Below, in pieces: positions 1-64,000 of a stretch of 64,000 nt of DNA; position 1 is the first letter of the stretch, and each line of letters begins with the position of its first letter. The stretch is from Trueperaceae bacterium (lineage in GTDB: Bacteria > Deinococcota > Deinococci > Deinococcales > Trueperaceae). The stretch covers positions 62,001 to 126,000 of the forward strand of contig JAMLIB010000009.1 in the NCBI GenBank assembly GCA_023954415.1. The letters run 5' to 3'. Made by a program: the position numbers and the translations under genes. The notes under the pieces were generated by a model, which made no database searches, had not been told where the DNA came from, and saw only the letters and a list, made by a program, of their open reading frames with translations.

Positions 1-1970
1 GAGTAGTCCGCCACGAGGAGCGTCCGCCCCTCGCCCGCGATGAACGCGCGGCGTACCTCCCGCCCGCGCGCCGTGCGCACGGGCACGTTCTGGAGGTTGG
101 GGTTGACGCTGGAGAGGCGCCCGGTGGCGACGACGGCCTGCTCGAAGGTCGTATGCACGCGCCCCTCACCGTCCGCGAGCGCCGGCAGGGGGTCAAGGTA
201 AGTGCCCTTGAGCTTGGCCACCTCGCGGTGCTCGAGTATCAGGTCCACCGCCTCGTGCTGACCCCTGAGGGGCTCGATGGCTCCCACGGCCGTGCTCTGC
301 TTGCCCGTCGCCGTCCGGTGCCCGGCGCGAAGGCCGAGCTTCTCGAAGAGGAGCCAGGCCACCTGGTCGCGCGAGGCCACGTTGAAGCCGCCCGTTCCGG
401 CGATGGCGCCGAGCCGCGCCTCCAGGACCGCCAGCTCGGCGGCGGCCTCGGCCGACATGTCCGCCAGGAGCGGCAGGTCCAGGAGGATGCCCGCCACCTC
501 CATGTCGGCCAGCACGTCCTGGAGCGGGCGTTCTATCCTCTCGTACACCTCGCGTTGCCTGCCCTGCAGGCGCGATCCGAGGGCCTTGACGAGCTCCGCG
601 CTCACGGCGGCGTGGTCGCGGGCGCCAACGCCCCACTCGCCGACCCCGAGGCGCCGCGCCAGCGTCTCGGCACTGGCGCCGGCCGAGTCGAGGAGGTAGG
701 CCATGAGCAGCGGGTCGTCGCCCGCGACCGCCTCCGCGCCGGCCAACCGGGACGCCACGACCAGCGCCTTGGCGTCGGCCGCGTTGACCACCCCGAGGCC
801 CGCCACGCGCTCGGCGACGCCGGCACCGGCCTGCGCCTCCGCCACCCGACCGGCGGCGGCGAGCGCCAGGTCCGTGACCCGGGCGGCCGTCGGACGGACG
901 TCGCTGAGGAGGTAGCCGTACGCCCAGTGAGCTTCGACGCCGGCGTCGACATCGAGGTCGGCGGCGACCTCGTCCCAGGGGGCCCGCTCGTACGCCGTCC
1001 GTTCGCTGAGGCCCAGCTCGAAGAGCAGGCTGCCGAACTCCAACTGCTGTAGGGCGGCCGTCAGCTCCTGGCGCTGCATGCGCCGCTCGCCGGCGGGCAC
1101 CACCTGAAGCGCGACCTCGGCGTCCGTGACGATGCGCGACAGCTCGCGCGAGAGCTCCAGGGCCTCTAGGCCCTCGCTGATGGCGGTCGCCTGGGCCTTG
1201 CTCGGCAGGGAGCCCAGGTTCGCGAGCAGCGCGTCCAGGTCGCCGTAGAGCTCGAGGAGCTTGCGGGCGGCGATGGGGCCGATACCCTTCACGCCCGGGA
1301 TGTTGTCGGAGGAGTCGCCGGTGAGGGCCCGGTAGTCCACCCACTGAGCGGGGGTCACGCCGTACTTGTCCACGACGGCAGCTGGGTCCATGCGCTGCTT
1401 CCCGTCCGGGCTCACGACGGTGACGTCGTCGCTCACGAGCTGCATGGCGTCGCGGTCGCTCGTGACTATCTCCACGAGCCACCCGGCGCGCGCGGCGCGC
1501 ACGGCGAGGGAGCCGATCAGGTCGTCGGCCTCGAGGCCGGGGGTCTCGACCCGCTGCACGCCGATGAGGTCCAGGAGCGACCTGATGGCGTTGAGCTGGA
1601 GCGGGAAGTCGTCCGGCGCCTTGGGCCGGTGGGCCTTGTACTCCGCGTAGCGCGCCTTGCGGAACGTCGGGGCGGGCGCGTCGAACGCCACGATGAGCCC
1701 GTCGGCGGGTTCTTGGGCCCTGAGCAGGTCGAGGATGGCCCGCATGAAACCGTAGACTGCGTTCGTCGGCATGCCGGCGGACGTGGAGAGCTGGCGGATC
1801 GCGAAGTAGGCGCGGTAGGCGAGGCCGTGACCGTCGACCAGGACCAGGCGGGGGCGGCCTGGCGCGCGGCCGCCGCCCGTTCCAGCGCCCTCGGCGGCGG
1901 GCGCGTCCGGCCCGACGTCCGCTCCGAAGAGCGACGGCTGCAGTGGGTCGGCCCGCTTCTTGGCGCTCAT
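1..1970 (-). CDS. polA: DNA polymerase I, N-terminal 656 residues (gene runs off the window)
   Basis: DNA polymerase I fills gaps in excision repair and removes Okazaki primers. The first 300 or so residues carry the 5'-3' exonuclease/FEN domain, visible as LVLVDGHGLAYRAYFA near residue 42, EYKAHRPKAPDDF and EADDLIGSLA. The reading then passes through the central domain into the polymerase domain (ATGRLSSVNPNLQN) and stops at the window edge in motif A (RRAFIAGEG...VADY). The central domain lacks the acidic FDTET-type motif of proofreading enzymes; the matching stretch reads WAYGYLLSD, so proofreading is probably absent, as in Taq polymerase. The start ATG (1968-1970) lies one base after the stop of the upstream SDR gene, so the two are co-transcribed and probably translationally coupled. 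The C-terminal part is missing only because of the window edge. Confidence 0.96.
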   Translation of the reverse strand, partial: MSAKKRADPLQPSLFGADVGPDAPAAEGAGTGGGRAPGRPRLVLVDGHGLAYRAYFAIRQLSTSAGMPTNAVYGFMRAILDLLRAQEPADGLIVAFDAPAPTFRKARYAEYKAHRPKAPDDFPLQLNAIRSLLDLIGVQRVETPGLEADDLIGSLAVRAARAGWLVEIVTSDRDAMQLVSDDVTVVSPDGKQRMDPAAVVDKYGVTPAQWVDYRALTGDSSDNIPGVKGIGPIAARKLLELYGDLDALLANLGSLPSKAQATAISEGLEALELSRELSRIVTDAEVALQVVPAGERRMQRQELTAALQQLEFGSLLFELGLSERTAYERAPWDEVAADLDVDAGVEAHWAYGYLLSDVRPTAARVTDLALAAAGRVAEAQAGAGVAERVAGLGVVNAADAKALVVASRLAGAEAVAGDDPLLMAYLLDSAGASAETLARRLGVGEWGVGARDHAAVSAELVKALGSRLQGRQREVYERIERPLQDVLADMEVAGILLDLPLLADMSAEAAAELAVLEARLGAIAGTGGFNVASRDQVAWLLFEKLGLRAGHRTATGKQSTAVGAIEPLRGQHEAVDLILEHREVAKLKGTYLDPLPALADGEGRVHTTFEQAVVATGRLSSVNPNLQNVPVRTARGREVRRAFIAGEGRTLLVADY

Positions 1971-1971
1971 G

Positions 1972-2745
1972 TCACACGTTCCAGGCTCCCGCGACCTCGA
2001 GAGTCGTACCGGTCACGTAGTCGGCCGCCGGGCTCAGGAAGTACCTGACCGCGCCGACCACCTCGTCCAGCCGGCCGACCCTGTCCATCGGCAGCTCGTG
2101 CAGCGGCTTGGTGACGCTGTTCTCGATGACGCCCGGGCTCACCACGTTGACCGTGATGCCGTTCTTCGCCTCGGCGAGGGCGAGGGCCTTCGAGTAGAGG
2201 ATGACGCCGGTCTTGGCTATCCCGTAGGCCGCGATGCTCGGGCGGGCCTTGATGAGCTCGGCGCCCGCGTAGCCCAGGTTGACGATCCTGCCGCCGTTCG
2301 GGGCGAGCCGCAAGTACGGCACGGCCCGCTGGCACGTGTAGAAGGTGGCGTCGAGGTTGCTCGCGAACATCTCGCGCCAGACCTCGCCGGAGAGGTCCGC
2401 GAGAGGGCCCTGGTGGTAGTTGCCCACGTTGTTGACGAGCGCGTCGAGGCGTCCGAAGAGGGAGTGAGCGGCGTCGACGAGCCCGCGCGCCTCGGCCTCG
2501 TCGGTGACGTCCGCTTGCGCCGCGACTGCGTGGGCTCCGAGGGCGGTGGCCGCCTCGACCACGCCGTCGGCTTCCGCGCGGCTCCTGCGGTAATGGATCA
2601 TCACGTCGTAACCGTCCGCGGCCAGCGCCAGCGCGATCGCCTTGCCGATCCCCTTGGCGGAGCCCGTGACGAGCGCGGCGGGGCGCCCGTGCCGGGCGCC
2701 GCGCGCGGGACGGCGCGTGGCCCCCTCGGGTCCGGACTCGCTCAC
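1972..2745 (-). CDS. Short-chain dehydrogenase/reductase (SDR) family oxidoreductase
   Basis: This is a 257-residue classical SDR, an NAD(P)-dependent oxidoreductase of the cytoplasm. The Rossmann motif TGSAKGIG lies near residue 22, followed by NNVG and the catalytic YGIAK (Y-x3-K). Oddly, the residue 13 before the catalytic Tyr, normally Ser, is Gly (NLGYAGAE region), as in some divergent pteridine-reductase-like SDRs; the substrate cannot be deduced. I place the start at GTG 2745, which overlaps the stop of the CDP-alcohol phosphatidyltransferase gene as GTGA; an upstream reading without SDR similarity is rejected. The gene sits between that phosphatidyltransferase and polA in one operon. 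A lipid or pteridine role are both possible. Confidence 0.9.
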   Translation of the reverse strand: MSESGPEGATRRPARGARHGRPAALVTGSAKGIGKAIALALAADGYDVMIHYRRSRAEADGVVEAATALGAHAVAAQADVTDEAEARGLVDAAHSLFGRLDALVNNVGNYHQGPLADLSGEVWREMFASNLDATFYTCQRAVPYLRLAPNGGRIVNLGYAGAELIKARPSIAAYGIAKTGVILYSKALALAEAKNGITVNVVSPGVIENSVTKPLHELPMDRVGRLDEVVGAVRYFLSPAADYVTGTTLEVAGAWNV

Positions 2746-3557
2746 GGGCGCCCCGCCGCGCGGTAACGCGCGACCCTCAGGGCCTGGACGCCAAGGAGGT
2801 ACGGCAACTGACACCAGCAGATCACGACGTAAGCGTAGGGCATGCCGAGCGCGAGGGCCACCCCGAGCGCCAGGTACTGGGTGCTCAGGCCGAGGTTGAC
2901 GAGCGCGCCGGTGGAGAAGAGGTCGGCCCAACGCTGCCGCTGTTCCGCGGTGGCGGCGGCCCACGGTGTGCCGCCCGCGAGCCGGAACAGAGCGGCGTCA
3001 GCGGCCTCGAAGGCGCGGTCCTGAGGGGCAAGGACGATCAGGTAGACGCGGCGCACGACCGCCAGGTACCAGGGGTCGCGCCGGCCCCTCGCTGCCGGCG
3101 TCGCTCGGGCTCGGAGCCCCCTCACCTCCTCGTAGCGTTTCTGGGCACCGAAGTCGGCGCTCAACGCGAGTGTGACGATCACGAGGGCCGCCGCGCTGCC
3201 CAACGCTGCGCCGCGCGCCGCCAGCGCCGCGAAGAGCGCCACGTTGACGGCGAGGTCGCAGACGGTGTCGAGGTAGCGCCCGAACTCGGTGACGCGTCCT
3301 GTCGCTCTGGCCAGGCCGCCGTCGGCGTTGTCTAGCACGGTCTTCACCTGCAGGAGCACCGCCGCGGCGAGCCAGTTGCCCGGGTGCGACGTCGCCACGA
3401 GGCCGGCGGCGAGGAAGCCGAGGAGCGTGTGCCCGGCGACGACGTGCCACGGCTCGAGGCGCGTGCGCGCGAGCAGGCGCACGACCGCGTTCGCCGCGGG
3501 CTGTACGACCGCCATCACGGCCTCTCGTCTCGGGCGAGGCTTGGCTGCTGTCGGCAC
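2742..3557 (-). CDS. CDP-alcohol phosphatidyltransferase family membrane protein
   Basis: This 271-residue integral membrane enzyme belongs to the CDP-alcohol phosphatidyltransferase family, which joins a CDP-activated lipid or alcohol to a second alcohol in phospholipid or ether-lipid synthesis. The complete signature D-x2-D-G-x2-A-R-x8-G-x3-D-x3-D is present (DNADGGLAR, then G-RYL-D-TVC-D). Several hydrophobic helices follow, such as LVIVTLALSADF and YVVICWCQLPYLLGV. The acceptor alcohol cannot be read from sequence. The start is GTG 3555-3557, only six bases downstream of a TAGCCT -10 element (3564-3569), so the mRNA is probably leaderless. It heads the operon phosphatidyltransferase-SDR-polA. 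Confidence 0.92.
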   Translation of the reverse strand: MPTAAKPRPRREAVMAVVQPAANAVVRLLARTRLEPWHVVAGHTLLGFLAAGLVATSHPGNWLAAAVLLQVKTVLDNADGGLARATGRVTEFGRYLDTVCDLAVNVALFAALAARGAALGSAAALVIVTLALSADFGAQKRYEEVRGLRARATPAARGRRDPWYLAVVRRVYLIVLAPQDRAFEAADAALFRLAGGTPWAAATAEQRQRWADLFSTGALVNLGLSTQYLALGVALALGMPYAYVVICWCQLPYLLGVQALRVARYRAAGRP

Positions 3558-3631
3558 GGGCCCAGGCTAACAGGGGTCGGGTCGTGGCGCCGGCGGCGGT
3601 TATCATCTCCTTCGCCTGCGGTGGGATGGGT

Positions 3632-3654
3632 CGGCGGGCGGCAGCCGCCCGCCG
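3632..3654 (+). promoter_or_regulatory. GC-rich perfect hairpin in the leader of the Cse60-like gene
   Basis: Two perfect 11-base arms (3632-3642 and 3644-3654) flank a single central A. They lie between a TATCAT -10 element (3601-3606) and the GGAGG ribosome-binding site of the small gene at 3676. If transcribed, this would form a very stable hairpin about 10 bases before the Shine-Dalgarno sequence. It could act in mRNA stability or translation control; no function is known. Confidence 0.5.
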
Positions 3655-3675
3655 CGGCTCGAGGAGGGTGAGCGC

Positions 3676-3867
3676 ATGGACGCGAAGTTCAAGTTGGTTA
3701 CCTCGCGCAGCGTCGAGAACTTCGAGCGCCAGCTGGACGATTTCATGGCCGGCCTGGCTCGCGACGACATCGTGGTGGACATCAAGTTCTCGACGGCACC
3801 GATCGGCTCCGGCGTGGAGTACAGCGCCCTGGTGCACTACCAGACGACGGAGCAGTGGCTCGACTGA
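3676..3867 (+). CDS. Small Cse60/DUF2758-like protein (63 aa)
   Basis: This is a short acidic protein without signal peptide or membrane segment. Its pattern (VTSRSVENFERQLDDFM, then VVDIKFSTAP and YSALVHYQ) resembles the Cse60/DUF2758 family of small proteins known from Bacillus spore formers, where the conserved core is a charged helix followed by 'VIDIKFS...YSALV.Y'. The match is by eye and the family has no known biochemical role. A GAGGAGG Shine-Dalgarno sequence sits eight bases before ATG 3676. The upstream leader holds a TATCAT -10 element and a perfect hairpin. The host is not expected to sporulate, so a spore role is unlikely here. Confidence 0.75.
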   Translation: MDAKFKLVTSRSVENFERQLDDFMAGLARDDIVVDIKFSTAPIGSGVEYSALVHYQTTEQWLD

Positions 3868-3940
3868 TGCCGCGCGTGCCCCGCAGCATCGTCGTGTACT
3901 TCATAGAGGCCGCGCCCCGGGGCGTTGGTAAACTCGACGC

Positions 3941-4990
3941 GTGACGACAACGTTGGTGCTAGTCGTCGACGATGAGCCGTCGATGCTCAAGGTCAGTGAG
4001 CTGACCCTGGCCTCCGCCGGTTACGACGTGATCGCTTTCGAGGACCCGATCGAGGCCCTGGCGGAGCTCAGGGACGGGTTGAGGCCCGACGTGATCGTGT
4101 CCGACGTCTCCATGCCGCCCATGGACGGCTTCGAGTTCCACGGTCACGTGCGCGAGATCTCCGAGTTGCGCGGCGTGCCGTTCCTCTTCCTCACTGCCCT
4201 CGAGGACCGCAACTCCATGCGCAAGGGCATGACCCTCGGCGCCGACGACTACCTCACGAAGCCCGTCAAGAAGGAGGAGCTCCTGGAGGCCGTCGGCGTG
4301 CGCTTGAGGCGCGTCGAGGAGCTGAGGCGCCCGCTCACGGGCGTCGTGGCCGCGCACGGCTTCGGGCACCCCATGGTCGTGCGCGAGGGGCAGAGACTCG
4401 ACTGGGACTCGTTGAAGGCGCTCGAGTTCCTCTTCTACCTGCTTGAGCACCGGTCCGGTGTCACCACCTTCGAGGTCGCCGAGGCCCTGTGGCCCGGCAA
4501 GACCGAGTCGAAGGCGTCTAGCAGCTTCCACACGACCCTCTACCGGCTCCGCAAGGTGATGGGCGGCGACGTGGTCGAGAGCGCCAACCGGCGCTACTAC
4601 CTCCAGGAGAGCTTCCAGATCGGTTACGACGTCGACTCCTACCGGCAGTTGGCGCGGCAGGCGCGCGAGACGGGCGGCATGCGGGACTTCCTCGCGGCCA
4701 TCAGGCTCTACACCGGTCACTTCATGGCCGGCTTCGACTCCAACTGGGTCGACAACGTCAGGCTCAGCCTCCAGGCGTCGCACCTGACGCTCCTGGAGAC
4801 GGCGGCAGCCAAGGCCGTGGCGAGCGACGACGTCACGCAAGCGACGACGCTCTACCAGCTCATGACGGAGCACGAGCCTTACAGCGAGACGGCGTGGGAA
4901 GGGTTGGCCGACGCCTGGGAGGCGCGCGGGGAACGCGCACGCGCCGCCGAGGCGCGCGAACGCTTCGAGCGACTGATGATGGAAGGCTGA
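3941..4990 (+). CDS. REC-SARP response regulator (receiver + winged helix + BTAD)
   Basis: This 349-residue regulator starts with a receiver domain: acidic pair Asp10/Asp11, phospho-acceptor Asp55 in VIVSDVSMPPMDG, the FLTAL Thr, and the Lys of YLTKPV. From about residue 145 it continues into a SARP-type winged-helix DNA-binding region (WDSLKALEFLFYLLE, ...TTLYRLRKVMGG) and a C-terminal helical BTAD repeat domain (YQLMTEHEPYSETAWEGLADAWEARG). SARP regulators are usually actinobacterial activators without a receiver, so this order is uncommon. No histidine kinase is adjacent; the nearest in the window is at 59207. The start is GTG 3941, six bases after TAAACT (3929-3934), so it is probably leaderless. 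A 12-base palindrome (3913-3924) precedes the -10. fabI follows 37 bases downstream. Confidence 0.9.
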   Translation: MTTTLVLVVDDEPSMLKVSELTLASAGYDVIAFEDPIEALAELRDGLRPDVIVSDVSMPPMDGFEFHGHVREISELRGVPFLFLTALEDRNSMRKGMTLGADDYLTKPVKKEELLEAVGVRLRRVEELRRPLTGVVAAHGFGHPMVVREGQRLDWDSLKALEFLFYLLEHRSGVTTFEVAEALWPGKTESKASSSFHTTLYRLRKVMGGDVVESANRRYYLQESFQIGYDVDSYRQLARQARETGGMRDFLAAIRLYTGHFMAGFDSNWVDNVRLSLQASHLTLLETAAAKAVASDDVTQATTLYQLMTEHEPYSETAWEGLADAWEARGERARAAEARERFERLMMEG

Positions 4991-5027
4991 GGCGCGCGGC
5001 CGCTACCGCCGGCGCGAAGGAGAGAGC

Positions 5028-5825
5028 ATGTACACGATCGACCTAAGCGGCAAGACGGGCCTCGTCATGGGCGTCGCCAACCAGCGCTCCTTGGCCTGGG
5101 CCATAGCGCAGCCCCTGGCCGACGCCGGCGCGCGCCTCGCGTTCAGCTACCAGTCCGACCGCCTGCGCCCTACCCTCGAGAAGCTCACCGAAGGCTTGGA
5201 CGCGCCCCTCCTGGTCGAGTGCGACGTAGGGAGCGACGAGCATATCGACGCCATGTTCGAGCGGGTCGGCCGCGAGTTCGGCAAGCTCGACTACCTCGTG
5301 CACGCGCTCGCCTACTCGCCCGCGGCCACGTTCGAGCACCCGTTCGTCGAGACGACGCGGGACGACTGGCGTACCGCCATGGACGTGAGCGCCTACTCGC
5401 TCGTCGCCACCACCAACCGCGCCGCGCGCCTAATGACCGACGGCGGGAGCGTCGTAACGCTCTCCTACCTGGCCGCGGAACGCGTCGTGCCGCACTACAA
5501 CATGATGGGCGTGGCCAAGGCCGCGCTCGAGGCGAGCGTGCGCTACCTCGCGTACGACCTGGGCCCCAAGGGCATCAGGGTCAACGCCATCAGCGCCGGC
5601 CCGATGCGCACCATCGCGGCGCGGTCCATCGCCGGCTTCGGTGACCTCTACTCGCAGGCGGGGGAGATGTCGATGCTGAAGCGCAACATCGACCACGAGG
5701 AGGTCGGCGGCCTCGGTCTCTCCCTGCTCGCCGACCGGCTGGGCGGCGGCATCACGGGCGAGACCGTGTACGTCGACGCCGGCTTCCACGCCATCGGGCT
5801 CTTCCTCCCGCATGGCAAGGAGTAG
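5028..5825 (+). CDS. fabI: Enoyl-[acyl-carrier-protein] reductase (NADH)
   Basis: FabI catalyses the last reduction in each cycle of type II fatty acid synthesis, trans-2-enoyl-ACP to acyl-ACP, in the cytoplasm. The 265-residue protein has the divergent SDR cofactor motif GVANQRSLAW near residue 15. The FabI catalytic pattern is present: Tyr147 (SYLAAER), Tyr157 and Lys164 in YNMMGVAK (Y-x6-K). The segment AISAGPMRTIAARSI matches the substrate-binding loop region. An AAGGAG Shine-Dalgarno sequence precedes ATG 5028. It lies 37 bases after the REC-SARP gene, so co-transcription and control of membrane lipid synthesis by that regulator are possible. A hairpin terminator follows. Confidence 0.96.
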   Translation: MYTIDLSGKTGLVMGVANQRSLAWAIAQPLADAGARLAFSYQSDRLRPTLEKLTEGLDAPLLVECDVGSDEHIDAMFERVGREFGKLDYLVHALAYSPAATFEHPFVETTRDDWRTAMDVSAYSLVATTNRAARLMTDGGSVVTLSYLAAERVVPHYNMMGVAKAALEASVRYLAYDLGPKGIRVNAISAGPMRTIAARSIAGFGDLYSQAGEMSMLKRNIDHEEVGGLGLSLLADRLGGGITGETVYVDAGFHAIGLFLPHGKE

Positions 5826-5829
5826 GCCC

Positions 5830-5859
5830 CAAAGCCCTCCCCACGAGGTAGGGGCTTTG
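5830..5859 (+). terminator. Hairpin terminator after fabI
   Basis: Arms CAAAGCCC (5830-5837) and GGGCTTTG (5852-5859) enclose a 14-base loop directly after the fabI stop. There is no U-tract. The right arm ends five bases before the TATACT -10 of the trp leader. Confidence 0.6.
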
Positions 5860-5863
5860 AGGC

Positions 5864-5869
5864 TATACT
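5864..5869 (+). promoter_or_regulatory. -10 element of the trp operon promoter (TATACT)
   Basis: TATACT lies seven bases before an ATG (5877) that opens a 17-codon frame. This spacing is typical of leaderless transcripts in this window, so transcription probably begins at or next to the leader-peptide start codon. Confidence 0.65.
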
Positions 5870-5876
5870 CACGCGC

Positions 5877-5930
5877 ATGATCCCACTCCACCGTCGGACG
5901 GGAACCACCTGGCGATGGCGGCGGCACTGA
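5877..5930 (+). CDS. trpL: Candidate trp operon leader peptide (17 aa, two Trp codons)
   Basis: The frame encodes MIPLHRRTGTTWRWRRH and ends in TGA at 5928. Two of the 17 codons are TGG, placed as Trp-Arg-Trp near the end, as expected of a ribosome-mediated attenuator sensor. It sits 79 bases upstream of trpE and directly after a TATACT -10 element. Downstream, CTGCCG (5933-5938) can pair either with CGGCA inside the end of the peptide frame (5922-5926, five bases) or with CGGCAG (5967-5972). That gives mutually exclusive structures that a ribosome stalled at the Trp codons could switch. No clear U-tract terminator follows, so control could act through Rho or through access to the trpE ribosome site. 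The call rests on position and Trp content. Confidence 0.55.
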   Translation: MIPLHRRTGTTWRWRRH

Positions 5931-6009
5931 ACCTGCCGTTCACCACGCGACTGCCCGAGCCCTGACCGGCAGCGCGACCACCCAGAGTCGTCCACGAACG
6001 GAGTCATCC
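5931..6009 (+). promoter_or_regulatory. trp leader RNA with alternative pairings
   Basis: The non-coding part of the leader contains CTGCCG (5933-5938), CTGCC (5951-5955) and CGGCAG (5967-5972), whose pairings compete. It ends in a GGAG ribosome-binding site (6000-6003) six bases before trpE. CGACT (5948-5952) can also pair with AGTCG (5986-5990). The stems are short, so folding needs a calculation. Confidence 0.4.
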
Positions 6010-7464
6010 ATGCACGTTGTTGAAGCGGGTGAGGGCGTGCTCGGCCATCGAGCGCCCATCGAGCCCATCTACCGCGAGGTCCTGGCCGACCTCGAGACGC
6101 CGCTGACCGCCTACCTGAAGCTGGCCGGCCACCCGTCCTTCCTCCTCGAGAGCGTGGAGCAGGGCGAGCGCGTCGCGCGCTACTCGTTCATCGGCACGGG
6201 CCAGCGGCTGCGCATAGAGGCGCGCGGCGACCAGGTCACCTTGACGCGCCCCACGGGCACCGACACCGTCACGAGCAAGGACCCCCTGCGCGTCATGTGG
6301 GACGAGGTGGTGCGCGACACGCGGCCCGCCCCCGACCTACCCGCCTTCTGGGCCGGCGCCGTCGGCTACGCGAGCTACGACCTCGTGCGTCAGTACGAGC
6401 GCCTGCCTGACGCCAACCCCGATGTCATCGGCGCGCCGGACATGCTGTTCGTCGAGCCCGAGCTGGTGGTCGTGTTCGACCACCTCAAGCGCCGGCTGTT
6501 CATCGTCGCGCCGGCCGAGGTCGGCAACGCCGCGGACGCCGCGAGGGCGTCGGCGCTGGTGGACGCCGCCTACGACCGCCTGCGCGGACCGTTGCCGGGC
6601 GTGCCTGGCGACCGCGCCGGGCGCCTGGCCGAGTTCGAGCCCAGCTTGTCGCGCAAGGAGTACATGGCGGCGGTGACGCGCGCCGTGGAGTACATCCACG
6701 CCGGCGACGTCTTCCAGGTCGTGCCGAGCGTCCGGCTGTCGGCGGACCTCGGCGCCCACCCGTTCGCCATCTACCGCGCGCTGCGCACCATCAACCCCAG
6801 CCCCTACCTCGGCTACCTCGACCTGGGGGGCGTGACGCTCGTGGCCAGCAGCCCGGAGAGCCTCGTGCGCTCGGACGGCGCGCGGGTCGAGACGCTGCCC
6901 ATCGCCGGCACGCGACCACGCGGCCGCGACGCCGCGCACGACGAGGAGCTGGCGGCCGAGCTGTTGGCCGACGAGAAGGAGCGCGCCGAGCACGTGATGC
7001 TCGTCGACCTGGGCCGCAACGACCTCGGCCGGGTCAGCGCACCGGGGAGCGTGGAGGTCGTGGACCTCATGCGCGTCGAGCGTTACAGCCACGTCATGCA
7101 CATCGTCTCCGAGGTCGTTGGGCGGCTGGCGGCCGGTCGCACGCCCCTCGACGCCCTCTCGGCCGCCTTGCCGATGGGCACCGCCTCCGGCGCCCCCAAG
7201 GTGCGCGCCATGGAGATCATCGACGAGCTCGAGACCGTGCGGCGCGGGCCGTACGCCGGCGCCTTCGGCTACTTGGCGGCCGGCGGCGCGATGGACATGG
7301 CCCTCACGCTGCGCACCATGGTCGTGAAGGACGGCCGCATCCACCTGCAGGCGGGTGCCGGCGTCGTAGCGGACTCGGACCCCGCGGCGGAGTGGCAGGA
7401 GTGCATGAACAAGCTGGCCGCGCTGAGGCGTGCCGTGGAGATGGCGACGCGGGGGCTCGGCTGA
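6010..7464 (+). CDS. trpE: Anthranilate synthase component I
   Basis: TrpE converts chorismate to anthranilate using ammonia supplied by TrpG, the first committed step of tryptophan synthesis. The 484-residue protein has the feedback-inhibition motif LLES (residues 45-48), the core IHAGDVFQVVPS, the chorismate-binding motifs LVDLGRNDLGRV and MGTASGAPKVRAMEI, and the C-terminal GAGVVADSDPAAEWQE. The LLES element suggests the enzyme itself is inhibited by Trp, in addition to the putative leader attenuator. PabB was considered, but the leader peptide and the neighbouring trpG and trpD favour TrpE. Its stop overlaps the trpG start as TGATG. Confidence 0.95.
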   Translation: MHVVEAGEGVLGHRAPIEPIYREVLADLETPLTAYLKLAGHPSFLLESVEQGERVARYSFIGTGQRLRIEARGDQVTLTRPTGTDTVTSKDPLRVMWDEVVRDTRPAPDLPAFWAGAVGYASYDLVRQYERLPDANPDVIGAPDMLFVEPELVVVFDHLKRRLFIVAPAEVGNAADAARASALVDAAYDRLRGPLPGVPGDRAGRLAEFEPSLSRKEYMAAVTRAVEYIHAGDVFQVVPSVRLSADLGAHPFAIYRALRTINPSPYLGYLDLGGVTLVASSPESLVRSDGARVETLPIAGTRPRGRDAAHDEELAAELLADEKERAEHVMLVDLGRNDLGRVSAPGSVEVVDLMRVERYSHVMHIVSEVVGRLAAGRTPLDALSAALPMGTASGAPKVRAMEIIDELETVRRGPYAGAFGYLAAGGAMDMALTLRTMVVKDGRIHLQAGAGVVADSDPAAEWQECMNKLAALRRAVEMATRGLG

Positions 7465-8066
7465 TGGCCGCTCCCAGGCTGCTGGTGGTCGACAACTACG
7501 ACTCGTTCACCTATAACCTCGTCCAGTACGTGGCCGCGTTGGGCGCCGACGTGACCGTGTGGCGCAACGACGCCTTCGCGGTGGCCGACGTCGAGGAGCT
7601 GAGCCCGGACGGCGTCATCGTCTCGCCCGGCCCCTGCACGCCGCGGGAGGCGGGGGTGTCGGTCGAGCTCGTACGCGGCCTCGGCAAGCACCTACCCATG
7701 TTGGGCGTCTGCCTTGGTCACCAGGTCATCGGCGAGGCGTACGGGGGGCGGGTCGTGCGCGCCAACCGCCTCGTGCACGGCAAGACGGCCACCATCGAGC
7801 ACGACGGGACCGGCGTGTTCGCCGGGCTGGGGAGCCCCGTCACGGCCACGCGCTACCATTCGCTGGTGGTCGTCGACCCGCCGGACGAGCTCGTTCCCAA
7901 CGCCTGGACGACCGAGCCGGGCAGCGGCGAGCGGGTGCTCATGGGGGTGCGCCACGCCACGCACCCTGTCTGGGGGGTGCAGTTCCACCCGGAGAGCATC
8001 CTCACGGAGAGCGGCTCGGCCATGCTGGCGAACTTCCTGCGCTTCACACAGGGCAGCCGCGGCTAG
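7464..8066 (+). CDS. trpG: Anthranilate synthase component II (glutamine amidotransferase)
   Basis: TrpG is the class I glutamine amidotransferase that hydrolyses glutamine and channels ammonia to TrpE. The 200-residue protein has the full catalytic triad: Cys83 in GVCLGHQ, His175 and Glu177 in WGVQFHPES. The oxyanion region VSPGPCTP is also present. The start ATG 7464 overlaps the trpE stop (TGATG), implying coupled translation and equal amounts of the two subunits. An upstream in-frame start inside trpE was rejected. Such amidotransferases can also serve PabB, so a shared role in folate synthesis cannot be excluded. Confidence 0.95.
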   Translation: MAAPRLLVVDNYDSFTYNLVQYVAALGADVTVWRNDAFAVADVEELSPDGVIVSPGPCTPREAGVSVELVRGLGKHLPMLGVCLGHQVIGEAYGGRVVRANRLVHGKTATIEHDGTGVFAGLGSPVTATRYHSLVVVDPPDELVPNAWTTEPGSGERVLMGVRHATHPVWGVQFHPESILTESGSAMLANFLRFTQGSRG

Positions 8067-8069
8067 GAC

Positions 8070-8906
8070 GTGGCCGGAGCCGCCCCAGCCGTCTCCGTCG
8101 TCGTGCCGACCCACGACCGGCGCGCCCTCCTCGAACGCAAGCTGCGCGCGCTGGAGGGGGAGGGCGTCGACTTCGAGGTGATCGTGGTCGCCGACGGTTG
8201 TAGCGACGGCACGGAACGTTTCCTAGCCCGTTACGAACCGCCCTACTGTTTCTCCTGGTTGACGACGCCAGGCAAGCACGCCGCCTTCGCCCGCAACCAG
8301 GGCGCGCGCGTGGCGCGTGGCGCCGTCCTGCTCTTCAGCGACGACGACGTGATCCCCCGCCCCGGCTGGGTGGCGGCCAACCTCGCCCTCCACAAGGCGC
8401 CCATGCGGGTCGGCCTCAGCCGGGAGGCGCTCCCGGACCACCTGAGCAAGGGGTGGACGCTCAAGGTCGTGCGCGGCTGGTGGAACGTCGTCAGCCGCTC
8501 GCTGAGCGTCCCGGCCGCGCTGTTCTGGGAGGTGGGCGGCTACGACACGAGCTTCTCCTCCTACGGCGGGGAGGATCCCGACCTCGCGCTGCGCCTCAAG
8601 GCGGCCGGCGCCGTGTTCGAGCTGCTGCCGGAGGTGCTCGTCGAGCATTGGGACGAGGGGTTCCTTGACGACCTGGAGGCCAAGGCCGGCTCGGCCGGGG
8701 CCGCGCACGTGCGCGTCTGGCGCAAGCATCCGCGGCGCGACGTCGCCCTCGCCTTGGGCGTCCACCCCCTGTCGCTCGCCCTGAAGAGGGCGCTGCTCTC
8801 CGCGGCCGCCAGGCCGTTCTGGGACGACGCCCACTACCGCTACGAGCGAGCGTACGCCGCGGCCGCGCGGCGAGCGCTCGCGGAAGGAGCTGGACCTACG
8901 CGATGA
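8070..8906 (+). CDS. Family 2 glycosyltransferase embedded in the trp operon
   Basis: This 278-residue inverting GT-A enzyme begins with VSVVVPTHDRRALLERKL and carries the nucleotide-sugar/metal motif FSDDDVIPRPGW near residue 92. The acceptor-side motif GGEDPDLALRLKAAG follows near residue 165. It has no membrane helices. The start GTG 8070 is three bases after the trpG stop, and its stop overlaps the trpD start as ATGA. It is thus translationally coupled on both sides within the trp operon, although nothing in the family suggests a role in tryptophan synthesis. The sugar donor and acceptor are unknown. The arrangement could be historical, or the enzyme may act on an anthranilate- or chorismate-derived product. 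Confidence 0.9.
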   Translation: MAGAAPAVSVVVPTHDRRALLERKLRALEGEGVDFEVIVVADGCSDGTERFLARYEPPYCFSWLTTPGKHAAFARNQGARVARGAVLLFSDDDVIPRPGWVAANLALHKAPMRVGLSREALPDHLSKGWTLKVVRGWWNVVSRSLSVPAALFWEVGGYDTSFSSYGGEDPDLALRLKAAGAVFELLPEVLVEHWDEGFLDDLEAKAGSAGAAHVRVWRKHPRRDVALALGVHPLSLALKRALLSAAARPFWDDAHYRYERAYAAAARRALAEGAGPTR

Positions 8907-9940
8907 CTGGACTTCCGATCGGCGAGCTTCTCAACCGGATCTTCGACGGCGAGACGCTGGACAGGCAGATGGCGAGGGACGTCCTCGGCCGGCTCATGGA
9001 CGGGCAGCTCTCGCAGGTGCAGGCGTCCGCCCTGCTGGCGGCCCTGCGCATGCGGGGCGAGACCGTCGAGGAGATCACGGGCTTCGCGGAGGCGATGCGC
9101 GCGAGGGCCATCAGGATCCCGGTGAACGTCGACGGTCCGCTGGTCGACACCTGCGGCACGGGCGGCACGGGCGTCGACACGATCAACATCAGCACGACGG
9201 CCATGTTCGTCGCCGCGGCCGGGGGTGCGCGGCTCGCCAAGCACGGCAACGTCGGCGTGACGCGCAAGTCGGGTTCTGCGAACGTACTGGCCGAGCTCGG
9301 CGCGGACCTGGACGCGAGCCCTGAGCGCCTCGCCGAGTCCGTCGCGGTCACCGGTATGGCGTTCATCTTCGCGCGCCGCTTCCACCCCGCCATGGGGTTC
9401 GTCGCGCCCATCCGCGCCGACCTGCAGGCTCGCACCATCTTCAACAACTTGGGGCCGCTCACCAACCCGGCCGGCGCCGACCGCCAGCTCATGGGCGTGT
9501 ACGACCCGCGCCTCACCGAGACGCTGGCGGCCGTGCTGCGCGGCCTGGGGTTGAAGCGCGCCCTCGTCGTGCATGGCGACGTCATCGACGACTTCACGGT
9601 GACGGGGCCCAGCAAGGTGACGGAGCTCGCGGAGGACGGCAGCCTGACCACCTACGTGGTCACGCCGGAGGAGGTCGGCCTCGGCCGGCACCCGCTGGCG
9701 AGCTTCGCGGGCGGCGACCCGGCGACCAACGCCAGGCACCTGCGCGCCGTGCTGGCAGGGGAGGCCGGGCCGGGCATGCGCGACGTGACGCTCTTCAACG
9801 CCGGCGCCGCCCTCTACCTCGCCGAGCGCGCCGACACGCTGGCGGAGGGCGTCGCGCTCGCGACCGAAGCGTTGGACAGCGGGGCGGCGCTCGCCAAGCT
9901 CGAGGAGTACCTGGACTTCTCGCGGCGCCCCGCGGCTTGA
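8903..9940 (+). CDS. trpD: Anthranilate phosphoribosyltransferase
   Basis: TrpD joins anthranilate to phosphoribosyl pyrophosphate in the second step of tryptophan synthesis. The 345-residue protein has the helical N-terminal domain (MARDVLGRLMDGQLSQVQAS) and the PRPP-binding loop VDTCGTGGTGVDTINIST near residue 82. KHGNVGVTRKSGSAN and the GPLTNPAG motif follow. The fourth position of the usual GTGGDG loop is Thr here, not Asp, a modest deviation. ATG 8903 overlaps the glycosyltransferase stop (ATGA); an AAGGAG lies 13 bases upstream. The rest of the pathway (trpC, F, B, A) is not in this window. Confidence 0.95.
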   Translation: MTGLPIGELLNRIFDGETLDRQMARDVLGRLMDGQLSQVQASALLAALRMRGETVEEITGFAEAMRARAIRIPVNVDGPLVDTCGTGGTGVDTINISTTAMFVAAAGGARLAKHGNVGVTRKSGSANVLAELGADLDASPERLAESVAVTGMAFIFARRFHPAMGFVAPIRADLQARTIFNNLGPLTNPAGADRQLMGVYDPRLTETLAAVLRGLGLKRALVVHGDVIDDFTVTGPSKVTELAEDGSLTTYVVTPEEVGLGRHPLASFAGGDPATNARHLRAVLAGEAGPGMRDVTLFNAGAALYLAERADTLAEGVALATEALDSGAALAKLEEYLDFSRRPAA

Positions 9941-10072
9941 GCTCGGGCGTTCGCCGCGGCGGACCCCAGGCCGCTCCGATCAGGCCGGTCGGCGCGGCGC
10001 GGGGTGGCCCTGGCGGCCCCGGCGTCGTCGAGCCGGCGTCACGGCTCATCTGCGGTTGCTAGCATGGTGGGC

Positions 10073-12271
10073 GTGAAGCTCGTCCAAGGCCTGTTCCTGC
10101 TGCTCTTGACGGCCGCGCTGTCGGTCGGCGCGCTGCTGGCTTCCTCGGGGCTGAAGTGGGCCCAGGAACTGCCGTCGCTCGAGTCGCTGGACGCGCTCGA
10201 GTTCTCCGCCACCTCGCAGGTCTTCGCCCGCGACGGCGTGACGCCCATCGGGGCCATCGTGCCCGTCACGGGAGAGGGGCGCGAGTCCACCAACCGCATC
10301 CCCGTGCGCCTCGACGAGGTGTCGCCCGCCGCGCTGCAGGCCATCGTCGCCTACGAGGACGACCAGTTCTACCGTCACTACGGGGTCGACGCGCCCGGCT
10401 TCTTCAGGGCCGTCTACGAGGAGTTCCTCGGCGACGCCTCCCGCGGCGGCTCGACCATCACGACACAGGTCATCAAGAACCTCGTACTGCACGACATCCG
10501 CTCGGAACGGTCGCTCGAACGCAAGATCAAGGAGATCATGCTGGCCCTCGAGCTCGAGCGGCGCCTGACCAAGCCCGAGATCTTGCAGCGCTACATCAAC
10601 ATGGTCTTCTGGGGCGGCAACGTCTACGGCATCCGCGCCGCGGCCCAGACGTACTTCGGCAAGGACCCCATCGAGCTGAACCTCGCCGAGGGCCTGTACC
10701 TGGCCCGGCTCATCCCGGCCCCGAACGCGCGCCACGACGACCTCCCCACGACCCGCCGCAGCATCCGCGAGGTCCTCGACAAGATGGTGAGGCAGGGCAC
10801 GATCAGCTCGGAGATGGCCGAGCGGGCATGGCGCTACCCCCTGGAGCCGCTCGGTTGGGACGTCACCTACGACAGCGAAGGCAACATCGTCACGGCCGTG
10901 AGGACGGGGGCCGAGGTCGTCGTCCAGTCGAGCGTCAGCTCGGACTTGTCGCGCGCCGTCCTGATCGCCGTGCGCAACTGGCTGACCGAGCGGTACGGCG
11001 AGAGCGTCGTGTTCAGCAGCGGGGGCCTCAGGGTGACGACCACCATCGACGTGCAGGCGCAGGTGGCGGCCAACCAGGCGAGCCTCAACGGTGAGGTGCC
11101 GCCGGGCGCCCAGATGGCGCTGGTCGGCATCGATCCGAGCACGGGGGCCGTGCTCGCCATGGTGGGGCAGAAGCTCGTGGACGGCGTGGCGCCGGGCGAG
11201 TTCAACCGCGCCACCCAGGCGCTGCGGCAGCCGGGCAGCTCGTTCAAGCCCATCGTCTACGCCACCGCCATCGAGCAGGGCGCCATGAACCAGTCCACCA
11301 TCCTGGTCGACGAGCCGACGAAGTTCCAGATCCGCGGTCAGCCGGCGTACGAACCCGGCAACCACGACCACACCTACGACGGCTTCCAGACGATCAGGGC
11401 GAGCCTCAACCGGAGCCGCAACATCCCGGCCGTCAAGGCCCTCGAGGCGGCCGGAGTCGACGCCGTCGCGGAGAAGGCGCGCGAGCTCGGCTACGACGTC
11501 ATGCCCTACTACGCCATGGCGCTGGGCTCCTTCGAAGCGACGCCCCTGCAGCACACGGCCGCCATGGCCGCCTTCGCGAACGGCGGGGTGTACATCGAGC
11601 CGTACTTCATCGAGCGCGTCGAGGACTCGGACGGCAACGTCCTCTACCAGGCCGAGCCCCGCTCCGCGCGCGTTTGGAGCGAGCAGACGGCCTACATCAT
11701 GCTCGACATGATGCACGGCAACGTCGCCGACCGCGAGCCCGCCTTCGGGCTCTCGAACCGCGCCGCCGTCCCCGGCCGCTGGATCGCCGGGAAGACGGGC
11801 ACGACCAACGACGAGGTCGACATCTGGTTCGTCGGCATGACGCCAGGCATGGTGGCGAGCGTGTGGATCGGGAAGGACGACGCCACGAGCTTGCCGAGCC
11901 GTATGACGCTGAGTAACGGCAACACTGACCAGGTCAACAGCTCGCGCCAGCCCATCTACATCTGGAACGACTTCGTCACCGCGGCCCTGCGGGGGAGCCC
12001 GGCCACGGGCGAGGGTTTCCCTGTTCCGGAAGGCATCGTGTTCAAGGACATGGACCTGAAGACGGGCGCCGTCGGCGGCGGCGGGGTGCGGACCGCGTTC
12101 CGCTCGACCGACCAGGCGGTCGGCGGCGGCATCGACGCGGCCATCAAGCTCAGCCTCCCGATAGACACCGCGACGGGGAAGCGGGCCACCGTCGACACCC
12201 CTCCCGACCGCATCGAGATCATCGAGGTCGACCCGCGCGACGTGGGGAACTACCTCGAAGGCACGGGCTGA
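10073..12271 (+). CDS. Penicillin-binding protein 1A (transglycosylase/transpeptidase)
   Basis: This bifunctional class A PBP polymerises lipid II and cross-links peptidoglycan. A single N-terminal membrane anchor (LFLLLLTAALSVGALLA) is followed by the GT51 domain with catalytic Glu95 in EDDQFYRHYG and RGGSTITTQ. The transpeptidase domain has S389-S-F-K392, the SRN motif in SLNRSRN, and K574-T-G in GKTGTTND. I choose GTG 10073 because TAGCAT (10060-10065) stands exactly seven bases upstream, as in other leaderless genes here. The nearby ATG 10064 overlaps that -10 and would not be transcribed. The resulting length is 732 residues. No pon gene name can be assigned safely. Confidence 0.94.
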   Translation: MKLVQGLFLLLLTAALSVGALLASSGLKWAQELPSLESLDALEFSATSQVFARDGVTPIGAIVPVTGEGRESTNRIPVRLDEVSPAALQAIVAYEDDQFYRHYGVDAPGFFRAVYEEFLGDASRGGSTITTQVIKNLVLHDIRSERSLERKIKEIMLALELERRLTKPEILQRYINMVFWGGNVYGIRAAAQTYFGKDPIELNLAEGLYLARLIPAPNARHDDLPTTRRSIREVLDKMVRQGTISSEMAERAWRYPLEPLGWDVTYDSEGNIVTAVRTGAEVVVQSSVSSDLSRAVLIAVRNWLTERYGESVVFSSGGLRVTTTIDVQAQVAANQASLNGEVPPGAQMALVGIDPSTGAVLAMVGQKLVDGVAPGEFNRATQALRQPGSSFKPIVYATAIEQGAMNQSTILVDEPTKFQIRGQPAYEPGNHDHTYDGFQTIRASLNRSRNIPAVKALEAAGVDAVAEKARELGYDVMPYYAMALGSFEATPLQHTAAMAAFANGGVYIEPYFIERVEDSDGNVLYQAEPRSARVWSEQTAYIMLDMMHGNVADREPAFGLSNRAAVPGRWIAGKTGTTNDEVDIWFVGMTPGMVASVWIGKDDATSLPSRMTLSNGNTDQVNSSRQPIYIWNDFVTAALRGSPATGEGFPVPEGIVFKDMDLKTGAVGGGGVRTAFRSTDQAVGGGIDAAIKLSLPIDTATGKRATVDTPPDRIEIIEVDPRDVGNYLEGTG

Positions 12272-12314
12272 GACGACTGTGGGGGCGGGGGAGGAACAGG
12301 GAAGGAACAGGGCG

Positions 12315-13256
12315 ATGAACGCGCTTCAGAACGAGACCCTAACCGCGGTAGCCGGCCTGCGCGTCGGCCACTACACGGACCTCGAGGCCCGCACGGGCTG
12401 CACGGTCGTCCTCACGCCGGAGGGCGGCTGCGTGGCCTCCGGCGTGGCGCTAGGCCCCGCACCCGGTTCGCGCGAGTACGTCTTGTTGCAGCCCGACAAG
12501 ACGGTCCAGGCGGTCGACGCGGTCGTGCTGACCGGCGGCAGCGCCTTCGGGCTCGCCTCGGCCGACGGCGTCATGCGCTGGCTCGAGGAGCAGGGCCGCG
12601 GTTTCGACACGGGCGTGGCCCGCGTGCCCATCGTGCCGGCCGCAGTCCTCTTCGACCTGGCCGTCGGCTCCGCCAAGGTCCGTCCGGACGCCGCGGCGGG
12701 GCGCGCCGCGGCCGAGGCCGCCACCGACGCGCCCGTCGCGCAAGGGCGGGTGGGCGCCGGCACGGGGGCGACGGTCGGCAAGCTCCGCGGGCCGGGCAAC
12801 GCCACCGACAGCGGCCTCGGCAGTCACGCCGCGCTTGTCGGCGGGGCGGTCGTCGCGGCCATCGGCATCAGCAACGCTGCCGGCAACGTGGTCGACCCCG
12901 ACACGGGCAAGCTCGTGGCCGGGGTACCGGAGACGTTGGGCCTCGCCGCCGCTGCCGGCTTCGCCGCCATGCCGGGCAGCAACACGACGCTCGTGCTCGT
13001 CGCCACCGACGCCCCGATCACGAAGGCGCAGGCCAACGCGCTCGCGACGAGCGCGCACATCGGCATCGCGAGGGTGACGCGCCCGTCGCACACGGTGTTC
13101 GACGGCGACAGCGCGTTCGTGCTCTCGACGGGCACGGGCCCGGAGGTCCCGCTCGCGGCCCTCTCCGTCGCCGTTCAGGAAGTGGTGGCGGCCGCGCTCG
13201 TCAAGGGTGTGCTGGCCGGTCGCTTAAGGCAGGGCACCCCGCGGCCGACCCGGTAG
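12315..13256 (+). CDS. P1-family peptidase / NylC-DmpA-like Ntn-hydrolase
   Basis: This 313-residue protein belongs to the DmpA/NylC (peptidase family S58/P1) superfamily of self-processing aminopeptidases and amidases. Typical features are LRVGHYTDLEARTGCTVVL at the N-terminus, VLTGGSAFGLASADGVM and VGAGTGATVGK. Near the C-terminus MPGSNTTLVLVATDA contains Asn223-Thr224, which matches the position where NylC cleaves itself to expose a Thr nucleophile; this is inferred from the family. ATG 12315 has a GAAGGAA ribosome site; the earlier in-frame ATG at 12279 lies directly after the PBP stop and adds unmatched residues. The substrate is unknown. Confidence 0.88.
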   Translation: MNALQNETLTAVAGLRVGHYTDLEARTGCTVVLTPEGGCVASGVALGPAPGSREYVLLQPDKTVQAVDAVVLTGGSAFGLASADGVMRWLEEQGRGFDTGVARVPIVPAAVLFDLAVGSAKVRPDAAAGRAAAEAATDAPVAQGRVGAGTGATVGKLRGPGNATDSGLGSHAALVGGAVVAAIGISNAAGNVVDPDTGKLVAGVPETLGLAAAAGFAAMPGSNTTLVLVATDAPITKAQANALATSAHIGIARVTRPSHTVFDGDSAFVLSTGTGPEVPLAALSVAVQEVVAAALVKGVLAGRLRQGTPRPTR

Positions 13257-13271
13257 CCGCGCGATAGAAGC

Positions 13272-13305
13272 GTGTAGGCGCTGGACCCGGGTCCAGCGCC
13301 TACAC
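13272..13305. terminator. 34-base perfect palindrome between convergent genes
   Basis: The left half (13272-13288) is the exact reverse complement of the right half (13289-13305), with no spacer. It lies between the stops of the convergent Ntn-hydrolase and sugar dehydrogenase genes and should terminate transcription from both directions. There is no U-tract. Confidence 0.75.
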
Positions 13306-13340
13306 CGTTCAGGGAGGGGGGAGCTGCGCCCCCTTGGGCG

Positions 13341-14504
13341 TCACTGCCCGACGCGGTAGATCATGCCGCTGTCGTACGCGGCGACGTACAGCTCGCCGGC
13401 GGCGTCCTCGCCGAAGGTGCTCACGTTGAAGCCCGTCTCGAAGAGGGGCCTTGGCGCCCAACCGTCCGCCGCGCTCGTGCTCCAGACGCGGCCGGACACG
13501 AAGTCGGCGAACACGTAGTTGCCCTGGAGCGCCGGCACGTCAGCGCCGCGATAGACGTAGCCGCCAGTTATCGACGTGCCCCACTGCGGACCGTGCGGGT
13601 ACTCGAGGACGGGGAGCGTGAGCCCGGCCTGGTCGCAGCTCGAGGCCGCGTAGCAGTGCAGGCCCTCCATGAGCTTCCAACCGTAGTTGAGCCCGCCGCC
13701 CGTGCCTGCCGGCGTGAAGTTGACTTCCTCGTACGCCTCCTGGCCGACGTCCGCGATGTAGAGGTCGCCGGTGCCCCTGTCGAACGAGAAGCGCCACGGG
13801 TTGCGGAGCCCGTACGCCCAGATCTCGGGCAGGGCGCCGTCCCTATCGACGAACGGGTTGTCGCTCGGCACGGTGTAGCCGGTGTCGCCTGACACGTCGA
13901 GGCGCAGGAGCTTGCCGAGGAAGGTGCCGAGGTCCTGGCCGTTGCCCTGAGGGTCGCCCCCGCTGCCGCCGTCGCCGAGGCCGACGTAGAGGTAGCCGTC
14001 GGGCCCGAACACGATCTGGCCGCCGTTGTGGTTGGAGTACGGTTGGGCCTGCGTCAGAAGGACCTCCTCGGACTCCGGGTCGGCGCGGTCGGGGTTCCCC
14101 GGCGTGACGGTGAAGCGCGACAGGACGGTCTGGCCCCCGTCGCCCGTGTAGTACACGTAGAAGCGCCCGGTCGCCTGGTAGTCGGCGGGGAAGGCGAGGC
14201 CGAGCAGGCCCCGCTCGCCGCCCGTGCTGAGCTCGCCGGAGAGGTCGAGGAACGGTTCGCGGAGCAGCTCGCCACCGCTGACGATGCGGACGGCGCCGCT
14301 CTGCTCCGCCACGAACAGGCGCTCGTCGCCCGCGTTCGTGATGACGACGGGCTGCCTGAGCCCGTCCGCCACGGGCACGAGCCGTTGCGCGACGACGTTC
14401 TGAGTGCAGGCGGCCAATGCCAACGTGAAGGCGAGGGCGGTCAGCGCGCCGATGTAACCGCGGAAGCCGCGCCGGCGCTGCGGGGGAGTGGGCTGCTCGG
14501 ACAT
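13341..14504 (-). CDS. PQQ-dependent sugar dehydrogenase-like lipoprotein
   Basis: This 387-residue exported protein has a lipoprotein signal (LTALAFTLALAAC; lipobox Cys about residue 33) and a six-bladed beta-propeller of the soluble glucose dehydrogenase/HHIP family, often called aldose sugar dehydrogenase. Family motifs include RLFVAEQSGAVRIV, GERGLLGLAFP, SNHNGGQIVFGPDGYLYVGLGDGG and YGLRNPWRFSFDR. Such enzymes oxidise sugars with PQQ and calcium outside the membrane. ATG 14504 is six bases after a TAGGCT -10 (14511-14516), so the mRNA is probably leaderless. No PQQ synthesis genes are present in the window. Confidence 0.93.
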   Translation of the reverse strand: MSEQPTPPQRRRGFRGYIGALTALAFTLALAACTQNVVAQRLVPVADGLRQPVVITNAGDERLFVAEQSGAVRIVSGGELLREPFLDLSGELSTGGERGLLGLAFPADYQATGRFYVYYTGDGGQTVLSRFTVTPGNPDRADPESEEVLLTQAQPYSNHNGGQIVFGPDGYLYVGLGDGGSGGDPQGNGQDLGTFLGKLLRLDVSGDTGYTVPSDNPFVDRDGALPEIWAYGLRNPWRFSFDRGTGDLYIADVGQEAYEEVNFTPAGTGGGLNYGWKLMEGLHCYAASSCDQAGLTLPVLEYPHGPQWGTSITGGYVYRGADVPALQGNYVFADFVSGRVWSTSAADGWAPRPLFETGFNVSTFGEDAAGELYVAAYDSGMIYRVGQ

Positions 14505-14513
14505 GCCTAGAGC

Positions 14514-15146
14514 CTAGTCGATATCATCCGTGAGGCCGGTGAGCGGAGGCTCAACCTCCTCTAAGGTCGCCCAGCGCGGCAACCACCTGAGGGTGAGCTC
14601 CCGGAGCTCCCGCTCGCTCAGGCTCGGACGGTCGTACATGCCGGCCGCGAGGCGCTGGCGCTGGGCCTCGAAGAGGATCACGGCCGCCGCCACGCTCACG
14701 TTGAGCGACTGCACCATGCCGAGCATCGGGATGATCACGTGTTGGTCGGCGAGCTCCGCGGCCCGGCGGCTGACGCCGTCCTTCTCGTTGCCGAGGAGGA
14801 CCGCGCAGGGCACGGTGTAGTCCACCGCCCGGTAGTCGACCGCGTCGGCCGAGAGGTGCGCGGCGTAGATCCGCTTCCCGCTCGCCTTCATGGTCGCGAC
14901 GGCGGTGGCGATGTCAGGGTGCACCACCAGGTCGACCCACTTGTCCGCGCTGGCGCTCGTGGCGCTGAAGGTAGCCACACCCCCGGTCGGCTTGACGGCG
15001 TGCACCGTGCCGATGCCGACGGCGTCGCAACTCCTCAGGATGGCCGAGAGGTTGTGCGGCTTGTGCACTTCCTCGGCGAGCACCGTCAGGTCCTGCTGGC
15101 GCTTCGCGAGGACATCGTGGATGCGCTCACGGCGCCGCAAGGTCAT
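14514..15146 (-). CDS. trmH: tRNA (guanosine-2'-O-)-methyltransferase TrmH (SPOUT)
   Basis: This 210-residue SPOUT-class enzyme most resembles TrmH, which 2'-O-methylates G18 in the D-loop of tRNA using S-adenosylmethionine. The three family motifs are visible: motif 1 around [16 protein letters not shown], motif 2 [11 protein letters not shown], and motif 3 [18 protein letters not shown], which forms the trefoil knot. The N-terminus [16 protein letters not shown] matches TrmH closely. ATG 15146 is six bases after TATCCT (15153-15158), so it is probably leaderless. An rRNA target cannot be fully excluded. The start is divergent from the YbaK gene. Confidence 0.88.
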
Positions 15147-15213
15147 GGGCCGAGGATAACCGGCCGCCCGGCGAATGGGGCGCCGGCTCGCCGGACTGGG
15201 TTAAGGTGCTCGG

Positions 15214-15720
15214 ATGTCGTTGCAGGCCGTGAAAGATCACCTCAGGCGGTTCGGGAAGGCGGAAGCGGTCCTAGAGTTCGCGGAGTCGAGCGCCACGGTG
15301 GCGCTGGCGGCCGAGAAGGTGGGGACGGAGCCGGCCCGGATCGCGAAGACCCTGGCGTTCTACGACCCGGAAGACCAGACGCGCGCGCTCCTGGTGGTGG
15401 CCGCCGGCGACGCCCGGCTCCACAACGGCTCGTTCAAGCGTCGTTTCGGGGGCAAGCCGAAGATGGTGGCGTCCGAGGACGTCGAGGCGCTGACCGGCCA
15501 CCCCGTTGGTGGCGTGTGCCCGTTCGCCAACCCGGACGGCGTCAGCGTCTACCTCGACGAGTCGTTGCGGCGCTTCGACGTCGTCTACCCCGCCGCCGGC
15601 ACGGCGGCGTCGGCCGTGCCGTTCACGCCGGCCGAGCTCGAGGTCGCCGCCGGCGCGGCCGGGTGGGTGGAGGTCACTAACGGCTGGCGCGATGGTAGTG
15701 GGGTCGAAGCTGCCGAGTGA
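15214..15720 (+). CDS. YbaK/EbsC-domain aminoacyl-tRNA deacylase-like protein
   Basis: This 168-residue single-domain protein belongs to the YbaK/ProRS INS superfamily, which hydrolyses mischarged tRNAs such as Cys-tRNA(Pro) or Ala-tRNA(Pro). Family features are the N-terminal VKDHLRRFGK, VGTEPARIAKTLAF, GGKPKMVASEDVEALTGHPVGGVCPFA and VYLDESLRRFDVVYPAAGT. ATG 15214 lies six bases after TAAGGT (15202-15207), indicating a leaderless mRNA and a divergent promoter with trmH. Sequence alone does not show which mischarged tRNA is edited. Confidence 0.88.
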   Translation: MSLQAVKDHLRRFGKAEAVLEFAESSATVALAAEKVGTEPARIAKTLAFYDPEDQTRALLVVAAGDARLHNGSFKRRFGGKPKMVASEDVEALTGHPVGGVCPFANPDGVSVYLDESLRRFDVVYPAAGTAASAVPFTPAELEVAAGAAGWVEVTNGWRDGSGVEAAE

Positions 15721-15770
15721 GCCGCGCGCGAGGCCCACCGAGGGCTCGCGCGCGGTTTCATCGTCGGCAG

Positions 15771-16232
15771 CTAGCGGGGCGCCGGCTCCAGGACCGTGAA
15801 GGTCACGTAGTCCTGCAACGTGTGCGTGTCTACCGAGAGCACGCGCCACATGAGCACGTAGCTGCCCGGGGCGAGGGGCTCGGCCGGCGTCAAAGTGACC
15901 TTCGCCGAACGGCCTTGACCGGGAGCCAACTCGAACGCGAGGGCGCGGTCGTCCGGCCCGGAGGTTCCGATCACCTCGGTCACCAGAAGGGCGGCCATGC
16001 CGTTGAGCTTGGCCGCGTGATCCTCATCGGCTCCGTCGGGGGCGTCCTCGAGCCTGAACAGCTTGAAGGTGGAGAAGCCGACCTCGAGCTCCTCGCTGAA
16101 CTCCAGGACGAGCGTTCCCGGCGCGGCATCCAACACGGCGCCGCCCGCGGGCGTGGAGCTCTCCAGGTAGGCGTGCGCCTGCGCGAACGCGAGGAGCGCG
16201 GCAGCTGCCAGGACCAGGCCGGCGCGCCTCAT
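15771..16232 (-). CDS. CopC-domain exported copper-binding protein
   Basis: This 153-residue protein has a signal peptide ending at AQAHA, which leaves the His-Ala start of the mature chain that in CopC proteins provides the Cu(II) amino-terminal/His ligand. The beta-barrel shows STPAGGAVLDAAPGTLVLEFSE and the C-terminal WRVLSVDTHTLQDYVTFTV, a variant of the CopC 'WRVVSADGH' motif. It probably binds copper outside the cytoplasmic membrane. It is the third gene of a minus-strand operon; its ATG overlaps the previous stop (ATGA). No CopD follows. Confidence 0.87.
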   Translation of the reverse strand: MRRAGLVLAAAALLAFAQAHAYLESSTPAGGAVLDAAPGTLVLEFSEELEVGFSTFKLFRLEDAPDGADEDHAAKLNGMAALLVTEVIGTSGPDDRALAFELAPGQGRSAKVTLTPAEPLAPGSYVLMWRVLSVDTHTLQDYVTFTVLEPAPR

Positions 16233-16708
16233 GGCGCGGTGCTGGAGGGCGTCGCGGTGGCGGGAACCGTGATGACGGCGGCGTCGAGCACCGCCGGGTC
16301 TCTGTGCGCCGGCTTGTCGAAGTAGGCCTCGAAGCTGGCGTCACCGATGAAGCCGTCGACCCTGAACGTGTAGTTGCCCTGGACGGAAGGGATGAAGTTG
16401 CCCGTGTACCAGCCTTCCTTCGCCGCGTTGACCCGCAGCGTGAGGGTGAGCTCGCTGCCGTCCGGCGCCACGATGACGGCCGTGAGGCTCTTCTCGAGCC
16501 CCGCCACGGCCTCGCCGTTCGCGTTCCGAACCGCGAGGTCGATGCCGTTCATCTGACCGGTGTAGGCGGGGTTCACGAGGAGGCCGACTATGACCGTGTA
16601 GGCGCCGTCCAGGACGGCGATGGATTGGTGGGCGTAGGCGGCGCAGGTGAGGGTGAGGGCGGCGAGGGTGCTGGCGAGGGCGGTGGTGATCCGGCGTCTT
16701 CTTGTCAT
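16229..16708 (-). CDS. Exported Ig-like (YtkA/FixH-like) protein upstream of copC
   Basis: This 159-residue protein has a signal peptide (TALASTLAALTLTCAAYA) followed by a His at the mature end. The beta-rich domain contains VNPAYTGQMNGIDLAVRNANGE, APDGSELTLTLRV and FIPSVQGNYTFRVDGFIG, a pattern like YtkA/FixH-type immunoglobulin folds that often accompany copper genes. The C-terminal tail is Ala/Thr/Pro-rich. Start ATG 16708 overlaps the preceding stop as ATGA, and its own stop overlaps copC as ATGA. A role in extracytoplasmic copper handling is inferred only from context and fold. Confidence 0.72.
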   Translation of the reverse strand: MTRRRRITTALASTLAALTLTCAAYAHQSIAVLDGAYTVIVGLLVNPAYTGQMNGIDLAVRNANGEAVAGLEKSLTAVIVAPDGSELTLTLRVNAAKEGWYTGNFIPSVQGNYTFRVDGFIGDASFEAYFDKPAHRDPAVLDAAVITVPATATPSSTAP

Positions 16709-17163
16709 GCGGTCGCTCCTGACGGGATGGGGTGATTGTGGTTCGCCCGACCCGCACGGGCCCGCGTCGAAACGTGGCGTGCCGGGCCGGTCGGGGTATG
16801 AGTGTGGTCATCGAGCTTGAGTGGCCGCTGGAGGAAGATCGGCCGTGGAGGTGGCCCGCGGGCCAACGTCGGTTCGTGCAGCCACGACCGGAGCCGGGGC
16901 TCTCGCCGAGGTGGCAGCGCGTGAACAGGTGACCGTACGGGGGCAGCGCCTACCTCGGCGAGCGGTATCGCCGCGCTGAGCAGGCCGACCTGCTGCAGGT
17001 TGTGCACGTGCTCGGACGTGCCTTCCGGATGCTGATGGCCCGGGAAGTCCGTTCGAGCCGCCCAGCTGGGCAGGCTCACGAACAGGAGCAGCAGGGTGCA
17101 GATGAAGTGCGCGGCCGCGCCCGCTCGCAACGCTCGTGCCTGTCGTGCCGTGAACGTCATCAT
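16705..17163 (-). CDS. His-rich exported protein heading the copC operon
   Basis: The frame begins MMTFTARQARALRAG and has an N-terminal hydrophobic segment (AAHFICTLLLLFVSLPSWA) that looks like a signal peptide. The mature part starts with a His-rich stretch (PGHQHPEGTSEHVHN) and continues into a Pro/Arg-rich region with another His cluster (DDHTHTPTG) and NHNHP near the end. Such clusters often bind copper or other transition metals. I know no family for it. A TATGCT -10 (17177-17182) lies upstream, and two adjacent ATGs (17163, 17160) are possible starts. It overlaps the next gene by ATGA, forming a three-gene operon with the YtkA-like and CopC genes. Confidence 0.6.
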   Translation of the reverse strand: MMTFTARQARALRAGAAAHFICTLLLLFVSLPSWAARTDFPGHQHPEGTSEHVHNLQQVGLLSAAIPLAEVGAAPVRSPVHALPPRREPRLRSWLHEPTLARGPPPRPIFLQRPLKLDDHTHTPTGPARHVSTRARAGRANHNHPIPSGATA

Positions 17164-17383
17164 GCTCCGACTTGCGAGCATACGCGCATTCGTGCGTGAG
17201 CGCTGTTCAAGCGCTCTTCCAACCCGGTGCCCGAGGCCTTGCGCTGGCCCAGCGGAAGCGGGCCCCACCTACCGCCGTGCGGACACGACGCTTCTGCGCC
17301 ACCGACATCGGTCACGGAGACTCCTGTCGGAGCCCGCTATGCTGGCCTCCAGAACCCATCCTGACGTGTTGGAGGTCGCGAGC

Positions 17384-17863
17384 TTGACCGACGTTCCGAG
17401 GAGCACGAGGATCCCGGTAGGTGAGGACAGGCTTGGCCGGAGCCGGTCCGTGTTCGGCGTGATGCCGTTCGCGATCAAGGTCTCCTCCCGAGACAGTGGG
17501 GGCGCCTCTCTCGTGATCGAGCAGGCGAACGCCTACCGCGGAGGGCCGCCTCGACACCTTCACCACGACCAGGACGAGTGGTTCTACGTGGTCGAGGGCG
17601 AGTACGTCATCAGCATCGGCGAGGAGACGCACCGCCTCATGCCCGGCGACTCCGTGCTGGCTCCGCGGCGCGTCCCCCATGCGTGGGCGCTGGTCGGGCA
17701 TGCGCCAGGGCGCATGGTCATCGCGTTCTGGCCGGCCGGGAGGATGGAGGAGTTCTTCGATGCGGCCGTCGAACTCGACGGCACCCCCGCGCCGGATGTG
17801 GCGCGCCCACTGTTCGCGGCGTACGGCATGGAGGTCGTGGGTCCGCCGCTAGCCGTGGAGTAG
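17384..17863 (+). CDS. Cupin-domain protein
   Basis: This small cytoplasmic protein contains a single conserved cupin barrel. Motif 1 appears as HLHHDQDEWFYVVEGEY and motif 2 as MPGDSVLAPRRVPHAW, giving a likely metal site with three His and one Glu. Many such proteins are isomerases, dioxygenases or sensors, so the function is open. I prefer the TTG start at 17384 because GGAGGT (17371-17376) precedes it by seven bases; alternatives are ATG 17339 (15 residues longer) and GTG 17366. A TATGCT -10 element lies at 17338-17343. Confidence 0.8.
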   Translation: MTDVPRSTRIPVGEDRLGRSRSVFGVMPFAIKVSSRDSGGASLVIEQANAYRGGPPRHLHHDQDEWFYVVEGEYVISIGEETHRLMPGDSVLAPRRVPHAWALVGHAPGRMVIAFWPAGRMEEFFDAAVELDGTPAPDVARPLFAAYGMEVVGPPLAVE

Positions 17864-17964
17864 GCACGCGGCGCGGGTCTGTTCAGGCTTCCTGCGCGTC
17901 CGGGACGGGCCCGTGAGGCGCAACGCGTCGGTTCGCCACGGTTCCAGAGTAGGCTGATGCACCC

Positions 17965-18519
17965 ATGAGCGAGTCAGCTCCCACGGTCGAGATACGACCG
18001 GCCGTCGCTGCGGACGCCCCGGCCATCGCCCAGGTACACGTGACGACGTGGCGCGAGACCTACGCCGGACTGCTGCCAGACGACCTGCTGGCGAACCTGT
18101 CCGGCGAGCGGCGCGAGGCCCAGTGGGCGGCTCAGATAGCGGCCGCCGAGGCGCCGGGCAACACGAGCCGCGTCCTGGTCGCGACGGCGTCAGGCCGAGG
18201 GGTAGTGGGCTTCGCGTCCTGCGGGCCGGAGCGCGAACCGGAGCACGGTTTCGACGCCGAGCTCTACACCATCTACCTGTTGGCCGAGTTCCACGGCCGC
18301 GGCATCGGTAGGGAGCTCTTCGTGCGCATGTGCGAGCAGGCGCTCGCCGTCGGGTTCCGGTCGCTGCGCCTATGGGTGCTGGAGGGCAACCCTACGGCCG
18401 GCTTCTACGCTCACCTCGGCGGGGAGCCGGTCGGTCGGAAGAGCCTCGTACTGGGCGACGGCTCGTACTTCGAGACGGCGTTCGGCTGGCGCGACCTCTC
18501 GACCCTCACCCCGCGCTAG
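17965..18519 (+). CDS. GNAT-family N-acetyltransferase
   Basis: This 184-residue acetyl-CoA dependent transferase has the GNAT N-terminal part (IRPAVAADAPAIAQVHVTTWRE), the acetyl-CoA binding motif A in LLAEFHGRGIGREL, and the C-terminal WVLEGNPTAGFYAHLGGE. The early segment TWRETYAGLLPDDLL is typical of a broad subfamily with unknown substrates. ATG 17965 is nine bases after TAGGCT (17950-17955), so the transcript is leaderless or nearly so. The gene stands alone before tRNA-Leu. Confidence 0.9.
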   Translation: MSESAPTVEIRPAVAADAPAIAQVHVTTWRETYAGLLPDDLLANLSGERREAQWAAQIAAAEAPGNTSRVLVATASGRGVVGFASCGPEREPEHGFDAELYTIYLLAEFHGRGIGRELFVRMCEQALAVGFRSLRLWVLEGNPTAGFYAHLGGEPVGRKSLVLGDGSYFETAFGWRDLSTLTPR

Positions 18520-18555
18520 GGAGCCGGTGCCGCTGGTCGAGGTCGCCCTGCACGC

Positions 18556-18585
18556 TTGACGCCCCGCCTCCGCGGGCGATATCAT
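18556..18585 (+). promoter_or_regulatory. Promoter of tRNA-Leu
   Basis: TTGACG (18556-18561) and TATCAT (18580-18585) are separated by 18 bases. They lie 45 bases upstream of the mature tRNA 5' end. This is the best full -35/-10 promoter in the window. Confidence 0.75.
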
Positions 18586-18630
18586 CGTTTTCGCCTTGTG
18601 GACGGTGTTGCAAGCGTTCACGGCGCCCGA

Positions 18631-18717
18631 GCCGAGGTGGCGGAATAGGTAGACGCGCCAGCTTGAGGGGCTGGTGGCCGCAAGGCTGTAGGGGTTCAAG
18701 TCCCCTCCTCGGCACCA
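18631..18717 (+). tRNA. tRNA-Leu (anticodon GAG), CCA encoded
   Basis: The 87-base gene folds as a class II tRNA. The acceptor stem is GCCGAGG/CCTCGGC. The anticodon stem is CCAGC/GCTGG with loop TTGAGGG, giving anticodon GAG at 18665-18667. It has a long variable arm (TGGCCGCAAGGCTG region), T-loop GTTCAAGTC, and encoded ACCA at the end. GAG reads CTC and CTT leucine codons; CTC is very common in this genome. Confidence 0.97.
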
Positions 18718-18735
18718 AGGAAAAGGCGAACCGCG

Positions 18736-18767
18736 AGGTGGGACCGACGCTAGCGTCGGTCCCACCT
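18736..18767 (+). terminator. 32-base perfect palindrome after tRNA-Leu
   Basis: The two 16-base halves (18736-18751, 18752-18767) are exact reverse complements without spacer. It lies 18 bases after the tRNA CCA end and should terminate the tRNA transcript. It is built like the palindrome at 13272-13305, and no U-tract follows. Confidence 0.72.
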
Positions 18768-18850
18768 TCGCTTGGTGAGCGGCGCGAGGCTCGATGCACG
18801 GGGCGAGAACGGCCCTCGCTGCGCCGATCGGAGGCCGGCACCGCCGTTGA

Positions 18851-18885
18851 GGCGGAAGCCCGCGCGCCCGCGGTGGACTTCCGCC
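18851..18885 (+). other. Hairpin in the intergenic stretch before the DinG gene
   Basis: GGCGGAAG (18851-18858) and CTTCCGCC (18878-18885) pair around a 19-base loop. I see no gene between the tRNA terminator and 18930. The hairpin lies upstream of the leaderless helicase promoter and its role is unknown. Confidence 0.35.
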
Positions 18886-18929
18886 TATCCCGCTGGGAGC
18901 CGCCTGGGCGACGCGTGATAGCTTGACCC

Positions 18930-20564
18930 ATGCCTCTGGTCGACCGCCGCCTTGGAGCCCGCCGCCTCGGAGCCGATCGCGAAGCGGATGGCGCGGCCGA
19001 TCGCGGCGGGGGCAGGGGCCAGCCGCCCGCCAGCTTCCCGTTCCCCCGCTTCCGGCCGGGGCAGGGCGAGGCGCTGACGCGCGCGCGCGAGGCGTTCTCG
19101 GAAGGCAAGCGTTTCGTTGTCATCGAGGCGCCCACCGGCGCGGGGAAGAGCGCCGTCGCGGTCACGCTCGCGCGCGAGGCCAACTCGGCGTTCGTGCTCA
19201 CCAACCAGAAGGTCCTGCAAGACCAGTACGTCCGCGACTTCCCCGACCTCGCCCTCCTCAAGGGGCGGGCCAACTACGACTGCCTCGTGGCGCCCACGCA
19301 CGCCGCGGCCGCCCCGTGCATCGTCGGCCGCCGCTTCCCCCAGTGCGACGACTGCCCGTACTTCACGGCCAAGGACGTCGCCATGCAGGCGAACGTTGCC
19401 ATGCTCAACTACGCGTACTTCCTGGCGGAACTCAACTACGCCGGCGGCTTCGCCCCTCGTGAGCTCCTGATCCTGGACGAGGCGCACAATGCCGAGGGCG
19501 CGCTCATGAGCTTCGTGCAGGTCGTCCTGAGCGAGGGCGCGCTCCTGCGCGCCGGCCTGCAGCGCCCCCTGCCGCCCGATCTGGGCGACGAGCTCGCCTT
19601 CGAGTTTGCCGAGCTGCTCCTGCCCGAGCTGCGCGAGCGGTCCACGGCCGTCGAGCTGCTCATCAAGCAGGAGGCCGGCGAGGAGGCCTCGCTGCAACAC
19701 CTGAAGACGAAGCAGTGGCTCGACGGGCAGGCCGGCCGCATCGAGCTCCTCCTCGACAGCCATGAGTCCGGCGAGGTCGACTGGGTAGTCGAGCGCCGCG
19801 TCGAGCGTGACGGCGCCAGCATCGTCTTCAAGCCCATCGAGGTCGCGGCCCTCGCGAACGAGTTCCTGTTCGCCTACGCCGACAAGGTCCTGATGCTCTC
19901 GGCCACGATCCTCGACGCGCCCACGTTCCTGCGCAGCCTCGGCATCGAGCCGGAGGAGGCGGAGGTCGTCGCGGTGCCGTCGACCTTCCCGCCGGAGAAC
20001 CGCCCCATCGTGGTGTGGCCGGTCGCGCGCCTCACTCGTCACTACCAGGACCGCGACCTGCCGCTGCTCGCCAAGGCCGTCAACGAGCTCGCCCTGCGGC
20101 ACGAGGACGAGAAGGGCGTCGTGCACGCGCACTCCTACAAGATCGCGAGCTACCTGGCCAAGAACCTCGACGCGGAGGTGCGCTGGCGCGTCGTCACCCA
20201 CGAGGGCGCCAGCGGGAGGGAGGCGGCGCTCGCCAAGCACATGGCGGCCTCCGAGCCGACAATCCTGCTCACTCCGAGCATGACGGAAGGGATAGACCTG
20301 GCCGAGGACCTCTCGCGCTGGCAAGTGCTCTGCAAGGTGCCGTACCCGTACCTTGGCGACAAGCAGGTGGCGGCGCGCATGGAGCGCGACCGCGACTGGT
20401 ACGACTGGCGCACGACCCTGAGCGTCGTGCAGGCCTACGGGCGGAGCGTCAGGAGTGAGGAGGACCAGGCGGTCACGTACCTGCTCGACGCCGACTTCCC
20501 GAACTTCCTCCGGCGGCAGTACCGGCGGCTGCCGCCCTGGTTCGTAGAGGCGCTCGAGAACTGA
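18930..20564 (+). CDS. DinG/XPD-type ATP-dependent iron-sulfur helicase
   Basis: This 544-residue superfamily 2 helicase has Walker A EAPTGAGKSAVAV near residue 67, DEAH box LLILDEAHNAEG, motif III LSATI, and motif VI QAYGRSVRSEED. Four cysteines at 118, 130, 139 and 142 (NYDC, PC, QCDDC) fit the 4Fe-4S cluster of the XPD/DinG family, which unwinds 5'-3' and resolves R-loops or G-quadruplex structures. It is shorter than E. coli DinG. ATG 18930 is five bases after TAGCTT (18919-18924), so it is probably leaderless. The first 35 residues are variable, so a slightly later start is possible. Confidence 0.92.
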   Translation: MPLVDRRLGARRLGADREADGAADRGGGRGQPPASFPFPRFRPGQGEALTRAREAFSEGKRFVVIEAPTGAGKSAVAVTLAREANSAFVLTNQKVLQDQYVRDFPDLALLKGRANYDCLVAPTHAAAAPCIVGRRFPQCDDCPYFTAKDVAMQANVAMLNYAYFLAELNYAGGFAPRELLILDEAHNAEGALMSFVQVVLSEGALLRAGLQRPLPPDLGDELAFEFAELLLPELRERSTAVELLIKQEAGEEASLQHLKTKQWLDGQAGRIELLLDSHESGEVDWVVERRVERDGASIVFKPIEVAALANEFLFAYADKVLMLSATILDAPTFLRSLGIEPEEAEVVAVPSTFPPENRPIVVWPVARLTRHYQDRDLPLLAKAVNELALRHEDEKGVVHAHSYKIASYLAKNLDAEVRWRVVTHEGASGREAALAKHMAASEPTILLTPSMTEGIDLAEDLSRWQVLCKVPYPYLGDKQVAARMERDRDWYDWRTTLSVVQAYGRSVRSEEDQAVTYLLDADFPNFLRRQYRRLPPWFVEALEN

Positions 20565-20595
20565 GTGCGGGCCGGCGACCGGCTCGCGGCCTCGA

Positions 20596-21051
20596 TCAGG
20601 CGAACGGGAGGCGCGTCTGGCGCTCGAGGTTCGTGCGCAGCACCATCGTCGTCTCGGTGCGCTCGACGCCCTCGGTGGTGAAGAGGCGGTCGAGGAAGGC
20701 GTCGAGGGCGACGGTCGAGGCGAGGCGCACCTTGGCGATGAACGAGTACGTGCCCGCCACGGCGTGCAGCTCCTCGATCTCCGGGTACTCTAGGAGCCGC
20801 TCGACGAGCCGCTGGGCCGGCTTGCGCGGCTGCGGCGCTATGGCCACGTACGCCGTGATCGTCAGGCCCACGGCGACCGGGTCGATGTCGGCGTGGTAGC
20901 CGCGGATCACGCCGGCCTGCTCGAGCTTCTTGACCCGCTCACCGATGGCGGGGGCCGACAGCCCGACGGTCTTGGCCACCGACGCGTGCGACGCCCGACC
21001 GTCGACGAGCAAGATCTCCAGGATGCGGCGGTCCACGGCGTCGAACTCCAT
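20596..21051 (-). CDS. Lrp/AsnC-family transcriptional regulator
   Basis: This 151-residue protein has the AsnC-type helix-turn-helix at its N-terminus (MEFDAVDRRILEILLVDGRASHASVAKTVG, then ERVKKLEQAGVIRGYHADID) and a C-terminal ligand-binding RAM domain (TYSFIAKVRLASTVALDAFLD). Such regulators respond to amino acids and bind as octamers. I choose ATG 21051 because a TACATT -10 (21063-21068) overlaps the longer alternative start. The gene is divergent from ymdB, and a perfect inverted repeat lies between them, a plausible binding site. Confidence 0.92.
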   Translation of the reverse strand: MEFDAVDRRILEILLVDGRASHASVAKTVGLSAPAIGERVKKLEQAGVIRGYHADIDPVAVGLTITAYVAIAPQPRKPAQRLVERLLEYPEIEELHAVAGTYSFIAKVRLASTVALDAFLDRLFTTEGVERTETTMVLRTNLERQTRLPFA

Positions 21052-21078
21052 GCTCAGGCCCGAATGTATCACGTGTCC

Positions 21079-21097
21079 CGGCAGGAGTATCCTGCCG
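21079..21097. promoter_or_regulatory. Inverted repeat overlapping the ymdB -10 element
   Basis: CGGCAGGA (21079-21086) and TCCTGCCG (21090-21097) surround a 3-base centre. The right arm contains most of the TATCCT -10 (21088-21093) of ymdB. It could be an operator, perhaps for the divergent Lrp-type regulator, though it does not resemble the AT-rich Lrp consensus. Confidence 0.45.
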
Positions 21098-21098
21098 T

Positions 21099-21878
21099 GT
21101 GCGAGTCCTGTTCATCGGCGACGTGTTCGCCACCCCAGGCATGCGGGCAGCCCAGGCGTACCTGGCGGCGGTGCGGCATGAGTACGACTTCGTGATCGTC
21201 AACGGCGAGAACGCGGCCGGCGGCTTCGGCATCACCCGCCGCCACTTCGAGCAGCTGCGCTCGGCCGGCGCCGACGTCGTCACGCTCGGCAACCACGCCT
21301 TCGATCAGTCCGAGGTCGTCCCCCTGCTCGAGGAGACGCCGCGCCTGCTCCGCGCCGCCAACTTCCCGCCCGGCACGCCCGGGCTCGGCTGGGCGGCGTA
21401 CGACGTGCCGAGCGGCGGTCGCATCGTGGTGGCGCAGCTGATGGGCCGGGTCTTCATGGACCCGCTCGACGACCCGTACCGGGTGGTCGACGCGATCCTC
21501 GAGGAGGTCCCTAGCGGCATGCCCGTCATCGTCGACTTCCACGCCGAGGCGACGAGCGAGAAGAAGGTCATGGGCTACCACCTCGCCGGCCGCGTGAGCG
21601 CCGTCCTCGGCACGCACACGCACGTCACCACCGCCGACGAGCAGGTGTTCAAGGGCACCGCCTACATCACGGATGTCGGCATGACGGGCGTGCAGGGCTC
21701 CTCGATCGGCATGGCGTTCGAGGAGGTGCACACCCGCTTCGTCACGAAGCTACCGGCCAAGTACCGGCCGGCCGCCGGACAGGCGAGCGTGAGCGCGGTG
21801 GCCATCGAGCTGGACGGGGCGAGGGCCGTATCTGTGACCCGCCTGCGCTGGGAGCACGGCGACAAGGACCCGGAGTGA
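21099..21878 (+). CDS. ymdB: YmdB-family metallophosphodiesterase (DR1281-like)
   Basis: This 259-residue calcineurin-like enzyme belongs to the TIGR00282/YmdB family. The B. subtilis member hydrolyses 2',3'-cyclic nucleotides and affects RNA turnover and motility; the D. radiodurans member DR1281 has a known structure. Metal-binding motifs are visible: IGDVFATPGM, VNGENAAGG, TLGNHAFDQ, DFHAEATSEK, and GTHTHVTTAD near residue 170. GTG 21099 lies five bases after TATCCT, giving a leaderless mRNA. In many bacteria the gene neighbours RNase Y (rny), but not here. Confidence 0.93.
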   Translation: MRVLFIGDVFATPGMRAAQAYLAAVRHEYDFVIVNGENAAGGFGITRRHFEQLRSAGADVVTLGNHAFDQSEVVPLLEETPRLLRAANFPPGTPGLGWAAYDVPSGGRIVVAQLMGRVFMDPLDDPYRVVDAILEEVPSGMPVIVDFHAEATSEKKVMGYHLAGRVSAVLGTHTHVTTADEQVFKGTAYITDVGMTGVQGSSIGMAFEEVHTRFVTKLPAKYRPAAGQASVSAVAIELDGARAVSVTRLRWEHGDKDPE

Positions 21879-21951
21879 CGGCCGAACGGGCGGCCTACGG
21901 GCCCGCCGAGGCCGGACCGCGCCGGCAGCGCGGCGACGTGGACGTGCCGCG

Positions 21952-24681
21952 ATGACCGACCAGCCGCCCGTCGTGGCCGCCAGCTTCAAGCTCCTCTCGA
22001 GCGACGTCGACTTCCTCGCCACCGCCCTCGGCGACGTGCTGCGCGAGCTGGAAGGGGAGCGCCTCTTCCGACTCGTCGAGCGCGTCAGGCACCTCACCAA
22101 GCGGCTGCGCGCCGGCGACGCCGGGGTGGCGGCGGAGCTGGACGAGCTCCTGCGTTCGCTCGACACGGCGACGGCCGAGCGGCTGGTGCGCGCCTTCACC
22201 GTCTACTTCCAGCTCGTCAACCTCGCCGAGGAGATCCACCGCGTCCGCGTCAACCGTCACCGCGAGCGCGGCGCCACCGTCGACGAGCCCCGTGCCGAGA
22301 GCCTCGCGGCCGCCGTGAAGGCCCTGCGCGACCTCGGGCTGAACCGCAAGGAGGCCGCGGCGTTCCTGCGCGACCTCGACCTGCAGCTCACCGTCACGGC
22401 CCACCCCACCGAGGTGAAGCGCTACACGGTCAGGCTCAAGCTCGAGCGCATCGGCGAGGCGCTCAGGCGCCTGCACGAGACGGAGCTGGCGCCCCGCGCC
22501 AGGGAGGTCCTCAAGGAGAGCATCCACGCCGAGATCGCCACGCTCTGGCTCACCCGCGAGGTGGCGCTCGAGCGACCGAGCGTCCTCGACGAGGTGAAGA
22601 GCGCGCTCTACTACTTCAGGCGCTCGCTGCTCGACGTGGTGCCGCGCCTGATGGCCGAGCTAGAGGAGGCGCTCGACGCGTACTTCCCCGAAGGCGCCAC
22701 CGGCCGCGCCGGCCACCGCGGCCCACCGAGCGACGCCCCTGCGCCGGTCCTGCGCTTCCGCTCCTGGATCGGCGGCGACCGCGACGGCAATCCTTACGTG
22801 ACCCCCGAGGTCATGCGCGAGGCGTTCGCCCTGCAGGCGGGGGTGGCCAACGAGGCCTACGTCGCGGACGTGGAGGGCCTCGTGCAGCGCCTCTCCCAGT
22901 GGGAGGGCCGGCTGATGCTCACGGAGGAGTTCCGCGCGGCGCTGGCGCTGCGCGACGACTCCGAGGGCCGCAGCCCGCGCTTCGAGGGTGAGCCGTACCG
23001 CCGGTGGCTCGAGCATATGTACAAGGCGCTCGTGCGGGAGGGCTCCGATCCGGGCGCGTACCCCGGCGGTGAGCCGGGCTACCGCGCCGACCTCGCGCGC
23101 CTCGAGGCGGCCTTGCGCTTCGGGCACGGTGGTCGGCCGGCCGATGCCTTCGTACGGCCCGCCATGCGCCGCGCCGCCGCGTTCGGCTTCCCGTTGGCGC
23201 CGCTGGACATCCGGGAGCACAGCCGTGTGCACGAGGTGGCGGTCGCGAGCGTCCTGGCCGCGGGCGCCGTCCACCCCGACTACCTGGCGCTGCCGGAGAG
23301 GGAGCGCATCGCCGTCCTGGCCCGCGAGCTCGCCTCGCCGCGGCCCCTGCTCGGGCGCGGTGCAAGCATGGCGCCGGAGGCCGAGCGGGCGCTCGCCTTC
23401 CTGGCCGAGTTCCGGCGCGCCGCCGACCTGCACGGCGCCGGGGCCCACGGCAGCACCATCGTCAGCATGACCGAGGGCGCGTCAGACGTCCTGGAGGCCC
23501 TCCTCCTCGCCAAGGAGGCGGGCGTCGGCGAGATCGAGGCCACGCCGCTCTTCGAGACGCTCGCCGACCTGCGCGCGGCGCCGGGAGTGATGCGTGAGCT
23601 CTTCGCCGTCCCCGCCTACCTGGCGCACGTGCGACGTCGCGGCGTGCAAGAGGTCATGATCGGCTACTCGGATTCGAACAAGGACGTCGGCTTCGTGTCG
23701 GCCTCCTGGGCGCTCTACCTGGCGCAAGAGGAGCTTGCCGGGGTGTGCAGGGAGATCGGCGTCCCGCTGCGCATCTTCCACGGGCGCGGCACGAGCATCG
23801 GTAGGGGAGGGGGACCTGCCGGCGCGGCCATCCTCGCCCAACCGCCTGGCAGCCTGGCAGGACGCATGCGCCTCACGGAGCAGGGCGAGGCGCTGTCCGA
23901 CCGCTACTCCGACCCCGACCTCGCTCACCGCCACCTCGAGCAGGTGATGCACGCCTTCATCCTGGCCAGCGCCCGCGACGCGCGTGAGCTCCCCACCGTC
24001 GACGAGCGTTACCGCGCCGCCATGGACGCGGGCGCGGAGGCGGCCATGACCCGCTACCGGTCGCTCGTGCAGGACGAGGGGTTCATGGAGTTCTTCAAGC
24101 AGGTCACGCCCATCGAGGAGCTCGCCCAGCTCAACCTCGGCTCGCGCCCGACGCGCCGCGCCGGCGCCCCGAGCATGGCCAACCTGCGCGCCATCCCGTG
24201 GGTGTTCGCCTTCACCCAGTGCCGCGCCAACCTCCCGGGCTGGTACGGCCTTGGGGCGGCCCTCGAGGCCATCGGGCCGGAGCCGGGGCGCGAGATGTAC
24301 CGTGAATGGCCGTTCTTCACGACGATGATCGATTTCGCGCAGATGAGCTTAGCGAAGGCCGACATGCCCATCTTCCGGGCGTACCTCGGCCTCGTCGACG
24401 CCTCGCTGCGGCACTTCGGGGAGCGCATCGAACGCCACCACGCCCAGACGACCGCGCTGGTGGAGGAGATCACGGGCGCCCCGCTGCTCGCCCAGGACCC
24501 GGTGCTGGCGCGGGCCTTGCAACTGCGCAACCCGTACGTCGACCCCATCAGCCGCCTGCAGGTCGAGCTCCTGCGCCGCCTCAGGCGGCAGCCGCCCGAG
24601 GGCCCGGACCGCGAGGCGCTCGCGTACGGGGTGATGCTCTCGCTGATGGGTGTGAGCGCGGGCATGCGGAACACGGGCTGA
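21952..24681 (+). CDS. ppc: Phosphoenolpyruvate carboxylase
   Basis: PEP carboxylase makes oxaloacetate from phosphoenolpyruvate and bicarbonate to refill the TCA cycle. The 909-residue protein has the catalytic His in TAHPTEVKRYTV (about residue 149), FRSWIGGDRDGNPYVT, the YSDSNKDVGF signature, the Arg/Gly-rich FHGRGTSIGRGGGPAGAAIL loop, and the C-terminal GMRNTG. The usual second signature reads GGAPAHAA in many enzymes; here it is GGGPAGAA. The start ATG 21952 follows ymdB by 73 bases and has no strong ribosome site. Confidence 0.95.
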   Translation: MTDQPPVVAASFKLLSSDVDFLATALGDVLRELEGERLFRLVERVRHLTKRLRAGDAGVAAELDELLRSLDTATAERLVRAFTVYFQLVNLAEEIHRVRVNRHRERGATVDEPRAESLAAAVKALRDLGLNRKEAAAFLRDLDLQLTVTAHPTEVKRYTVRLKLERIGEALRRLHETELAPRAREVLKESIHAEIATLWLTREVALERPSVLDEVKSALYYFRRSLLDVVPRLMAELEEALDAYFPEGATGRAGHRGPPSDAPAPVLRFRSWIGGDRDGNPYVTPEVMREAFALQAGVANEAYVADVEGLVQRLSQWEGRLMLTEEFRAALALRDDSEGRSPRFEGEPYRRWLEHMYKALVREGSDPGAYPGGEPGYRADLARLEAALRFGHGGRPADAFVRPAMRRAAAFGFPLAPLDIREHSRVHEVAVASVLAAGAVHPDYLALPERERIAVLARELASPRPLLGRGASMAPEAERALAFLAEFRRAADLHGAGAHGSTIVSMTEGASDVLEALLLAKEAGVGEIEATPLFETLADLRAAPGVMRELFAVPAYLAHVRRRGVQEVMIGYSDSNKDVGFVSASWALYLAQEELAGVCREIGVPLRIFHGRGTSIGRGGGPAGAAILAQPPGSLAGRMRLTEQGEALSDRYSDPDLAHRHLEQVMHAFILASARDARELPTVDERYRAAMDAGAEAAMTRYRSLVQDEGFMEFFKQVTPIEELAQLNLGSRPTRRAGAPSMANLRAIPWVFAFTQCRANLPGWYGLGAALEAIGPEPGREMYREWPFFTTMIDFAQMSLAKADMPIFRAYLGLVDASLRHFGERIERHHAQTTALVEEITGAPLLAQDPVLARALQLRNPYVDPISRLQVELLRRLRRQPPEGPDREALAYGVMLSLMGVSAGMRNTG

Positions 24682-24774
24682 TCGGACTGGTCGGACCAAT
24701 ACCGTCGCGCTACGCGTTTCTCATGTGCGGCGCGCTAGCATGGCGCAAGCTGTAAACCGCGCAAGGAGCGTGGA

Positions 24775-25491
24775 ATGACTGTTACTGAGCTACTCCTAAG
24801 CGGCGGACCGATCCTCGTCGTCATCATCCTGGTATCGATCTACGCCGTCTACCTCTTCGTCGAGCGGCTACTGAAGCTCAACCGCGAGCGCTCGGACACC
24901 TCGAGCCTCATGCTGCGCGTCAACGCCGCCGTACGCGAGCGCGACCTGGACTCCGCGCTCGACGCGTGCGAGCGCCACGGCGGGCCTACGGCGCGGGTCC
25001 TGAAGGCGGCCCTGGAGCGGTTGCCGTACGGCAGGCCGGCGGTGGAAGCCGCGTTCGAGGAAGCCATCATCAGCGAGGAGCAGAACCTCACGCGCGGGCT
25101 GACCCCGCTCGCGATCATGGCCAAGATCCTCCCCATGCTCGGCCTCCTCGGCACCGTGACGGGCATGATCATCTCGTTCTCCGAGATCTCCTTGCACGGC
25201 TCCGGCGATGCCGGGCAGCTCGCCTACGGCATCGGCCAGGCGCTCGTGACGACGGCCGCGGGCCTCATCGTCGCCATCCCCGTCCTGGTCGGTCACGGCT
25301 ACCTGAACAGCCTGGTGTCGAAGCTCCTCGGCGACATCGACAAGCGTCGCGAGGAGCTGATGGGCAACATCGTGCGGGCTGTCGCCGACAGGCGCGAGGA
25401 AGCCGGGGCGACGACCTACAGGCAGGGCGGCGAGCAGCAAACCGAACGCAACGTCGACATGCGCGGGGTGCGTCCGGCCCCGCAGGCCTGA
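24775..25491 (+). CDS. exbB: ExbB/TolQ/MotA-family proton channel protein
   Basis: ExbB forms the pentameric inner-membrane proton channel that, with ExbD, energises TonB-type proteins. The 238-residue protein has three hydrophobic segments: ILVVIILVSIYAVYLF near residues 12-28, the conserved MAKILPMLGLLGTVTGMIISF near 118-138, and GIGQALVTTAAGLIVAIPVLVG near 152-174. The cytoplasmic loop between the first two is typical. Promoter element TAGCAT lies at 24736-24741 and AAGGAG (24763-24768) six bases before ATG. It is the first gene of a three-gene operon with exbD and a TonB-like/DUF3048 fusion, with a 3-base gap to exbD. Confidence 0.93.
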   Translation: MTVTELLLSGGPILVVIILVSIYAVYLFVERLLKLNRERSDTSSLMLRVNAAVRERDLDSALDACERHGGPTARVLKAALERLPYGRPAVEAAFEEAIISEEQNLTRGLTPLAIMAKILPMLGLLGTVTGMIISFSEISLHGSGDAGQLAYGIGQALVTTAAGLIVAIPVLVGHGYLNSLVSKLLGDIDKRREELMGNIVRAVADRREEAGATTYRQGGEQQTERNVDMRGVRPAPQA

Positions 25492-25494
25492 ACC

Positions 25495-25908
25495 GTGTCC
25501 AGAGCGAGACTCAGACGCGGGCGGAGGCTCGCCATCGACCCGGAGCTCGACCTCACGCCGATGGTCGACGTCGTGTTCCTGCTCATCATCTTCTTCATGG
25601 TCTCGACCACGTTCATCACCGTCGAGACGGGGTTGCCCGTCGACCTGCCTGACGCCCAGATGAGCGTTGCGGAGCCATCGAACCTCCCAACCGTTACCGT
25701 CATGAAGGACGGCGCCGTGTACTTCGCGGGCGCTCGCGTGAGCGAAGCCGAGCTGGTAGAGATGGTCAGGGCCGAGATAAACCGCTCGGGCAACTCGACC
25801 ATCGTCCTCCGCGCCGACAGGGAGCTCCCGCACGGCACCGCGGTGCGCATCATGGACCTCATCAAACAGGCCGGGGCCCAACGCATAGCCATCTCGACCG
25901 GCGGATGA
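25495..25908 (+). CDS. exbD: ExbD/TolR-family protein
   Basis: ExbD is the dimeric partner that sits in the ExbB pore and uses proton flow to move TonB-like proteins. The 137-residue protein has a basic cytoplasmic N-terminus (RARLRRGRRL) and one transmembrane helix (TPMVDVVFLLIIFFMVSTT). The helix carries the essential Asp at residue 25, the same number as in E. coli ExbD. A periplasmic domain ending PHGTAVRIMDLIKQAGAQRIAIST follows. The start is GTG 25495, three bases after the exbB stop, so translation is coupled. A TolR role cannot be excluded by sequence alone. Confidence 0.94.
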   Translation: MSRARLRRGRRLAIDPELDLTPMVDVVFLLIIFFMVSTTFITVETGLPVDLPDAQMSVAEPSNLPTVTVMKDGAVYFAGARVSEAELVEMVRAEINRSGNSTIVLRADRELPHGTAVRIMDLIKQAGAQRIAISTGG

Positions 25909-25924
25909 TGGTGGAAGGGCCGGC

Positions 25925-27979
25925 ATGACGAGCGATATTCACCGCGAGGTGCGTCCGTGGCAGGACCCGGACAAGCGCCGGGCCATGGCGGTGTCGTTGA
26001 CACTCCATATGCTCGTCCTGCTCGTTGCCCTCGTCTATGGGCTTCGCCCTCGACCAGAGCCGGTCCCTCCGTACATCGTCATAGACGTCGGTACCCCCGC
26101 ATACGCGGAGGCGACCACGCTGGCACCGACGGCCGAGAGCCCGGCACCCCCCGCCCCTTCACCGCAAGTGGCGTCCGAGCAGATCGGCACGCCGCGTGAC
26201 CTGGCAGCGGAGCAGCGCGAGACGACCGCGCCGGAAGAGCGGCCCATAACGTTGCAGCCGCCGGCACCGGAAGCACCGCCGGCCCAAGCAGCCCAGCCGC
26301 AGGAGACCGTGCCGGATGAGAGCGCTGCCGCCGAGGCGCCTCTGGCACCCGCGCCGACCCCGCAGGTCGTGGAGGCTGCGCCGCCTACCGAGCCGTTGCC
26401 GCTCGCCGAGGCTCCGGCCACCCCGTTGCCCGAGATCGATCCGGTGGCCATCGCGCCTCGTCCGCTCGTCGACCCCGTCGTCATCCCCACACCGCCCGCG
26501 AGCGCCAACGTGACGGCCGCGCGTTCGGTCGCGGCCCAGCCGACCGCTACCGTGAGTGAGGCCGCTGCGCTGACCAACCCGCAGGTGAGCGCCGCCATCG
26601 CCGCTCCGCAGACGATCTCGGCCCCGACGGCGAGCGCCCAGGTGGCTCAGTCCGTCGGGCTCGCGGCCCCGACCGCCCAAGCGGCCGTCGCGGCAAGCAC
26701 GGCCTTGGCCGCCCCGGCGGTCTCCGCCCAGATAGCGAGCGGAACCGCCCTCTCCACCTCGGGCGTCGCGGCCAGCGTCGCCGGTACGCGTCCGCTCGCC
26801 GAGCCCACGGCCACCGCCCAGGTCGGCACACGGCGCGACGTGAGCGTCGTCCCCCAGGTAGCCGTCGCGCAGGTCGCCGAGATCCCGGCGCCCGCCGTCA
26901 GGGCCGACATCGTCTCGGCCATCACCGCGGTCGGTGCTCCGGGTGCAGACGGTACACGTACGGGCGATACCGACGTGGCCGCCACCGTCCAGAACAACCG
27001 CACGCCCGGCGGCAACGCTTCTACGGCCGGCCAGACCGGCCCCCTCGACCCGAACGCGACGGCCGACGGTCGCGGTCTCAACGCGGGGCCGGACGGCGTG
27101 GGACAGGGGACGGGCGCTCCCGCCCAGGCTGCGCGCCTGCCGTTCTCCTTCACTCGCGAGAGGCCGTTGGCCGTCCTGGTCGACAACGTCGGCGGCTACC
27201 CGCAGACCGGCCTGCGCGAGGCGAGCATGATCGTCGAGATGCCCGTGGAAGGCGGCCTGACGAGACTGATGGCCTTGTACGACAGCAACTTTCCCCGGCG
27301 CGTCGGACCGGTCAGGAGTGCCCGCGACTATTTCGTCGAGCTGGCGCAGACGAGCCAGGCCGTGCTCGTGCACGATGGCGGTTCGCCCGGTGCGATGATC
27401 GCCATCGCCAACTCTTCGCTGCCGACCCTGAACGCCTACAACAACGGTCCGCTCTTCACGCGCGAAGGGGAGCGTTCCGCGCCATACAACCTCTACGGCT
27501 CGGGCCCGGACCTCAAGTCGGCGATGCTGCGCCTAGTTCCCGAGACGTCTCAGGTCGTGAGCGGGCAGGTGTTCCAGCCGACGGACGCCGCTGTGGCGGT
27601 AACGGAAGTGAGCGTCAGGTACAGCGGCGCCTACACGTCGGGTTTCCGGTACGACGCCGTGCTCAACGCCTACCGTTGGGTGCGCGACGGCACGCCGGCC
27701 AGTCACCCTGACGGTCAGATCATGCTCTATGACGCGGTGTTGGTGGGCGAGATCACTGCGCGCGTGCTGCCGGGCGACACGGAAGGGCGTCTGTACATCC
27801 CGCTCGAGGGTGGCGAGGCGACGCTCTACTTGAGGGGTCGCGCCGAACCCGGTCGGTGGGTGCTCTCGACCGGTAAGGGCGTGCAGTTCCGCACCCTCGG
27901 AGGCGAGGTCGTCGACCTGGCCCCGTTCCGCACGTGGGCCATGCTGACCCCCACGTACGAGGGCCGTCAGGAGCAGTGA
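25925..27979 (+). CDS. TonB-like N-terminal domain fused to a DUF3048 (YerB-like) domain
   Basis: This 684-residue protein follows exbB and exbD. Residues 20-45 form one transmembrane helix with S24-L-T-L-H28, the Ser-x3-His pattern that TonB uses to engage ExbB-ExbD. Residues 45-400 are a Pro/Ala/Thr/Val-rich linker, including a 15-residue repeat array at 193-340. From about residue 404 there is no TonB C-terminal domain. Instead a complete DUF3048 region appears: ERPLAVLVDNVGGYPQTGL, VEMPVEGGLTRLMALY and RRVGPVRSARDYFVELAQ, then the DUF3048_C-like part with ALYLRGR-type strands and FRTWAMLTP. DUF3048 is known from YerB lipoproteins of Firmicutes and related bacteria and has no settled function. 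I infer a proton-motive-force coupled envelope protein. Confidence 0.88.
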   Translation: MTSDIHREVRPWQDPDKRRAMAVSLTLHMLVLLVALVYGLRPRPEPVPPYIVIDVGTPAYAEATTLAPTAESPAPPAPSPQVASEQIGTPRDLAAEQRETTAPEERPITLQPPAPEAPPAQAAQPQETVPDESAAAEAPLAPAPTPQVVEAAPPTEPLPLAEAPATPLPEIDPVAIAPRPLVDPVVIPTPPASANVTAARSVAAQPTATVSEAAALTNPQVSAAIAAPQTISAPTASAQVAQSVGLAAPTAQAAVAASTALAAPAVSAQIASGTALSTSGVAASVAGTRPLAEPTATAQVGTRRDVSVVPQVAVAQVAEIPAPAVRADIVSAITAVGAPGADGTRTGDTDVAATVQNNRTPGGNASTAGQTGPLDPNATADGRGLNAGPDGVGQGTGAPAQAARLPFSFTRERPLAVLVDNVGGYPQTGLREASMIVEMPVEGGLTRLMALYDSNFPRRVGPVRSARDYFVELAQTSQAVLVHDGGSPGAMIAIANSSLPTLNAYNNGPLFTREGERSAPYNLYGSGPDLKSAMLRLVPETSQVVSGQVFQPTDAAVAVTEVSVRYSGAYTSGFRYDAVLNAYRWVRDGTPASHPDGQIMLYDAVLVGEITARVLPGDTEGRLYIPLEGGEATLYLRGRAEPGRWVLSTGKGVQFRTLGGEVVDLAPFRTWAMLTPTYEGRQEQ
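26501..26857 (+). repeat. Degenerate 45-base (15-residue) tandem repeats in the fusion linker
   Basis: About eight consecutive units of 14-16 residues run from residue 193 to 311. The pattern is x-A-x-V/I, five variable residues, L/V, two residues, P, two residues. Examples are SAQVAQSVGLAAPTA, QAAVAASTALAAPAV and SAQIASGTALSTSGV. A weaker unit follows to residue 340. The periodicity is in protein; the DNA has diverged. Confidence 0.7.
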
Positions 27980-27991
27980 GCCGAGCCCCGT

Positions 27992-28783
27992 TCAGGTAGA
28001 CGCAGGCAGGCGCGGCACGGTCTCGTCGAAGAACAGCCCGTGCAGGCGCAGCCTGTACTCGGCGCTGCTCGTGTCGATCTCGAGCCACGCGTACTCGTCC
28101 TTGTGACCGTTCGTGTCGAGGAGCAGTGCCCGCCCCTGCGACGCCACGTTGACCCCGCCGCGCACTGGGGTGTGCCCGTACACGCCAAGGCGGTAAGGGG
28201 TGCCGTCGAGGAAGTCCTTGTCCTCCTGCAGCCAGCGCCGCCGGTTCTCGAGGTAGAAGGCCTGGTCGTAGACGTTGTGCTCGGGGAGCGGCCCGACGTG
28301 GGCGAAGTGCAGCCCTTCGACCGCGAGCTCCCTGGGCCAGCCGAGGATCCAGTCGCGCAGCTCCGGCTCGAGCTCCTCGCCGTGGCCAGGCTTCCACTCA
28401 AGGTGCGACACGTCGTCGGTGCGCAGCGGACCCTGCTCGACCGTGGCGGCGTTGAAGTCGTGGTTGCCGAGGAGGATGACCATGTTGCCGCTCGGCACGC
28501 GGTCCTGGAAGCCCTTGACCTCGCGCAGGAAGCGCACCTGGATCGCCTCGGCCCGCTGCAGGTGGCGCGGGTTGTACTCGTCGTAGCGCCGCACGTTGAT
28601 CAGGTCGGCGTAGCGCTGCCTGCTCTTGGCGTGCACGAGGTCGCCCAGGAGCACCAGTCGCGTGTCGCTGCCGCGCAGGGCGTCCGTAGGCCGGTTCTGC
28701 TCGTCTGCGAGGCCGGCCTCGCGGAGCATGCGCCACAGCTTGTCAGGTTGCACGTGGATGTCGCCGATGACGACGATACGCAC
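27992..28783 (-). CDS. Calcineurin-like metallophosphoesterase
   Basis: This 263-residue protein has the complete binuclear metal motif set of serine/threonine-phosphatase-type esterases: VVIGDIHVQPDK at the N-terminus, LVLLGDLVHAKS, ILLGNHDFN, GLHFAHVGPLPEH and VYGHTPVRGG. The middle part is rich in aromatic residues typical of Ser/Thr protein phosphatase relatives. The substrate is unknown; phosphoprotein, nucleotide or phospholipid are all possible. The start is GTG 28783. It lies 23 bases downstream of the LysM/M23 gene on the same strand and is probably in its operon. It ends 12 bases from the convergent fusion gene. Confidence 0.88.
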   Translation of the reverse strand: MRIVVIGDIHVQPDKLWRMLREAGLADEQNRPTDALRGSDTRLVLLGDLVHAKSRQRYADLINVRRYDEYNPRHLQRAEAIQVRFLREVKGFQDRVPSGNMVILLGNHDFNAATVEQGPLRTDDVSHLEWKPGHGEELEPELRDWILGWPRELAVEGLHFAHVGPLPEHNVYDQAFYLENRRRWLQEDKDFLDGTPYRLGVYGHTPVRGGVNVASQGRALLLDTNGHKDEYAWLEIDTSSAEYRLRLHGLFFDETVPRLPAST

Positions 28784-28806
28784 TCGGTCAGCTCACTTCC
28801 GATCGA

Positions 28807-29979
28807 TCAACGCCCGGCGTACGTATCGAGGCGGGGCAGAGGGTCGATCATCTGGCCGTCTACGCGGATCTCGAAGTGCAGATGCGATCCGGTCGAGTTC
28901 CCAGTGCTACCGACGAGCGCGATGACGTCGCCGGCGGCGACCTCGTCGCCTACCTCGACCTTGAGCGCGGAGGCGTGACCGTAATAGTACTCGGTGTTGC
29001 CGCTCGTGACTATCACGAGGTTGCCGTACCCACCGTGCCAGCCGGAGAGCGTCACGGTGCCGGCGTGCGCGGCGCGGATCGGGTCGCCCGTCTCGCCGTC
29101 GATATCTATCCCCGTATGGAAGTTGCTCCCGCTTACGCGCAACTGCCGGTAGCCGAAGCGCGAGGTGATGGAGCCGATGAGGGGCCACATGAGCGTGCCG
29201 TCGCCGGTCGTGGGCGCGGCCGGAACGGCGAGGACGGCCTTGGTAGGCTCGATGTCCGTGCCGGGAAGCACGCGGAGTTGCTGGCCGACGTAGAGCGTGT
29301 CGCCCTTGAGCGAGTTGGCGCTCTTGAGGGCAGCGATGGTGCTGTCGTAACGCTGGGCGATCGACCACAGGGTCTCACCCGGACCGACGACGATCTGCAT
29401 GGGCACAGGACCGCCGACGTCCGTCTCGGACGCGCTGGCGTACTGCCCCGGGATAGAGAGTATGGCTCCGACGCGCAAGGTGGCCGCTGACGAGAGGCCG
29501 TTGGCGCTGGCGATGGCGGCCACTGTCGTGTCGTACCGGCGGGCCAACGCCCAGAGGGAGTCGCCCGCGGCCACGGTGACCGTGAGCGGCTCGGGGGCCT
29601 TGTCGCCGGTCGCCAGCCGCAGCTCCTGGCCGGGGTGGATGAGCGTGCCGTCGAGGTCGTTGAACGCGATGAGGTCGGCGACCGAGAGGTCGTTGGCCAA
29701 GGCGATGTCGTAGAGCGTGTCGCCGGCGCGCACCACCACCGTCTTGACCTGCGCCGCCGGCTCCTCGTCCTCGCCCGGCACGGTCAAGACCTGGCCGGGG
29801 CGGATGGCGTCGGAGGAGAGGCCGTTCAGTTGGATGAGATCGGCGACCGTAGTGTCGTAACGGCGTGCCAGTGCCCACAGGCTGTCGCCCGGCTGCACGG
29901 TGATGGTCTTGGCGGATGCCGCTGCGGTCCCCAAGACGACCACTGCGAGAACGGAACGGACCAGGCTTGAGGGACGCAC
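28807..29979 (-). CDS. LysM-repeat M23-family peptidoglycan endopeptidase
   Basis: This 390-residue exported protein has a signal peptide (SLVRSVLAVVVLGTAAASA) and four LysM peptidoglycan-binding repeats (each starting PGDSLWALARRYD or a variant such as AGDTLYDIALAND). The C-terminal M23/lysostaphin-type domain shows zinc-site motifs NFHTGIDID and SHLHFEIRVDG. M23 enzymes cut peptide cross-links or, when inactive, activate amidases; the ligands seen here suggest an active enzyme. GTG 29979 is seven bases after TACATT (29987-29992), so it is probably leaderless. The metallophosphoesterase gene follows in the same operon. Confidence 0.93.
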   Translation of the reverse strand: MRPSSLVRSVLAVVVLGTAAASAKTITVQPGDSLWALARRYDTTVADLIQLNGLSSDAIRPGQVLTVPGEDEEPAAQVKTVVVRAGDTLYDIALANDLSVADLIAFNDLDGTLIHPGQELRLATGDKAPEPLTVTVAAGDSLWALARRYDTTVAAIASANGLSSAATLRVGAILSIPGQYASASETDVGGPVPMQIVVGPGETLWSIAQRYDSTIAALKSANSLKGDTLYVGQQLRVLPGTDIEPTKAVLAVPAAPTTGDGTLMWPLIGSITSRFGYRQLRVSGSNFHTGIDIDGETGDPIRAAHAGTVTLSGWHGGYGNLVIVTSGNTEYYYGHASALKVEVGDEVAAGDVIALVGSTGNSTGSHLHFEIRVDGQMIDPLPRLDTYAGR

Positions 29980-30108
29980 GCCGTCAAATGTACCAGAACC
30001 GGCGCACCACGCAACAGGAAAAACCCGGCAATCGCACACCGGAACGTCAGGTGCGGTCGGTTCTGATGTTCCCGGCCGGCCTTCTCGCCGTCACCTGCGC
30101 TTGAACGA

Positions 30109-30150
30109 CGGCACCCGCCGGGCCGTTGCTTGAGGGGGGAGCGGGTGCCG
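30109..30150 (-). terminator. Hairpin downstream of the 58-residue gene
   Basis: CGGCACCCGC (30109-30118) and GCGGGTGCCG (30141-30150) pair around a 22-base loop. It lies seven bases past the stop of the small minus-strand gene. There is no U-tract. Confidence 0.55.
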
Positions 30151-30156
30151 GTCGCT

Positions 30157-30333
30157 TCAGTCCCGCGGATCGACCACCAAGTCCCTAGATAGGCGACCAC
30201 CGAGCTCGACCTGGATCAGGCAGTACCGTTCGGTCTCCATCGCGGAGCTGGTGTCGTGGATGATCTTCAGCTCGAGCACGGTGGCCTCGCGGATCAGATC
30301 CAGCGTGGGCAGCGATGTGATGTCGTCATGCAT
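30157..30333 (-). CDS. Small hypothetical protein (58 aa)
   Basis: This short gene starts with ATG 30331-30333, seven bases after a clear AGGAG ribosome-binding site, and ends in TGA at 30157. The product (MHDDITSLPTLDLIREATV..., then MSSA-like and YCLIQVELGGRLSRDLVVDP) is acidic, with alternating hydrophobic residues and no signal or membrane segment. A TACCGT motif about 75 bases upstream may be its -10, and a hairpin follows its stop. I do not recognise a family. The gap from 30334 to 30495 toward argB holds only this putative leader. Confidence 0.6.
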   Translation of the reverse strand: MHDDITSLPTLDLIREATVLELKIIHDTSSAMETERYCLIQVELGGRLSRDLVVDPRD

Positions 30334-30495
30334 CTCGGGCTCCTAGTGCCGTTAACGTCTCCGCGGCCCCGTCCGAAGGGTTGCCTCGGGCGGATCCGAC
30401 GCCACGGTAGCCTCGTCGCTCTTACAGGAATCTCACCGGCCCGGCGCGCTCGAAGCGCCTGTGGCTGACGGCCGGGCGGCTCGCCGCGGCGGCTG

Positions 30496-31275
30496 TCAGT
30501 CGGCGAGGACGCGCGTGCCGCCACCCGCCAGCGCCCGCTCCACGCCGTCGGGGTCGCGCCCGTCGGCGACCACCGCGAACGGCGCGCCCATGGCCAAGGC
30601 GTCCAGCGCCGCCTCGACCTTGGGGATCATGCCGCCGGCGATGCGTCCGTCCTCGATGCGCGCACGGGCCTCGGCGCGCGTGAGAGTGCTCAAGAGGGAG
30701 CCGGGCACGGCGGGGTCGTCCAGGACTCCCGGCACGTTCGTCAGGAACACGACGCCCTCGCCGAGCGCCCCGGCGACTGCGCCGGCCGCCTCGTCGCCGT
30801 TCACGTTCAGGGCGTTCCCTTCGGCGTCGAGCGCGAGGCAGGCGAGGACCGGTACGAGCCCGCCGCCGCGTAGCGCGCGCAGGACGCGCGTGTCTACGTG
30901 GGTGACGCGCCCGACGCGACCGAGCGCCGGGTCGCGCACCTCGGCGGTGATGCAGCGGGCGTCGCGCGCGGTGATCCCCACCGCCGGGCCGATCTCGAAC
31001 GCCAGCTCCTTGGCGAGCATGGTCAGGACCCGCTCTATGACCACCACGGACTCGGGGCTCGTGACGCGCAGCCCGCGCTCGAAGCGGTGTTCCAGGCCGG
31101 CCTCGTCGAGGGCGGCCTGGATGTAGGGTCCGCCGCCGTGCACCACCACCGGGGGGACTGCTCGGGCCGAAGCGCCGCCGCCCTTGCCGGCGAGGTTCCG
31201 CAGGCCGCCAGCCACGGCGCGCCGCGTGGCCGGTTCCGTCATGGCGTTGCCGCCGTACTTGATGACGATGCTCAC
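30496..31275 (-). CDS. argB: Acetylglutamate kinase-like amino acid kinase
   Basis: ArgB phosphorylates N-acetylglutamate in arginine synthesis. The 259-residue amino acid kinase has the N-terminal Lys/Gly motif VIKYGGNAM, VVVHGGGPYI, the GLRVTSPESV segment (usually GLRVTD), LNVNGDEAAGAVA, LTNVPGVLDD and the ATP-site GRIAGGMIPKVEAAL. LysW-dependent LysZ of Thermus is a close relative and cannot be fully excluded; no lysW or other arg/lys genes are nearby. GTG 31275 is seven bases after TACACT (31283-31288), so the mRNA is probably leaderless. That -10 overlaps the -10 of the divergent phosphohexomutase gene. Confidence 0.82.
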   Translation of the reverse strand: MSIVIKYGGNAMTEPATRRAVAGGLRNLAGKGGGASARAVPPVVVHGGGPYIQAALDEAGLEHRFERGLRVTSPESVVVIERVLTMLAKELAFEIGPAVGITARDARCITAEVRDPALGRVGRVTHVDTRVLRALRGGGLVPVLACLALDAEGNALNVNGDEAAGAVAGALGEGVVFLTNVPGVLDDPAVPGSLLSTLTRAEARARIEDGRIAGGMIPKVEAALDALAMGAPFAVVADGRDPDGVERALAGGGTRVLAD

Positions 31276-31282
31276 GGGCGCA

Positions 31283-31292
31283 AGTGTACGTT
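31283..31292. promoter_or_regulatory. Overlapping back-to-back -10 elements (bidirectional promoter)
   Basis: The 10-base stretch AGTGTACGTT contains TACACT on the minus strand (for argB) and TACGTT on the plus strand (for the phosphohexomutase gene), sharing two bases. The minus transcript would be leaderless; the plus one has a short leader with AAGGAGG. Confidence 0.6.
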
Positions 31293-31307
31293 GTGGAAGG
31301 AGGTGGC

Positions 31308-32738
31308 ATGGAGCGAGATCAGATGGGACCAGGTCGGTTGGATGAGCTCAAGTTCGGCACGGACGGCTGGCGCGAAGTCATCGCGGAGCGTTTCACGGTC
31401 GCCAACCTGGGCCGCGCCGCCCAGGCGTACGCCGAGCACCTCCTCGCACACGGCAAGGGAACGGTGCTCGTCGGGTACGACACCCGCTTCCTCGGCCGTC
31501 GCTTCGCCAACCTGGTGGCCGAGGTGTTGACGGGCAACGGCATCGAGGCCCTCGTGAGCGCGGACTACGTGCCTACCCCCGCCCTGTCGCACGCCGTGAC
31601 GCGCTTGGGCGCATGTGGCGGCGTGATGGTCACGGCGTCCCACAACCCTGCCGAGTACTCCGGCTTCAAGCTGAAGGCCGCCTACGGCGGCTCGGCCTCC
31701 GACGCCACCTACCGCGACGTGGCCGAGCGCGCCGCGAGGATCGCGCCGACCGACGTGCGCCGTTCCGGGGTGCCTGGCGCCTTCGACGCGCGCGAGGGCT
31801 ACTTCGCCGCGCTCGACCGGCTCGTCGACATGGCGGCGATCGCTCGCTCCGGCGTGCGGTTGGTGCACGACGCCATGGGCGGCGCCGGCGCCGGCTGGCT
31901 CGTCGGCTACTTCGCCAGGCACGACCTGCGCGGTCGGATCGAGGAGGTGCGCGGGAGGCCCGACCCCACCTTCTACGGTGTCAACCCGGAGCCGATCGCC
32001 GCCAACCTCGCCGCCACCATCGCCCACATGCGCGCCGCCGCGCCAGGCGTGGCGTTCGCGGCCGCCACGGACGGCGACGCCGACCGCATCGGCGTCGTCC
32101 TACCCGGCGGCGAGTTCTTCGACTCCCATCAGATCTTCGCCGTGCTCCTCGACGCCCTGCAGAGGCGTGGCGAGCGCGGCGCCGTGGTCAAGACCTTCAC
32201 CGTCAGCCGGATCGTCGAACGGTTGGCTCGCGAGCGTGGGTTGGAGGTCGTAGAGACGCCGGTCGGCTTCAAGCACGTGGCCGACGCGATGCTCACCGGA
32301 GGGGTCCTGATCGGGGGCGAGGAGTCTGGTGGCATAGGCGTGAGCGCGCACCTGCCGGAGCGCGACGGGCTCGCCAACGCGTTGCTGCTCCTCGAGGCGG
32401 TCGCCGTTACGGGGGTCTCGCCCTCCGAACGCTTCGCCGCGCTCGAGGAGGAGGCCGGGTGGCGTCACGCTTACGACCGCCTCGACCTGCACCTGGACGG
32501 TGCCGAGGCGCTGGCCCGCGCCGCTGGGAGCCTGGACGTCCCGCCCTCGCGCTTGGCCGGCAAACGGGTGACGAGCGTCGAGCGCCTCGACGGGGTGAAG
32601 CTGAACCTGGCCGACGACGCTTGGGTGCTCGTGCGGGCGAGCGGCACCGAGCCGCTCTTACGCGTGTACTGCGAGGCGGCCGATGCAGAGACGGTCAGGG
32701 CGGTGCTGGCGGCGGTGACGGCGTTGGTCCTGGGCTGA
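31308..32738 (+). CDS. Phosphoglucomutase/phosphomannomutase family enzyme
   Basis: This 476-residue alpha-D-phosphohexomutase interconverts hexose 1- and 6-phosphates. Four family signatures are in order: phosphoserine loop VMVTASHNPAEYSGFK, metal loop ATDGDADRIG, sugar loop GGEESGGIG, and phosphate-binding VRASGTEPLLRVY. The N-terminal KFGTDGWR is typical of the group that includes archaeal and Thermus phosphoglucomutases; which sugar is preferred is unclear. ATG 31308 has AAGGAGG (31297-31303) four bases upstream and a TACGTT -10 (31287-31292). It supplies precursors for envelope polysaccharide or trehalose/glycogen, but no such genes are adjacent. Confidence 0.92.
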   Translation: MERDQMGPGRLDELKFGTDGWREVIAERFTVANLGRAAQAYAEHLLAHGKGTVLVGYDTRFLGRRFANLVAEVLTGNGIEALVSADYVPTPALSHAVTRLGACGGVMVTASHNPAEYSGFKLKAAYGGSASDATYRDVAERAARIAPTDVRRSGVPGAFDAREGYFAALDRLVDMAAIARSGVRLVHDAMGGAGAGWLVGYFARHDLRGRIEEVRGRPDPTFYGVNPEPIAANLAATIAHMRAAAPGVAFAAATDGDADRIGVVLPGGEFFDSHQIFAVLLDALQRRGERGAVVKTFTVSRIVERLARERGLEVVETPVGFKHVADAMLTGGVLIGGEESGGIGVSAHLPERDGLANALLLLEAVAVTGVSPSERFAALEEEAGWRHAYDRLDLHLDGAEALARAAGSLDVPPSRLAGKRVTSVERLDGVKLNLADDAWVLVRASGTEPLLRVYCEAADAETVRAVLAAVTALVLG

Positions 32739-32788
32739 CAAGGGCGGTGGCCGTCGATCTCGGGTGACGATCGCCTCGACGCGACGAC

Positions 32789-32808
32789 CCGACCGCCACG
32801 ACGGTCGG
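32789..32808. terminator. Hairpin between convergent phosphohexomutase and pepP genes
   Basis: CCGACCG (32789-32795) and CGGTCGG (32802-32808) pair around a 6-base loop in the short gap between two converging genes. Confidence 0.55.
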
Positions 32809-32822
32809 TCGGCCGCTGGCCG

Positions 32823-33899
32823 TCAGACGGAGCGGAAGCCTTTCGGGCTCCTCGAGAGGACCTCGTGACCGTCGCTCGTGATGACGGCCAGGTCCTCGAT
32901 GCGCAGCCCCGTGAACCCCGGGAGGTAGACGCCGGGCTCGACCGTGACGATCATGCCGGGTTGGAGGACCGTGTCGCTCTTCTTGCTCAGGCGCGGCTCC
33001 TCGTGGATGACGAGGCCGGTGCCGTGGCCGAGCGAGTGCGTGAAGTACTCTTCCAGGCCGTGCCTGGCCAACGCGGCTCGCGCCACGGCGTCGATCTCGC
33101 GGCCCGTCCTGCCGGGCGCGAGGGCGGCAAGCGACGCTTCCTGCGCCTCCAGGACGGCCTCGAACAACCTGCGCTCTTCCGCGCCGACGGCGCCGACCGC
33201 CACCGTGCGGGTCATGTCCGCGTGGTAGCCGTTCACGACCGCGCCGAAGTCCAGGGTCACCAGCTCGCCTGCCGCGAGCTCCTTCTGGGACGCGACCCCG
33301 TGGGGCATCGCGCCTCGCGTGCCGCTGGCGACGATGATGTCGAACGCCGAGCCCTCCGCCCCGGCCAAGCGCATGGCGCTCTCGAGGCACAGGGCCACCT
33401 CGATCTCCCGGACGCCGGGCCCCATCATCGCCAGGGCGGCGGAGAACGCCTCGTCGGTGACGCGCGCCGCCTCCCGGAGGGCCGCGACCTCGCGCTCCGA
33501 CTTCACCGTCCGCAGGGCGGTGAAGAAGCCGTCGACGGCCACCGGCTCGCTTCCGAGGCGGCGGGCGATGGCCCGGTTGCGCCCCAGCGTCATGTGCTCG
33601 CCCTCGACCGCCAGGCGCCGGCCGGCGAGCTTGTCGGCCACGGCCTCGTCGATGCTGGGGACGACCTCGATCTGGATCGCCACCTCTTGACCGGCCTGGG
33701 TCGTGTAGCGCGCGTCCGTGTAGAGCGTCACCGCGTCTTGCGTCAGGAGCACGGCGCCGTCCTCGGGTGCGGAGAAGGCGGACAGGTAGCGCACGTTGGG
33801 AGGGTTGGTCACGAGCAGCGCGTCGGCCCCCGCCGCGCGCAAGCGTTCGCGGAGGGTCCTCAGGCGCCCCGCCAGCTCCGGGTCCTGAGCGGCCGTCAC
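32823..33899 (-). CDS. pepP: Xaa-Pro aminopeptidase (M24B)
   Basis: This 358-residue metallopeptidase removes N-terminal residues preceding proline. The creatinase-like N-terminal domain (LLVTNPPNVRYLSAFSAPED) is followed by the pita-bread catalytic domain. All five metal ligands are visible: the two Asp in DFGAVVNGYHADMTRT, His in HSLGHGTGL, Glu in VEPGVYLPG and Glu in LRIEDLAV. The start is GTG 33899, which overlaps the tpiA stop as GTGA, so the gene is translated with tpiA. No signal peptide is present, so it acts in the cytoplasm. Confidence 0.93.
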   Translation of the reverse strand: MTAAQDPELAGRLRTLRERLRAAGADALLVTNPPNVRYLSAFSAPEDGAVLLTQDAVTLYTDARYTTQAGQEVAIQIEVVPSIDEAVADKLAGRRLAVEGEHMTLGRNRAIARRLGSEPVAVDGFFTALRTVKSEREVAALREAARVTDEAFSAALAMMGPGVREIEVALCLESAMRLAGAEGSAFDIIVASGTRGAMPHGVASQKELAAGELVTLDFGAVVNGYHADMTRTVAVGAVGAEERRLFEAVLEAQEASLAALAPGRTGREIDAVARAALARHGLEEYFTHSLGHGTGLVIHEEPRLSKKSDTVLQPGMIVTVEPGVYLPGFTGLRIEDLAVITSDGHEVLSRSPKGFRSV

Positions 33900-34660
33900 A
33901 GCGAGGCCTCGGCGATCTTCAGGTAGTCGTCCAGTTCGAGGCTGGCGCCGCCGATGAGGCCGCCGTCCACGTTGGGTTGCGCCAGCAGCTCGGCGGCGTT
34001 GCTCGGCTTCATGCTGCCGCCGTACAGGATGCGCACCCGCTGGCCGGCGGAGGGGTAGAGGCGGGCCAGCTCCGCCCGCACGGCGGCCCCCATCGCGGCA
34101 GCGTCCGCGGCCGTGGCCGTGCGGCCCGTGCCGATGGCCCACACGGGTTCGTAGGCCACCACCAGGCGTTCGGGAGCGTCGACGGCGACGCCCTCGAGTG
34201 CGCCCCGCACCTGCGCGAGCACGACGCGTTCGGCGTCCCCCGCGTCGCGCTCCGCCTGCTTCTCCCCGGCGCACACGATGGGCACGAGGCCGTGGGCCAG
34301 GGCCGCGCGGGTCTTGGCGTTGACGAGCGCGTCCGACTCGGCATGGTAGGAGCGCCGTTCCGAGTGGCCGATGACTACGTAGCGCACGCCGAGGTCCGCG
34401 AGCATGGCGGCGGAGACCTCGCCCGTGAAGGCGCCGGACTCGTGGGCGCTGACGTCCTGCGCCCCCACGGACACGCTAGACCCGAAAGTCAGCTGGGTCA
34501 GTGCGGGCAGGTGCGTGAAGGGGACGATCAGGGCGAGTTCGCCGGCGTAGGCGGGCGAATCACCCAGGCGGGCGAGCAGCTCGCGCGTCCAGGCCGCTGC
34601 TTCCGATGGGAGCCGGTTCATCTTCCAGTTCCCGGCGATTAGTTGCCTAGGGCGGGACAT
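33896..34660 (-). CDS. tpiA: Triosephosphate isomerase
   Basis: TpiA interconverts dihydroxyacetone phosphate and glyceraldehyde 3-phosphate in glycolysis. The 254-residue TIM barrel has Lys13 in GNWKMN, the electrophilic His in VIGHSERRSYH, the catalytic Glu in VAYEPVWAIGTG, and the phosphate loop ILYGGSMKPSNA. ATG 34660 is seven bases after TATCCT (34668-34673), so the mRNA is leaderless; a longer upstream frame is rejected for that reason. pepP overlaps its stop. Confidence 0.97.
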   Translation of the reverse strand: MSRPRQLIAGNWKMNRLPSEAAAWTRELLARLGDSPAYAGELALIVPFTHLPALTQLTFGSSVSVGAQDVSAHESGAFTGEVSAAMLADLGVRYVVIGHSERRSYHAESDALVNAKTRAALAHGLVPIVCAGEKQAERDAGDAERVVLAQVRGALEGVAVDAPERLVVAYEPVWAIGTGRTATAADAAAMGAAVRAELARLYPSAGQRVRILYGGSMKPSNAAELLAQPNVDGGLIGGASLELDDYLKIAEASL

Positions 34661-34769
34661 GCGGTCAAGGATACCGTAGGGCGCGTTACGGCGGCACTTC
34701 GCCTCGCGGTGGTGCGCCCGGGCAGCCCGCGCCCTGACCGAGGCACCCACCGGCGCCGTGGTAACGAAA

Positions 34770-34807
34770 GTCCTCAGCCGCCTCGGGTGATCGAGGCGGC
34801 TGAGGAC
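34770..34807 (-). terminator. Strong hairpin terminator of lon
   Basis: Two perfect 16-base arms (34770-34785, 34792-34807) enclose a 6-base loop, 36 bases past the lon stop. On the minus strand the hairpin is followed by a short T-run (TTTCGTT). The rest of the gap 34661-34843 holds the tpiA promoter. Confidence 0.85.
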
Positions 34808-34843
34808 GGCACGGCTTCGGCCGTGGGGCAGACAGTCTCGCGC

Positions 34844-37321
<2,478 letters not shown>

Positions 37322-37443
37322 GCTGGTCTCCTAGTGCCGGTCGCGGCGTGAGGGCGAAGGGGTCGTGACGGTGTTGGGGCGATCGAGGTTGCCGTGGTCA
37401 GAGCGGCGGCCGGGGCCGCCGCGCGGTTGTGGGTGGCTGCATG

Positions 37444-37464
37444 CTTGAGTCAAGATTGCTCAAG
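37444..37464 (-). promoter_or_regulatory. HAIR operator (HspR site) upstream of lon
   Basis: CTTGAGT, seven bases, GCTCAAG matches the HspR-associated inverted repeat consensus CTTGAGT-N7-ACTCAAG at 13 of 14 positions. It directly follows a TAAACT -10 on the minus strand (37463-37468), so a bound repressor would block lon transcription start. HspR-HAIR control of lon is known in Streptomyces. Confidence 0.78.
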
Positions 37465-37478
37465 TTTACTGCGTAAAC
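37464..37478. promoter_or_regulatory. GTTTAC-TGC-GTAAAC dyad next to the HAIR site
   Basis: A perfect 6-3-6 inverted repeat abuts the HAIR operator and includes the TAAACT -10 element of lon. It may be a second regulator site or a by-product of back-to-back promoter elements. Confidence 0.4.
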
Positions 37479-37521
37479 ACTGCTCACGTGTTTCCCAGCA
37501 CACGAGGCGCGAGCGGCTCCT

Positions 37522-37575
37522 CGAACTCCGCCACACCACCGGGCGCCTGGGCGCCTGCTGCTGTGGCGGAGTTCG
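37522..37575 (+). other. Long stem-loop upstream of argS
   Basis: Fourteen-base perfect arms (37522-37535, 37562-37575) surround a 26-base loop, 63 bases before argS. It lies upstream of a TACACT motif and the TAGCGT -10 of argS, so it may be in a separate transcript from the lon side, or be a small RNA or regulator site. No open frame occupies 37322-37638. Confidence 0.5.
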
Positions 37576-37638
37576 CGTGGGCTCGATTCTACACTCTGGC
37601 AGGGCGCGTCGAGGCGGTCGTGGTAGCGTGGCGCCGTC

Positions 37639-39495
37639 ATGGACGACGTCGTCATCGCCTTGCAGCGCGCGCTTGAAGCAGCAGCCACCGCCGTCGGAGC
37701 TCCGGGTACCAACGTCCAGGTGCAGGAAGTGCCGGACGGCCGGCCCGGCGATTACGGCAGCCCCGTGGCCTTCGCGCTCGCCAAGACGCTCGGCAAGAAC
37801 CCGGCGGCCATCGCCGCCGACGTCGTCGCGGCGCTGAACCTGCCGGCCGGCGTGGCGGAGGCGAGGGCGGTGGGGCCGTACATCAACTTCCACCTCGACC
37901 CGGCCGGGTTCGTCCGCCAGGTCGCCCTCGAGCCGCGCCGCCCGAGTGCCGAGCGCCTCAAGGTCGTCGTCGAGCACACGAGCGTCAACCCGAACAAGGA
38001 AGCGCACGTCGGCCACCTGCGCAACACGGTCCTCGGCGACGCGAGCGCGCGCATCCTCGCGGCCGTCGGGCACGACGTCGAGGTCCAGAACTACATCGAT
38101 GACACCGGCCGGCAGGCGGCAGAGAGCATCTTCGCCGTCACGTACTTCAACGCGCGCTACTCGCCCGAGACGGACCGCAAGTACGACCATTGGCTCGGCG
38201 AGCTGTACGTCCGGCTCTCTGCCGCGAAGGAGCGCGACGGCGAGGCCATCGAGCGCGGCGTCAACGAGGTCATGCACCGCCTGGAGCGGGGCGAGCTGCG
38301 CCGGGAGGTCGAGCGCGTGCTCAAGGCGCAGCTCGAGACCTATCACTCCCTCGGGGTCGAGTACGACCTGCTCGTCTGGGAGTCTGACATCGTCCAGGGC
38401 GGGTTGCTGCGGCGGGGGCTCGACGTGATGGAGGAGAGCCCGCACGTGTCGCGCCCCGACTCCGGCAAGTACGCGGGTGCGCTCGTCATGGACGTCAGCG
38501 AGTTCCTGCCCGGGTTGGAGGAGTCGCTCGTCGTCCTCGTTCGGTCTGACGGCAACGCCATGTACGTGGCGAAGGACATCGGCTATCAGTTCTGGAAGGC
38601 GGGCCTGTTCGACGGGCTGACGTTCGAGCGCTTCGCGCAGCAGCCGAGCGGCCGGCCCCTTTACACGTCGAGCCAGCACGGCGAGCTGCACCCGGACGGC
38701 CGGTCGTTCGCTCACGCGGACGAGATCATCAACGTGATCGACGTCCGCCAGAGCCACCCGCAGACCATCGTGCGGACGGCCCTCGCGCTGTCGGGCACCC
38801 CCGAGGGCGTTCGTGCGTTCGAGAACTCGCACCACCTCGCTTACGAGGTCGTCACGCTCGAAGGCCAGGCCATGAGCGGCCGCAGGGGCATCACGCTGTC
38901 CATCGACGAGGTGGCCGAGGAGGCCACCCGCCGAGCCCGCGCCGTGGTGGAGGAGAAGAACCCCGGACTGGCGGACGTCGACCAGGTCGCGAGGCAGGTC
39001 GGCATCGGGGCGCTGCGCTTCGGGATGCTGAAGGGCGAGGCCAAGAAGGTCATCGACTTCCGGTGGGAGCAGGCGTTGTCGTTGCAGGGCGACTCGGCGC
39101 CGTACGTTCAGTACGCCCACGCCCGCGCCTGCAGCATCCTGAGGGCCGCCCAAGTCGCCGGTATCGACCTGGAGACCGCGCTGGCGGGAGCGGACTTCGC
39201 CCGCCTCGGCCAACTCGAGGTGCGCTTGGCGCGTGTGATACGGCGGTTCCCGGAGGTGGTGGAGGGGGCCGCCACCGCCCTCGCCCCGCACCAGGTCGCG
39301 CAGTACGCGCTGGACCTGGCGACGGCCTGGAACGGCTACTACAACCACAAGGGGGAGGACGGCCGGCCCGACACGCAGGTCATGCGCGCCGAGGAAGGCC
39401 TGCGCGAGGCGCGCCTGCTGCTCGTGGACCGGGTGCGCGCCACGCTCGCAGCCGCGTTGGGGCTGCTCGGGATTGCGGCGCCGGAGCAGATGTAG
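37639..39495 (+). CDS. argS: Arginyl-tRNA synthetase
   Basis: ArgS charges tRNA-Arg. The 618-residue class I synthetase has the N-terminal tRNA D-loop recognition domain (PGDYGSPVAFALAKTL), the HIGH-type motif KEAHVGHLRNTVLGD near residue 117, and MSGRRGITLSIDEV as the KMSK-like motif. The C-terminal DALR anticodon domain includes PYVQYAHARACSILRAA. ATG 37639 is nine bases after TAGCGT (37624-37629), so the leader is at most a few bases. It is divergent from lon with a 317-base intergenic region that holds the HAIR operator and a stem-loop. Confidence 0.95.
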   Translation: MDDVVIALQRALEAAATAVGAPGTNVQVQEVPDGRPGDYGSPVAFALAKTLGKNPAAIAADVVAALNLPAGVAEARAVGPYINFHLDPAGFVRQVALEPRRPSAERLKVVVEHTSVNPNKEAHVGHLRNTVLGDASARILAAVGHDVEVQNYIDDTGRQAAESIFAVTYFNARYSPETDRKYDHWLGELYVRLSAAKERDGEAIERGVNEVMHRLERGELRREVERVLKAQLETYHSLGVEYDLLVWESDIVQGGLLRRGLDVMEESPHVSRPDSGKYAGALVMDVSEFLPGLEESLVVLVRSDGNAMYVAKDIGYQFWKAGLFDGLTFERFAQQPSGRPLYTSSQHGELHPDGRSFAHADEIINVIDVRQSHPQTIVRTALALSGTPEGVRAFENSHHLAYEVVTLEGQAMSGRRGITLSIDEVAEEATRRARAVVEEKNPGLADVDQVARQVGIGALRFGMLKGEAKKVIDFRWEQALSLQGDSAPYVQYAHARACSILRAAQVAGIDLETALAGADFARLGQLEVRLARVIRRFPEVVEGAATALAPHQVAQYALDLATAWNGYYNHKGEDGRPDTQVMRAEEGLREARLLLVDRVRATLAAALGLLGIAAPEQM

Positions 39496-39533
39496 CTCGC
39501 GGCGCGCCTGTGCCAAGCGTCGCGGGGCTGCTG

Positions 39534-39552
39534 CCGTAGCGACCCGCTACGG
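39534..39552. terminator. Hairpin between convergent argS and the dehydrogenase gene
   Basis: CCGTAGCG (39534-39541) and CGCTACGG (39545-39552) pair around a 3-base loop in the gap between the two converging stops. Confidence 0.65.
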
Positions 39553-39565
39553 GTCTGCCAGTCGC

Positions 39566-42523
39566 TTACTTGAGGTTGCGCGCCAGTAACTCCACGGGGT
39601 GACTCGCCGTCTTGCCCGTCCCGTCACTGACCTGATGCCGACACGAGAAGCCCGGTGCCGCCGTCTCGCCTTCGAACTCGCGCACGGCGGGGAAGAGGCG
39701 CTGCTCGCCGATGGTCATGCTCAGGTCGTGGTGCGAGTAGCCGAACGAGCCTGCCATGCCGCAGCAGCCGGCGTCGAGCACGCGCACGTCGTCGCTGATC
39801 CACCCCAGTAGCGCCTTCGTGGCGCTGGCGCTGGCGGGCAGCACGGCCTTCTGCTGGCAGTGGCCGTGGAACTGCACGGCGCCGGCGCCCTTCCGGAACA
39901 CGTCGGCCGGCTTGAAGCGGCCGCTCGTCCACTCTTTGGCGAGGAACTCCTCCAGCATCCGCACGTTGCCCGCCACGGCGAGCGTCTCCTCGCCGGGGAC
40001 CAGGTCGGGGTAGTCGTCCGTGAACGCCGCCACGCAGCTCGGCTCGAGGCCGACCACCGGCACGCCGCGCGCGACGTACTCGTGCAGCGCCGCCACGTTG
40101 CTCCGCGCCATGCGCTGCGCCTCGCGCGCCAGCCCCTTGCTGATCTGCGGCCGGCCGCAACAGCCGTACGGCACGAGCTCGACGTCGTAGCCGATGCGCT
40201 CCAGCACGGCCACGGCGGCCTGGCCGACCTCGGGCTGGTTGAACATCGTCCAGGTGTCGGCGAAGAGCGCCACCTTGCCGAGCGTGCCCGGGGTGGGCCG
40301 AGTGCGGCGGCGGAACCAGGCGTCGAAGCGCCGCGGGGCGTAGCTGGGTAGTACGCGGCGCTCGTCCACCCCGACGGTCTTCTCCAGGAGCCAGCGCACT
40401 GGCTTGAGCGGCAGGAAGAAGTTGGCGACGGGCGCGAGCGCCTGGGCCAGCGGCGCCACCCGCCCGACGTTGCCCATGGCTCGCGCGGCCAGCGGCGTGC
40501 CCTTGACGTCGTAGTAGTGCTGCAGCCACTCGTACTTGAGCTTGGCCATGTCCACGCGGCTGGGGCACTCGGACTTGCACGCCTTGCATTCGAGGCAGAG
40601 GTCGAGGACCTGGTAGACGTCGTCGCTCGTCGGTCCGCCCGGCAGGCCGCCGGTGAGCGCCTCGCGGAGCACGTTCGCGCGTCCGCGTGTGGAGTTGTCC
40701 TCGTCGCGCGTGCCCATGTAGGACGGGCACATCGTCCCGACGCCGACCTTGCGGCACGCGCCGACGCCCGTGCACGCCTCGACGGCGCCGAGGAAGCCGC
40801 CCTGCTCGGAGAAATCGAACACGGTCGGCAGCTCGACGGCCGGGTAGTCGGTCCCGTACCGGAGGCTCTCCGTCATCGCGGGCGCCTCGACGATCTTCCC
40901 GGGGTTCATTAGCCAGTCCGGGTCGAAGGCGCGCTTCACCCCGATGAACGCCTCGTACAGCCTGTCGCCGAACAGGCGGCGGTTCTGATACGAGCGGATG
41001 AGGCCGTCGCCGTGCTCGCCGCTCCATGAGCCGCCGTACTTCACCACGAGGTCGAAGACCTCCTCGCTGATGGCCTGGAACCTCGTTATGCCCGCCTCGT
41101 CCTTGAGGTCGAGCAGCGGTCGCACGTGGATGACGCCGACGGACGCGTGCGCGTAGAACACGGCCCTGGTGCCGTGGCGCTCGCACACCGCGATGACCTC
41201 GGGGATGTACTTGGCGAGGTGCTCGACGGGGATGGCGGCGTCCTCGATGAACGGCGTCGGCTTGGCGGCGCCGGGCATCGTGGCGTAGATCCCGAGGCCG
41301 TCGCGCCGGAAGTCGGAGATCTCCTTCTGCTGCTTCGGGTCCTCGGCCAGGTAGGCGGCGTACGCCAGCGCGGCCACGTCAGGGTCGGCCTCCAGGCGCG
41401 CGAGGGCGCGGCGGCACTCTGCCAGGTCCTCGCCGTCGAACTCGACGAGGAGGACGGCCTCGGGGTCGTCCACCACCCAACCCATCATCGGGGCCATGGC
41501 CGGGTTCTCGCGCCCGAGCACGATGAGGTCGCGGTCGATGATCTCGACGGCCGAGGGGCCGTGCCTGTTCACGAACTTCACCGCCTCGAACGCGGCCGTG
41601 AGGGTGCGGAAGTGGAGCATGGTCACGACGCGGCGCCTCGGTACAGGGTGCAGCGCCAGCTTGAGCTCGAGGATGAGCGCCAGCGTGCCCTCGCTGCCCG
41701 ATACGAGCTTGGCGAGGTTGAACGGGCGCTGGCCCGCCGCTCCCGCGTGCGTCAGCTCGTCGAGGTTGTAGCCGCCGACGCGGCGCATGACCTTCGGGTA
41801 GCGCTCCGCGATCTCGTCGGCGTTCTCGGCGACCAGCGCATGGACGGCCCGGTAGAGCTCGCCTTCCCGGCCTGGCGCCGTCAACTTGGCCGTGAGGTCG
41901 GACCCCGTCAGCGGCTTCAGCTCCAACTCCGTGCCGTCGACGAGCAGGACCCGGGCCTCCATGACCTGATCGACGCTCTTGCCGTACTTGATGGAGCGGG
42001 TGCCGGCCGAGTTGTTCGCGACCATGCCGCCCACGTTGGCCCTGTCGGTCGTGGCGACGTCCGGGGTGAACTGCAGCGCGTGCTCGGCGAGCTTGGCGTT
42101 GAGCTGATCGCGAACGAGCCCGGGCTGCACCCTGACCCACCGCTCCTGCACGTTCAACTCGAGGAGCGCCGTCAGGTGCTTGGACATGTCGATGACGAGG
42201 GCGGCCGCCACCGTCTGACCGGCCAGGCTCGTGCCGCCGCCCCGAGGTAGGACGGGGACCTTGAGCTCGTGCGCGACGCGCACCGCGGCCCTGACGTCGT
42301 CCTCGTCGAGCGGGACCACGACCCCAACGGGGGAGATGCGGTACGGGCTGGCGTCGGTGGCGTACAGCGCCCGCGCGAGGGCGTCGAAGCGCACCTCGCC
42401 CTTGACGACGGCTCTAAGGCGCCGCGCGAGCTCGGCGTTCGGGCTCGCGGGCTCCGGCGGCGCCAAGGGTTCGCGGAGGCGCCCGTCAGTGGCTTCCGGT
42501 GCTCTCCACGGGCTGCTCGACAT
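39566..42523 (-). CDS. FAD-linked oxidase with iron-sulfur domain (YdiJ-like D-2-hydroxyacid dehydrogenase)
   Basis: This 985-residue protein fuses a GlcD-type FAD-binding oxidase to a GlpC-like iron-sulfur module, as in E. coli YdiJ, a D-2-hydroxyglutarate dehydrogenase of similar length. The FAD-binding loop LPRGGGTSLAGQTV is near residue 80. ACTGVGACRKVGVGTMCPSY and CLECKACKSECPSRVD bind 4Fe-4S clusters. Two CCG-type motifs, PYGCCGRPQISKG and DAGCCGMAGSFGY, occur near the end. D-lactate is an alternative substrate. Start ATG 42523 lies inside the 3' end of recJ and is six bases after TATACT (42530-42535), so the gene probably has its own leaderless promoter in addition to read-through. Confidence 0.9.
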   Translation of the reverse strand: MSSSPWRAPEATDGRLREPLAPPEPASPNAELARRLRAVVKGEVRFDALARALYATDASPYRISPVGVVVPLDEDDVRAAVRVAHELKVPVLPRGGGTSLAGQTVAAALVIDMSKHLTALLELNVQERWVRVQPGLVRDQLNAKLAEHALQFTPDVATTDRANVGGMVANNSAGTRSIKYGKSVDQVMEARVLLVDGTELELKPLTGSDLTAKLTAPGREGELYRAVHALVAENADEIAERYPKVMRRVGGYNLDELTHAGAAGQRPFNLAKLVSGSEGTLALILELKLALHPVPRRRVVTMLHFRTLTAAFEAVKFVNRHGPSAVEIIDRDLIVLGRENPAMAPMMGWVVDDPEAVLLVEFDGEDLAECRRALARLEADPDVAALAYAAYLAEDPKQQKEISDFRRDGLGIYATMPGAAKPTPFIEDAAIPVEHLAKYIPEVIAVCERHGTRAVFYAHASVGVIHVRPLLDLKDEAGITRFQAISEEVFDLVVKYGGSWSGEHGDGLIRSYQNRRLFGDRLYEAFIGVKRAFDPDWLMNPGKIVEAPAMTESLRYGTDYPAVELPTVFDFSEQGGFLGAVEACTGVGACRKVGVGTMCPSYMGTRDEDNSTRGRANVLREALTGGLPGGPTSDDVYQVLDLCLECKACKSECPSRVDMAKLKYEWLQHYYDVKGTPLAARAMGNVGRVAPLAQALAPVANFFLPLKPVRWLLEKTVGVDERRVLPSYAPRRFDAWFRRRTRPTPGTLGKVALFADTWTMFNQPEVGQAAVAVLERIGYDVELVPYGCCGRPQISKGLAREAQRMARSNVAALHEYVARGVPVVGLEPSCVAAFTDDYPDLVPGEETLAVAGNVRMLEEFLAKEWTSGRFKPADVFRKGAGAVQFHGHCQQKAVLPASASATKALLGWISDDVRVLDAGCCGMAGSFGYSHHDLSMTIGEQRLFPAVREFEGETAAPGFSCRHQVSDGTGKTASHPVELLARNLK

Positions 42524-44717
42524 CGGGCAAGTATATGTCGCTCGCCGGCGCGGCCTCGGGGCCGAACAGGCGCGCGAGAGTAAACGCGAACCCCCCGTCA
42601 TCGAGATGCCGGTAGGCGTGCACGAACGTGCGTAGCCGGTACCTGCGCACCAGGCCGTCCATGAGGCTCGCCGATTCGTACGGCGACACGCGCGTGCCCG
42701 GGGCAAGGCGGACCGCGCGCCCGTGGTCGTCGAGCAGTCCGAGCTCGTCGAGGGCCGTCCTGATGCGCCCCGCCTTCGGCTCCAGGAAGGGGAGGGCGGC
42801 CCCGCGCTTGAGCGCGCTCAAGCCGCGTCTCAACTCGGCGACGGTCGGGTACTCCTTGGCTGTACGTTCCAGGGCGTGCAGGGCGTCGGGCGTGAGGGCC
42901 ATGACGACCTCGCCGCCGCCACGCGCCGCGCTCTCCAGCGTGGCGACCGGATCGGGACCGACATCGGTGAGGACGTAAGAGCCGGCGGCGTGGACGCCCT
43001 TCACCGGTAACCGTCGCACGTCGGGCGCCCGAGTGGCCGTATCCGGCGGCTCTTCCTCGGCTACCGCAAGGGGCAGGGGGGCCGCGGCGCGTACGGCGGT
43101 GGCCCGGAACTCGAGGGTCCGCTTGTCGCGGAACTCGCTCTCCTCCAGCGTCACCGCCGCGTTGACCAGTCCGCCTACCGGCAGGCTCTCTGCCAGGTCG
43201 CCCATGCGCCAGCCGACCCCCCTCACCCCGCCGATCCTGAGCTGCAGCGTGTTCCCGTCCTTACCGACCGCACGCGCGGCCTCCAGGCCGTCGGACAACG
43301 CGAAGAGGGGCGCGGGGTGACCCTCGCCGAACGGCTCGAGTTCCTGCACCGAGCGCCAGAGGCCGCCCTCGATCTCCTCGCCGCAGAGGATGGCGTCCGT
43401 CACGACCTCGGGCACGGGCCGGGGGAAGACCCGCGCGTAGGCGTAGATGGCCGTCTGGAACGCCCCGAAGTTCGCCATGTCGAGCGCGAAGCCCGCCGCC
43501 TGCCTGTGCCCCCCGTACCTGAGGAGGTGCGCGGAGGCGGCGCGGAGCCCCGCCACGGCGGAGATGCCAGGGGTGGAGCGCACGCTGCCCTTGCCGGCCG
43601 CGGCTATGTAGACGGGCAGGTAGTAGCGCTCGAGCAGCTTGCTTGCGACGATGCCCATCACACCCGGGTGCCAGCCCGGGTCCTCCAGGACCAGGGCCGG
43701 CGCTTCCGGGTCGGCCTTGCCCAAGGCTTCCTCGAACATGGCGTCCTGGATGCGGCGGCGCTCGCCGTTGCGAGCGTCCAGGTAGGTGGCGAGCTCCGCG
43801 GCGCGGCGCTCTGAGGCGGTGGTGAGGAGCTCCAACCCCGCGTCGGCCTCACCCAGCCGGCCGGCGGCGTTGAGGCGTGGCGCGAGGACGAAGGCGACCT
43901 CGCGGGCGCTCACGGGCTCGGAGAGCTTCGCCAGCGCGACGCTCGCGCGGATGCCAGGCCAGCGCGAATCCGCCATGCGCGCGAGCCCTTCCTTGATCAG
44001 CGCCCGGTTCTGGCCGAGGAGGGGTGCTACGTCCGCGATCGTGCCGAGCGTGGCGAGGTCGGCGTACTCGAGGGGAGGGTCGAGGCCGAGCAGGTCGCGC
44101 ACGGCCCAGAGGAGGTGGAAGGCGACGCCGGCGCCGGTCAGCTCCGGCAACCCGTGACCGGCCGCGGGTGAGAGGCCGGGGTGGACGACGAGGCAGTCGG
44201 GCAGGGCGCTGCCGGGCGTGTGGTGGTCGGTGACGATCACTTCGACGCCGGCCGCCTGCAGGCCGGCGATCTCGGCCAGGTTGGTGACGCCGCAGTCCAC
44301 CGTGATGAAGAGGTCGGCCCGCTCGGCGTGCTCCGGCACCCTGTCCGGGTGGATGCCGTAGCCGTCCGTGAGGCGGTCGGGGATGAAGGCCGCCGCCGCC
44401 GCGCCGAGCTCGCGCAGGCCGAGGAGCAGCGTCGCCGTGCCACTGATGCCGTCGGCGTCGTAGTCGCCATGGATCAGGATGCGCTCGCCAGCGCGGACGG
44501 CTCGGGCCAGGCGCTCAGCCGCCAGCGGGAGCGTCGGGTTGGGGCTCAGGACCAGCTTGGGGTCGAGATGGTCAGGGGCGGCGTCTCGCAGGCCGCGCGA
44601 CCAGAGGACGGCGGCGAGCGCAGGCGGCACCTGCAGGGCGCGGCTCAGCGCCGCGACGGCGCTAGGCGGTGCGGGTGGCCTTACGGACCAGCGCACCGCT
44701 GGGACGCCGGAGCGCAT
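42486..44717 (-). CDS. recJ: Single-stranded-DNA-specific exonuclease RecJ
   Basis: RecJ degrades single-stranded DNA 5'-3' in RecF-pathway recombination and mismatch repair. The 743-residue DHH-family protein has motif I ILIHGDYDADGISG near residue 81, the VDCGVTN motif, DHH in VIVTDHHTPG, and LAPRLNAAGRLGEAD. The DHHA1 domain signature is HLLRYGGHRQAAGFAL. An OB-like domain and a C-terminal extension of about 170 residues follow, as in Deinococcus RecJ. ATG 44717 overlaps the LapA-like stop as TGATG, so the two are translated together. Confidence 0.94.
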   Translation of the reverse strand: MRSGVPAVRWSVRPPAPPSAVAALSRALQVPPALAAVLWSRGLRDAAPDHLDPKLVLSPNPTLPLAAERLARAVRAGERILIHGDYDADGISGTATLLLGLRELGAAAAAFIPDRLTDGYGIHPDRVPEHAERADLFITVDCGVTNLAEIAGLQAAGVEVIVTDHHTPGSALPDCLVVHPGLSPAAGHGLPELTGAGVAFHLLWAVRDLLGLDPPLEYADLATLGTIADVAPLLGQNRALIKEGLARMADSRWPGIRASVALAKLSEPVSAREVAFVLAPRLNAAGRLGEADAGLELLTTASERRAAELATYLDARNGERRRIQDAMFEEALGKADPEAPALVLEDPGWHPGVMGIVASKLLERYYLPVYIAAAGKGSVRSTPGISAVAGLRAASAHLLRYGGHRQAAGFALDMANFGAFQTAIYAYARVFPRPVPEVVTDAILCGEEIEGGLWRSVQELEPFGEGHPAPLFALSDGLEAARAVGKDGNTLQLRIGGVRGVGWRMGDLAESLPVGGLVNAAVTLEESEFRDKRTLEFRATAVRAAAPLPLAVAEEEPPDTATRAPDVRRLPVKGVHAAGSYVLTDVGPDPVATLESAARGGGEVVMALTPDALHALERTAKEYPTVAELRRGLSALKRGAALPFLEPKAGRIRTALDELGLLDDHGRAVRLAPGTRVSPYESASLMDGLVRRYRLRTFVHAYRHLDDGGFAFTLARLFGPEAAPASDIYLPDVEQPVESTGSH

Positions 44718-45124
44718 CAGCCGGCTTCGTCGTCGCTTACCGGGACCTCATGGAACGGGTTGCCGCGATCGGGGATGACGGGCACGTCCGGCTCGGTGGC
44801 CGGATAGGTGGCGGGAGGACCGGCGCGGACCGCGGTGGCGCGTTCCGAGAGGGGCGGTCTGGCCTGGCTCTCGAGCTCGGCGACGCGGGCGCGGAGCCTC
44901 GTCACCTCGCGTGAACGTTGCCACGCAGCGATGCGAGCGGGCAGGAACCCGACGAGCCACCCGAACACGAGGGCGAAGCCGACGACGTAGGCGACCGGCA
45001 GCGGCGGCAGGAAGCTCTGGAAGACGGGCAGCTCCACTTGCTGCCTGTTCGCGGTGTGGAAGAGCCACAGGTACGCGGCCAGCGCGACCAGCAGGATGAG
45101 TCTGATGATGCGGACGCTCTTCAC
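44717..45124 (-). CDS. LapA-domain membrane protein
   Basis: This 135-residue protein has two transmembrane helices (VRIIRLILLVALAAYLWLF near the start and VAYVVGFALVFGWLVGFLP in the middle). A cytoplasmic coiled coil (RSREVTRLRARVAELESQ) and a Pro-rich tail follow, the layout of the LapA/DUF1049 family that works with LapB in envelope assembly. I choose GTG 45124, five bases after GGAGG, with a TAAACT -10 element further upstream. An alternative GTG lies two codons earlier. Its stop overlaps recJ (TGATG). LapB is not present. Confidence 0.8.
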   Translation of the reverse strand: MKSVRIIRLILLVALAAYLWLFHTANRQQVELPVFQSFLPPLPVAYVVGFALVFGWLVGFLPARIAAWQRSREVTRLRARVAELESQARPPLSERATAVRAGPPATYPATEPDVPVIPDRGNPFHEVPVSDDEAG

Positions 45125-45244
45125 GGCCACCTCCGGGCCGTAGTTTACAGGTTGGATGCCGCCCCGCGATGCTCGGGTCGCTCCGGGTCGTCGGTAACCC
45201 CGACCGACGCGCGCCCCGCCCGCCGGAAAGTACAATCGGGCCTC

Positions 45245-46360
45245 GTGGAACTCGCCGCCCCGCCATCGCCGCAGCCGGTCGCTCCCAGACCCGTCAAGGT
45301 CATGGCGGCGATGTCCGGGGGCGTCGACTCGTCGGTGGCCGCCGCCATCCTCACGGAGCGCGGCTACGAGGTCGTGGGCAGCATGCTGCGCTTCTGGCCG
45401 GACGACAAGCCGACCGGCGCGTTCGACCTGTGCTGCAGTCCGGACGCGGCCTACGACGCGCGCAGGATCGCCGATGGCTTGGACGTACCGTTCTACCTTC
45501 TCGACTTCCGCGACACGTTCCAGGAGATCGTCATCGACCCGTTCGTGCCGACCTACGAGGCGGGCAGCACGCCCAACCCGTGCGTGTGGTGCAACCGCCA
45601 CATCAAGTTCGGCGCCTTCGTGGCTCGCGCGCAGGCGCTCGGCTGCGAGTTCATGGCCACCGGCCATTTCGTCAGGCGTGTGGACGGCGCGCACGGTCCC
45701 GAGCTGCACCGCGGCCTGGACGACGACAAGGACCAGACCTACTTCCTCTGGGCGCTGCCGCGCGGCATCCTCAAGTACCTGCTCTTCCCGCTCGGGGAGC
45801 TCACCAAGGCGCAGGTCCGCGCCATGGCCGCGGAGCGCAGCATGCGTACGGCGCAGAAGAAGAGCTCCTCGGGCCTATGCTTCGTGCCCACGACGGTGAA
45901 GGCGTACCTGGACGAGGCCACCAAGGCCAGGCCGGGACCGATAGTCGACGCCTCCGACGGCCACGCCGTGGTCGGCGAGCACCGGGGCGTCGTCTACTAC
46001 ACCATCGGGCAGAAGAAGGGCCTCGGCCTCTACAAGTCGCACGTGGAGCGCTACGTCATCGACCTCCTGGCCGAGACCAACGAGGTCGTGGTCGGCACGC
46101 GCGAGATGTGCCGTTGGCGCGGCCTCGAGGCCAACCGCCGCAACTTCCTCACGCCCGACGAGCACATGCCGCGAAGGGTGGAGGCGCAAGTGCGCTATCG
46201 CCAGAAGCCGGAACCGGCCACGCTCACGCTCCTGGACGGCGATGCCTTCCGCCTGGATTTCGACGACCCGCAGTTCGCCGTCGCCAAGGGCCAGAGCGCC
46301 GTCATCTACGTTGGAGACAGGCTCCTGGGTGGCGGGGTCATCACGGCGCGCTCGGTCTGA
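45245..46360 (+). CDS. mnmA: tRNA-specific 2-thiouridylase MnmA
   Basis: MnmA adds the 2-thio group to U34 of tRNA-Lys, Glu and Gln. The 371-residue protein has the PP-loop ATPase motif AAMSGGVDSSVAAAIL near residue 19. The catalytic cysteines are Cys113 in TPNPCVWCNRHIKF and Cys212 in SSGLCFVPT. The C-terminal beta-barrel includes GEHRGVVYYTIGQKKGLG and the tail GQSAVIYVGDRLLGGGVI. GTG 45245 is eight bases after TACAAT (45231-45236), so the mRNA is leaderless or nearly so; a longer upstream frame is rejected. It is divergent from the LapA-like gene. Confidence 0.95.
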   Translation: MELAAPPSPQPVAPRPVKVMAAMSGGVDSSVAAAILTERGYEVVGSMLRFWPDDKPTGAFDLCCSPDAAYDARRIADGLDVPFYLLDFRDTFQEIVIDPFVPTYEAGSTPNPCVWCNRHIKFGAFVARAQALGCEFMATGHFVRRVDGAHGPELHRGLDDDKDQTYFLWALPRGILKYLLFPLGELTKAQVRAMAAERSMRTAQKKSSSGLCFVPTTVKAYLDEATKARPGPIVDASDGHAVVGEHRGVVYYTIGQKKGLGLYKSHVERYVIDLLAETNEVVVGTREMCRWRGLEANRRNFLTPDEHMPRRVEAQVRYRQKPEPATLTLLDGDAFRLDFDDPQFAVAKGQSAVIYVGDRLLGGGVITARSV

Positions 46361-46486
46361 CACGCCGCAGGACGGGTGTGCGGCGGCCTCGCAGGAGGCC
46401 CGGATGCCGAGCGCAAGGCAAGGGTGGGGCGGTCGCCACGTCGTGACCGGGTCTTTCCGATACAATCTTGCTCAGGAGGTTCAACC

Positions 46487-47059
46487 ATGGGAGGCCTCAT
46501 CGTCCTGATCGTCCTGGCCGCGCTCATCTTCTACGCGGTCTCGATCTACAACCGGATAGTCGCTTACGAGAAGCGTTACCAGAACGCTTGGAGCCAGATA
46601 GACGTCCAGCTCAAGCGCCGCGCCGACCTCATCCCCAACCTCGTCGAGACGGTCAAGGGTTACGCCGCGCACGAGAGCACGGTGTTCGAGGAAGTCACCA
46701 GGGCGCGCGCCGCCCTAATGAACGCGCAGGGCGTCAACCAGTCGGCCGAGGCCGCCAACGCGATGTCGGCCGCCCTCGGGCGGCTCTTCGCCGTGGCGGA
46801 GGCGTACCCGGAGCTCAAGGCCAACGAGAACTTCAGGCTGCTGCAGGAGGAGCTCTCCGGCGTCGAGAACAAGATCGCCTACGCGCGGCAGTTCTACAAC
46901 GACGCGGTCATGCAGTACAACACGCTCATCGAGACCGTCCCCGCCGTGTTCCTCGCCGGCCCCATGGGCAAGAAGCCCGCCGTGTTCCTCGAGATCCCCG
47001 AGGGCGACAAGGCCGTTCCGCAGGTCTCGTTCGGCAGCGCTCCGAGCACGGGGGCCTGA
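46487..47059 (+). CDS. lemA: LemA-family protein
   Basis: LemA proteins are anchored by one N-terminal transmembrane helix ([19 protein letters not shown]) and expose a helical bundle whose role is unknown, often beside HtpX. The 190-residue protein shows the family motifs [40 protein letters not shown] and [28 protein letters not shown] in separate stretches, and ends with a tail containing FLEIPEG. A TACAAT -10 (46461-46466) and AGGAGG (46474-46479) seven bases before ATG 46487 give a normal leader. htpX follows after a hairpin. The 126 bases before it hold no gene. Confidence 0.93.
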
Positions 47060-47130
47060 AGGACCGCCCGGCATAGGCAGCCCGCTGCCCTCGAACGACC
47101 GCGGCCGCGGCCGCGGCATCCAAGGACAAG

Positions 47131-47171
47131 CTCGCCCCCGGCTCGCCTTCACGAGAGGCGCCGGGGGCGAG
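47131..47171 (+). terminator. Hairpin between lemA and htpX
   Basis: CTCGCCCCCGGC (47131-47142) and GCCGGGGGCGAG (47160-47171) form a 12-base stem with a further 4-base inner stem. It would terminate or attenuate transcription from lemA into htpX. Confidence 0.65.
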
Positions 47172-47193
47172 TCGGAGGTGAGGTGGCGCTAGC

Positions 47194-48183
47194 ATGAGCG
47201 ATCAGGTCAGGCAGCTGGGCGAGCAGTTCACGGTGCCCGGCACGGGCCGCAAGATCAACCTGCTCGACTACCAGGCGGCCAACAAGCGCAGCACGTGGCT
47301 GCTCGCGCTCTTCACGGTCCTGCTGTTGGCGGCGGCGGCCTACCTCCTCGCCCAGGCCGTCGACCCCGGGTCTGCGCTGTTCTTCATAGGTGTGGCCGGA
47401 GCGCTCGGGTTCGGGCAGGCGGCCGTCGGCTTCTGGTTCTCGGACCAGATAGCCCTGGCGGCGTCGGGTGCACGCGTGGCGACGGTCGACGAGCACCGCT
47501 ACCTCGTCAACGTGGCGGAGGCCGTCGCGATCGGCGCCGGCGTGCCCATGCCCAAGGTGTACGTCATCGACTCACCAGCGCCCAACGCGTTCGCCACGGG
47601 CCGCGACCCGCAGCACGCCTCCATCGCTGTCACCTCGGGGCTGCTCCAGCTCCTGGACAGGCAAGAGCTGGAGGGCGTGGTCGCCCACGAGCTGGCCCAC
47701 GTGCGCAACTACGACATCCGGTTCATGTCGATGCTCGTTGCGACTCTCGGGGCGCTGCTCGTCCTCAGGGACATGGTCTTGCGGTGGGGCATGTACGGCG
47801 GCCTCGGCGGCGGGCGCGGCTCCTCGCGGCGCGACAGCCGCGGGGGCGGCAACGGTATGGGGCAGGGCATAGCGTTGATCCTGCTCGTCGTGCTCCTCGT
47901 GATCGGGCCGATCGTAGGCACGCTCGTGCGCCTGGCCGTGAGCCGAGGCCGGGAGTACCTGGCGGACGCCACGGGGGCGTACATAACCCGCAACCCGGAG
48001 GGTCTCGCCATGGCGCTCGAGAAGCTGGCCGGCTACTCCGGCCAGCGCCTCGAGGTGAGCGAGGGCGTGCGGCACATGTTCTTCGTGAATCCGGCCATGC
48101 ATATGGGCGGGGGCGGAGAAGCCGGTATCTTCTCCACGCACCCGCCCATCGCGGAGCGCATCAGGCGCCTCAGGAACATGTGA
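47194..48183 (+). CDS. htpX: Membrane zinc metalloprotease HtpX (M48)
   Basis: HtpX is an inner-membrane protease in membrane-protein quality control. The 329-residue protein has two N-terminal helices (LLALFTVLLLAAAAYLLA and ALFFIGVAGALGFGQAAVGFW). The zinc motif H165-E-L-A-H169 lies in VVAHELAHVRNYD, and two further helices follow. The third zinc ligand is expected in SRGREYLADATGAY. A Gly/Arg-rich loop with SSRRDSRGGGNGMGQG lies between. The C-terminus FSTHPPIAERIRRLRNM is typical. The ribosome site GAGGTGG is moderate; a TAGCAT motif overlaps the ATG. The upstream hairpin separates it from lemA. Confidence 0.94.
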   Translation: MSDQVRQLGEQFTVPGTGRKINLLDYQAANKRSTWLLALFTVLLLAAAAYLLAQAVDPGSALFFIGVAGALGFGQAAVGFWFSDQIALAASGARVATVDEHRYLVNVAEAVAIGAGVPMPKVYVIDSPAPNAFATGRDPQHASIAVTSGLLQLLDRQELEGVVAHELAHVRNYDIRFMSMLVATLGALLVLRDMVLRWGMYGGLGGGRGSSRRDSRGGGNGMGQGIALILLVVLLVIGPIVGTLVRLAVSRGREYLADATGAYITRNPEGLAMALEKLAGYSGQRLEVSEGVRHMFFVNPAMHMGGGGEAGIFSTHPPIAERIRRLRNM

Positions 48184-48208
48184 TCGGCGCCGGGCGTCTG
48201 CCTGGGTC

Positions 48209-49693
48209 CTAGGGGACGCTCACCCCTCCGTACACGACGTAACGGTTGTTCTCGTAATCGCCGACGATCAGCAGGTCGCCCGTCTGGTACACACCCGTGG
48301 GGAAGCCCAAGCCGTTGGCGGTCGGGTCGAGCGACCCGGCGTTGGCCGTCGTGTTGTCGAAGTTCGTCTGCCCGAGCACGAGGTCGGCATCCGCGCCGTT
48401 CGCCGCGGGGACGCTCTGCCACACGAGCACGCGGTTATTCCCCGAGTCGGCGACGAAGAGCTGGTTGACGTTGCCGTGGACCGACGACGGGTAGTCGAGG
48501 CCCGAAGCGCCGGTGTTCGGCGCGAGCGCCGTGAAGCTCGTCTGCCCGAGGACGCGGTCGGCGGCGGCGAAGTTGGTCGTGGGCAGGCTGTCGTAGACCA
48601 GCACGCGGTTGTTGAGCGAGTCGGCGACGTAGAGCCGCTGGCCGTCGCTCCAGACGTCGAGGGGGCCGCTCAGCGTCCGCGCGGTGGGGCTGGGCTCGGC
48701 CGCCCCGTCCTGGTCGTCGTCGTTGTTGGCGCAGGTCGTGAAGCTCGCCTGCCCGATGACGACGTCCGCGGCGGCGCCGTCGGCGGTCGGGAGCGACCAG
48801 ATGAGCACCCGGTTGTTGTCGGTGTCGGCCACCGCGAGCTTGTTGCCGACGAACGCGACGCCGGCGGGATGGTCGACCTTCGTCGCCGCACAGCCCGGCA
48901 CGTTGTTGAGGAAGTCGCCTTGGCCCAGCACCAGGTCGGCGGGAGCGGCCTGCGCCGTCGGGGCGGCGTTCCAGACGAGCACCCGGCTGTTGTTCCCGTC
49001 GGCCACCGCTAGACGAACGCCGTCGGTCGCAGTGCCTGCCGGGGCATGCAGACCGGTCGCCCCCTCGCGGCCGCTCGTGTCGTCGAACTGGTCCTGGCCG
49101 AGGACGAAGTCGGGGGAGGCGCCGCTGCTGCTGGGCACCACGCCGTAGCCGAGCACGCGGTTGAGCTCTTCGTCGGGCAGGTAGAGGTGTCCGCCCAGCG
49201 CCGACGGGCGCCCGGACGGGCCGTCGATCATCTTGCGCGGCGTCGCTTCCGTGACGGAGACGAGGTCGTCCTGGCCGATGGCGAAGGCCGCCGCCTGGTA
49301 CGTGCCGAGCGTGACGAACGGGTACTCGAGGTTGACTTCGGCGTAGACGGTGTTCCCCGCCGTCGACGTGGCCTCGACGGCTACCTTGTTGGCGTGGTCG
49401 TGCAGCTCGATGTCGGCCGTGATGACGCTGCCGGACCGGGTGGCCGTCTCCGCGACGCCGTTCAACGTCACCGTGTACGAGCCCACGTCCGGCATGTTGA
49501 CGAGCGTGGCCATCAGGCTGATGACACGGCTGCCGCTGATCACCTGGCCGTCCGTGTGCGAGGTGATGACGACGCTCTGGGTGAGCGTGCCGCCGGGCCC
49601 AGGGCAGGCCGTCAGTAGGAGGGCGAACGGCGCGAGGACAAGCGCCGTCAGCGCGAGCCTCAAGCGGGTGAGCTTCCGCGTGGATCGCGGCAT
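48209..49693 (-). CDS. NHL-repeat lipoprotein
   Basis: This 494-residue exported protein has a lipoprotein signal (LTALVLAPFALLLTAC, lipobox near residue 30) and a small beta domain (SHTDGQVISGSRVISLMATL). A propeller of NHL repeats follows, recognisable from recurring LAVADTDNNRVLIW, LYVADSLNNRVLVY and LFVADSGNNRVLVW, each paired with D-V/L-V-L/I-G-Q segments. NHL propellers bind proteins, glycans or small ligands, so no enzymatic role can be given. A GGAG lies eight bases before ATG 49693. It converges with htpX and is separate from the rpsA transcript. Confidence 0.87.
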   Translation of the reverse strand: MPRSTRKLTRLRLALTALVLAPFALLLTACPGPGGTLTQSVVITSHTDGQVISGSRVISLMATLVNMPDVGSYTVTLNGVAETATRSGSVITADIELHDHANKVAVEATSTAGNTVYAEVNLEYPFVTLGTYQAAAFAIGQDDLVSVTEATPRKMIDGPSGRPSALGGHLYLPDEELNRVLGYGVVPSSSGASPDFVLGQDQFDDTSGREGATGLHAPAGTATDGVRLAVADGNNSRVLVWNAAPTAQAAPADLVLGQGDFLNNVPGCAATKVDHPAGVAFVGNKLAVADTDNNRVLIWSLPTADGAAADVVIGQASFTTCANNDDDQDGAAEPSPTARTLSGPLDVWSDGQRLYVADSLNNRVLVYDSLPTTNFAAADRVLGQTSFTALAPNTGASGLDYPSSVHGNVNQLFVADSGNNRVLVWQSVPAANGADADLVLGQTNFDNTTANAGSLDPTANGLGFPTGVYQTGDLLIVGDYENNRYVVYGGVSVP

Positions 49694-49844
49694 ACGGGAC
49701 TCCAATCGGGCGGCAGCACCTGATGTGGGTTCGGCTGCGGCCACAAGGCGAGGGGCACCGGTCCACACTTCGGAGTGCGGTGTTGTCGGCGATTATGCGC
49801 CAACTCGCATGGCCGCGGGGCGCAACCGCACCCGCGCCAAAAGG

Positions 49845-49879
49845 GAAGGTCCCGCGCACGCCCTTCGCGCGGGACCTTC
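49845..49879 (-). terminator. Intrinsic terminator of rpsA
   Basis: Thirteen-base arms (49845-49857, 49867-49879) surround a 9-base loop. On the minus strand they are followed by CCCTTTT. The gap 49694-49912 otherwise holds no gene. Confidence 0.85.
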
Positions 49880-49912
49880 GACGGCCTCGGGGAGAGGTCG
49901 GCCTGCGGTTGC

Positions 49913-51973
<2,061 letters not shown>

Positions 51974-52098
51974 TGGTTTGGGGTTCCTCCTGGGAATAGT
52001 GTCTTATCGACAATTGTTCATTACACCACAAGTGGCCACCCTAAAGCAAGGATGTGCCAGCGGCGGCGGCCTAGACGCACCGGGCGTATCCTTATGTC

Positions 52099-52890
52099 AT
52101 GGACGACGTGGGCTCTTCGGACGTAGGTCGCCTGGCGGTCATCGCCGACATCCACGGCAACATCCCCGCCCTGGAGGCCGTCCTCGCGGACCTGGGCAGG
52201 TTCGAGGTCGATGCCGTCGTCTGCCTCGGCGACGTCGCTAACGGCGGGCCGGAGCCGGCGGCTGCCTTGGCGCGGCTGCGGCGCCTGAACGCCCCTACCG
52301 CGCTCGGCAACACCGACGCTTCGCTCCTGGCCCCTCGCACCCCGGCCGACCTGCCGACGCCCCCACCGCCCGGTTGGGAGGAGCATCTGGAGGTCGAGGC
52401 CTGGTGCGCCGCGCAACTGGGCGAGGCGGAGAAGGACTACATCCGCACGTTCCACCCGTACCTCGAGCTCACCCTGGCCGGGCTTCGGGTCGTCGCCTAC
52501 CACGGTTCGCCCAAGCGCTTCGACGATCACGTCCGGTCCTTCACGCCGGACGAGCGCCTCGCCGAACTCCTCGACGACACGCCTGCCGAGATCTACCTCG
52601 GCGCCCACACCCACGAGCAGTTCGCCAAGCGTTACCGAGGCTCCATAGTCATGAACCCGGGCAGCGTCGGCATGGCCGTGAGGCTCACGGCAGCGGGCGA
52701 GGGTTGGTACCCGGCGGCCGCGGAGTACGCGCTCGTCAACGTCCTCGGAGGCCAGCCAAGCGTGCATCTGCGCAAGGTCGCCTACGACCTTGGGCGCCTG
52801 CAAGGGGCGGTGAAACGGTCAGGCATGCCGCACGGCGACGCCTACCTGGCGAGGTTCTTTCGGAGCGCAGCCGTTTCTCATCAGTCTTAA
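52099..52890 (+). CDS. Calcineurin-like phosphodiesterase (YfcE/MJ0936 type)
   Basis: This 263-residue metallophosphoesterase shows LAVIADIHGNIPALEAVL, VVCLGDVANGGPEP, the variant GNTD in TALGNTDASLL (usually GNHD), VVAYHGSPKR and GAHTHEQFAKRYRG, with MNPGSVGM near the end. Relatives cleave phosphodiester bonds in vitro; true substrates are unknown. Replacement of His by Thr in the GNHD motif may change metal or substrate use and occurs in a subgroup. ATG 52099 is six bases after TATCCT (52087-52092), so it is leaderless. It is divergent from rpsA. Confidence 0.88.
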   Translation: MDDVGSSDVGRLAVIADIHGNIPALEAVLADLGRFEVDAVVCLGDVANGGPEPAAALARLRRLNAPTALGNTDASLLAPRTPADLPTPPPPGWEEHLEVEAWCAAQLGEAEKDYIRTFHPYLELTLAGLRVVAYHGSPKRFDDHVRSFTPDERLAELLDDTPAEIYLGAHTHEQFAKRYRGSIVMNPGSVGMAVRLTAAGEGWYPAAAEYALVNVLGGQPSVHLRKVAYDLGRLQGAVKRSGMPHGDAYLARFFRSAAVSHQS

Positions 52891-52921
52891 CTTCTCACCC
52901 GGCGTGCGCTAGCTTGGCGGT

Positions 52922-54808
52922 ATGGCTTCGTTACGCAGGAACCTCACGCTGACGCTCCTCCTCGCCCTGCCGGCCCTCGGCTTCGCGCAGCGGCCCCTTG
53001 CCGCACTCCTGCCGCAGTCGACCGTACTGGCCGTCGAGCTGCGGCCGGCCGGCCTGGACCCGGACGTGTTGCACAGTCTCTTTGCCGACCTGGACACCAG
53101 TGAAGCGGAGTCCGTCTGGGAAGGGCTGGCCGGCTTGCTCTACGCCGCGGATGGTGGTGGCATGACGGAGCTGCGGCGTGGGCACGGCGCCATGCGCGAC
53201 GTCATGTTCGAGGAGTGCCCGGACCTCTCCAAGGCGTTGTTCGAGAGCGATGCGGGCTCGTGGTCCGCCGCGGCCGGCGTGAGCGTCTCGCGCTTCGCTC
53301 CGAAGCCCGAGCTGTTGTTGGCCGTGCGTGGCGCCACGCGCAGCGCTGCCGCCCGCCTCCTCGCCGGCGCCGTGGCGTGCTTCGACGGGCGGCGCTACGG
53401 CGTGGAGGGTAGCTCGGCCATCTATCTCGTCGGCGACGGGGGAGACTCACCGGCCCTGCTCGCCGAGTCGGGCGGTGTGCTGCTGGTCGCTACCGAGCCG
53501 GAGCTCCTGCGCGGGGCCGTCCGCCGCTCGACCGGCGCCACGGAGCCGTCCTTCCTCGACACGCGCATCGCGTCCGCCGCCCAGGAGCTCGGGCAGATGG
53601 GGCTGAAGGCCACCGTGAACCTCGCTGCCCTGGCCGACACCATGAGGCTCGTGCGCGGCGCGGTGCCGCCGGAGGCCGCCGGGCTGTTCGAGCGGCTCGT
53701 CACGACCTTGCGCATCGTGGGTGGCTTCTCGTGGGGCCTGACGCTCGACGGTGGCGGCGTGCTCGTCCGCACGGCCTCGGCCTGGGACGAGGCGCTCGCC
53801 AAGGCTTCCGGCGAGGACGCCCTCCTCGCGCTGCTGGAGTGTGAAGGGTGCCGCGTCGGCCAGCCGCCGCTGTTGCCGGAGTCGACCGTGGCCGTCGAAG
53901 CGGGTGCCTTCCCTTTGGCCGCGTTCGTGGACTGGCTGGACAGCTGGCTCTCGGACGTCGCGGCCACGGGCGCGTTCGCCGCAGGCGAACCGACGGACGT
54001 GCGCGGCGCGGCGGCGGCCTTCCTCGGCCTCGACCTCGGCGAGGCCCTCCTCGACTGGTCGGACGGCTCCGCGTACTTCCTGACCCTGGGGGTCCTCGAT
54101 ACCGACCTCCGCAACTGGGTGACGGGTCTGCCGAGCGTCACCGTGGTGCCGGCCACCTCCGAGGACGCTGCGTGGCGGGGCGTGCGCTCGTGGCTCGAGG
54201 CCGCCGAGCGCTTCAACTCCCTCCTGGTCTCCACCTCGCGCGCGGAGGAGTTCGCCGGGGCGCTCGAGTTCTCACAGGCGGTCTCCGTGCGCGAGCTGCA
54301 GCATGCCGGCGTCGAGTACCTCAGGGTGAGGTCCGGTCCGACGCTCGACGTCGGGTTGGCCGTGTTCGACGGCAACCTGGTGATCGGCAGCCCGACCGCG
54401 GCCCTGCTACAGGCCATCGACTCGCGGTCTGCACCCGTCGCCAGGCCCGCCGCGCTCGCGCCCGGACTGATCGGCCTCACCCGCGCCCCCGGCGCTCTGG
54501 TCGGCTACTCGCTCGTCGACTCGCGTAGCTTCCTGCGCGGCCTGGCTCAGGTCGCCGAGCTCGCCTCCGCACCGACGGCCACGCTGCTCTGGCTGGCTGG
54601 CCATGCCCTTACGGAGACCCGCGCGGGCGCGTGGCTCGGTGACGCGCAGGTGCCGACCTACGACCAGGTCCTCGTCCTGACGGACCTGGCGGTGGCCGCC
54701 ATGCGGACGCTGGCCGACAGTACGGAGACGGCCACGGGCACCGTTACGGTCCTGGACGGCGCGCGCTGGTCGAGCTGGCGTCTGCCGCTCGGGGCCGGGG
54801 CTCGCTGA
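52922..54808 (+). CDS. Secreted protein of unknown function (628 aa)
   Basis: The protein has a classical signal peptide (LTLTLLLALPALGFAQ) and then a long soluble chain without membrane helices. It begins with LAALLPQSTVLAVELRPAGLD, and a similar LLPESTVAVEAGAFPLAAFVDWLD recurs near residue 320. This suggests two related halves, in the style of DUF3352-like secreted proteins. There are no catalytic motifs that I recognise; two cysteines occur near residue 308 (CEGC). ATG 52922 is six bases after TAGCTT (52910-52915), so it is leaderless. A strong hairpin follows, separating it from the convergent SPFH gene. Confidence 0.82.
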   Translation: MASLRRNLTLTLLLALPALGFAQRPLAALLPQSTVLAVELRPAGLDPDVLHSLFADLDTSEAESVWEGLAGLLYAADGGGMTELRRGHGAMRDVMFEECPDLSKALFESDAGSWSAAAGVSVSRFAPKPELLLAVRGATRSAAARLLAGAVACFDGRRYGVEGSSAIYLVGDGGDSPALLAESGGVLLVATEPELLRGAVRRSTGATEPSFLDTRIASAAQELGQMGLKATVNLAALADTMRLVRGAVPPEAAGLFERLVTTLRIVGGFSWGLTLDGGGVLVRTASAWDEALAKASGEDALLALLECEGCRVGQPPLLPESTVAVEAGAFPLAAFVDWLDSWLSDVAATGAFAAGEPTDVRGAAAAFLGLDLGEALLDWSDGSAYFLTLGVLDTDLRNWVTGLPSVTVVPATSEDAAWRGVRSWLEAAERFNSLLVSTSRAEEFAGALEFSQAVSVRELQHAGVEYLRVRSGPTLDVGLAVFDGNLVIGSPTAALLQAIDSRSAPVARPAALAPGLIGLTRAPGALVGYSLVDSRSFLRGLAQVAELASAPTATLLWLAGHALTETRAGAWLGDAQVPTYDQVLVLTDLAVAAMRTLADSTETATGTVTVLDGARWSSWRLPLGAGAR

Positions 54809-54851
54809 GCCCGCTCAGGGTCGCTGGGTAAGCTGGAGGTTCCGAGAGAAG

Positions 54852-54881
54852 TGGGGCCGCTCCCGATCAGGAGCGGCCCCA
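54852..54881. terminator. Strong hairpin between convergent genes
   Basis: Twelve-base arms (54852-54863, 54870-54881) with a 6-base loop lie between the stops of the secreted protein and the SPFH gene. It should stop both transcripts. Confidence 0.8.
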
Positions 54882-54930
54882 TCGACTTCCTAGGCGCCTG
54901 CGAGGAGACGCGGCTCTCGCGAGCGAAGGC

Positions 54931-55830
54931 TTACTCCCCGACCGAGATGAACGGCAGCGTCCCGCCCGGAAGCATCGTGCTGGGGAGGACGCCGTTCCAG
55001 GCCTCGGCCGTCACGAGGGCGACGAGCTCCGGGTTGTCGCGCAGCGCCTCACCCTTCGCGCGGATGGCGCTCGCCTCCGCGTCGCCGGCCAAGCGCGTGG
55101 CCTCGGCCTGGGCCTTGGCTTCCGCCACCCTGGCATCGGCGGCGCCCTGCGCCTGAGTGACGACGATCTGCGCCTGGATGCGCTGCTGCTCGAGCTCCTG
55201 CGTGCGGCGCTGCACCTCGACCTCGGCCATCATGCGCGCCTCGACCGACTGCTCGTATGCCGAACTGAACGCGATGTCCTCGACCTGCACCGACTCGATC
55301 ACGACGATGTTCGGATCTATGACGCTCATCACGGCGTCGGCCACCTTCTGGTTGAGCGAGCTCCGCTGCTGGATGGCCTCGACGGCGTTGAACTGGCCGA
55401 ACACGGTCCGCACCAGCTCGTTGACGCGCCGGTCGATGAGGCGCGACACGACCCCGTCCTCACTGCCGAACTGGGCGTAGACCTCGTGCACCATCTCGGG
55501 CACGAGCCGGTAGGTGACGGACACGCGCAGCTCGGCGAGCTGCTGGTCGCGTGAGTAGGTCTCCATGCGGTCGTAGACCTTCGAGTTGGTCTGCACGCGC
55601 ACCATCACGACCTTGTCCACGAGCGGCATCTTGAAGCCGAGGCCGGGCTGCGCGATGCGCTCGAACGCGCCGAGGCGCAGCACCACGCCGCGATAGCCCT
55701 GGTCGACGGTGAACATGCTCGAGAAGATCAGGATGGCTGCCACGACCACCACCAGGCCTACCAGGATGAGGCGGTTGGAAGTCTGGCCAGGGGTCCGGCG
55801 CTTGCTGGTGAGTTGCGCGAATTCGTCCAC
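54931..55830 (-). CDS. SPFH-domain (prohibitin/stomatin-like) membrane protein
   Basis: This 299-residue protein has a single N-terminal membrane helix (RLILVGLVVVVAAILIFSSMF) followed by the SPFH/band 7 domain (FTVDQGYRGVVLRLGAFERIAQPGLGFKMP). A coiled coil rich in Ala/Glu/Gln (EVEVQRRTQELEQQRIQAQ) lies before the C-terminal tail. Prohibitin-like proteins form large rings or cages in the membrane and often regulate proteases such as FtsH. I choose GTG 55830; TACCAT (55841-55846) lies ten bases upstream, so the leader is very short. It follows the nuclease gene after 62 bases. Confidence 0.9.
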   Translation of the reverse strand: MDEFAQLTSKRRTPGQTSNRLILVGLVVVVAAILIFSSMFTVDQGYRGVVLRLGAFERIAQPGLGFKMPLVDKVVMVRVQTNSKVYDRMETYSRDQQLAELRVSVTYRLVPEMVHEVYAQFGSEDGVVSRLIDRRVNELVRTVFGQFNAVEAIQQRSSLNQKVADAVMSVIDPNIVVIESVQVEDIAFSSAYEQSVEARMMAEVEVQRRTQELEQQRIQAQIVVTQAQGAADARVAEAKAQAEATRLAGDAEASAIRAKGEALRDNPELVALVTAEAWNGVLPSTMLPGGTLPFISVGE

Positions 55831-55892
55831 GGTAGTGCGAATGGTACCGCACCGGAGCGGCGTGGCCGGTGGCCTACTCCCGGCCCTACTCC

Positions 55893-57869
55893 TCAGCGCT
55901 CGTCGGTTCCCAGTGCCAGGCCTACGATCACGGGGTCGTGATCCGACGACCTGAACGGATCCGCCGTGAACAGCGCCCTCTGGGCCGCGGGCTTGAAGCT
56001 CAGGTCGTAGTCGAGGATGTCCGGCTCGTCGGCGTTTATGTGCCACGCGGTCGTTCCGCTCACCTGCCCGAGCAACGCTCCGCTGGCGAATGCGTAGTCG
56101 AGGTAGCCGAGTTGCGCGTCGTAAACGTAGGTATATGCGTCGTTGCCTACGAACATGGCGAGCAGATCGGTGAAGTCGTCGGGGGTGCCGGCCACGCCGT
56201 CCGCGCCGGCGGCCAAGGCGCGCACTGGGTCCTCGCGCGCGTAGGAGTTGTAGTCGCCGAGTAGCAACACGTCGGGGTCGTCGGCCGCGGTCGGGTCCGT
56301 AGCCAGCCACGCCAGCAGGGCCTTCACGGCCGCCGTGCGCGTGCCGTTGCAGCTGCCCTGGGCGCTGTCGTCGTCGCCTCGCCCGCAGGTGGAGCTCTTG
56401 CTCTTCAGGTGGTTGACGACGACCGTGAAGCGTTCGCCGCTCCCCACCTCCTCGAACGTCTGGGCCATGGCTGCCCGGTTGCGCGCTTCGCCGGAACGCG
56501 TGGAGTCGATGAACCCCCTGTCGGCCAGAACGGCGGCGGTGCCGACGGGCCGCACGTGCGCCGGTTGATAGAGGATGGCGACGCGGATGACGTCCCCTCC
56601 CACCGCGCCGGCCGTTCGCACGGCGGCGTAGCGACCGGCGACGGTGGCGGAGTTGAGCGCGTCGACCAGATCGGCGAGCGCAGCGCCGGTCGGGTCGTTC
56701 TCCAACTCCGTGAGGCCCAGCACGTGGGCGTCCATCCTGGCGAGCGCGGACACGATCTTGTCCCGTTGGCGCCGGAACTCCTCGGCCGTGTCCGCGCCGC
56801 GGCAGTCCTGGTCGCGCCTCGGACCGCACGCGGTGGAGCCTCCCCTGAGGGTCGTGAAGTAGTTGAGGACGTTGAAGCCGGCGGCCCGAAGGCGGCCACC
56901 CACTGCTTCCGGCGCGGCCGGGCGCGCTCCGGCGGAGGTCACGGTGGCCCCGCGCGTCGGCTGCACGCGGTAGCCGCCGAACGAGTGGTCCAGCACGCCG
57001 GTGAGGCCGCTCACGACGTCGCCGCCTCGGAAGCTGTTCGCGGCGGTGAACTCAGTGCCGTCCGGATGGCGCGGCGGATGCGGGTTCTGGGTCGTGCGAC
57101 CGTCGTCAAGGACGATGCGTGAGCGTGCTGCCAGGTCTGCGGCGGCGAGCGCCTCTCGCGAACCGGGGGCCAAGTACGCCGTCGGTTGCAGCGGGCGCTT
57201 GCCGTCGGCGCCCGGTAGGGTCATGACGATCTCACCGTAGCGGTCGAAGTCCTGGTAGTCGCCGATCACGAGGTCCTGCGGGAAGGTAACGAGCATGCCC
57301 TCGAACGCTTCGAGGTCGGCGAGCGAGGCGACGGGCAGCGTGATGGCGGCGGGGGTAGGCAACGGCAGCCCCTGCGCGCACGTGACGACGTCCTGGACCC
57401 GCGTGATCTCCGTCAGGTCGTTGAACTCCGCCACCCGCCCCGTTACGCGCACGAGGTCGCCCACGCTCGGCCGCAACGTCGCCTCGTGCACGAACACCCC
57501 CTCCGACGTGCGGGGGTCGGCGTCGGCGTCCGAGTCTTCTTCCTGGACGTAGAAGCCGCCCAGGTCGTACCCGAACGCGCCGCCGTCACCATGCTGGAAG
57601 GTAGCGACGACCACCCCTTGGATGGTGACGTCCTGGCCTACGAGCGGGCTGCGCTGCCCCGCACCCTGCACGGCGTGGACCTTCGTCGCTCCGCCCCGAC
57701 AGGCCGCCGGAAGGTCGATCGTGCGCGCGGCCGTGGCGCTTGCGGCGCTGTGGTCCGCATCGCTCCGCTCGGGGGCCAAGGACGAGAGCAGGGGTCGACC
57801 GACGAGCGTGCCTGCCACCAGCACCGCCGCGACCACCAGCAGGTTGCGGATCCCGTTCGCCTTACCCAT
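55893..57869 (-). CDS. Extracellular endonuclease (ExeM/NucH-like)
   Basis: This 658-residue exported protein has an N-terminal hydrophobic signal or anchor (LLVVAAVLVAGTLVG). An OB-like domain (VGQDVTIQGVVVATFQHGDGGAFGYDLGGFYVQ in part) precedes a C-terminal endonuclease/exonuclease/phosphatase domain with VLGLTELENDP, FTVVVNHLKSKS, VLLLGDYNSYAREDP and RSSDHDPVIVGLAL. This order is that of ExeM/NucH secreted nucleases that degrade extracellular DNA. Cysteines in the nuclease part (CGPRRDQDC, CGRGDDDSAQGSC) may form disulfides. A GGAGGG ribosome site precedes ATG 57869. The 176-base gap to hemH holds no gene. Confidence 0.92.
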   Translation of the reverse strand: MGKANGIRNLLVVAAVLVAGTLVGRPLLSSLAPERSDADHSAASATAARTIDLPAACRGGATKVHAVQGAGQRSPLVGQDVTIQGVVVATFQHGDGGAFGYDLGGFYVQEEDSDADADPRTSEGVFVHEATLRPSVGDLVRVTGRVAEFNDLTEITRVQDVVTCAQGLPLPTPAAITLPVASLADLEAFEGMLVTFPQDLVIGDYQDFDRYGEIVMTLPGADGKRPLQPTAYLAPGSREALAAADLAARSRIVLDDGRTTQNPHPPRHPDGTEFTAANSFRGGDVVSGLTGVLDHSFGGYRVQPTRGATVTSAGARPAAPEAVGGRLRAAGFNVLNYFTTLRGGSTACGPRRDQDCRGADTAEEFRRQRDKIVSALARMDAHVLGLTELENDPTGAALADLVDALNSATVAGRYAAVRTAGAVGGDVIRVAILYQPAHVRPVGTAAVLADRGFIDSTRSGEARNRAAMAQTFEEVGSGERFTVVVNHLKSKSSTCGRGDDDSAQGSCNGTRTAAVKALLAWLATDPTAADDPDVLLLGDYNSYAREDPVRALAAGADGVAGTPDDFTDLLAMFVGNDAYTYVYDAQLGYLDYAFASGALLGQVSGTTAWHINADEPDILDYDLSFKPAAQRALFTADPFRSSDHDPVIVGLALGTDER

Positions 57870-58045
57870 CCGACCCTCCGACCGACGTGCGTCTCGCTAG
57901 AACGTTAACCCGCTCGCTGCGCGGCGTCGGCCCGAGCGAGGTCCGTTGCACGGGAGCTAGCCACCGCACGCCCGGCGCCCGCTCGCAGCAGGCGTGACGG
58001 CGCGGTGGGGTCGCCGGTGCCGGACGCGCTGGTCAGGCCCGGGTC

Positions 58046-59170
58046 TCAGGACCGGGTGTAACGCCGGTTGTCCGGGTGGGCGGACACGTTGGTGCGGCGG
58101 TACGGGGCTACCGGCCTGAGGATGTCGCGACACTGAGGGTTGACGCAGCCCGGGCAGCGTAGACCGTACTGAGCGGAGCAGGCTTCGCCACCCTCGAGGT
58201 GGCGGTGGACGATGCCGGCCAGCGCGTCGAGGAACAGGGGGCTGTCGTTGAGCGCGGGCGCGCGCACGTACTGAGCGATCCCCACGTGGTGCGCCAGCTC
58301 GCCGTACTCGATGTCGAGCTCGTGCAGCGTCTCGATGTGGTCGGAAGTGAACGCTATGGGCACCACCAGCACGCGCCTGCGCTTCTTGGCGCCGAGCTGC
58401 TCGATCACCGCTTCCGTCGAGGGTCCGAGCCATGGCACCGGTCCGACGGAAGACTGGTAGCTCAGGAGGTGCTCGTTCTGCCGACCGAGTCGCTCCATGA
58501 CCAGGTGGACGCTGGTGCCGATCTCGAGCGGGTAGGGGTCGCCGCGGTTGATGATGCTCATCGGCAAGGAGTGCGCGCTGAAGAGGATGAGCACGTCGTC
58601 GCGCTCTTCAGGAGCGAACTGCTCGAGCCCCTGGCGCACGGTCTGCGTCATGGCCTCGATGAACAGTCCGTCGGCGGGCCAGCGGTCGATGACGCTCCAT
58701 GTGAACTCCTTCTGGAGCCCGAGCCGGCGGGCCGCCCGCCAGAGCTCGTTGACCGAGCTGCCGGTCGTGGCGCAACTGAACTGCGGGTACTGCGTGAAGG
58801 CGACGGCGCGCTTGACCCCGTCCTCGGCCATCTGGCGCAGCGCCGTCTCGCTGGACGGCTCGCTGTAGCGGAACGCGATGTAGGCCTTGTGCGGGGCCGT
58901 TTCGGGGGAGAGCTCATCGAGGCGGGCGCACATGCCCTCGCCCTGCAGCTTGGTCCAACGCTCCAGGGGGGTGCCTCCCCCGATGTCCGCGTAGTTCTTC
59001 TGCACGGACTTCGTGCGGCGACCGGCGATGAAGGGTCCGAGGGTGGACTGCGCCGGAAGCTGGATGATCTCGCGGTCGGCGAAGAGCTCCATGAGGAACG
59101 GCTTCACCTCGTCCAGGTTCCTGGGGCCGCCCAAGTTGAGCATGACGATGCCTGTTGGGGGACGGTTCAT
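58046..59170 (-). CDS. hemH: Ferrochelatase with a [2Fe-2S] cluster signature
   Basis: Ferrochelatase inserts ferrous iron into the porphyrin ring at or near the end of haem synthesis. The 374-residue protein has GIVMLNLGGPRNLDEV, QYPQFSCATTGSSVNELWR and the active-site His region ILFSAHSLPMSI, with LVVPIAFTSDHIETLHELDIEY. The C-terminus has Cys339-P-G-Cys342-V-N-P-Q-Cys347, and Cys133 lies in the SCATTGSS segment. These match the four cluster ligands of human ferrochelatase in position and context. ATG 59170 is seven bases after TAGGGT (59178-59183), so it is leaderless. No other haem genes are nearby. Confidence 0.94.
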   Translation of the reverse strand: MNRPPTGIVMLNLGGPRNLDEVKPFLMELFADREIIQLPAQSTLGPFIAGRRTKSVQKNYADIGGGTPLERWTKLQGEGMCARLDELSPETAPHKAYIAFRYSEPSSETALRQMAEDGVKRAVAFTQYPQFSCATTGSSVNELWRAARRLGLQKEFTWSVIDRWPADGLFIEAMTQTVRQGLEQFAPEERDDVLILFSAHSLPMSIINRGDPYPLEIGTSVHLVMERLGRQNEHLLSYQSSVGPVPWLGPSTEAVIEQLGAKKRRRVLVVPIAFTSDHIETLHELDIEYGELAHHVGIAQYVRAPALNDSPLFLDALAGIVHRHLEGGEACSAQYGLRCPGCVNPQCRDILRPVAPYRRTNVSAHPDNRRYTRS

Positions 59171-59206
59171 GCGGGTCACCCTAACTTCGTCGGTCGAGTT
59201 CAAGCG

Positions 59207-60376
59207 TCATGCTTCTGTCATCTGCCGGTCGGCACCGGGCTCGGTCGTAGCCAGCGGCAGACGCACGCTCGCCCGCGTGCCGCCTCCCGGCCTGGCCGCG
59301 ATGGTCACGGTCCCGCCGAGCGATTCGGCGGCGCGCTTGACCAGGTAGAGACCGAGGCCGATCCCCGGTGCGGTGCGCGTCAGCTCGTTCCCTACCCGGT
59401 AGAATCGGTCGAAGACGAGGCGCAGCTCCTTCTCCGGGATACCCAGGCCCCGGTCGTCGACCTCGACGACGGCCGCGGCTCCGGCGCGGCGTACTCGCAC
59501 CTCGACGAGCTTCTGCGGTCCGGGAGTGTACTTCACGGCGTTGTCGAGCAGGTTCTCCAGCAGTACCGCTACGAGGCTCCGGTCGGCGGTGACGAACAGC
59601 TGCTCGCGCGGGGTGACCACGTCTACCTCCCCTCCGCGGCTCCCCAGCCCCGGCAGGGCCGACTCCGCGAGCTCTCTCACCAGCGCCCCGAGCTCGTGGC
59701 GCTCCATGGCCAGATGCGGCGCGCCTGTCTCCAAGCGAGCGGTGGCGAGCACCTGCTGTGCCGTGTGCTCGAGCCGGTCTATCTCCGAGCCCATGGTGCC
59801 CAGGTACTCCTGCAGCTTCTCCGGGGTCACGCGGCGGAGCTGCAGCGTCTCTACGAGCAGCCTCAGGCTTCCCAGCGGAGTCTTGTACTCGTGCCCGATG
59901 GCGTCGAGGAAGTTCTGCTGGCGCTGCTTGAGCTCGCGTTCCACTCGCAGGCTACGGGCGATGATGAACAGCCCCGTCATCACGACGAGCACGAAGAACG
60001 GCCCTTCGAAGGCCAGCATGCGCACGACCTTGCCTTGGTCCCTCTCGAACTGGCTCACCGCGGAGTCGTCGAGGACGACTCGCCCGGAGCCGTCGAAGCG
60101 GAAGTGCGGGCGCGTGGCCATGAGCTGGATGACGCCCGGATCGCCGGCGTCGAGCATGCGGTTGAGCGCTTCGACCTCGCGTTGTAGCGAGTCCAGGGTG
60201 CCGTGGCTCACCTGGCTGACGTAGCCGCTGAAGAAGTAGATCCACCATGCCATCTGCACGGTCACGAACGCGATGATGACCGCGAAAGCGGTCCGCGTGG
60301 CCGTGCGAGACGTTAGAAAGCTCCGCCTGACCCCGGTGGGGGCCCGGCCGGTCCGGCTGCGTGTGTTCATGCCCAC
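59207..60376 (-). CDS. Membrane sensor histidine kinase
   Basis: This 389-residue protein has two transmembrane helices (AFAVIIAFVTVQMAWWIYFFSG and EGPFFVLVVMTGLFIIA) that flank a short extracytoplasmic sensor of about 90 residues. The HisKA dimerisation domain contains the phospho-acceptor His in FLDAIGHEYKTPLGSLRLL (His-Glu-Tyr-Lys-Thr-Pro). The HATPase_c domain shows LLENLLDNAVKYTPG, VDDRGLGIPEKEL and GIGLGLYLVKRAAESLGG. No response regulator is adjacent. GTG 60376 is six bases after TAGCGT (60383-60388), giving a leaderless mRNA. It lies upstream of hemH and divergent from the copper operon, so metal or haem sensing is a guess from context. Confidence 0.92.
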   Translation of the reverse strand: MGMNTRSRTGRAPTGVRRSFLTSRTATRTAFAVIIAFVTVQMAWWIYFFSGYVSQVSHGTLDSLQREVEALNRMLDAGDPGVIQLMATRPHFRFDGSGRVVLDDSAVSQFERDQGKVVRMLAFEGPFFVLVVMTGLFIIARSLRVERELKQRQQNFLDAIGHEYKTPLGSLRLLVETLQLRRVTPEKLQEYLGTMGSEIDRLEHTAQQVLATARLETGAPHLAMERHELGALVRELAESALPGLGSRGGEVDVVTPREQLFVTADRSLVAVLLENLLDNAVKYTPGPQKLVEVRVRRAGAAAVVEVDDRGLGIPEKELRLVFDRFYRVGNELTRTAPGIGLGLYLVKRAAESLGGTVTIAARPGGGTRASVRLPLATTEPGADRQMTEA

Positions 60377-60435
60377 TCGGCAACGCTATCGCAACTAGCC
60401 GTCGAGTGGCCTGGGAGAGTAGGTAGCGCACGAGC

Positions 60436-60497
60436 TTGACGGGCATGGTGAGTAAGGCGCTAAACTAGCGTCATGCCACCCCACCCCAGGTGGGGTG
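60436..60497 (+). promoter_or_regulatory. Copper operon promoter and CsoR operator
   Basis: TTGACG (60436-60441) and TAAACT (60461-60466) are 19 bases apart. CACCCC-AGGT-GGGGTG (60482-60497) is a 6-4-6 inverted repeat of the GC-rich type bound by CsoR, just downstream of the start of transcription. A bound repressor would block copZ-csoR-copA. Confidence 0.75.
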
Positions 60498-60517
60498 CGA
60501 TAAAAGGAGTGATGAGG

Positions 60518-60721
60518 ATGACCAAGCTGAACGTCACTGGTATGTCTTGCAACCATTGCCTTGGCGCCGTGAAGAGCGCGTTGGAGGAAGTAGCGGGGGT
60601 AAAGGCCGTGCGTGTCGACTTGGCCGGCGGCACGGCCGAGGTCGAGGGCGCCGTCAACAGCGACGAGCTCGTGGCCGCCGTCCGCGAGGCCGGTTACGAG
60701 GCCACGGTGGCGGCGGGCTGA
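60518..60721 (+). CDS. copZ: Copper chaperone CopZ (heavy-metal-associated domain)
   Basis: This 67-residue single HMA-domain protein delivers Cu(I) to CopA. The metal site is Cys11 and Cys14 in VTGMSCNHCLGAVKSAL, followed by the ferredoxin-like fold ending in VAAVREAGYEATV. I choose ATG 60518 because AAGGAG (60504-60509) lies eight bases upstream. An in-frame ATG at 60473 sits six bases after TAAACT and could give a leaderless form with 15 more residues that includes the operator in its coding region. The stop overlaps csoR by one base (TGATG). Confidence 0.92.
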   Translation: MTKLNVTGMSCNHCLGAVKSALEEVAGVKAVRVDLAGGTAEVEGAVNSDELVAAVREAGYEATVAAG

Positions 60722-61053
60722 TGGAGCGGGCGGCTACCGGGCAGGTCATGGGTGGGGCCACCGGGCCTGCGCACGACTGCAAGCATCTCGACGACACCGT
60801 GCGCCTGGATGCCGCCAGGCGCCTGAAGAGCGCCAAGGGTCATCTCGAGGGCGTGTTGCGCATGTTGGATGACCCGTCCGTCTACTGCGTCGACGTCCTC
60901 AAGCAGGTGAAGGCCGTGCAGGGTGCCCTTGCCAAGGTCAACGAGCAAGTGCTCAGGTCGCACATCCGCGATCACGTCGCCACCGCCTCTCAGCGGGGCG
61001 ACACGGAGCAGATAGTCGGCGAGCTCATGGAAGCGCTCAAGTACCGCGTGTGA
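60721..61053 (+). CDS. csoR: Copper-sensing repressor CsoR with a Cys-His-His site
   Basis: CsoR represses copper-efflux genes and releases DNA when it binds Cu(I). The 110-residue all-helical protein has Cys56 (VYCVDVLKQV), His81 and His85 (LRSHIRDHV). The spacing equals that of Cys36, His61 and Cys65 in M. tuberculosis CsoR, but the last Cys is His here. The Cys-His-His form has been reported for Thermus thermophilus CsoR, which responds to a wider range of metals. The N-terminal 18 residues are variable; His18, Cys20 and His22 could be extra ligands. A palindromic operator lies upstream of copZ. Confidence 0.93.
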   Translation: MERAATGQVMGGATGPAHDCKHLDDTVRLDAARRLKSAKGHLEGVLRMLDDPSVYCVDVLKQVKAVQGALAKVNEQVLRSHIRDHVATASQRGDTEQIVGELMEALKYRV

Positions 61054-61076
61054 CGGGCTAGCGAACGGGAGTACGT

Positions 61077-63590
61077 ATGAAGACGGTTCAGATAGGCGTG
61101 CAAGGCATGACGTGCGCCAGTTGCGTGGCGCGCGTCGAACGCGCGCTCGATGGCGTGGACGGCGTGCAGGACGCGAACGTCAACCTCGCCACTGAACGCG
61201 CCACGGTGAGTTTCGATCCGGCGATCACTGCGCCGCCCCGCCTGCTGGAGGCGGTCGAGAAGGCGGGTTACGAGCCGATCGTCGGCGAGGTCACGTTCGG
61301 CGTCACGGGCATGACCTGCGCCAACTGCAGCAGCAGGGTCGAGCGTCAGCTTCAGAAGGCCGACGGCGTCTTGTCGGCCAGCGTCAACCTGGCCACGGAG
61401 CGAGCCACGGTTCGCTACCTGCCGGGTCAGACGGACCTCGCTCGCCTAGAGCGGGTAGTGGAGGAGACGGGTTACGGCGTTCTCCGGTCCGACAACGCGG
61501 CCGAGCGCACGGACGTCGAGCGCGAGGCGCGCGAGCGCGATCTGCGCGCGTTACGCCGCGACCTGGTCCTCGCGGCGGCGTTCACCGCGCCTCTCCTCCT
61601 CTTCGTCATGCTGCCCATGCTCATCCCGCCTCTCGAGCATGCGCTCATGGCCGTGGTGCCCATGCAGGCCCTTTACTACGCCTCGTTCTTGTTGGCCGCC
61701 GTAGTGCAGTTCGGCCCGGGCAGGCGCTTCTATCGGCCGGGCTGGAAGAGCTTGCGCGCCTTGAGCCCCGACATGAACAGCCTGGTGATGCTCGGCTCGA
61801 GCGCGGCGTTCGGCTACTCGGTCGTGGCCACCTTCTTCCCCCGGCTGCTGCCGGAGGGGACGGTTCACGTCTACTTCGAGGCTTCCGCCGCCATCATCAC
61901 GCTCATCCTCGTCGGCAAATACCTGGAGGCCATAGCGAAGGGCCGCACCAGCGAGGCGATCAAGAAGCTCTTGGGCCTGCAGGCCAAGACCGCGCGCGTG
62001 GAGCGCGACGGGACGGAACTCGAGGTAGCCACCGATCGCGTCGTTCCGGGCGACATCGTCGTCGTCCGGCCCGGCGAGCGCTTGCCGGTGGACGGGGTGG
62101 TGGTGTCCGGCTCCTCTTACGTGGACGAGTCGATGATCACCGGCGAGAGCGTGCCAGTGCATAAAGGCGAGGGCGCGAAGGTGGTCGGGGGGACCATGAA
62201 CAAGACGGGCTCGTTCAGGTTCGAGGCGCGCGCTGTCGGGGCCGATACGGTCCTGGCGCGCATCATCGAGATGGTGGAGACGGCGCAGGGGAGCAAGCCG
62301 CCCATCCAGGCCCTGGCCGACCGGGTCGTCGCCGTCTTCGTTCCCATCGTCATCGCCGTAGCCGTCGCGACCTTCCTGGCCTGGTACTTCTTGGGACCGG
62401 CGCCTTCGCTCCCCTTCGCCCTGGTCAACGCGGTCGCGGTGCTCGTCATCGCGTGCCCGTGCGCCATGGGGCTGGCCACACCGACGAGCGTCATGGTCGG
62501 CACGGGTAAGGCGGCGGAGATAGGCGTCCTGTTCCGCAAGGGCGAGGCGCTGCAGGCCTTGCACGAGACGCAGGTCGTCGCCTTCGACAAGACGGGCACC
62601 CTTACCGAGGGCCGGCCCGAGCTCACGGACTTCCAGGTCGTTGACGGGTTCGCCAGGCGGGATGTCCTCACGCTCGTCGCGGCCGTCGAGAACGGCAGCG
62701 AGCATCCGGTGGCTGAGGCCATCGTCAGGGCCGCCAAGGACGATGGCGTGGCTGTCCCGGCCGCGGAAGGGTTCGAGGCCGTGCCGGGTTTCGGCGTGAC
62801 CGCGAAGGTCGGCGGCAAGATGGTGGCGGTGGGGGCCGAGCGTTACATGCGGCGCCTGGGTGTGGATGTCGGGCGGCTCGCCGAGGCGGGCGCAGAACTT
62901 GCCAGCGCCGGCAAGACCCCTATGTATGCGGCGGTGGACGGCCGTCTAGCCGCGGTCGTGGCCGTTTCCGACCCGATCAAGCCCTCCACTCCCGCGGCCA
63001 TCCGAGCCCTCCACTCTCTCGGCTTGCGCGTGGCCATGGTCACGGGCGACGACCGTCGGACCGCCGAGGCGATCGCCAAGCAGCTCGGTATCGACGAGGT
63101 CCTTGCCGAGGTCTTGCCGGACGGCAAGGTCGCGGCCGTTAGGGAGCTGCAGGCCGCCGGCCGCAAGGTGGCGTTCGTGGGCGACGGCATCAACGACGCG
63201 CCTGCCCTGGCCGCTGCCGATGTGGGCCTCGCCGTAGGTACGGGCACCGACATCGCCATCGAGTCCGCAGACGTGATCCTGATGTCCGGCGACCTGCGGG
63301 GGCTGCCTAACGCCCTCGCCCTGTCGCGCGCGACCTTGAACAACATCAAGCAGAACCTCTTCTGGGCGTTCGCGTACAACGCCGTGCTCATACCCGTCGC
63401 CGCCGGCGTCCTCTACCCGAGCCTAGGCGTGCTCCTTTCTCCCATACTGGCGGCCGCTGCCATGGGGTTCTCGAGCATCTTCGTGCTCACGAACGCACTG
63501 CGGTTGCGGCGCTTCTCGCCGCCCATGGCGACTGGCGCCGGGGCGTCTGCCGCCGATCCGGGTACGGGCTCCCGGTTGGCGACCGCCTGA
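61077..63590 (+). CDS. copA: Copper-exporting P1B-type ATPase CopA
   Basis: CopA pumps Cu(I) out of the cytoplasm. The 837-residue protein has two N-terminal HMA domains (GMTCASC near residue 10 and GMTCANC near residue 77) and eight expected transmembrane helices. The channel motif is Cys460-Pro-Cys462 in [16 protein letters not shown]. The phosphorylation Asp504 is in [11 protein letters not shown], the His-Pro pair in [11 protein letters not shown], the actuator motif in ITGESVPV, and the hinge in [21 protein letters not shown] precedes ATG 61077. It receives Cu(I) from CopZ and is controlled by CsoR. Its 3' end is overlapped by an antisense frame. Confidence 0.97.
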
Positions 63591-64000
63591 GACGCGGCCT
63601 CGTCTGGCGGGAACTCTGTCGTTTCGAGGAACAGCGGTACCTCGGCGGCTGTCACCGCCGGTGGGCGTATACCGTGCGCCGGCGAGGCTGCCCGCGCTTT
63701 GACGGCGGCGCGGCGTTGGGCAGCCGGCGCGCCGGCGCGCGGTTCGTGCTCGTCCGTGTACCTCTCCCAGGTCCACGCCAGGTCTGCTGCTTGAGCGTAC
63801 GGGTCACGCCATACGAGCCGGCGCGGCGCGGCAGGGAAGCGTTCCAGCGTGTCCTCGAGCGCTTGCTCGCGCCGTTCCCGTTGCGGCCACAGCCCTTCCT
63901 GGAGACCGGAGCGTTCCGGCGCGCTGAGCTCTACAGTGATGCGCTCAACGGCTCCACCCCCTGCATGGCTGTCTTGCAGCGCGAAGAGTGCCTGCTGCCT
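63413..64000 (-). CDS. C-terminal part of an unidentified protein (runs off the window)
   Basis: An open minus-strand frame enters from the window edge and ends at TAG 63413, so its last 59 codons overlap copA antisense. The first residues seen ([22 protein letters not shown], shown here in part) continue as [32 protein letters not shown] and [12 protein letters not shown]. This pattern weakly recalls the C-terminal region of Y-family/ImuB-like DNA polymerases, but I cannot confirm it. The part after about 63590 reads as a normal protein with somewhat lower third-position GC than its neighbours. The overlap with copA may mean an extended or recently shifted stop. Confidence 0.45.

Follow-up and report, generated by a model that had tools for sequence, protein, structure and literature searches.

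The window, by which we mean the whole 64,000-nucleotide stretch of Trueperaceae DNA analysed here, contains the gene trpE, and 79 nt upstream of it ends a short open reading frame of 17 codons, whose translation in the window is MIPLHRRTGTTWRWRRH*. The genes that flank this leader, the candidate promoter and the predicted RNA features are collected in Table 1. An earlier note on this DNA had described a TATACT element followed after seven bases by a 17-codon frame with Trp-Arg-Trp near its end, and the sequence agrees with that description. The pattern TATANT-N4-9-ATG-N12-42-CGATGGCG has one match in the entire 3.2-Mb genome, and this match is the leader site of the window. Genes for TRAP (TrpBP) and TrpR were not found in the genome, which is about 96 percent complete, in searches run with positive controls, and covariance models of the Rfam riboswitch, T-box and leader families gave zero matches for the window element. 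Downstream of the fabI stop and ahead of the trp promoter there is also an inverted repeat (CAAAGCCC...GGGCTTTG, window positions 5830-5859), which is not conserved in the close relative L003.

Table 1. Genes, promoter, leader and predicted RNA features at the trpE locus of the window.
Feature	Position	Strand	Basis or remark
FabI-like reductase	5028-5825		Upstream of the leader; NCBIfam
-10 element TATACT of the proposed leaderless promoter	5864..5869	+	Sequence and relatives
Leader ORF, proposed trpL	5877..5930	+	ATG 5877-5879, TGA 5928-5930; homologous leaders in relatives
P1 left arm	5879..5900 (5879-5881, 5885-5889, 5892-5894, 5896-5900)	+	Inside the first eight leader codons; pair probabilities, covariation
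Trp codons of the leader	5910-5912 (codon 12), 5916-5918 (codon 14)	+	
Core CGATGGC (Arg CGA, Trp TGG)	5913..5919	+	Near-invariant in Trueperaceae leaders
Hairpin A, leader end with 5933-5938	5919..5938	+	P ~0.5 for the window and above this for L002 and L003; competes with other pairings
Hairpin B, CGCG-CUGCC / GGCAG-CGCG	5946..5976	+	Lies within P1 and lacks a T-tract; most pairs have P 0.75-1.0
P1 right arm	5989..6008 (5989-5993, 5994-5996, 6000-6004, 6006-6008)	+	Pair probabilities; predicted pairs 5885-5889:6000-6004, 5892-5894:5994-5996, 5896-5900:5989-5993, 5879-5881:6006-6008
trpE Shine-Dalgarno GGAG	6000-6003	+	Inside the P1 right arm
trpE, anthranilate synthase component I, proposed controlled gene	6010..7464	+	TIGR00564 above cut-off
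trpG-type amidotransferase	7464-8066		Downstream of trpE; NCBIfam
Glycosyltransferase	8070-8906		Between trpG and trpD, same direction; NCBIfam
trpD	8903-9940		NCBIfam

Leaderless genes are common in Deinococcus-Thermus, where leaderless ORFs are preceded by a TANNNT motif approximately 6-7 bp upstream (PMC12340547), and the TATACT of the window, separated from the leader ATG by the 7 nt CACGCGC, matches this criterion for Deinococcota. Of 19 Trueperaceae leaders, 16 have the same hexamer 6-8 nt 5' of their ATG, and in the Thermus group a TANNNT motif is found 6 nt 5' of the leader ATG. No sigma-70 -35/-10 pair scores upstream of the leader, as is expected of a leaderless promoter that consists of a -10 element only. 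From the -10 spacing, we infer that transcription starts at the leader AUG or within a base or two of it. For the genus g25 (Meiothermus-like, the name being a guess), the -10 filter often failed or chose an upstream TTG, and leaderlessness is therefore not claimed there. Judged from sequence, a leaderless trp leader is the rule in the sampled Deinococcota. The comparison with relatives thus lends good support to the leaderless Trp leader peptide proposed in the earlier note and overturns its view that a leaderless version would be unusual for Deinococcota: among the sampled members of the phylum this is how trp is normally arranged, in line with the frequency of leaderless genes there, and a leaderless trpL also exists in Sinorhizobium meliloti (PMC7298713). 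The arrangement TATACT-N5-8-ATG occurs twice in the 64 kb, against an expectation of 0.05; the second occurrence, a TATACT-N6-ATG at 42521-42535 on the minus strand, is possibly another leaderless start.

The region before trpE was compared from approximately 90 Deinococcota genomes, within a phylum sample of 111 genomes in five families; owing to this sample, none of the loci was recognised as belonging to Deinococcaceae. In most of the sampled Deinococcota, including most Trueperaceae genera and the sister families, trpE is preceded by a short Trp-codon ORF. The usual form of the Trueperaceae leader is M-x4-S-W-T-G-(A/V)-L-G-R-W-R, and the Thermus-like leaders have about 11 codons and end in W-W-P-G-stop. 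The window shares with its two nearest relatives a CGG (Arg) at codon 7, a position that is TGG in other relatives, and a new Trp codon, TGG, at codon 12, so that the total of two Trp codons is preserved. By this comparison, Trp at codon 7 is the ancestral state, which the window clade changed to Arg. Besides some of the known leaders, a scan with a triple-TGG pattern returned a few further sites and the start of one long, membrane-like ORF. Taken together, these features make it very probable that a tryptophan-responsive leader peptide is encoded upstream of trpE.

The leader is absent from the Trueperaceae loci L012, L013, L015, L017, L022-L024, L029, and L031, and in L014 (genome G008) the TATACT and the ATG are retained but both Trp codons are lost (MCSRSFCTGFLHS*), an apparent decay. 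Three loci of one genus, L026, L028, and L030, have no TATACT; their leader starts on the fabI stop (GTGA or ATGA) and reads ERWRRG, and because of this overlap it is perhaps translated by coupling and not as a leaderless ORF. In L180 (G014:C484:3600-4600), the leader, MNIFSKTRLWLGRWRSLRLSNNSIYL*, precedes trpD, not trpE. Such losses and variants agree with a real element. According to the earlier note, homologous regions lacking the short frame or its Trp codons would speak against the proposal; the relatives as a whole do not show this pattern, although some genera show loss or decay. These same genera without the ORF, together with the decayed L014, could be taken to mean that the short ORF is there by chance behind a leaderless promoter whose true product is trpE, with no regulation involved. 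However, the frame, its Trp codons and the peptide are conserved, and the leader of L026, L028, and L030 has persisted despite the change of promoter and now overlaps the fabI stop, so that we regard a chance ORF as the least credible of the explanations considered. At L031 (genome G009), trpE itself seems to begin 7 nt after a TATGCT, as a leaderless trpE, and a second TrpE-like gene is present in this genome.

The leaders of the phylum differ in what follows them. An intrinsic terminator, consisting of a hairpin and a T-tract, was found at 57 of 61 loci of the sister (Thermus-like) families and at none of the 19 Trueperaceae loci with a leader. In the Thermus-like families, the leader and the terminator together are, by their sequence features, classical attenuation. 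The scan of the pre-trpE region of the window detected neither a U-tract, which the earlier note had also reported missing, nor any terminator-like site. Since a terminator was tested for and not found, the Trueperaceae element is not called a classical transcription attenuator here. Attenuation by a terminator hairpin that functions without a U-tract would have a precedent of sorts in the leader plus terminator of the sister families, and the window has two CUGCC copies able to pair with CGGCAG. These alternative CUGCC/CGGCAG pairings are indeed present, yet none of them leads to a terminator, and with no terminator-like site in the window or at any of the 19 Trueperaceae leader loci this explanation is highly unlikely.

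A different, long-range pairing is predicted in the window, between the first eight leader codons and the region of the trpE Shine-Dalgarno sequence (P1; Table 1). Its pair probabilities are 0.91-0.99 for positions 5885-5899, 0.77 for 5900, and 0.52-0.59 for 5879-5881. Compared with the window, the pair 5881:6006 is changed from U-A to C-G in L003, and in L002 a different register is predicted to be preferred, in which the Shine-Dalgarno sequence is still covered. The pairings that the earlier note had pointed out do exist, as TGCCG (within 5933-5938) with CGGCA at 5922-5926 and as CTGCCG at 5933-5938 with CGGCAG at 5967-5972, but they are not supported as the main switch, and P1 is the better supported element; positions 5968-5972 are predicted to pair mainly with the second CUGCC at 5951-5955 (P 0.75-1.0). 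The total fold energy of the window RNA is like that of shuffled RNA (z 0.03). A MAFFT alignment of 14 Trueperaceae transcripts analysed with RNAalifold gave no consensus structure, since the arms do not keep a common register and the sequence between them cannot be aligned; for this reason the arms were instead tested by swapping, by shuffling and against genome windows.

For most Trueperaceae transcripts, the minimum-energy fold is predicted to contain P1, which joins leader codons ~2 to 8 with the trpE Shine-Dalgarno region. When arms were swapped among 13 species, the true complementarity total was reached in 0 of 100,000 permutations, and with one species per genus in 2 of 200,000. Because the genomes differ in G+C, the swap was repeated within high-GC sets, where the true total was reached in 980 of 362,880 permutations for nine species and in 3 of 720 for six genera. 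Comparison with genome-matched windows, that is, real windows of the same loci, yielded combined p values of 5e-4 and 3e-8, and dinucleotide shuffles a combined p of 2e-7; because the same sequences and the same decisions on arm limits recur in them, these P1 tests are not independent of one another. In the terminator-bearing families, the shuffles gave no P1 signal for the group, with L096 individually strong. The P1 of the window is not significant on its own (p 0.09 by shuffles and 0.19-0.23 by genome windows); among the relatives, P1 was not found in L020 and L180, did not surpass the shuffles in L025, and is weak in L008 and in L021. A predicted pairing of leader codons with the trpE Shine-Dalgarno sequence, conserved by covariation, is thus supported for the family, and for the window alone the signal is weak. 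The covariation of the arms also backs the suggestion, made in the earlier note on account of the missing U-tract, that the switch may act via the trpE ribosome site.

On balance, we favor a Trp-responsive leader peptide as the regulator of trpE(G), one that would act on the translation of trpE, possibly with the participation of Rho. This model starts from what is seen directly, namely the ORF and its conservation, its Trp codons, the -10 spacing, the lack of an intrinsic terminator and the covariation of the P1 arms; ribosome stalling, the direction of the response and a translational output in vivo are the parts that the model would add. A leader mRNA that starts at or near the AUG would carry the first codons at its 5' end. 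When Trp-tRNA is plentiful, ribosomes would finish the 17 codons and depart, and the first eight codons would form P1 with the trpE Shine-Dalgarno sequence, resulting in low translation of trpE and perhaps in Rho-dependent polarity thereafter. When Trp-tRNA is scarce, a ribosome would stall at the Trp codons, on or just 3' of the left arm of P1, and, helped by another ribosome waiting behind it on the AUG at the 5' end, it would block P1, thus allowing trpE to be translated. Since ribosomes on a leaderless ORF begin at nucleotide 1 of the mRNA, its extreme 5' end could serve as the anti-Shine-Dalgarno strand.

The effect of stalling was calculated with the ribosome represented as an unpaired block and with co-transcriptional folding ignored. 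In the relatives, a ribosome at codon 6/7 covers the left arm of P1. The calculation took in 11 relatives with Trp in this position and excluded L025 because of the different build of its leader. A stall there is predicted to make the Shine-Dalgarno core more accessible in 10 of the 11, and in 9 of them, all but L005 and L020, opening the ribosome site would cost 2-11 kcal/mol less. A stall at codon 14 alone usually has a smaller effect. For the window, the predicted opening cost of 8.6 kcal/mol becomes 7.9 with a single ribosome stalled at Trp12 and is 8.6 with one at Trp14; with an additional ribosome waiting at the AUG, it is 7.3 (Trp12) or 5.2 (Trp14) kcal/mol. As a single ribosome barely changes the opening in the window, the model requires a queue or kinetic effects for this genome.

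The same leader peptide could instead have Rho-dependent termination as its output: the C-rich, rut-like RNA that separates the leader stop from trpE would be exposed to a different degree when translation stalls or is slow. The genome has a rho gene, the 67-nt stretch 3' of the leader is rich in C and poor in G (C 0.45, G 0.25), and an intrinsic terminator is missing; the presence of rho and the C-rich intervening stretch make Rho-dependent termination a serious rival or partner of translational control. However, it would leave the covariation between the leader arm and the Shine-Dalgarno arm unexplained, the excess of C over G is absent or weak in L016, L018, and L020, and Rho polarity may merely follow from an untranslated trpE. 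We therefore consider Rho-dependent termination as the output itself to be possible, though rather unlikely. With translational control as the preferred reading, one trpE leader-peptide regulator would have two outputs in a single phylum, intrinsic termination in the Thermus-like families and terminator-less pairing with the Shine-Dalgarno sequence in Trueperaceae, and this would open the change of output to direct study.

The Trueperaceae leaders conserve more than their Trp codons. CGATGG is present in every Trueperaceae leader listed and missing from the decayed L014, and it is followed by CG in all Trueperaceae leaders except L006. CGA accounts for ~0-14 percent of the Arg codons in the same trpE genes, and under this codon usage an invariant CGA before the last Trp would have a chance of ~1e-17 (one species per genus, 12 genera), a value that is inflated by common descent. 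In the codons for Thr-Gly-x-Leu-Gly between the two Trp codons, pS is 0.73 and pN is 0.07 (10 species), and this stretch uses all six codons for Leu and all four for Thr. The peptide WTG(A/V)LGRWR thus keeps its amino acids while synonymous change is saturated in the homologues L004-L008, L010, L016, L018, L020, and L027. These patterns suggest selection on the peptide, plus on the codon or the RNA at CGAUGGC, that exceeds what a codon counter would need. The AUG GC that lies out of frame within CGAUGGC might have been a second start, but this idea was dropped, as the frames that follow it in the sequences compared are, by eye, very unequal in length.

Conservation at the amino acid level despite synonymous change, along with the invariant CGA, is what might be expected of a nascent-chain sensor, in which WTG(A/V)LGRWR and the fixed CGA would arrest the ribosome upon a signal such as free Trp or Trp-tRNA, as happens with TnaC, and not through simple codon starvation. 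Against this, the window clade has lost most of the peptide and reads TGTTWRWR, the leader peptides of L009, L011, and L180 also diverge, and the relatedness of the genomes inflates the codon statistic; a sensor of this kind appears improbable. Slightly less so, but still doubtful, is the proposition that the phylum-wide leaderless trp attenuator exists in Trueperaceae as a terminator-less translational switch whose selected peptide, with its obligatory CGA, acts as a nascent-chain sensor of Trp.

In the translational attenuators of erm and cat genes, a stalled leader ribosome releases a sequestered Shine-Dalgarno sequence. Those leaders respond to a drug and have a Shine-Dalgarno sequence of their own, whereas the Trueperaceae leader is leaderless and its proposed signal is an amino acid. 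Like the ribosome-mediated trp attenuators (trpL) of Proteobacteria and Actinobacteria, the Trueperaceae element has a short ORF containing Trp codons immediately 5' of trpE; it differs from them in being leaderless and without an intrinsic terminator, and most Trueperaceae conserve more of the peptide than its Trp codons. The Thermus-like trp leaders (L032-L053, L057, L060-L096, and L099) have the same place, Trp codons and mostly the same spacing from the -10 element to the ATG, but they end in WW(W)PG-stop or similar and are followed by a CCCCGGGG-type terminator with a T-tract, which the Trueperaceae leaders lack. The trpEG genes of Thermus thermophilus were reportedly cloned in 1988; in the open-licence literature, our searches turned up no account of a trp leader from Thermus or Trueperaceae. 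The Trueperaceae element appears to join features that are known, a Trp-codon leader, a leaderless trpL and the pairing of leader codons with a Shine-Dalgarno sequence, in a combination for which we likewise found no description in that literature. For the last of these features, a close counterpart is the LEU element of actinobacterial leuA, in which leader codons were proposed to pair with the Shine-Dalgarno sequence of the first gene (PMC1262725). That element belongs to another phylum, concerns leucine, involves a pseudoknot and is not described as leaderless (PMC1262725), and in place of its run of Leu codons before leuA there are Trp codons before trpE. In S. meliloti, the trp leader RNA likewise has its 5' end at the trpL AUG, but it functions in transcription attenuation that yields the small RNA rnTrpL, and the available part of that report describes no comparable pairing with a Shine-Dalgarno sequence (PMC7298713). 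The mycobacterial polycysteine attenuators (Canestrari et al. 2020, cited in PMC9031893) are also leaderless short ORFs, rich in the regulatory codon, that reportedly control the operon behind them; they differ from the Trueperaceae Trp leader in that they concern cysteine and occur in Actinobacteria.

Follow-up and report, generated by a model that had tools for sequence, protein, structure and literature searches.

Proton-powered motors of the ExbB-ExbD kind ordinarily act by pulling on proteins of the outer membrane. In E. coli, TonB and TolA contact ExbB and TolQ through Ser16/His20 and Ser18/His22, respectively (PMC12215075), and the ExbD dimer binds a proline-flanked strand known as the D-box (PMC10907165). 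ExbD also touches the glycans of peptidoglycan (PMC10771500). A further kind of motor-driven force transducer, the von Willebrand A (vWA) type, combines motor genes with a TonB-like Ser/His helix, a disordered linker, a motor box and an end domain other than TonB_C (PMC12204202). We analyzed a 64,000-nt stretch of DNA (the window) from a Trueperaceae bacterium (GCA_023954415.1, contig JAMLIB010000009.1, positions 62,001-126,000), in which exbB and exbD are followed by a gene for a TonB-like protein fused to DUF3048.

The operon resembles the vWA transducers in its motor genes, TonB-like helix, linker and an end domain unrelated to TonB_C, and in both cases a TPR gene can adjoin the motor (in the PVC group for the vWA type and in Atribacterota here). 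It differs in ending in DUF3048/YerB rather than vWA, in belonging to other phyla with another likely target, in having a single ExbD instead of a pair of TolR-like genes, and in a linker about three times longer. ExbB, ExbD, the Ser-x3-His helix and a Pro-rich linker are common to TonB-ExbB-ExbD, with a strand that resembles its D-box, whereas TonB_C and, in the source genome, a receptor barrel are missing. TolA-TolQ-TolR with TolB-Pal uses the same motor family, and by score ExbB and ExbD of the window are a little closer to TolQ and TolR, but the fusion has no TolA domain and no OmpA/Pal domain was detected in the source genome. YerB of B. subtilis has the same fold over the whole domain and most of the invariant residues, but is a lipoprotein of unknown function. 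The DUF3048 system fits the idea of motor-driven transducers set by the vWA precedent. The fusion itself, of which the first-pass annotation knew no description, was not described in the openly licensed literature that we searched on YerB, on Atribacteria TonB/ExbB and on Deinococcus ExbB/ExbD/TonB, where a single paper mentions DUF3048, as unknown. Earlier reports of TonB in Atribacteria are cited in the vWA-transducer study (PMC12204202).

The operon and its DUF3048 fusion

The three genes form a tight cluster on the + strand (24775-27979) with a gap of 16 bases between exbD and the fusion gene (Table 1), and the coordinates, order and gaps all agree with the operon proposed in the first-pass annotation. 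Its neighbors in the window are genes for PEP carboxylase and a phosphoesterase and an opposite-strand gene for a LysM-M23 endopeptidase. In many Trueperaceae genomes, the fusion gene is likewise followed by a metallophosphoesterase gene and the opposite-strand endopeptidase gene (27992-30039 in the window).

Table 1. Features of the exbB-exbD-fusion operon, numbered from the first nucleotide of the window.
Feature	Position	Strand	Basis
exbB (MotA/TolQ/ExbB family, 238 aa), motor ring subunit	24775-25491	+	PF01618 7.9e-28
exbD (137 aa), proton-carrying subunit	25495-25908	+	PF02472 9.3e-31
ExbD Asp25	25567-25569	+	read directly from sequence
TonB-like transducer::DUF3048 fusion (684 aa, 684 codons)	25925-27979	+	
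Membrane helix of the fusion, about residues 20-41	25982-26047	+	hydropathy peak at residues 20-38, motif tally
Ser24-x3-His28 in the fusion helix	25994-26008	+	read directly from sequence
D-box-like strand, residues 48-58 (PPYIVIDVGTP), proposed ExbD-binding strand (binding inferred)	26066-26098	+	resembles TonB D-box (PMC10907165)
Ala/Pro/Thr/Val-rich linker, residues 59-400 (~340 residues)	26099-27124	+	composition
DUF3048 N-terminal part, residues 411-534	27155-27526	+	PF11258 1.5e-34
DUF3048 C-terminal part, residues 562-671	27608-27937	+	PF17479 2.4e-7

The Pfam matches to MotA_ExbB, ExbD, DUF3048 and DUF3048_C all exceeded the gathering cut-offs. ExbB of the window matched chains of both TolQ and ExbB in solved structures, and its NCBIfam score was closer to TolQ than to ExbB, yet below the equivalog cut-offs. 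ExbD was aligned to E. coli ExbD (6tyi), and the Asp25 reported earlier in its membrane helix is indeed present. The Pfam families and this membrane Asp place the two proteins in the MotA/TolQ/ExbB and ExbD/TolR motor. The Trp residue of E. coli ExbB that contacts TonB was not obvious in ExbB of the window.

The fusion protein begins with a single N-terminal hydrophobic helix, and the Ser24-x3-His28 pair that had marked it as TonB-like was kept in 21/21 Trueperaceae fusions examined, so that it is not a chance occurrence. In the fusions of a second Deinococcota family (f3), the motif is lost and replaced by Ala/Ser-x3-Thr/Ser while ExbB and ExbD are retained, which is a genuine complication for a TonB-like mechanism. 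The Atribacterota sequences shown carry Ser-x3-Asn at this place; Asn is reportedly a replacement for His20 of E. coli TonB. A D-box-like strand follows the helix in all Deinococcota fusions examined. In the window, it is proline-flanked, hydrophobic and spaced similarly to the TonB D-box, but differs from the exact published pattern (PMC10907165). The linker, initially estimated at about 350 residues, is close to that length and Ala/Pro-rich, with few conserved columns among the 25 fusions compared.

Both halves of a DUF3048/YerB-like domain had been assigned to the C-terminus without any database search, and both were recovered by Pfam with 119.7 bits for PF11258 and 31.6 bits for PF17479 against a gathering cut-off of 25. 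The only sequence match of the end domain was YerB of B. subtilis (2psb, E 1.9e-28). An AlphaFold2 model built from 72 sequences reached a pLDDT of 94.2 and a pTM of 0.92, and 2psb was also its sole significant Foldseek match in the PDB (E 2.4e-25, TM 0.83). As modeled, the end domain of the window protein is a complete DUF3048 (YerB) fold. The 72 sequences included lipoproteins, Patescibacteria proteins and fusions, and were invariant at E438, E442, R447, R464, S465, R467 and Y469 in the N-terminal part and at R622, W645 and W671 in the C-terminal part. Since these ten residues are invariant over the whole set, the fused DUF3048 looks functional rather than decayed.

Pfam found no TonB_C or TolA domain in the fusion, in line with the original call that the TonB C-terminal domain is missing, and a vWA end domain was found by neither Pfam nor Foldseek. 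TonB_C and LysM, either of which would have refuted that call, were ruled out as the end domain by Pfam and by the Foldseek comparison that had been proposed as a check.

Motor and transducer genes across the order

The source genome has one ExbD, and no second exbD was found elsewhere in it. A separate classical tonB as the true partner of this motor had been named beforehand as a refuting condition; TonB_C was not detected in the source genome, and no such gene was found. Searches of the same genome found no TonB-dependent-receptor barrel (PF00593) and no OmpA/Pal domain, which together with the lack of a TolA match leaves Tol-Pal unrecognized, TolB being outside the search. Among 94 genomes of the order, TonB_C occurred in only one, which is 85% complete, and no classical tonB was found in the 85 genomes of better quality.

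DUF3048 was confined within these 94 genomes to the families f1 (Trueperaceae) and f3, in which each genome has at most one ExbD. The exbB-exbD-fusion order was observed in 31/34 f1/f3 genomes holding both genes; the three exceptions have them on separate contigs, with the locus cut by contig ends. The same arrangement, for which a search of Deinococcota had been suggested along with the initial reading, is found across Trueperaceae and extends to one further family of the order. An assembly artefact or join as the source of the fusion was ruled out, as DUF3048 is present in 29/31 Trueperaceae genomes and the fusion also occurs in single-contig genomes.

Several other variants were noted. The ExbBD partner in families f2, f4 and f5 (L101, L104, L105, L107, L108, L109) has a TonB-like helix and a linker and ends in a two-cysteine domain of ~110 aa (CAVVVDARGL...VWPD...C.xVFLR), a second unexplained transducer end without a Pfam, NCBIfam or PDB match. 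At L107:4962-6566 (f4, G078), ExbD and the TonB-like transducer share one 534-aa frame and ExbB has only 116 aa, which could be either a fusion or a frame error. A trypsin-like serine protease::DUF3048 paralogue is encoded at L115:3086-4894 (G015) with no ExbBD within the DNA fetched. At L062:5344-7809 (G021), a second TonB-like helix is followed by a long repeat linker (PSPxPxASVAPxx); no DUF3048 was found, and the part near the end is N-masked.

Recurrence in Atribacterota

A search of species genomes revealed the same three-gene order in Atribacteria. Among 50 Atribacterota genomes, 46 contain DUF3048 and 41 contain ExbD, and exbD lies directly upstream of the TonB-like::DUF3048 gene in 38 of the 41. 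Most genomes of the phylum have no TonB_C and carry the DUF3048 form instead. Classical TonB_C is present in 10 genomes, nine of which have a second ExbD that belongs, in the loci inspected, to a receptor-tonB-exbB-exbD operon. As the classical Ton system has separate exbB-exbD genes, the motor of the DUF3048 arm is not shared with it in this phylum. Atribacterota are a natural control, with one motor per transducer.

Upstream in the DUF3048 operon of Atribacterota is a gene for a large TPR protein whose repeats resemble those of YfiO/YbgF; some genomes also have lgt downstream. At L146 and L189 the TPR protein is ~1050 aa; at these two loci and at L283 the motor operon adjoins lgt, encoding prolipoprotein diacylglyceryl transferase. 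Part of the phylum has a separate short DUF3048 protein of 311-340 aa with a signal-peptide-like start (L267-L272).

In the tree, the Deinococcota fusions form one supported group, with one trypsin-DUF3048 paralogue inside, and the Atribacterota fusions form another, nearer to Bacillota proteins. A tree constrained to unite the fusions of the two phyla is worse by 12 log units, but a single clade was not rejected (AU test, p 0.238). Separate origins of the fusion in Deinococcota and Atribacterota are thus suggested but not shown.

Likely target and inferred mode of action

We consider it reasonably probable, if by no means settled, that the fusion is a proton-driven force transducer whose DUF3048 working end handles peptidoglycan, with both the force and the substrate inferred. 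The dedicated ExbB-ExbD motor would hold the TonB-like helix at its rim, with Ser24/His28 against ExbB, and the D-box-like strand would sit in the periplasmic dimer of ExbD; both contacts are inferred. The linker would take DUF3048 out to the peptidoglycan, and proton flow via Asp25 of ExbD would move or tense the arm, if force is transmitted as presumed. While the wall grows or is remodeled, DUF3048 might then bind, pull on or release a precursor or a partner linked to peptidoglycan. Gene order and motifs lend strong support to a coupling of the fusion to ExbBD, although binding and motion have been shown neither by experiment nor by a model of the complex. The arm held and moved by the motor, with its working end at the wall, is drawn by analogy. 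The operon, domain architecture, predicted fold, conservation, motor exclusivity and recurrence in a second phylum are established by the present analysis.

The unfused relatives bear on the choice of target. Bacillota DUF3048 proteins are lipoproteins, and those fetched have no adjacent motor genes; one of them, YerB, is listed among sporulation genes (PMC3416734). In Patescibacteria, DUF3048 is membrane-anchored without ExbBD, and rodA and/or murA lie within the fetched flanks at 13/16 loci. In Clostridia and Halanaerobiia, DUF3048 belongs to a pgpH-ybeY-dgkA-DUF3048-cdd-era cluster, with dgkA as its neighbor in many Clostridia loci; this is weaker evidence because unrelated housekeeping genes are also in the cluster. 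These neighbors point to peptidoglycan synthesis.

Alternatively, the motor-driven DUF3048 may act on an outer-membrane or surface-layer partner, as an analogue of TolA or TonB for attachment or constriction of the unusual envelope in these lineages. All motor-coupled carriers are in phyla usually considered to have two membranes, the length of the linker would suffice to span a periplasm, a substitute for the undetected Tol-Pal and Ton parts is plausible, and the repeats of the Atribacterota TPR protein would suit such a role. We regard this as unlikely, though still viable: Bacillota that lack an outer membrane use this very domain, invariant residues included, so the ancestral target is unlikely to be that membrane, and peptidoglycan-precursor and polymerase genes are among the neighbors in Bacillota and Patescibacteria. 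The first-pass annotation had left the wall and the outer membrane side by side as the site of a proton-driven machine. The machine is supported and the wall is favored by the second phylum and the rodA/murA neighborhood, while proton-driven pulling remains an inference. DUF3048 thus probably acts on the cell wall, but no ligand or activity is known for it, and against this reading, the rodA/murA link comes only from other phyla and unfused proteins, and the operon in the window has the other neighbors named above.

It is also conceivable, but improbable, that the fusion is merely a membrane-anchored DUF3048 protein, positioned by ExbB-ExbD or sensing protons through it, with no force passing down the linker. 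The simply anchored Patescibacteria proteins and the f3 members without Ser-x3-His would agree with this, but a motor of its own in two phyla and the retention of the ExbD Asp, the D-box-like strand and the long Pro-rich linker do not. An unusual Ton transport, in which non-canonical receptors are opened by DUF3048 in place of TonB_C, has only the exbB-exbD-tonB-like gene order in its favor and can hardly be upheld without a PF00593 barrel in the genome and with the classical operons of Atribacterota kept apart.

Extending the wall-directed transducer reading, we tentatively propose, with the balance against it, that these fusions form a third class of proton-driven transducers of the envelope, next to TonB/TolA and the vWA type, in which motor force would reach peptidoglycan or the machinery that makes it via DUF3048. 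Such a class would have been acquired separately in Deinococcota and Atribacterota. DUF3048, a widespread domain of unknown function, gains a motor partner and a likely place of action. The finding suggests a possible reason why ExbB-ExbD persists in some Terrabacteria in which no Ton or Tol parts can be detected. If DUF3048 does handle peptidoglycan, this would be a direct link between proton-motive force and the wall.
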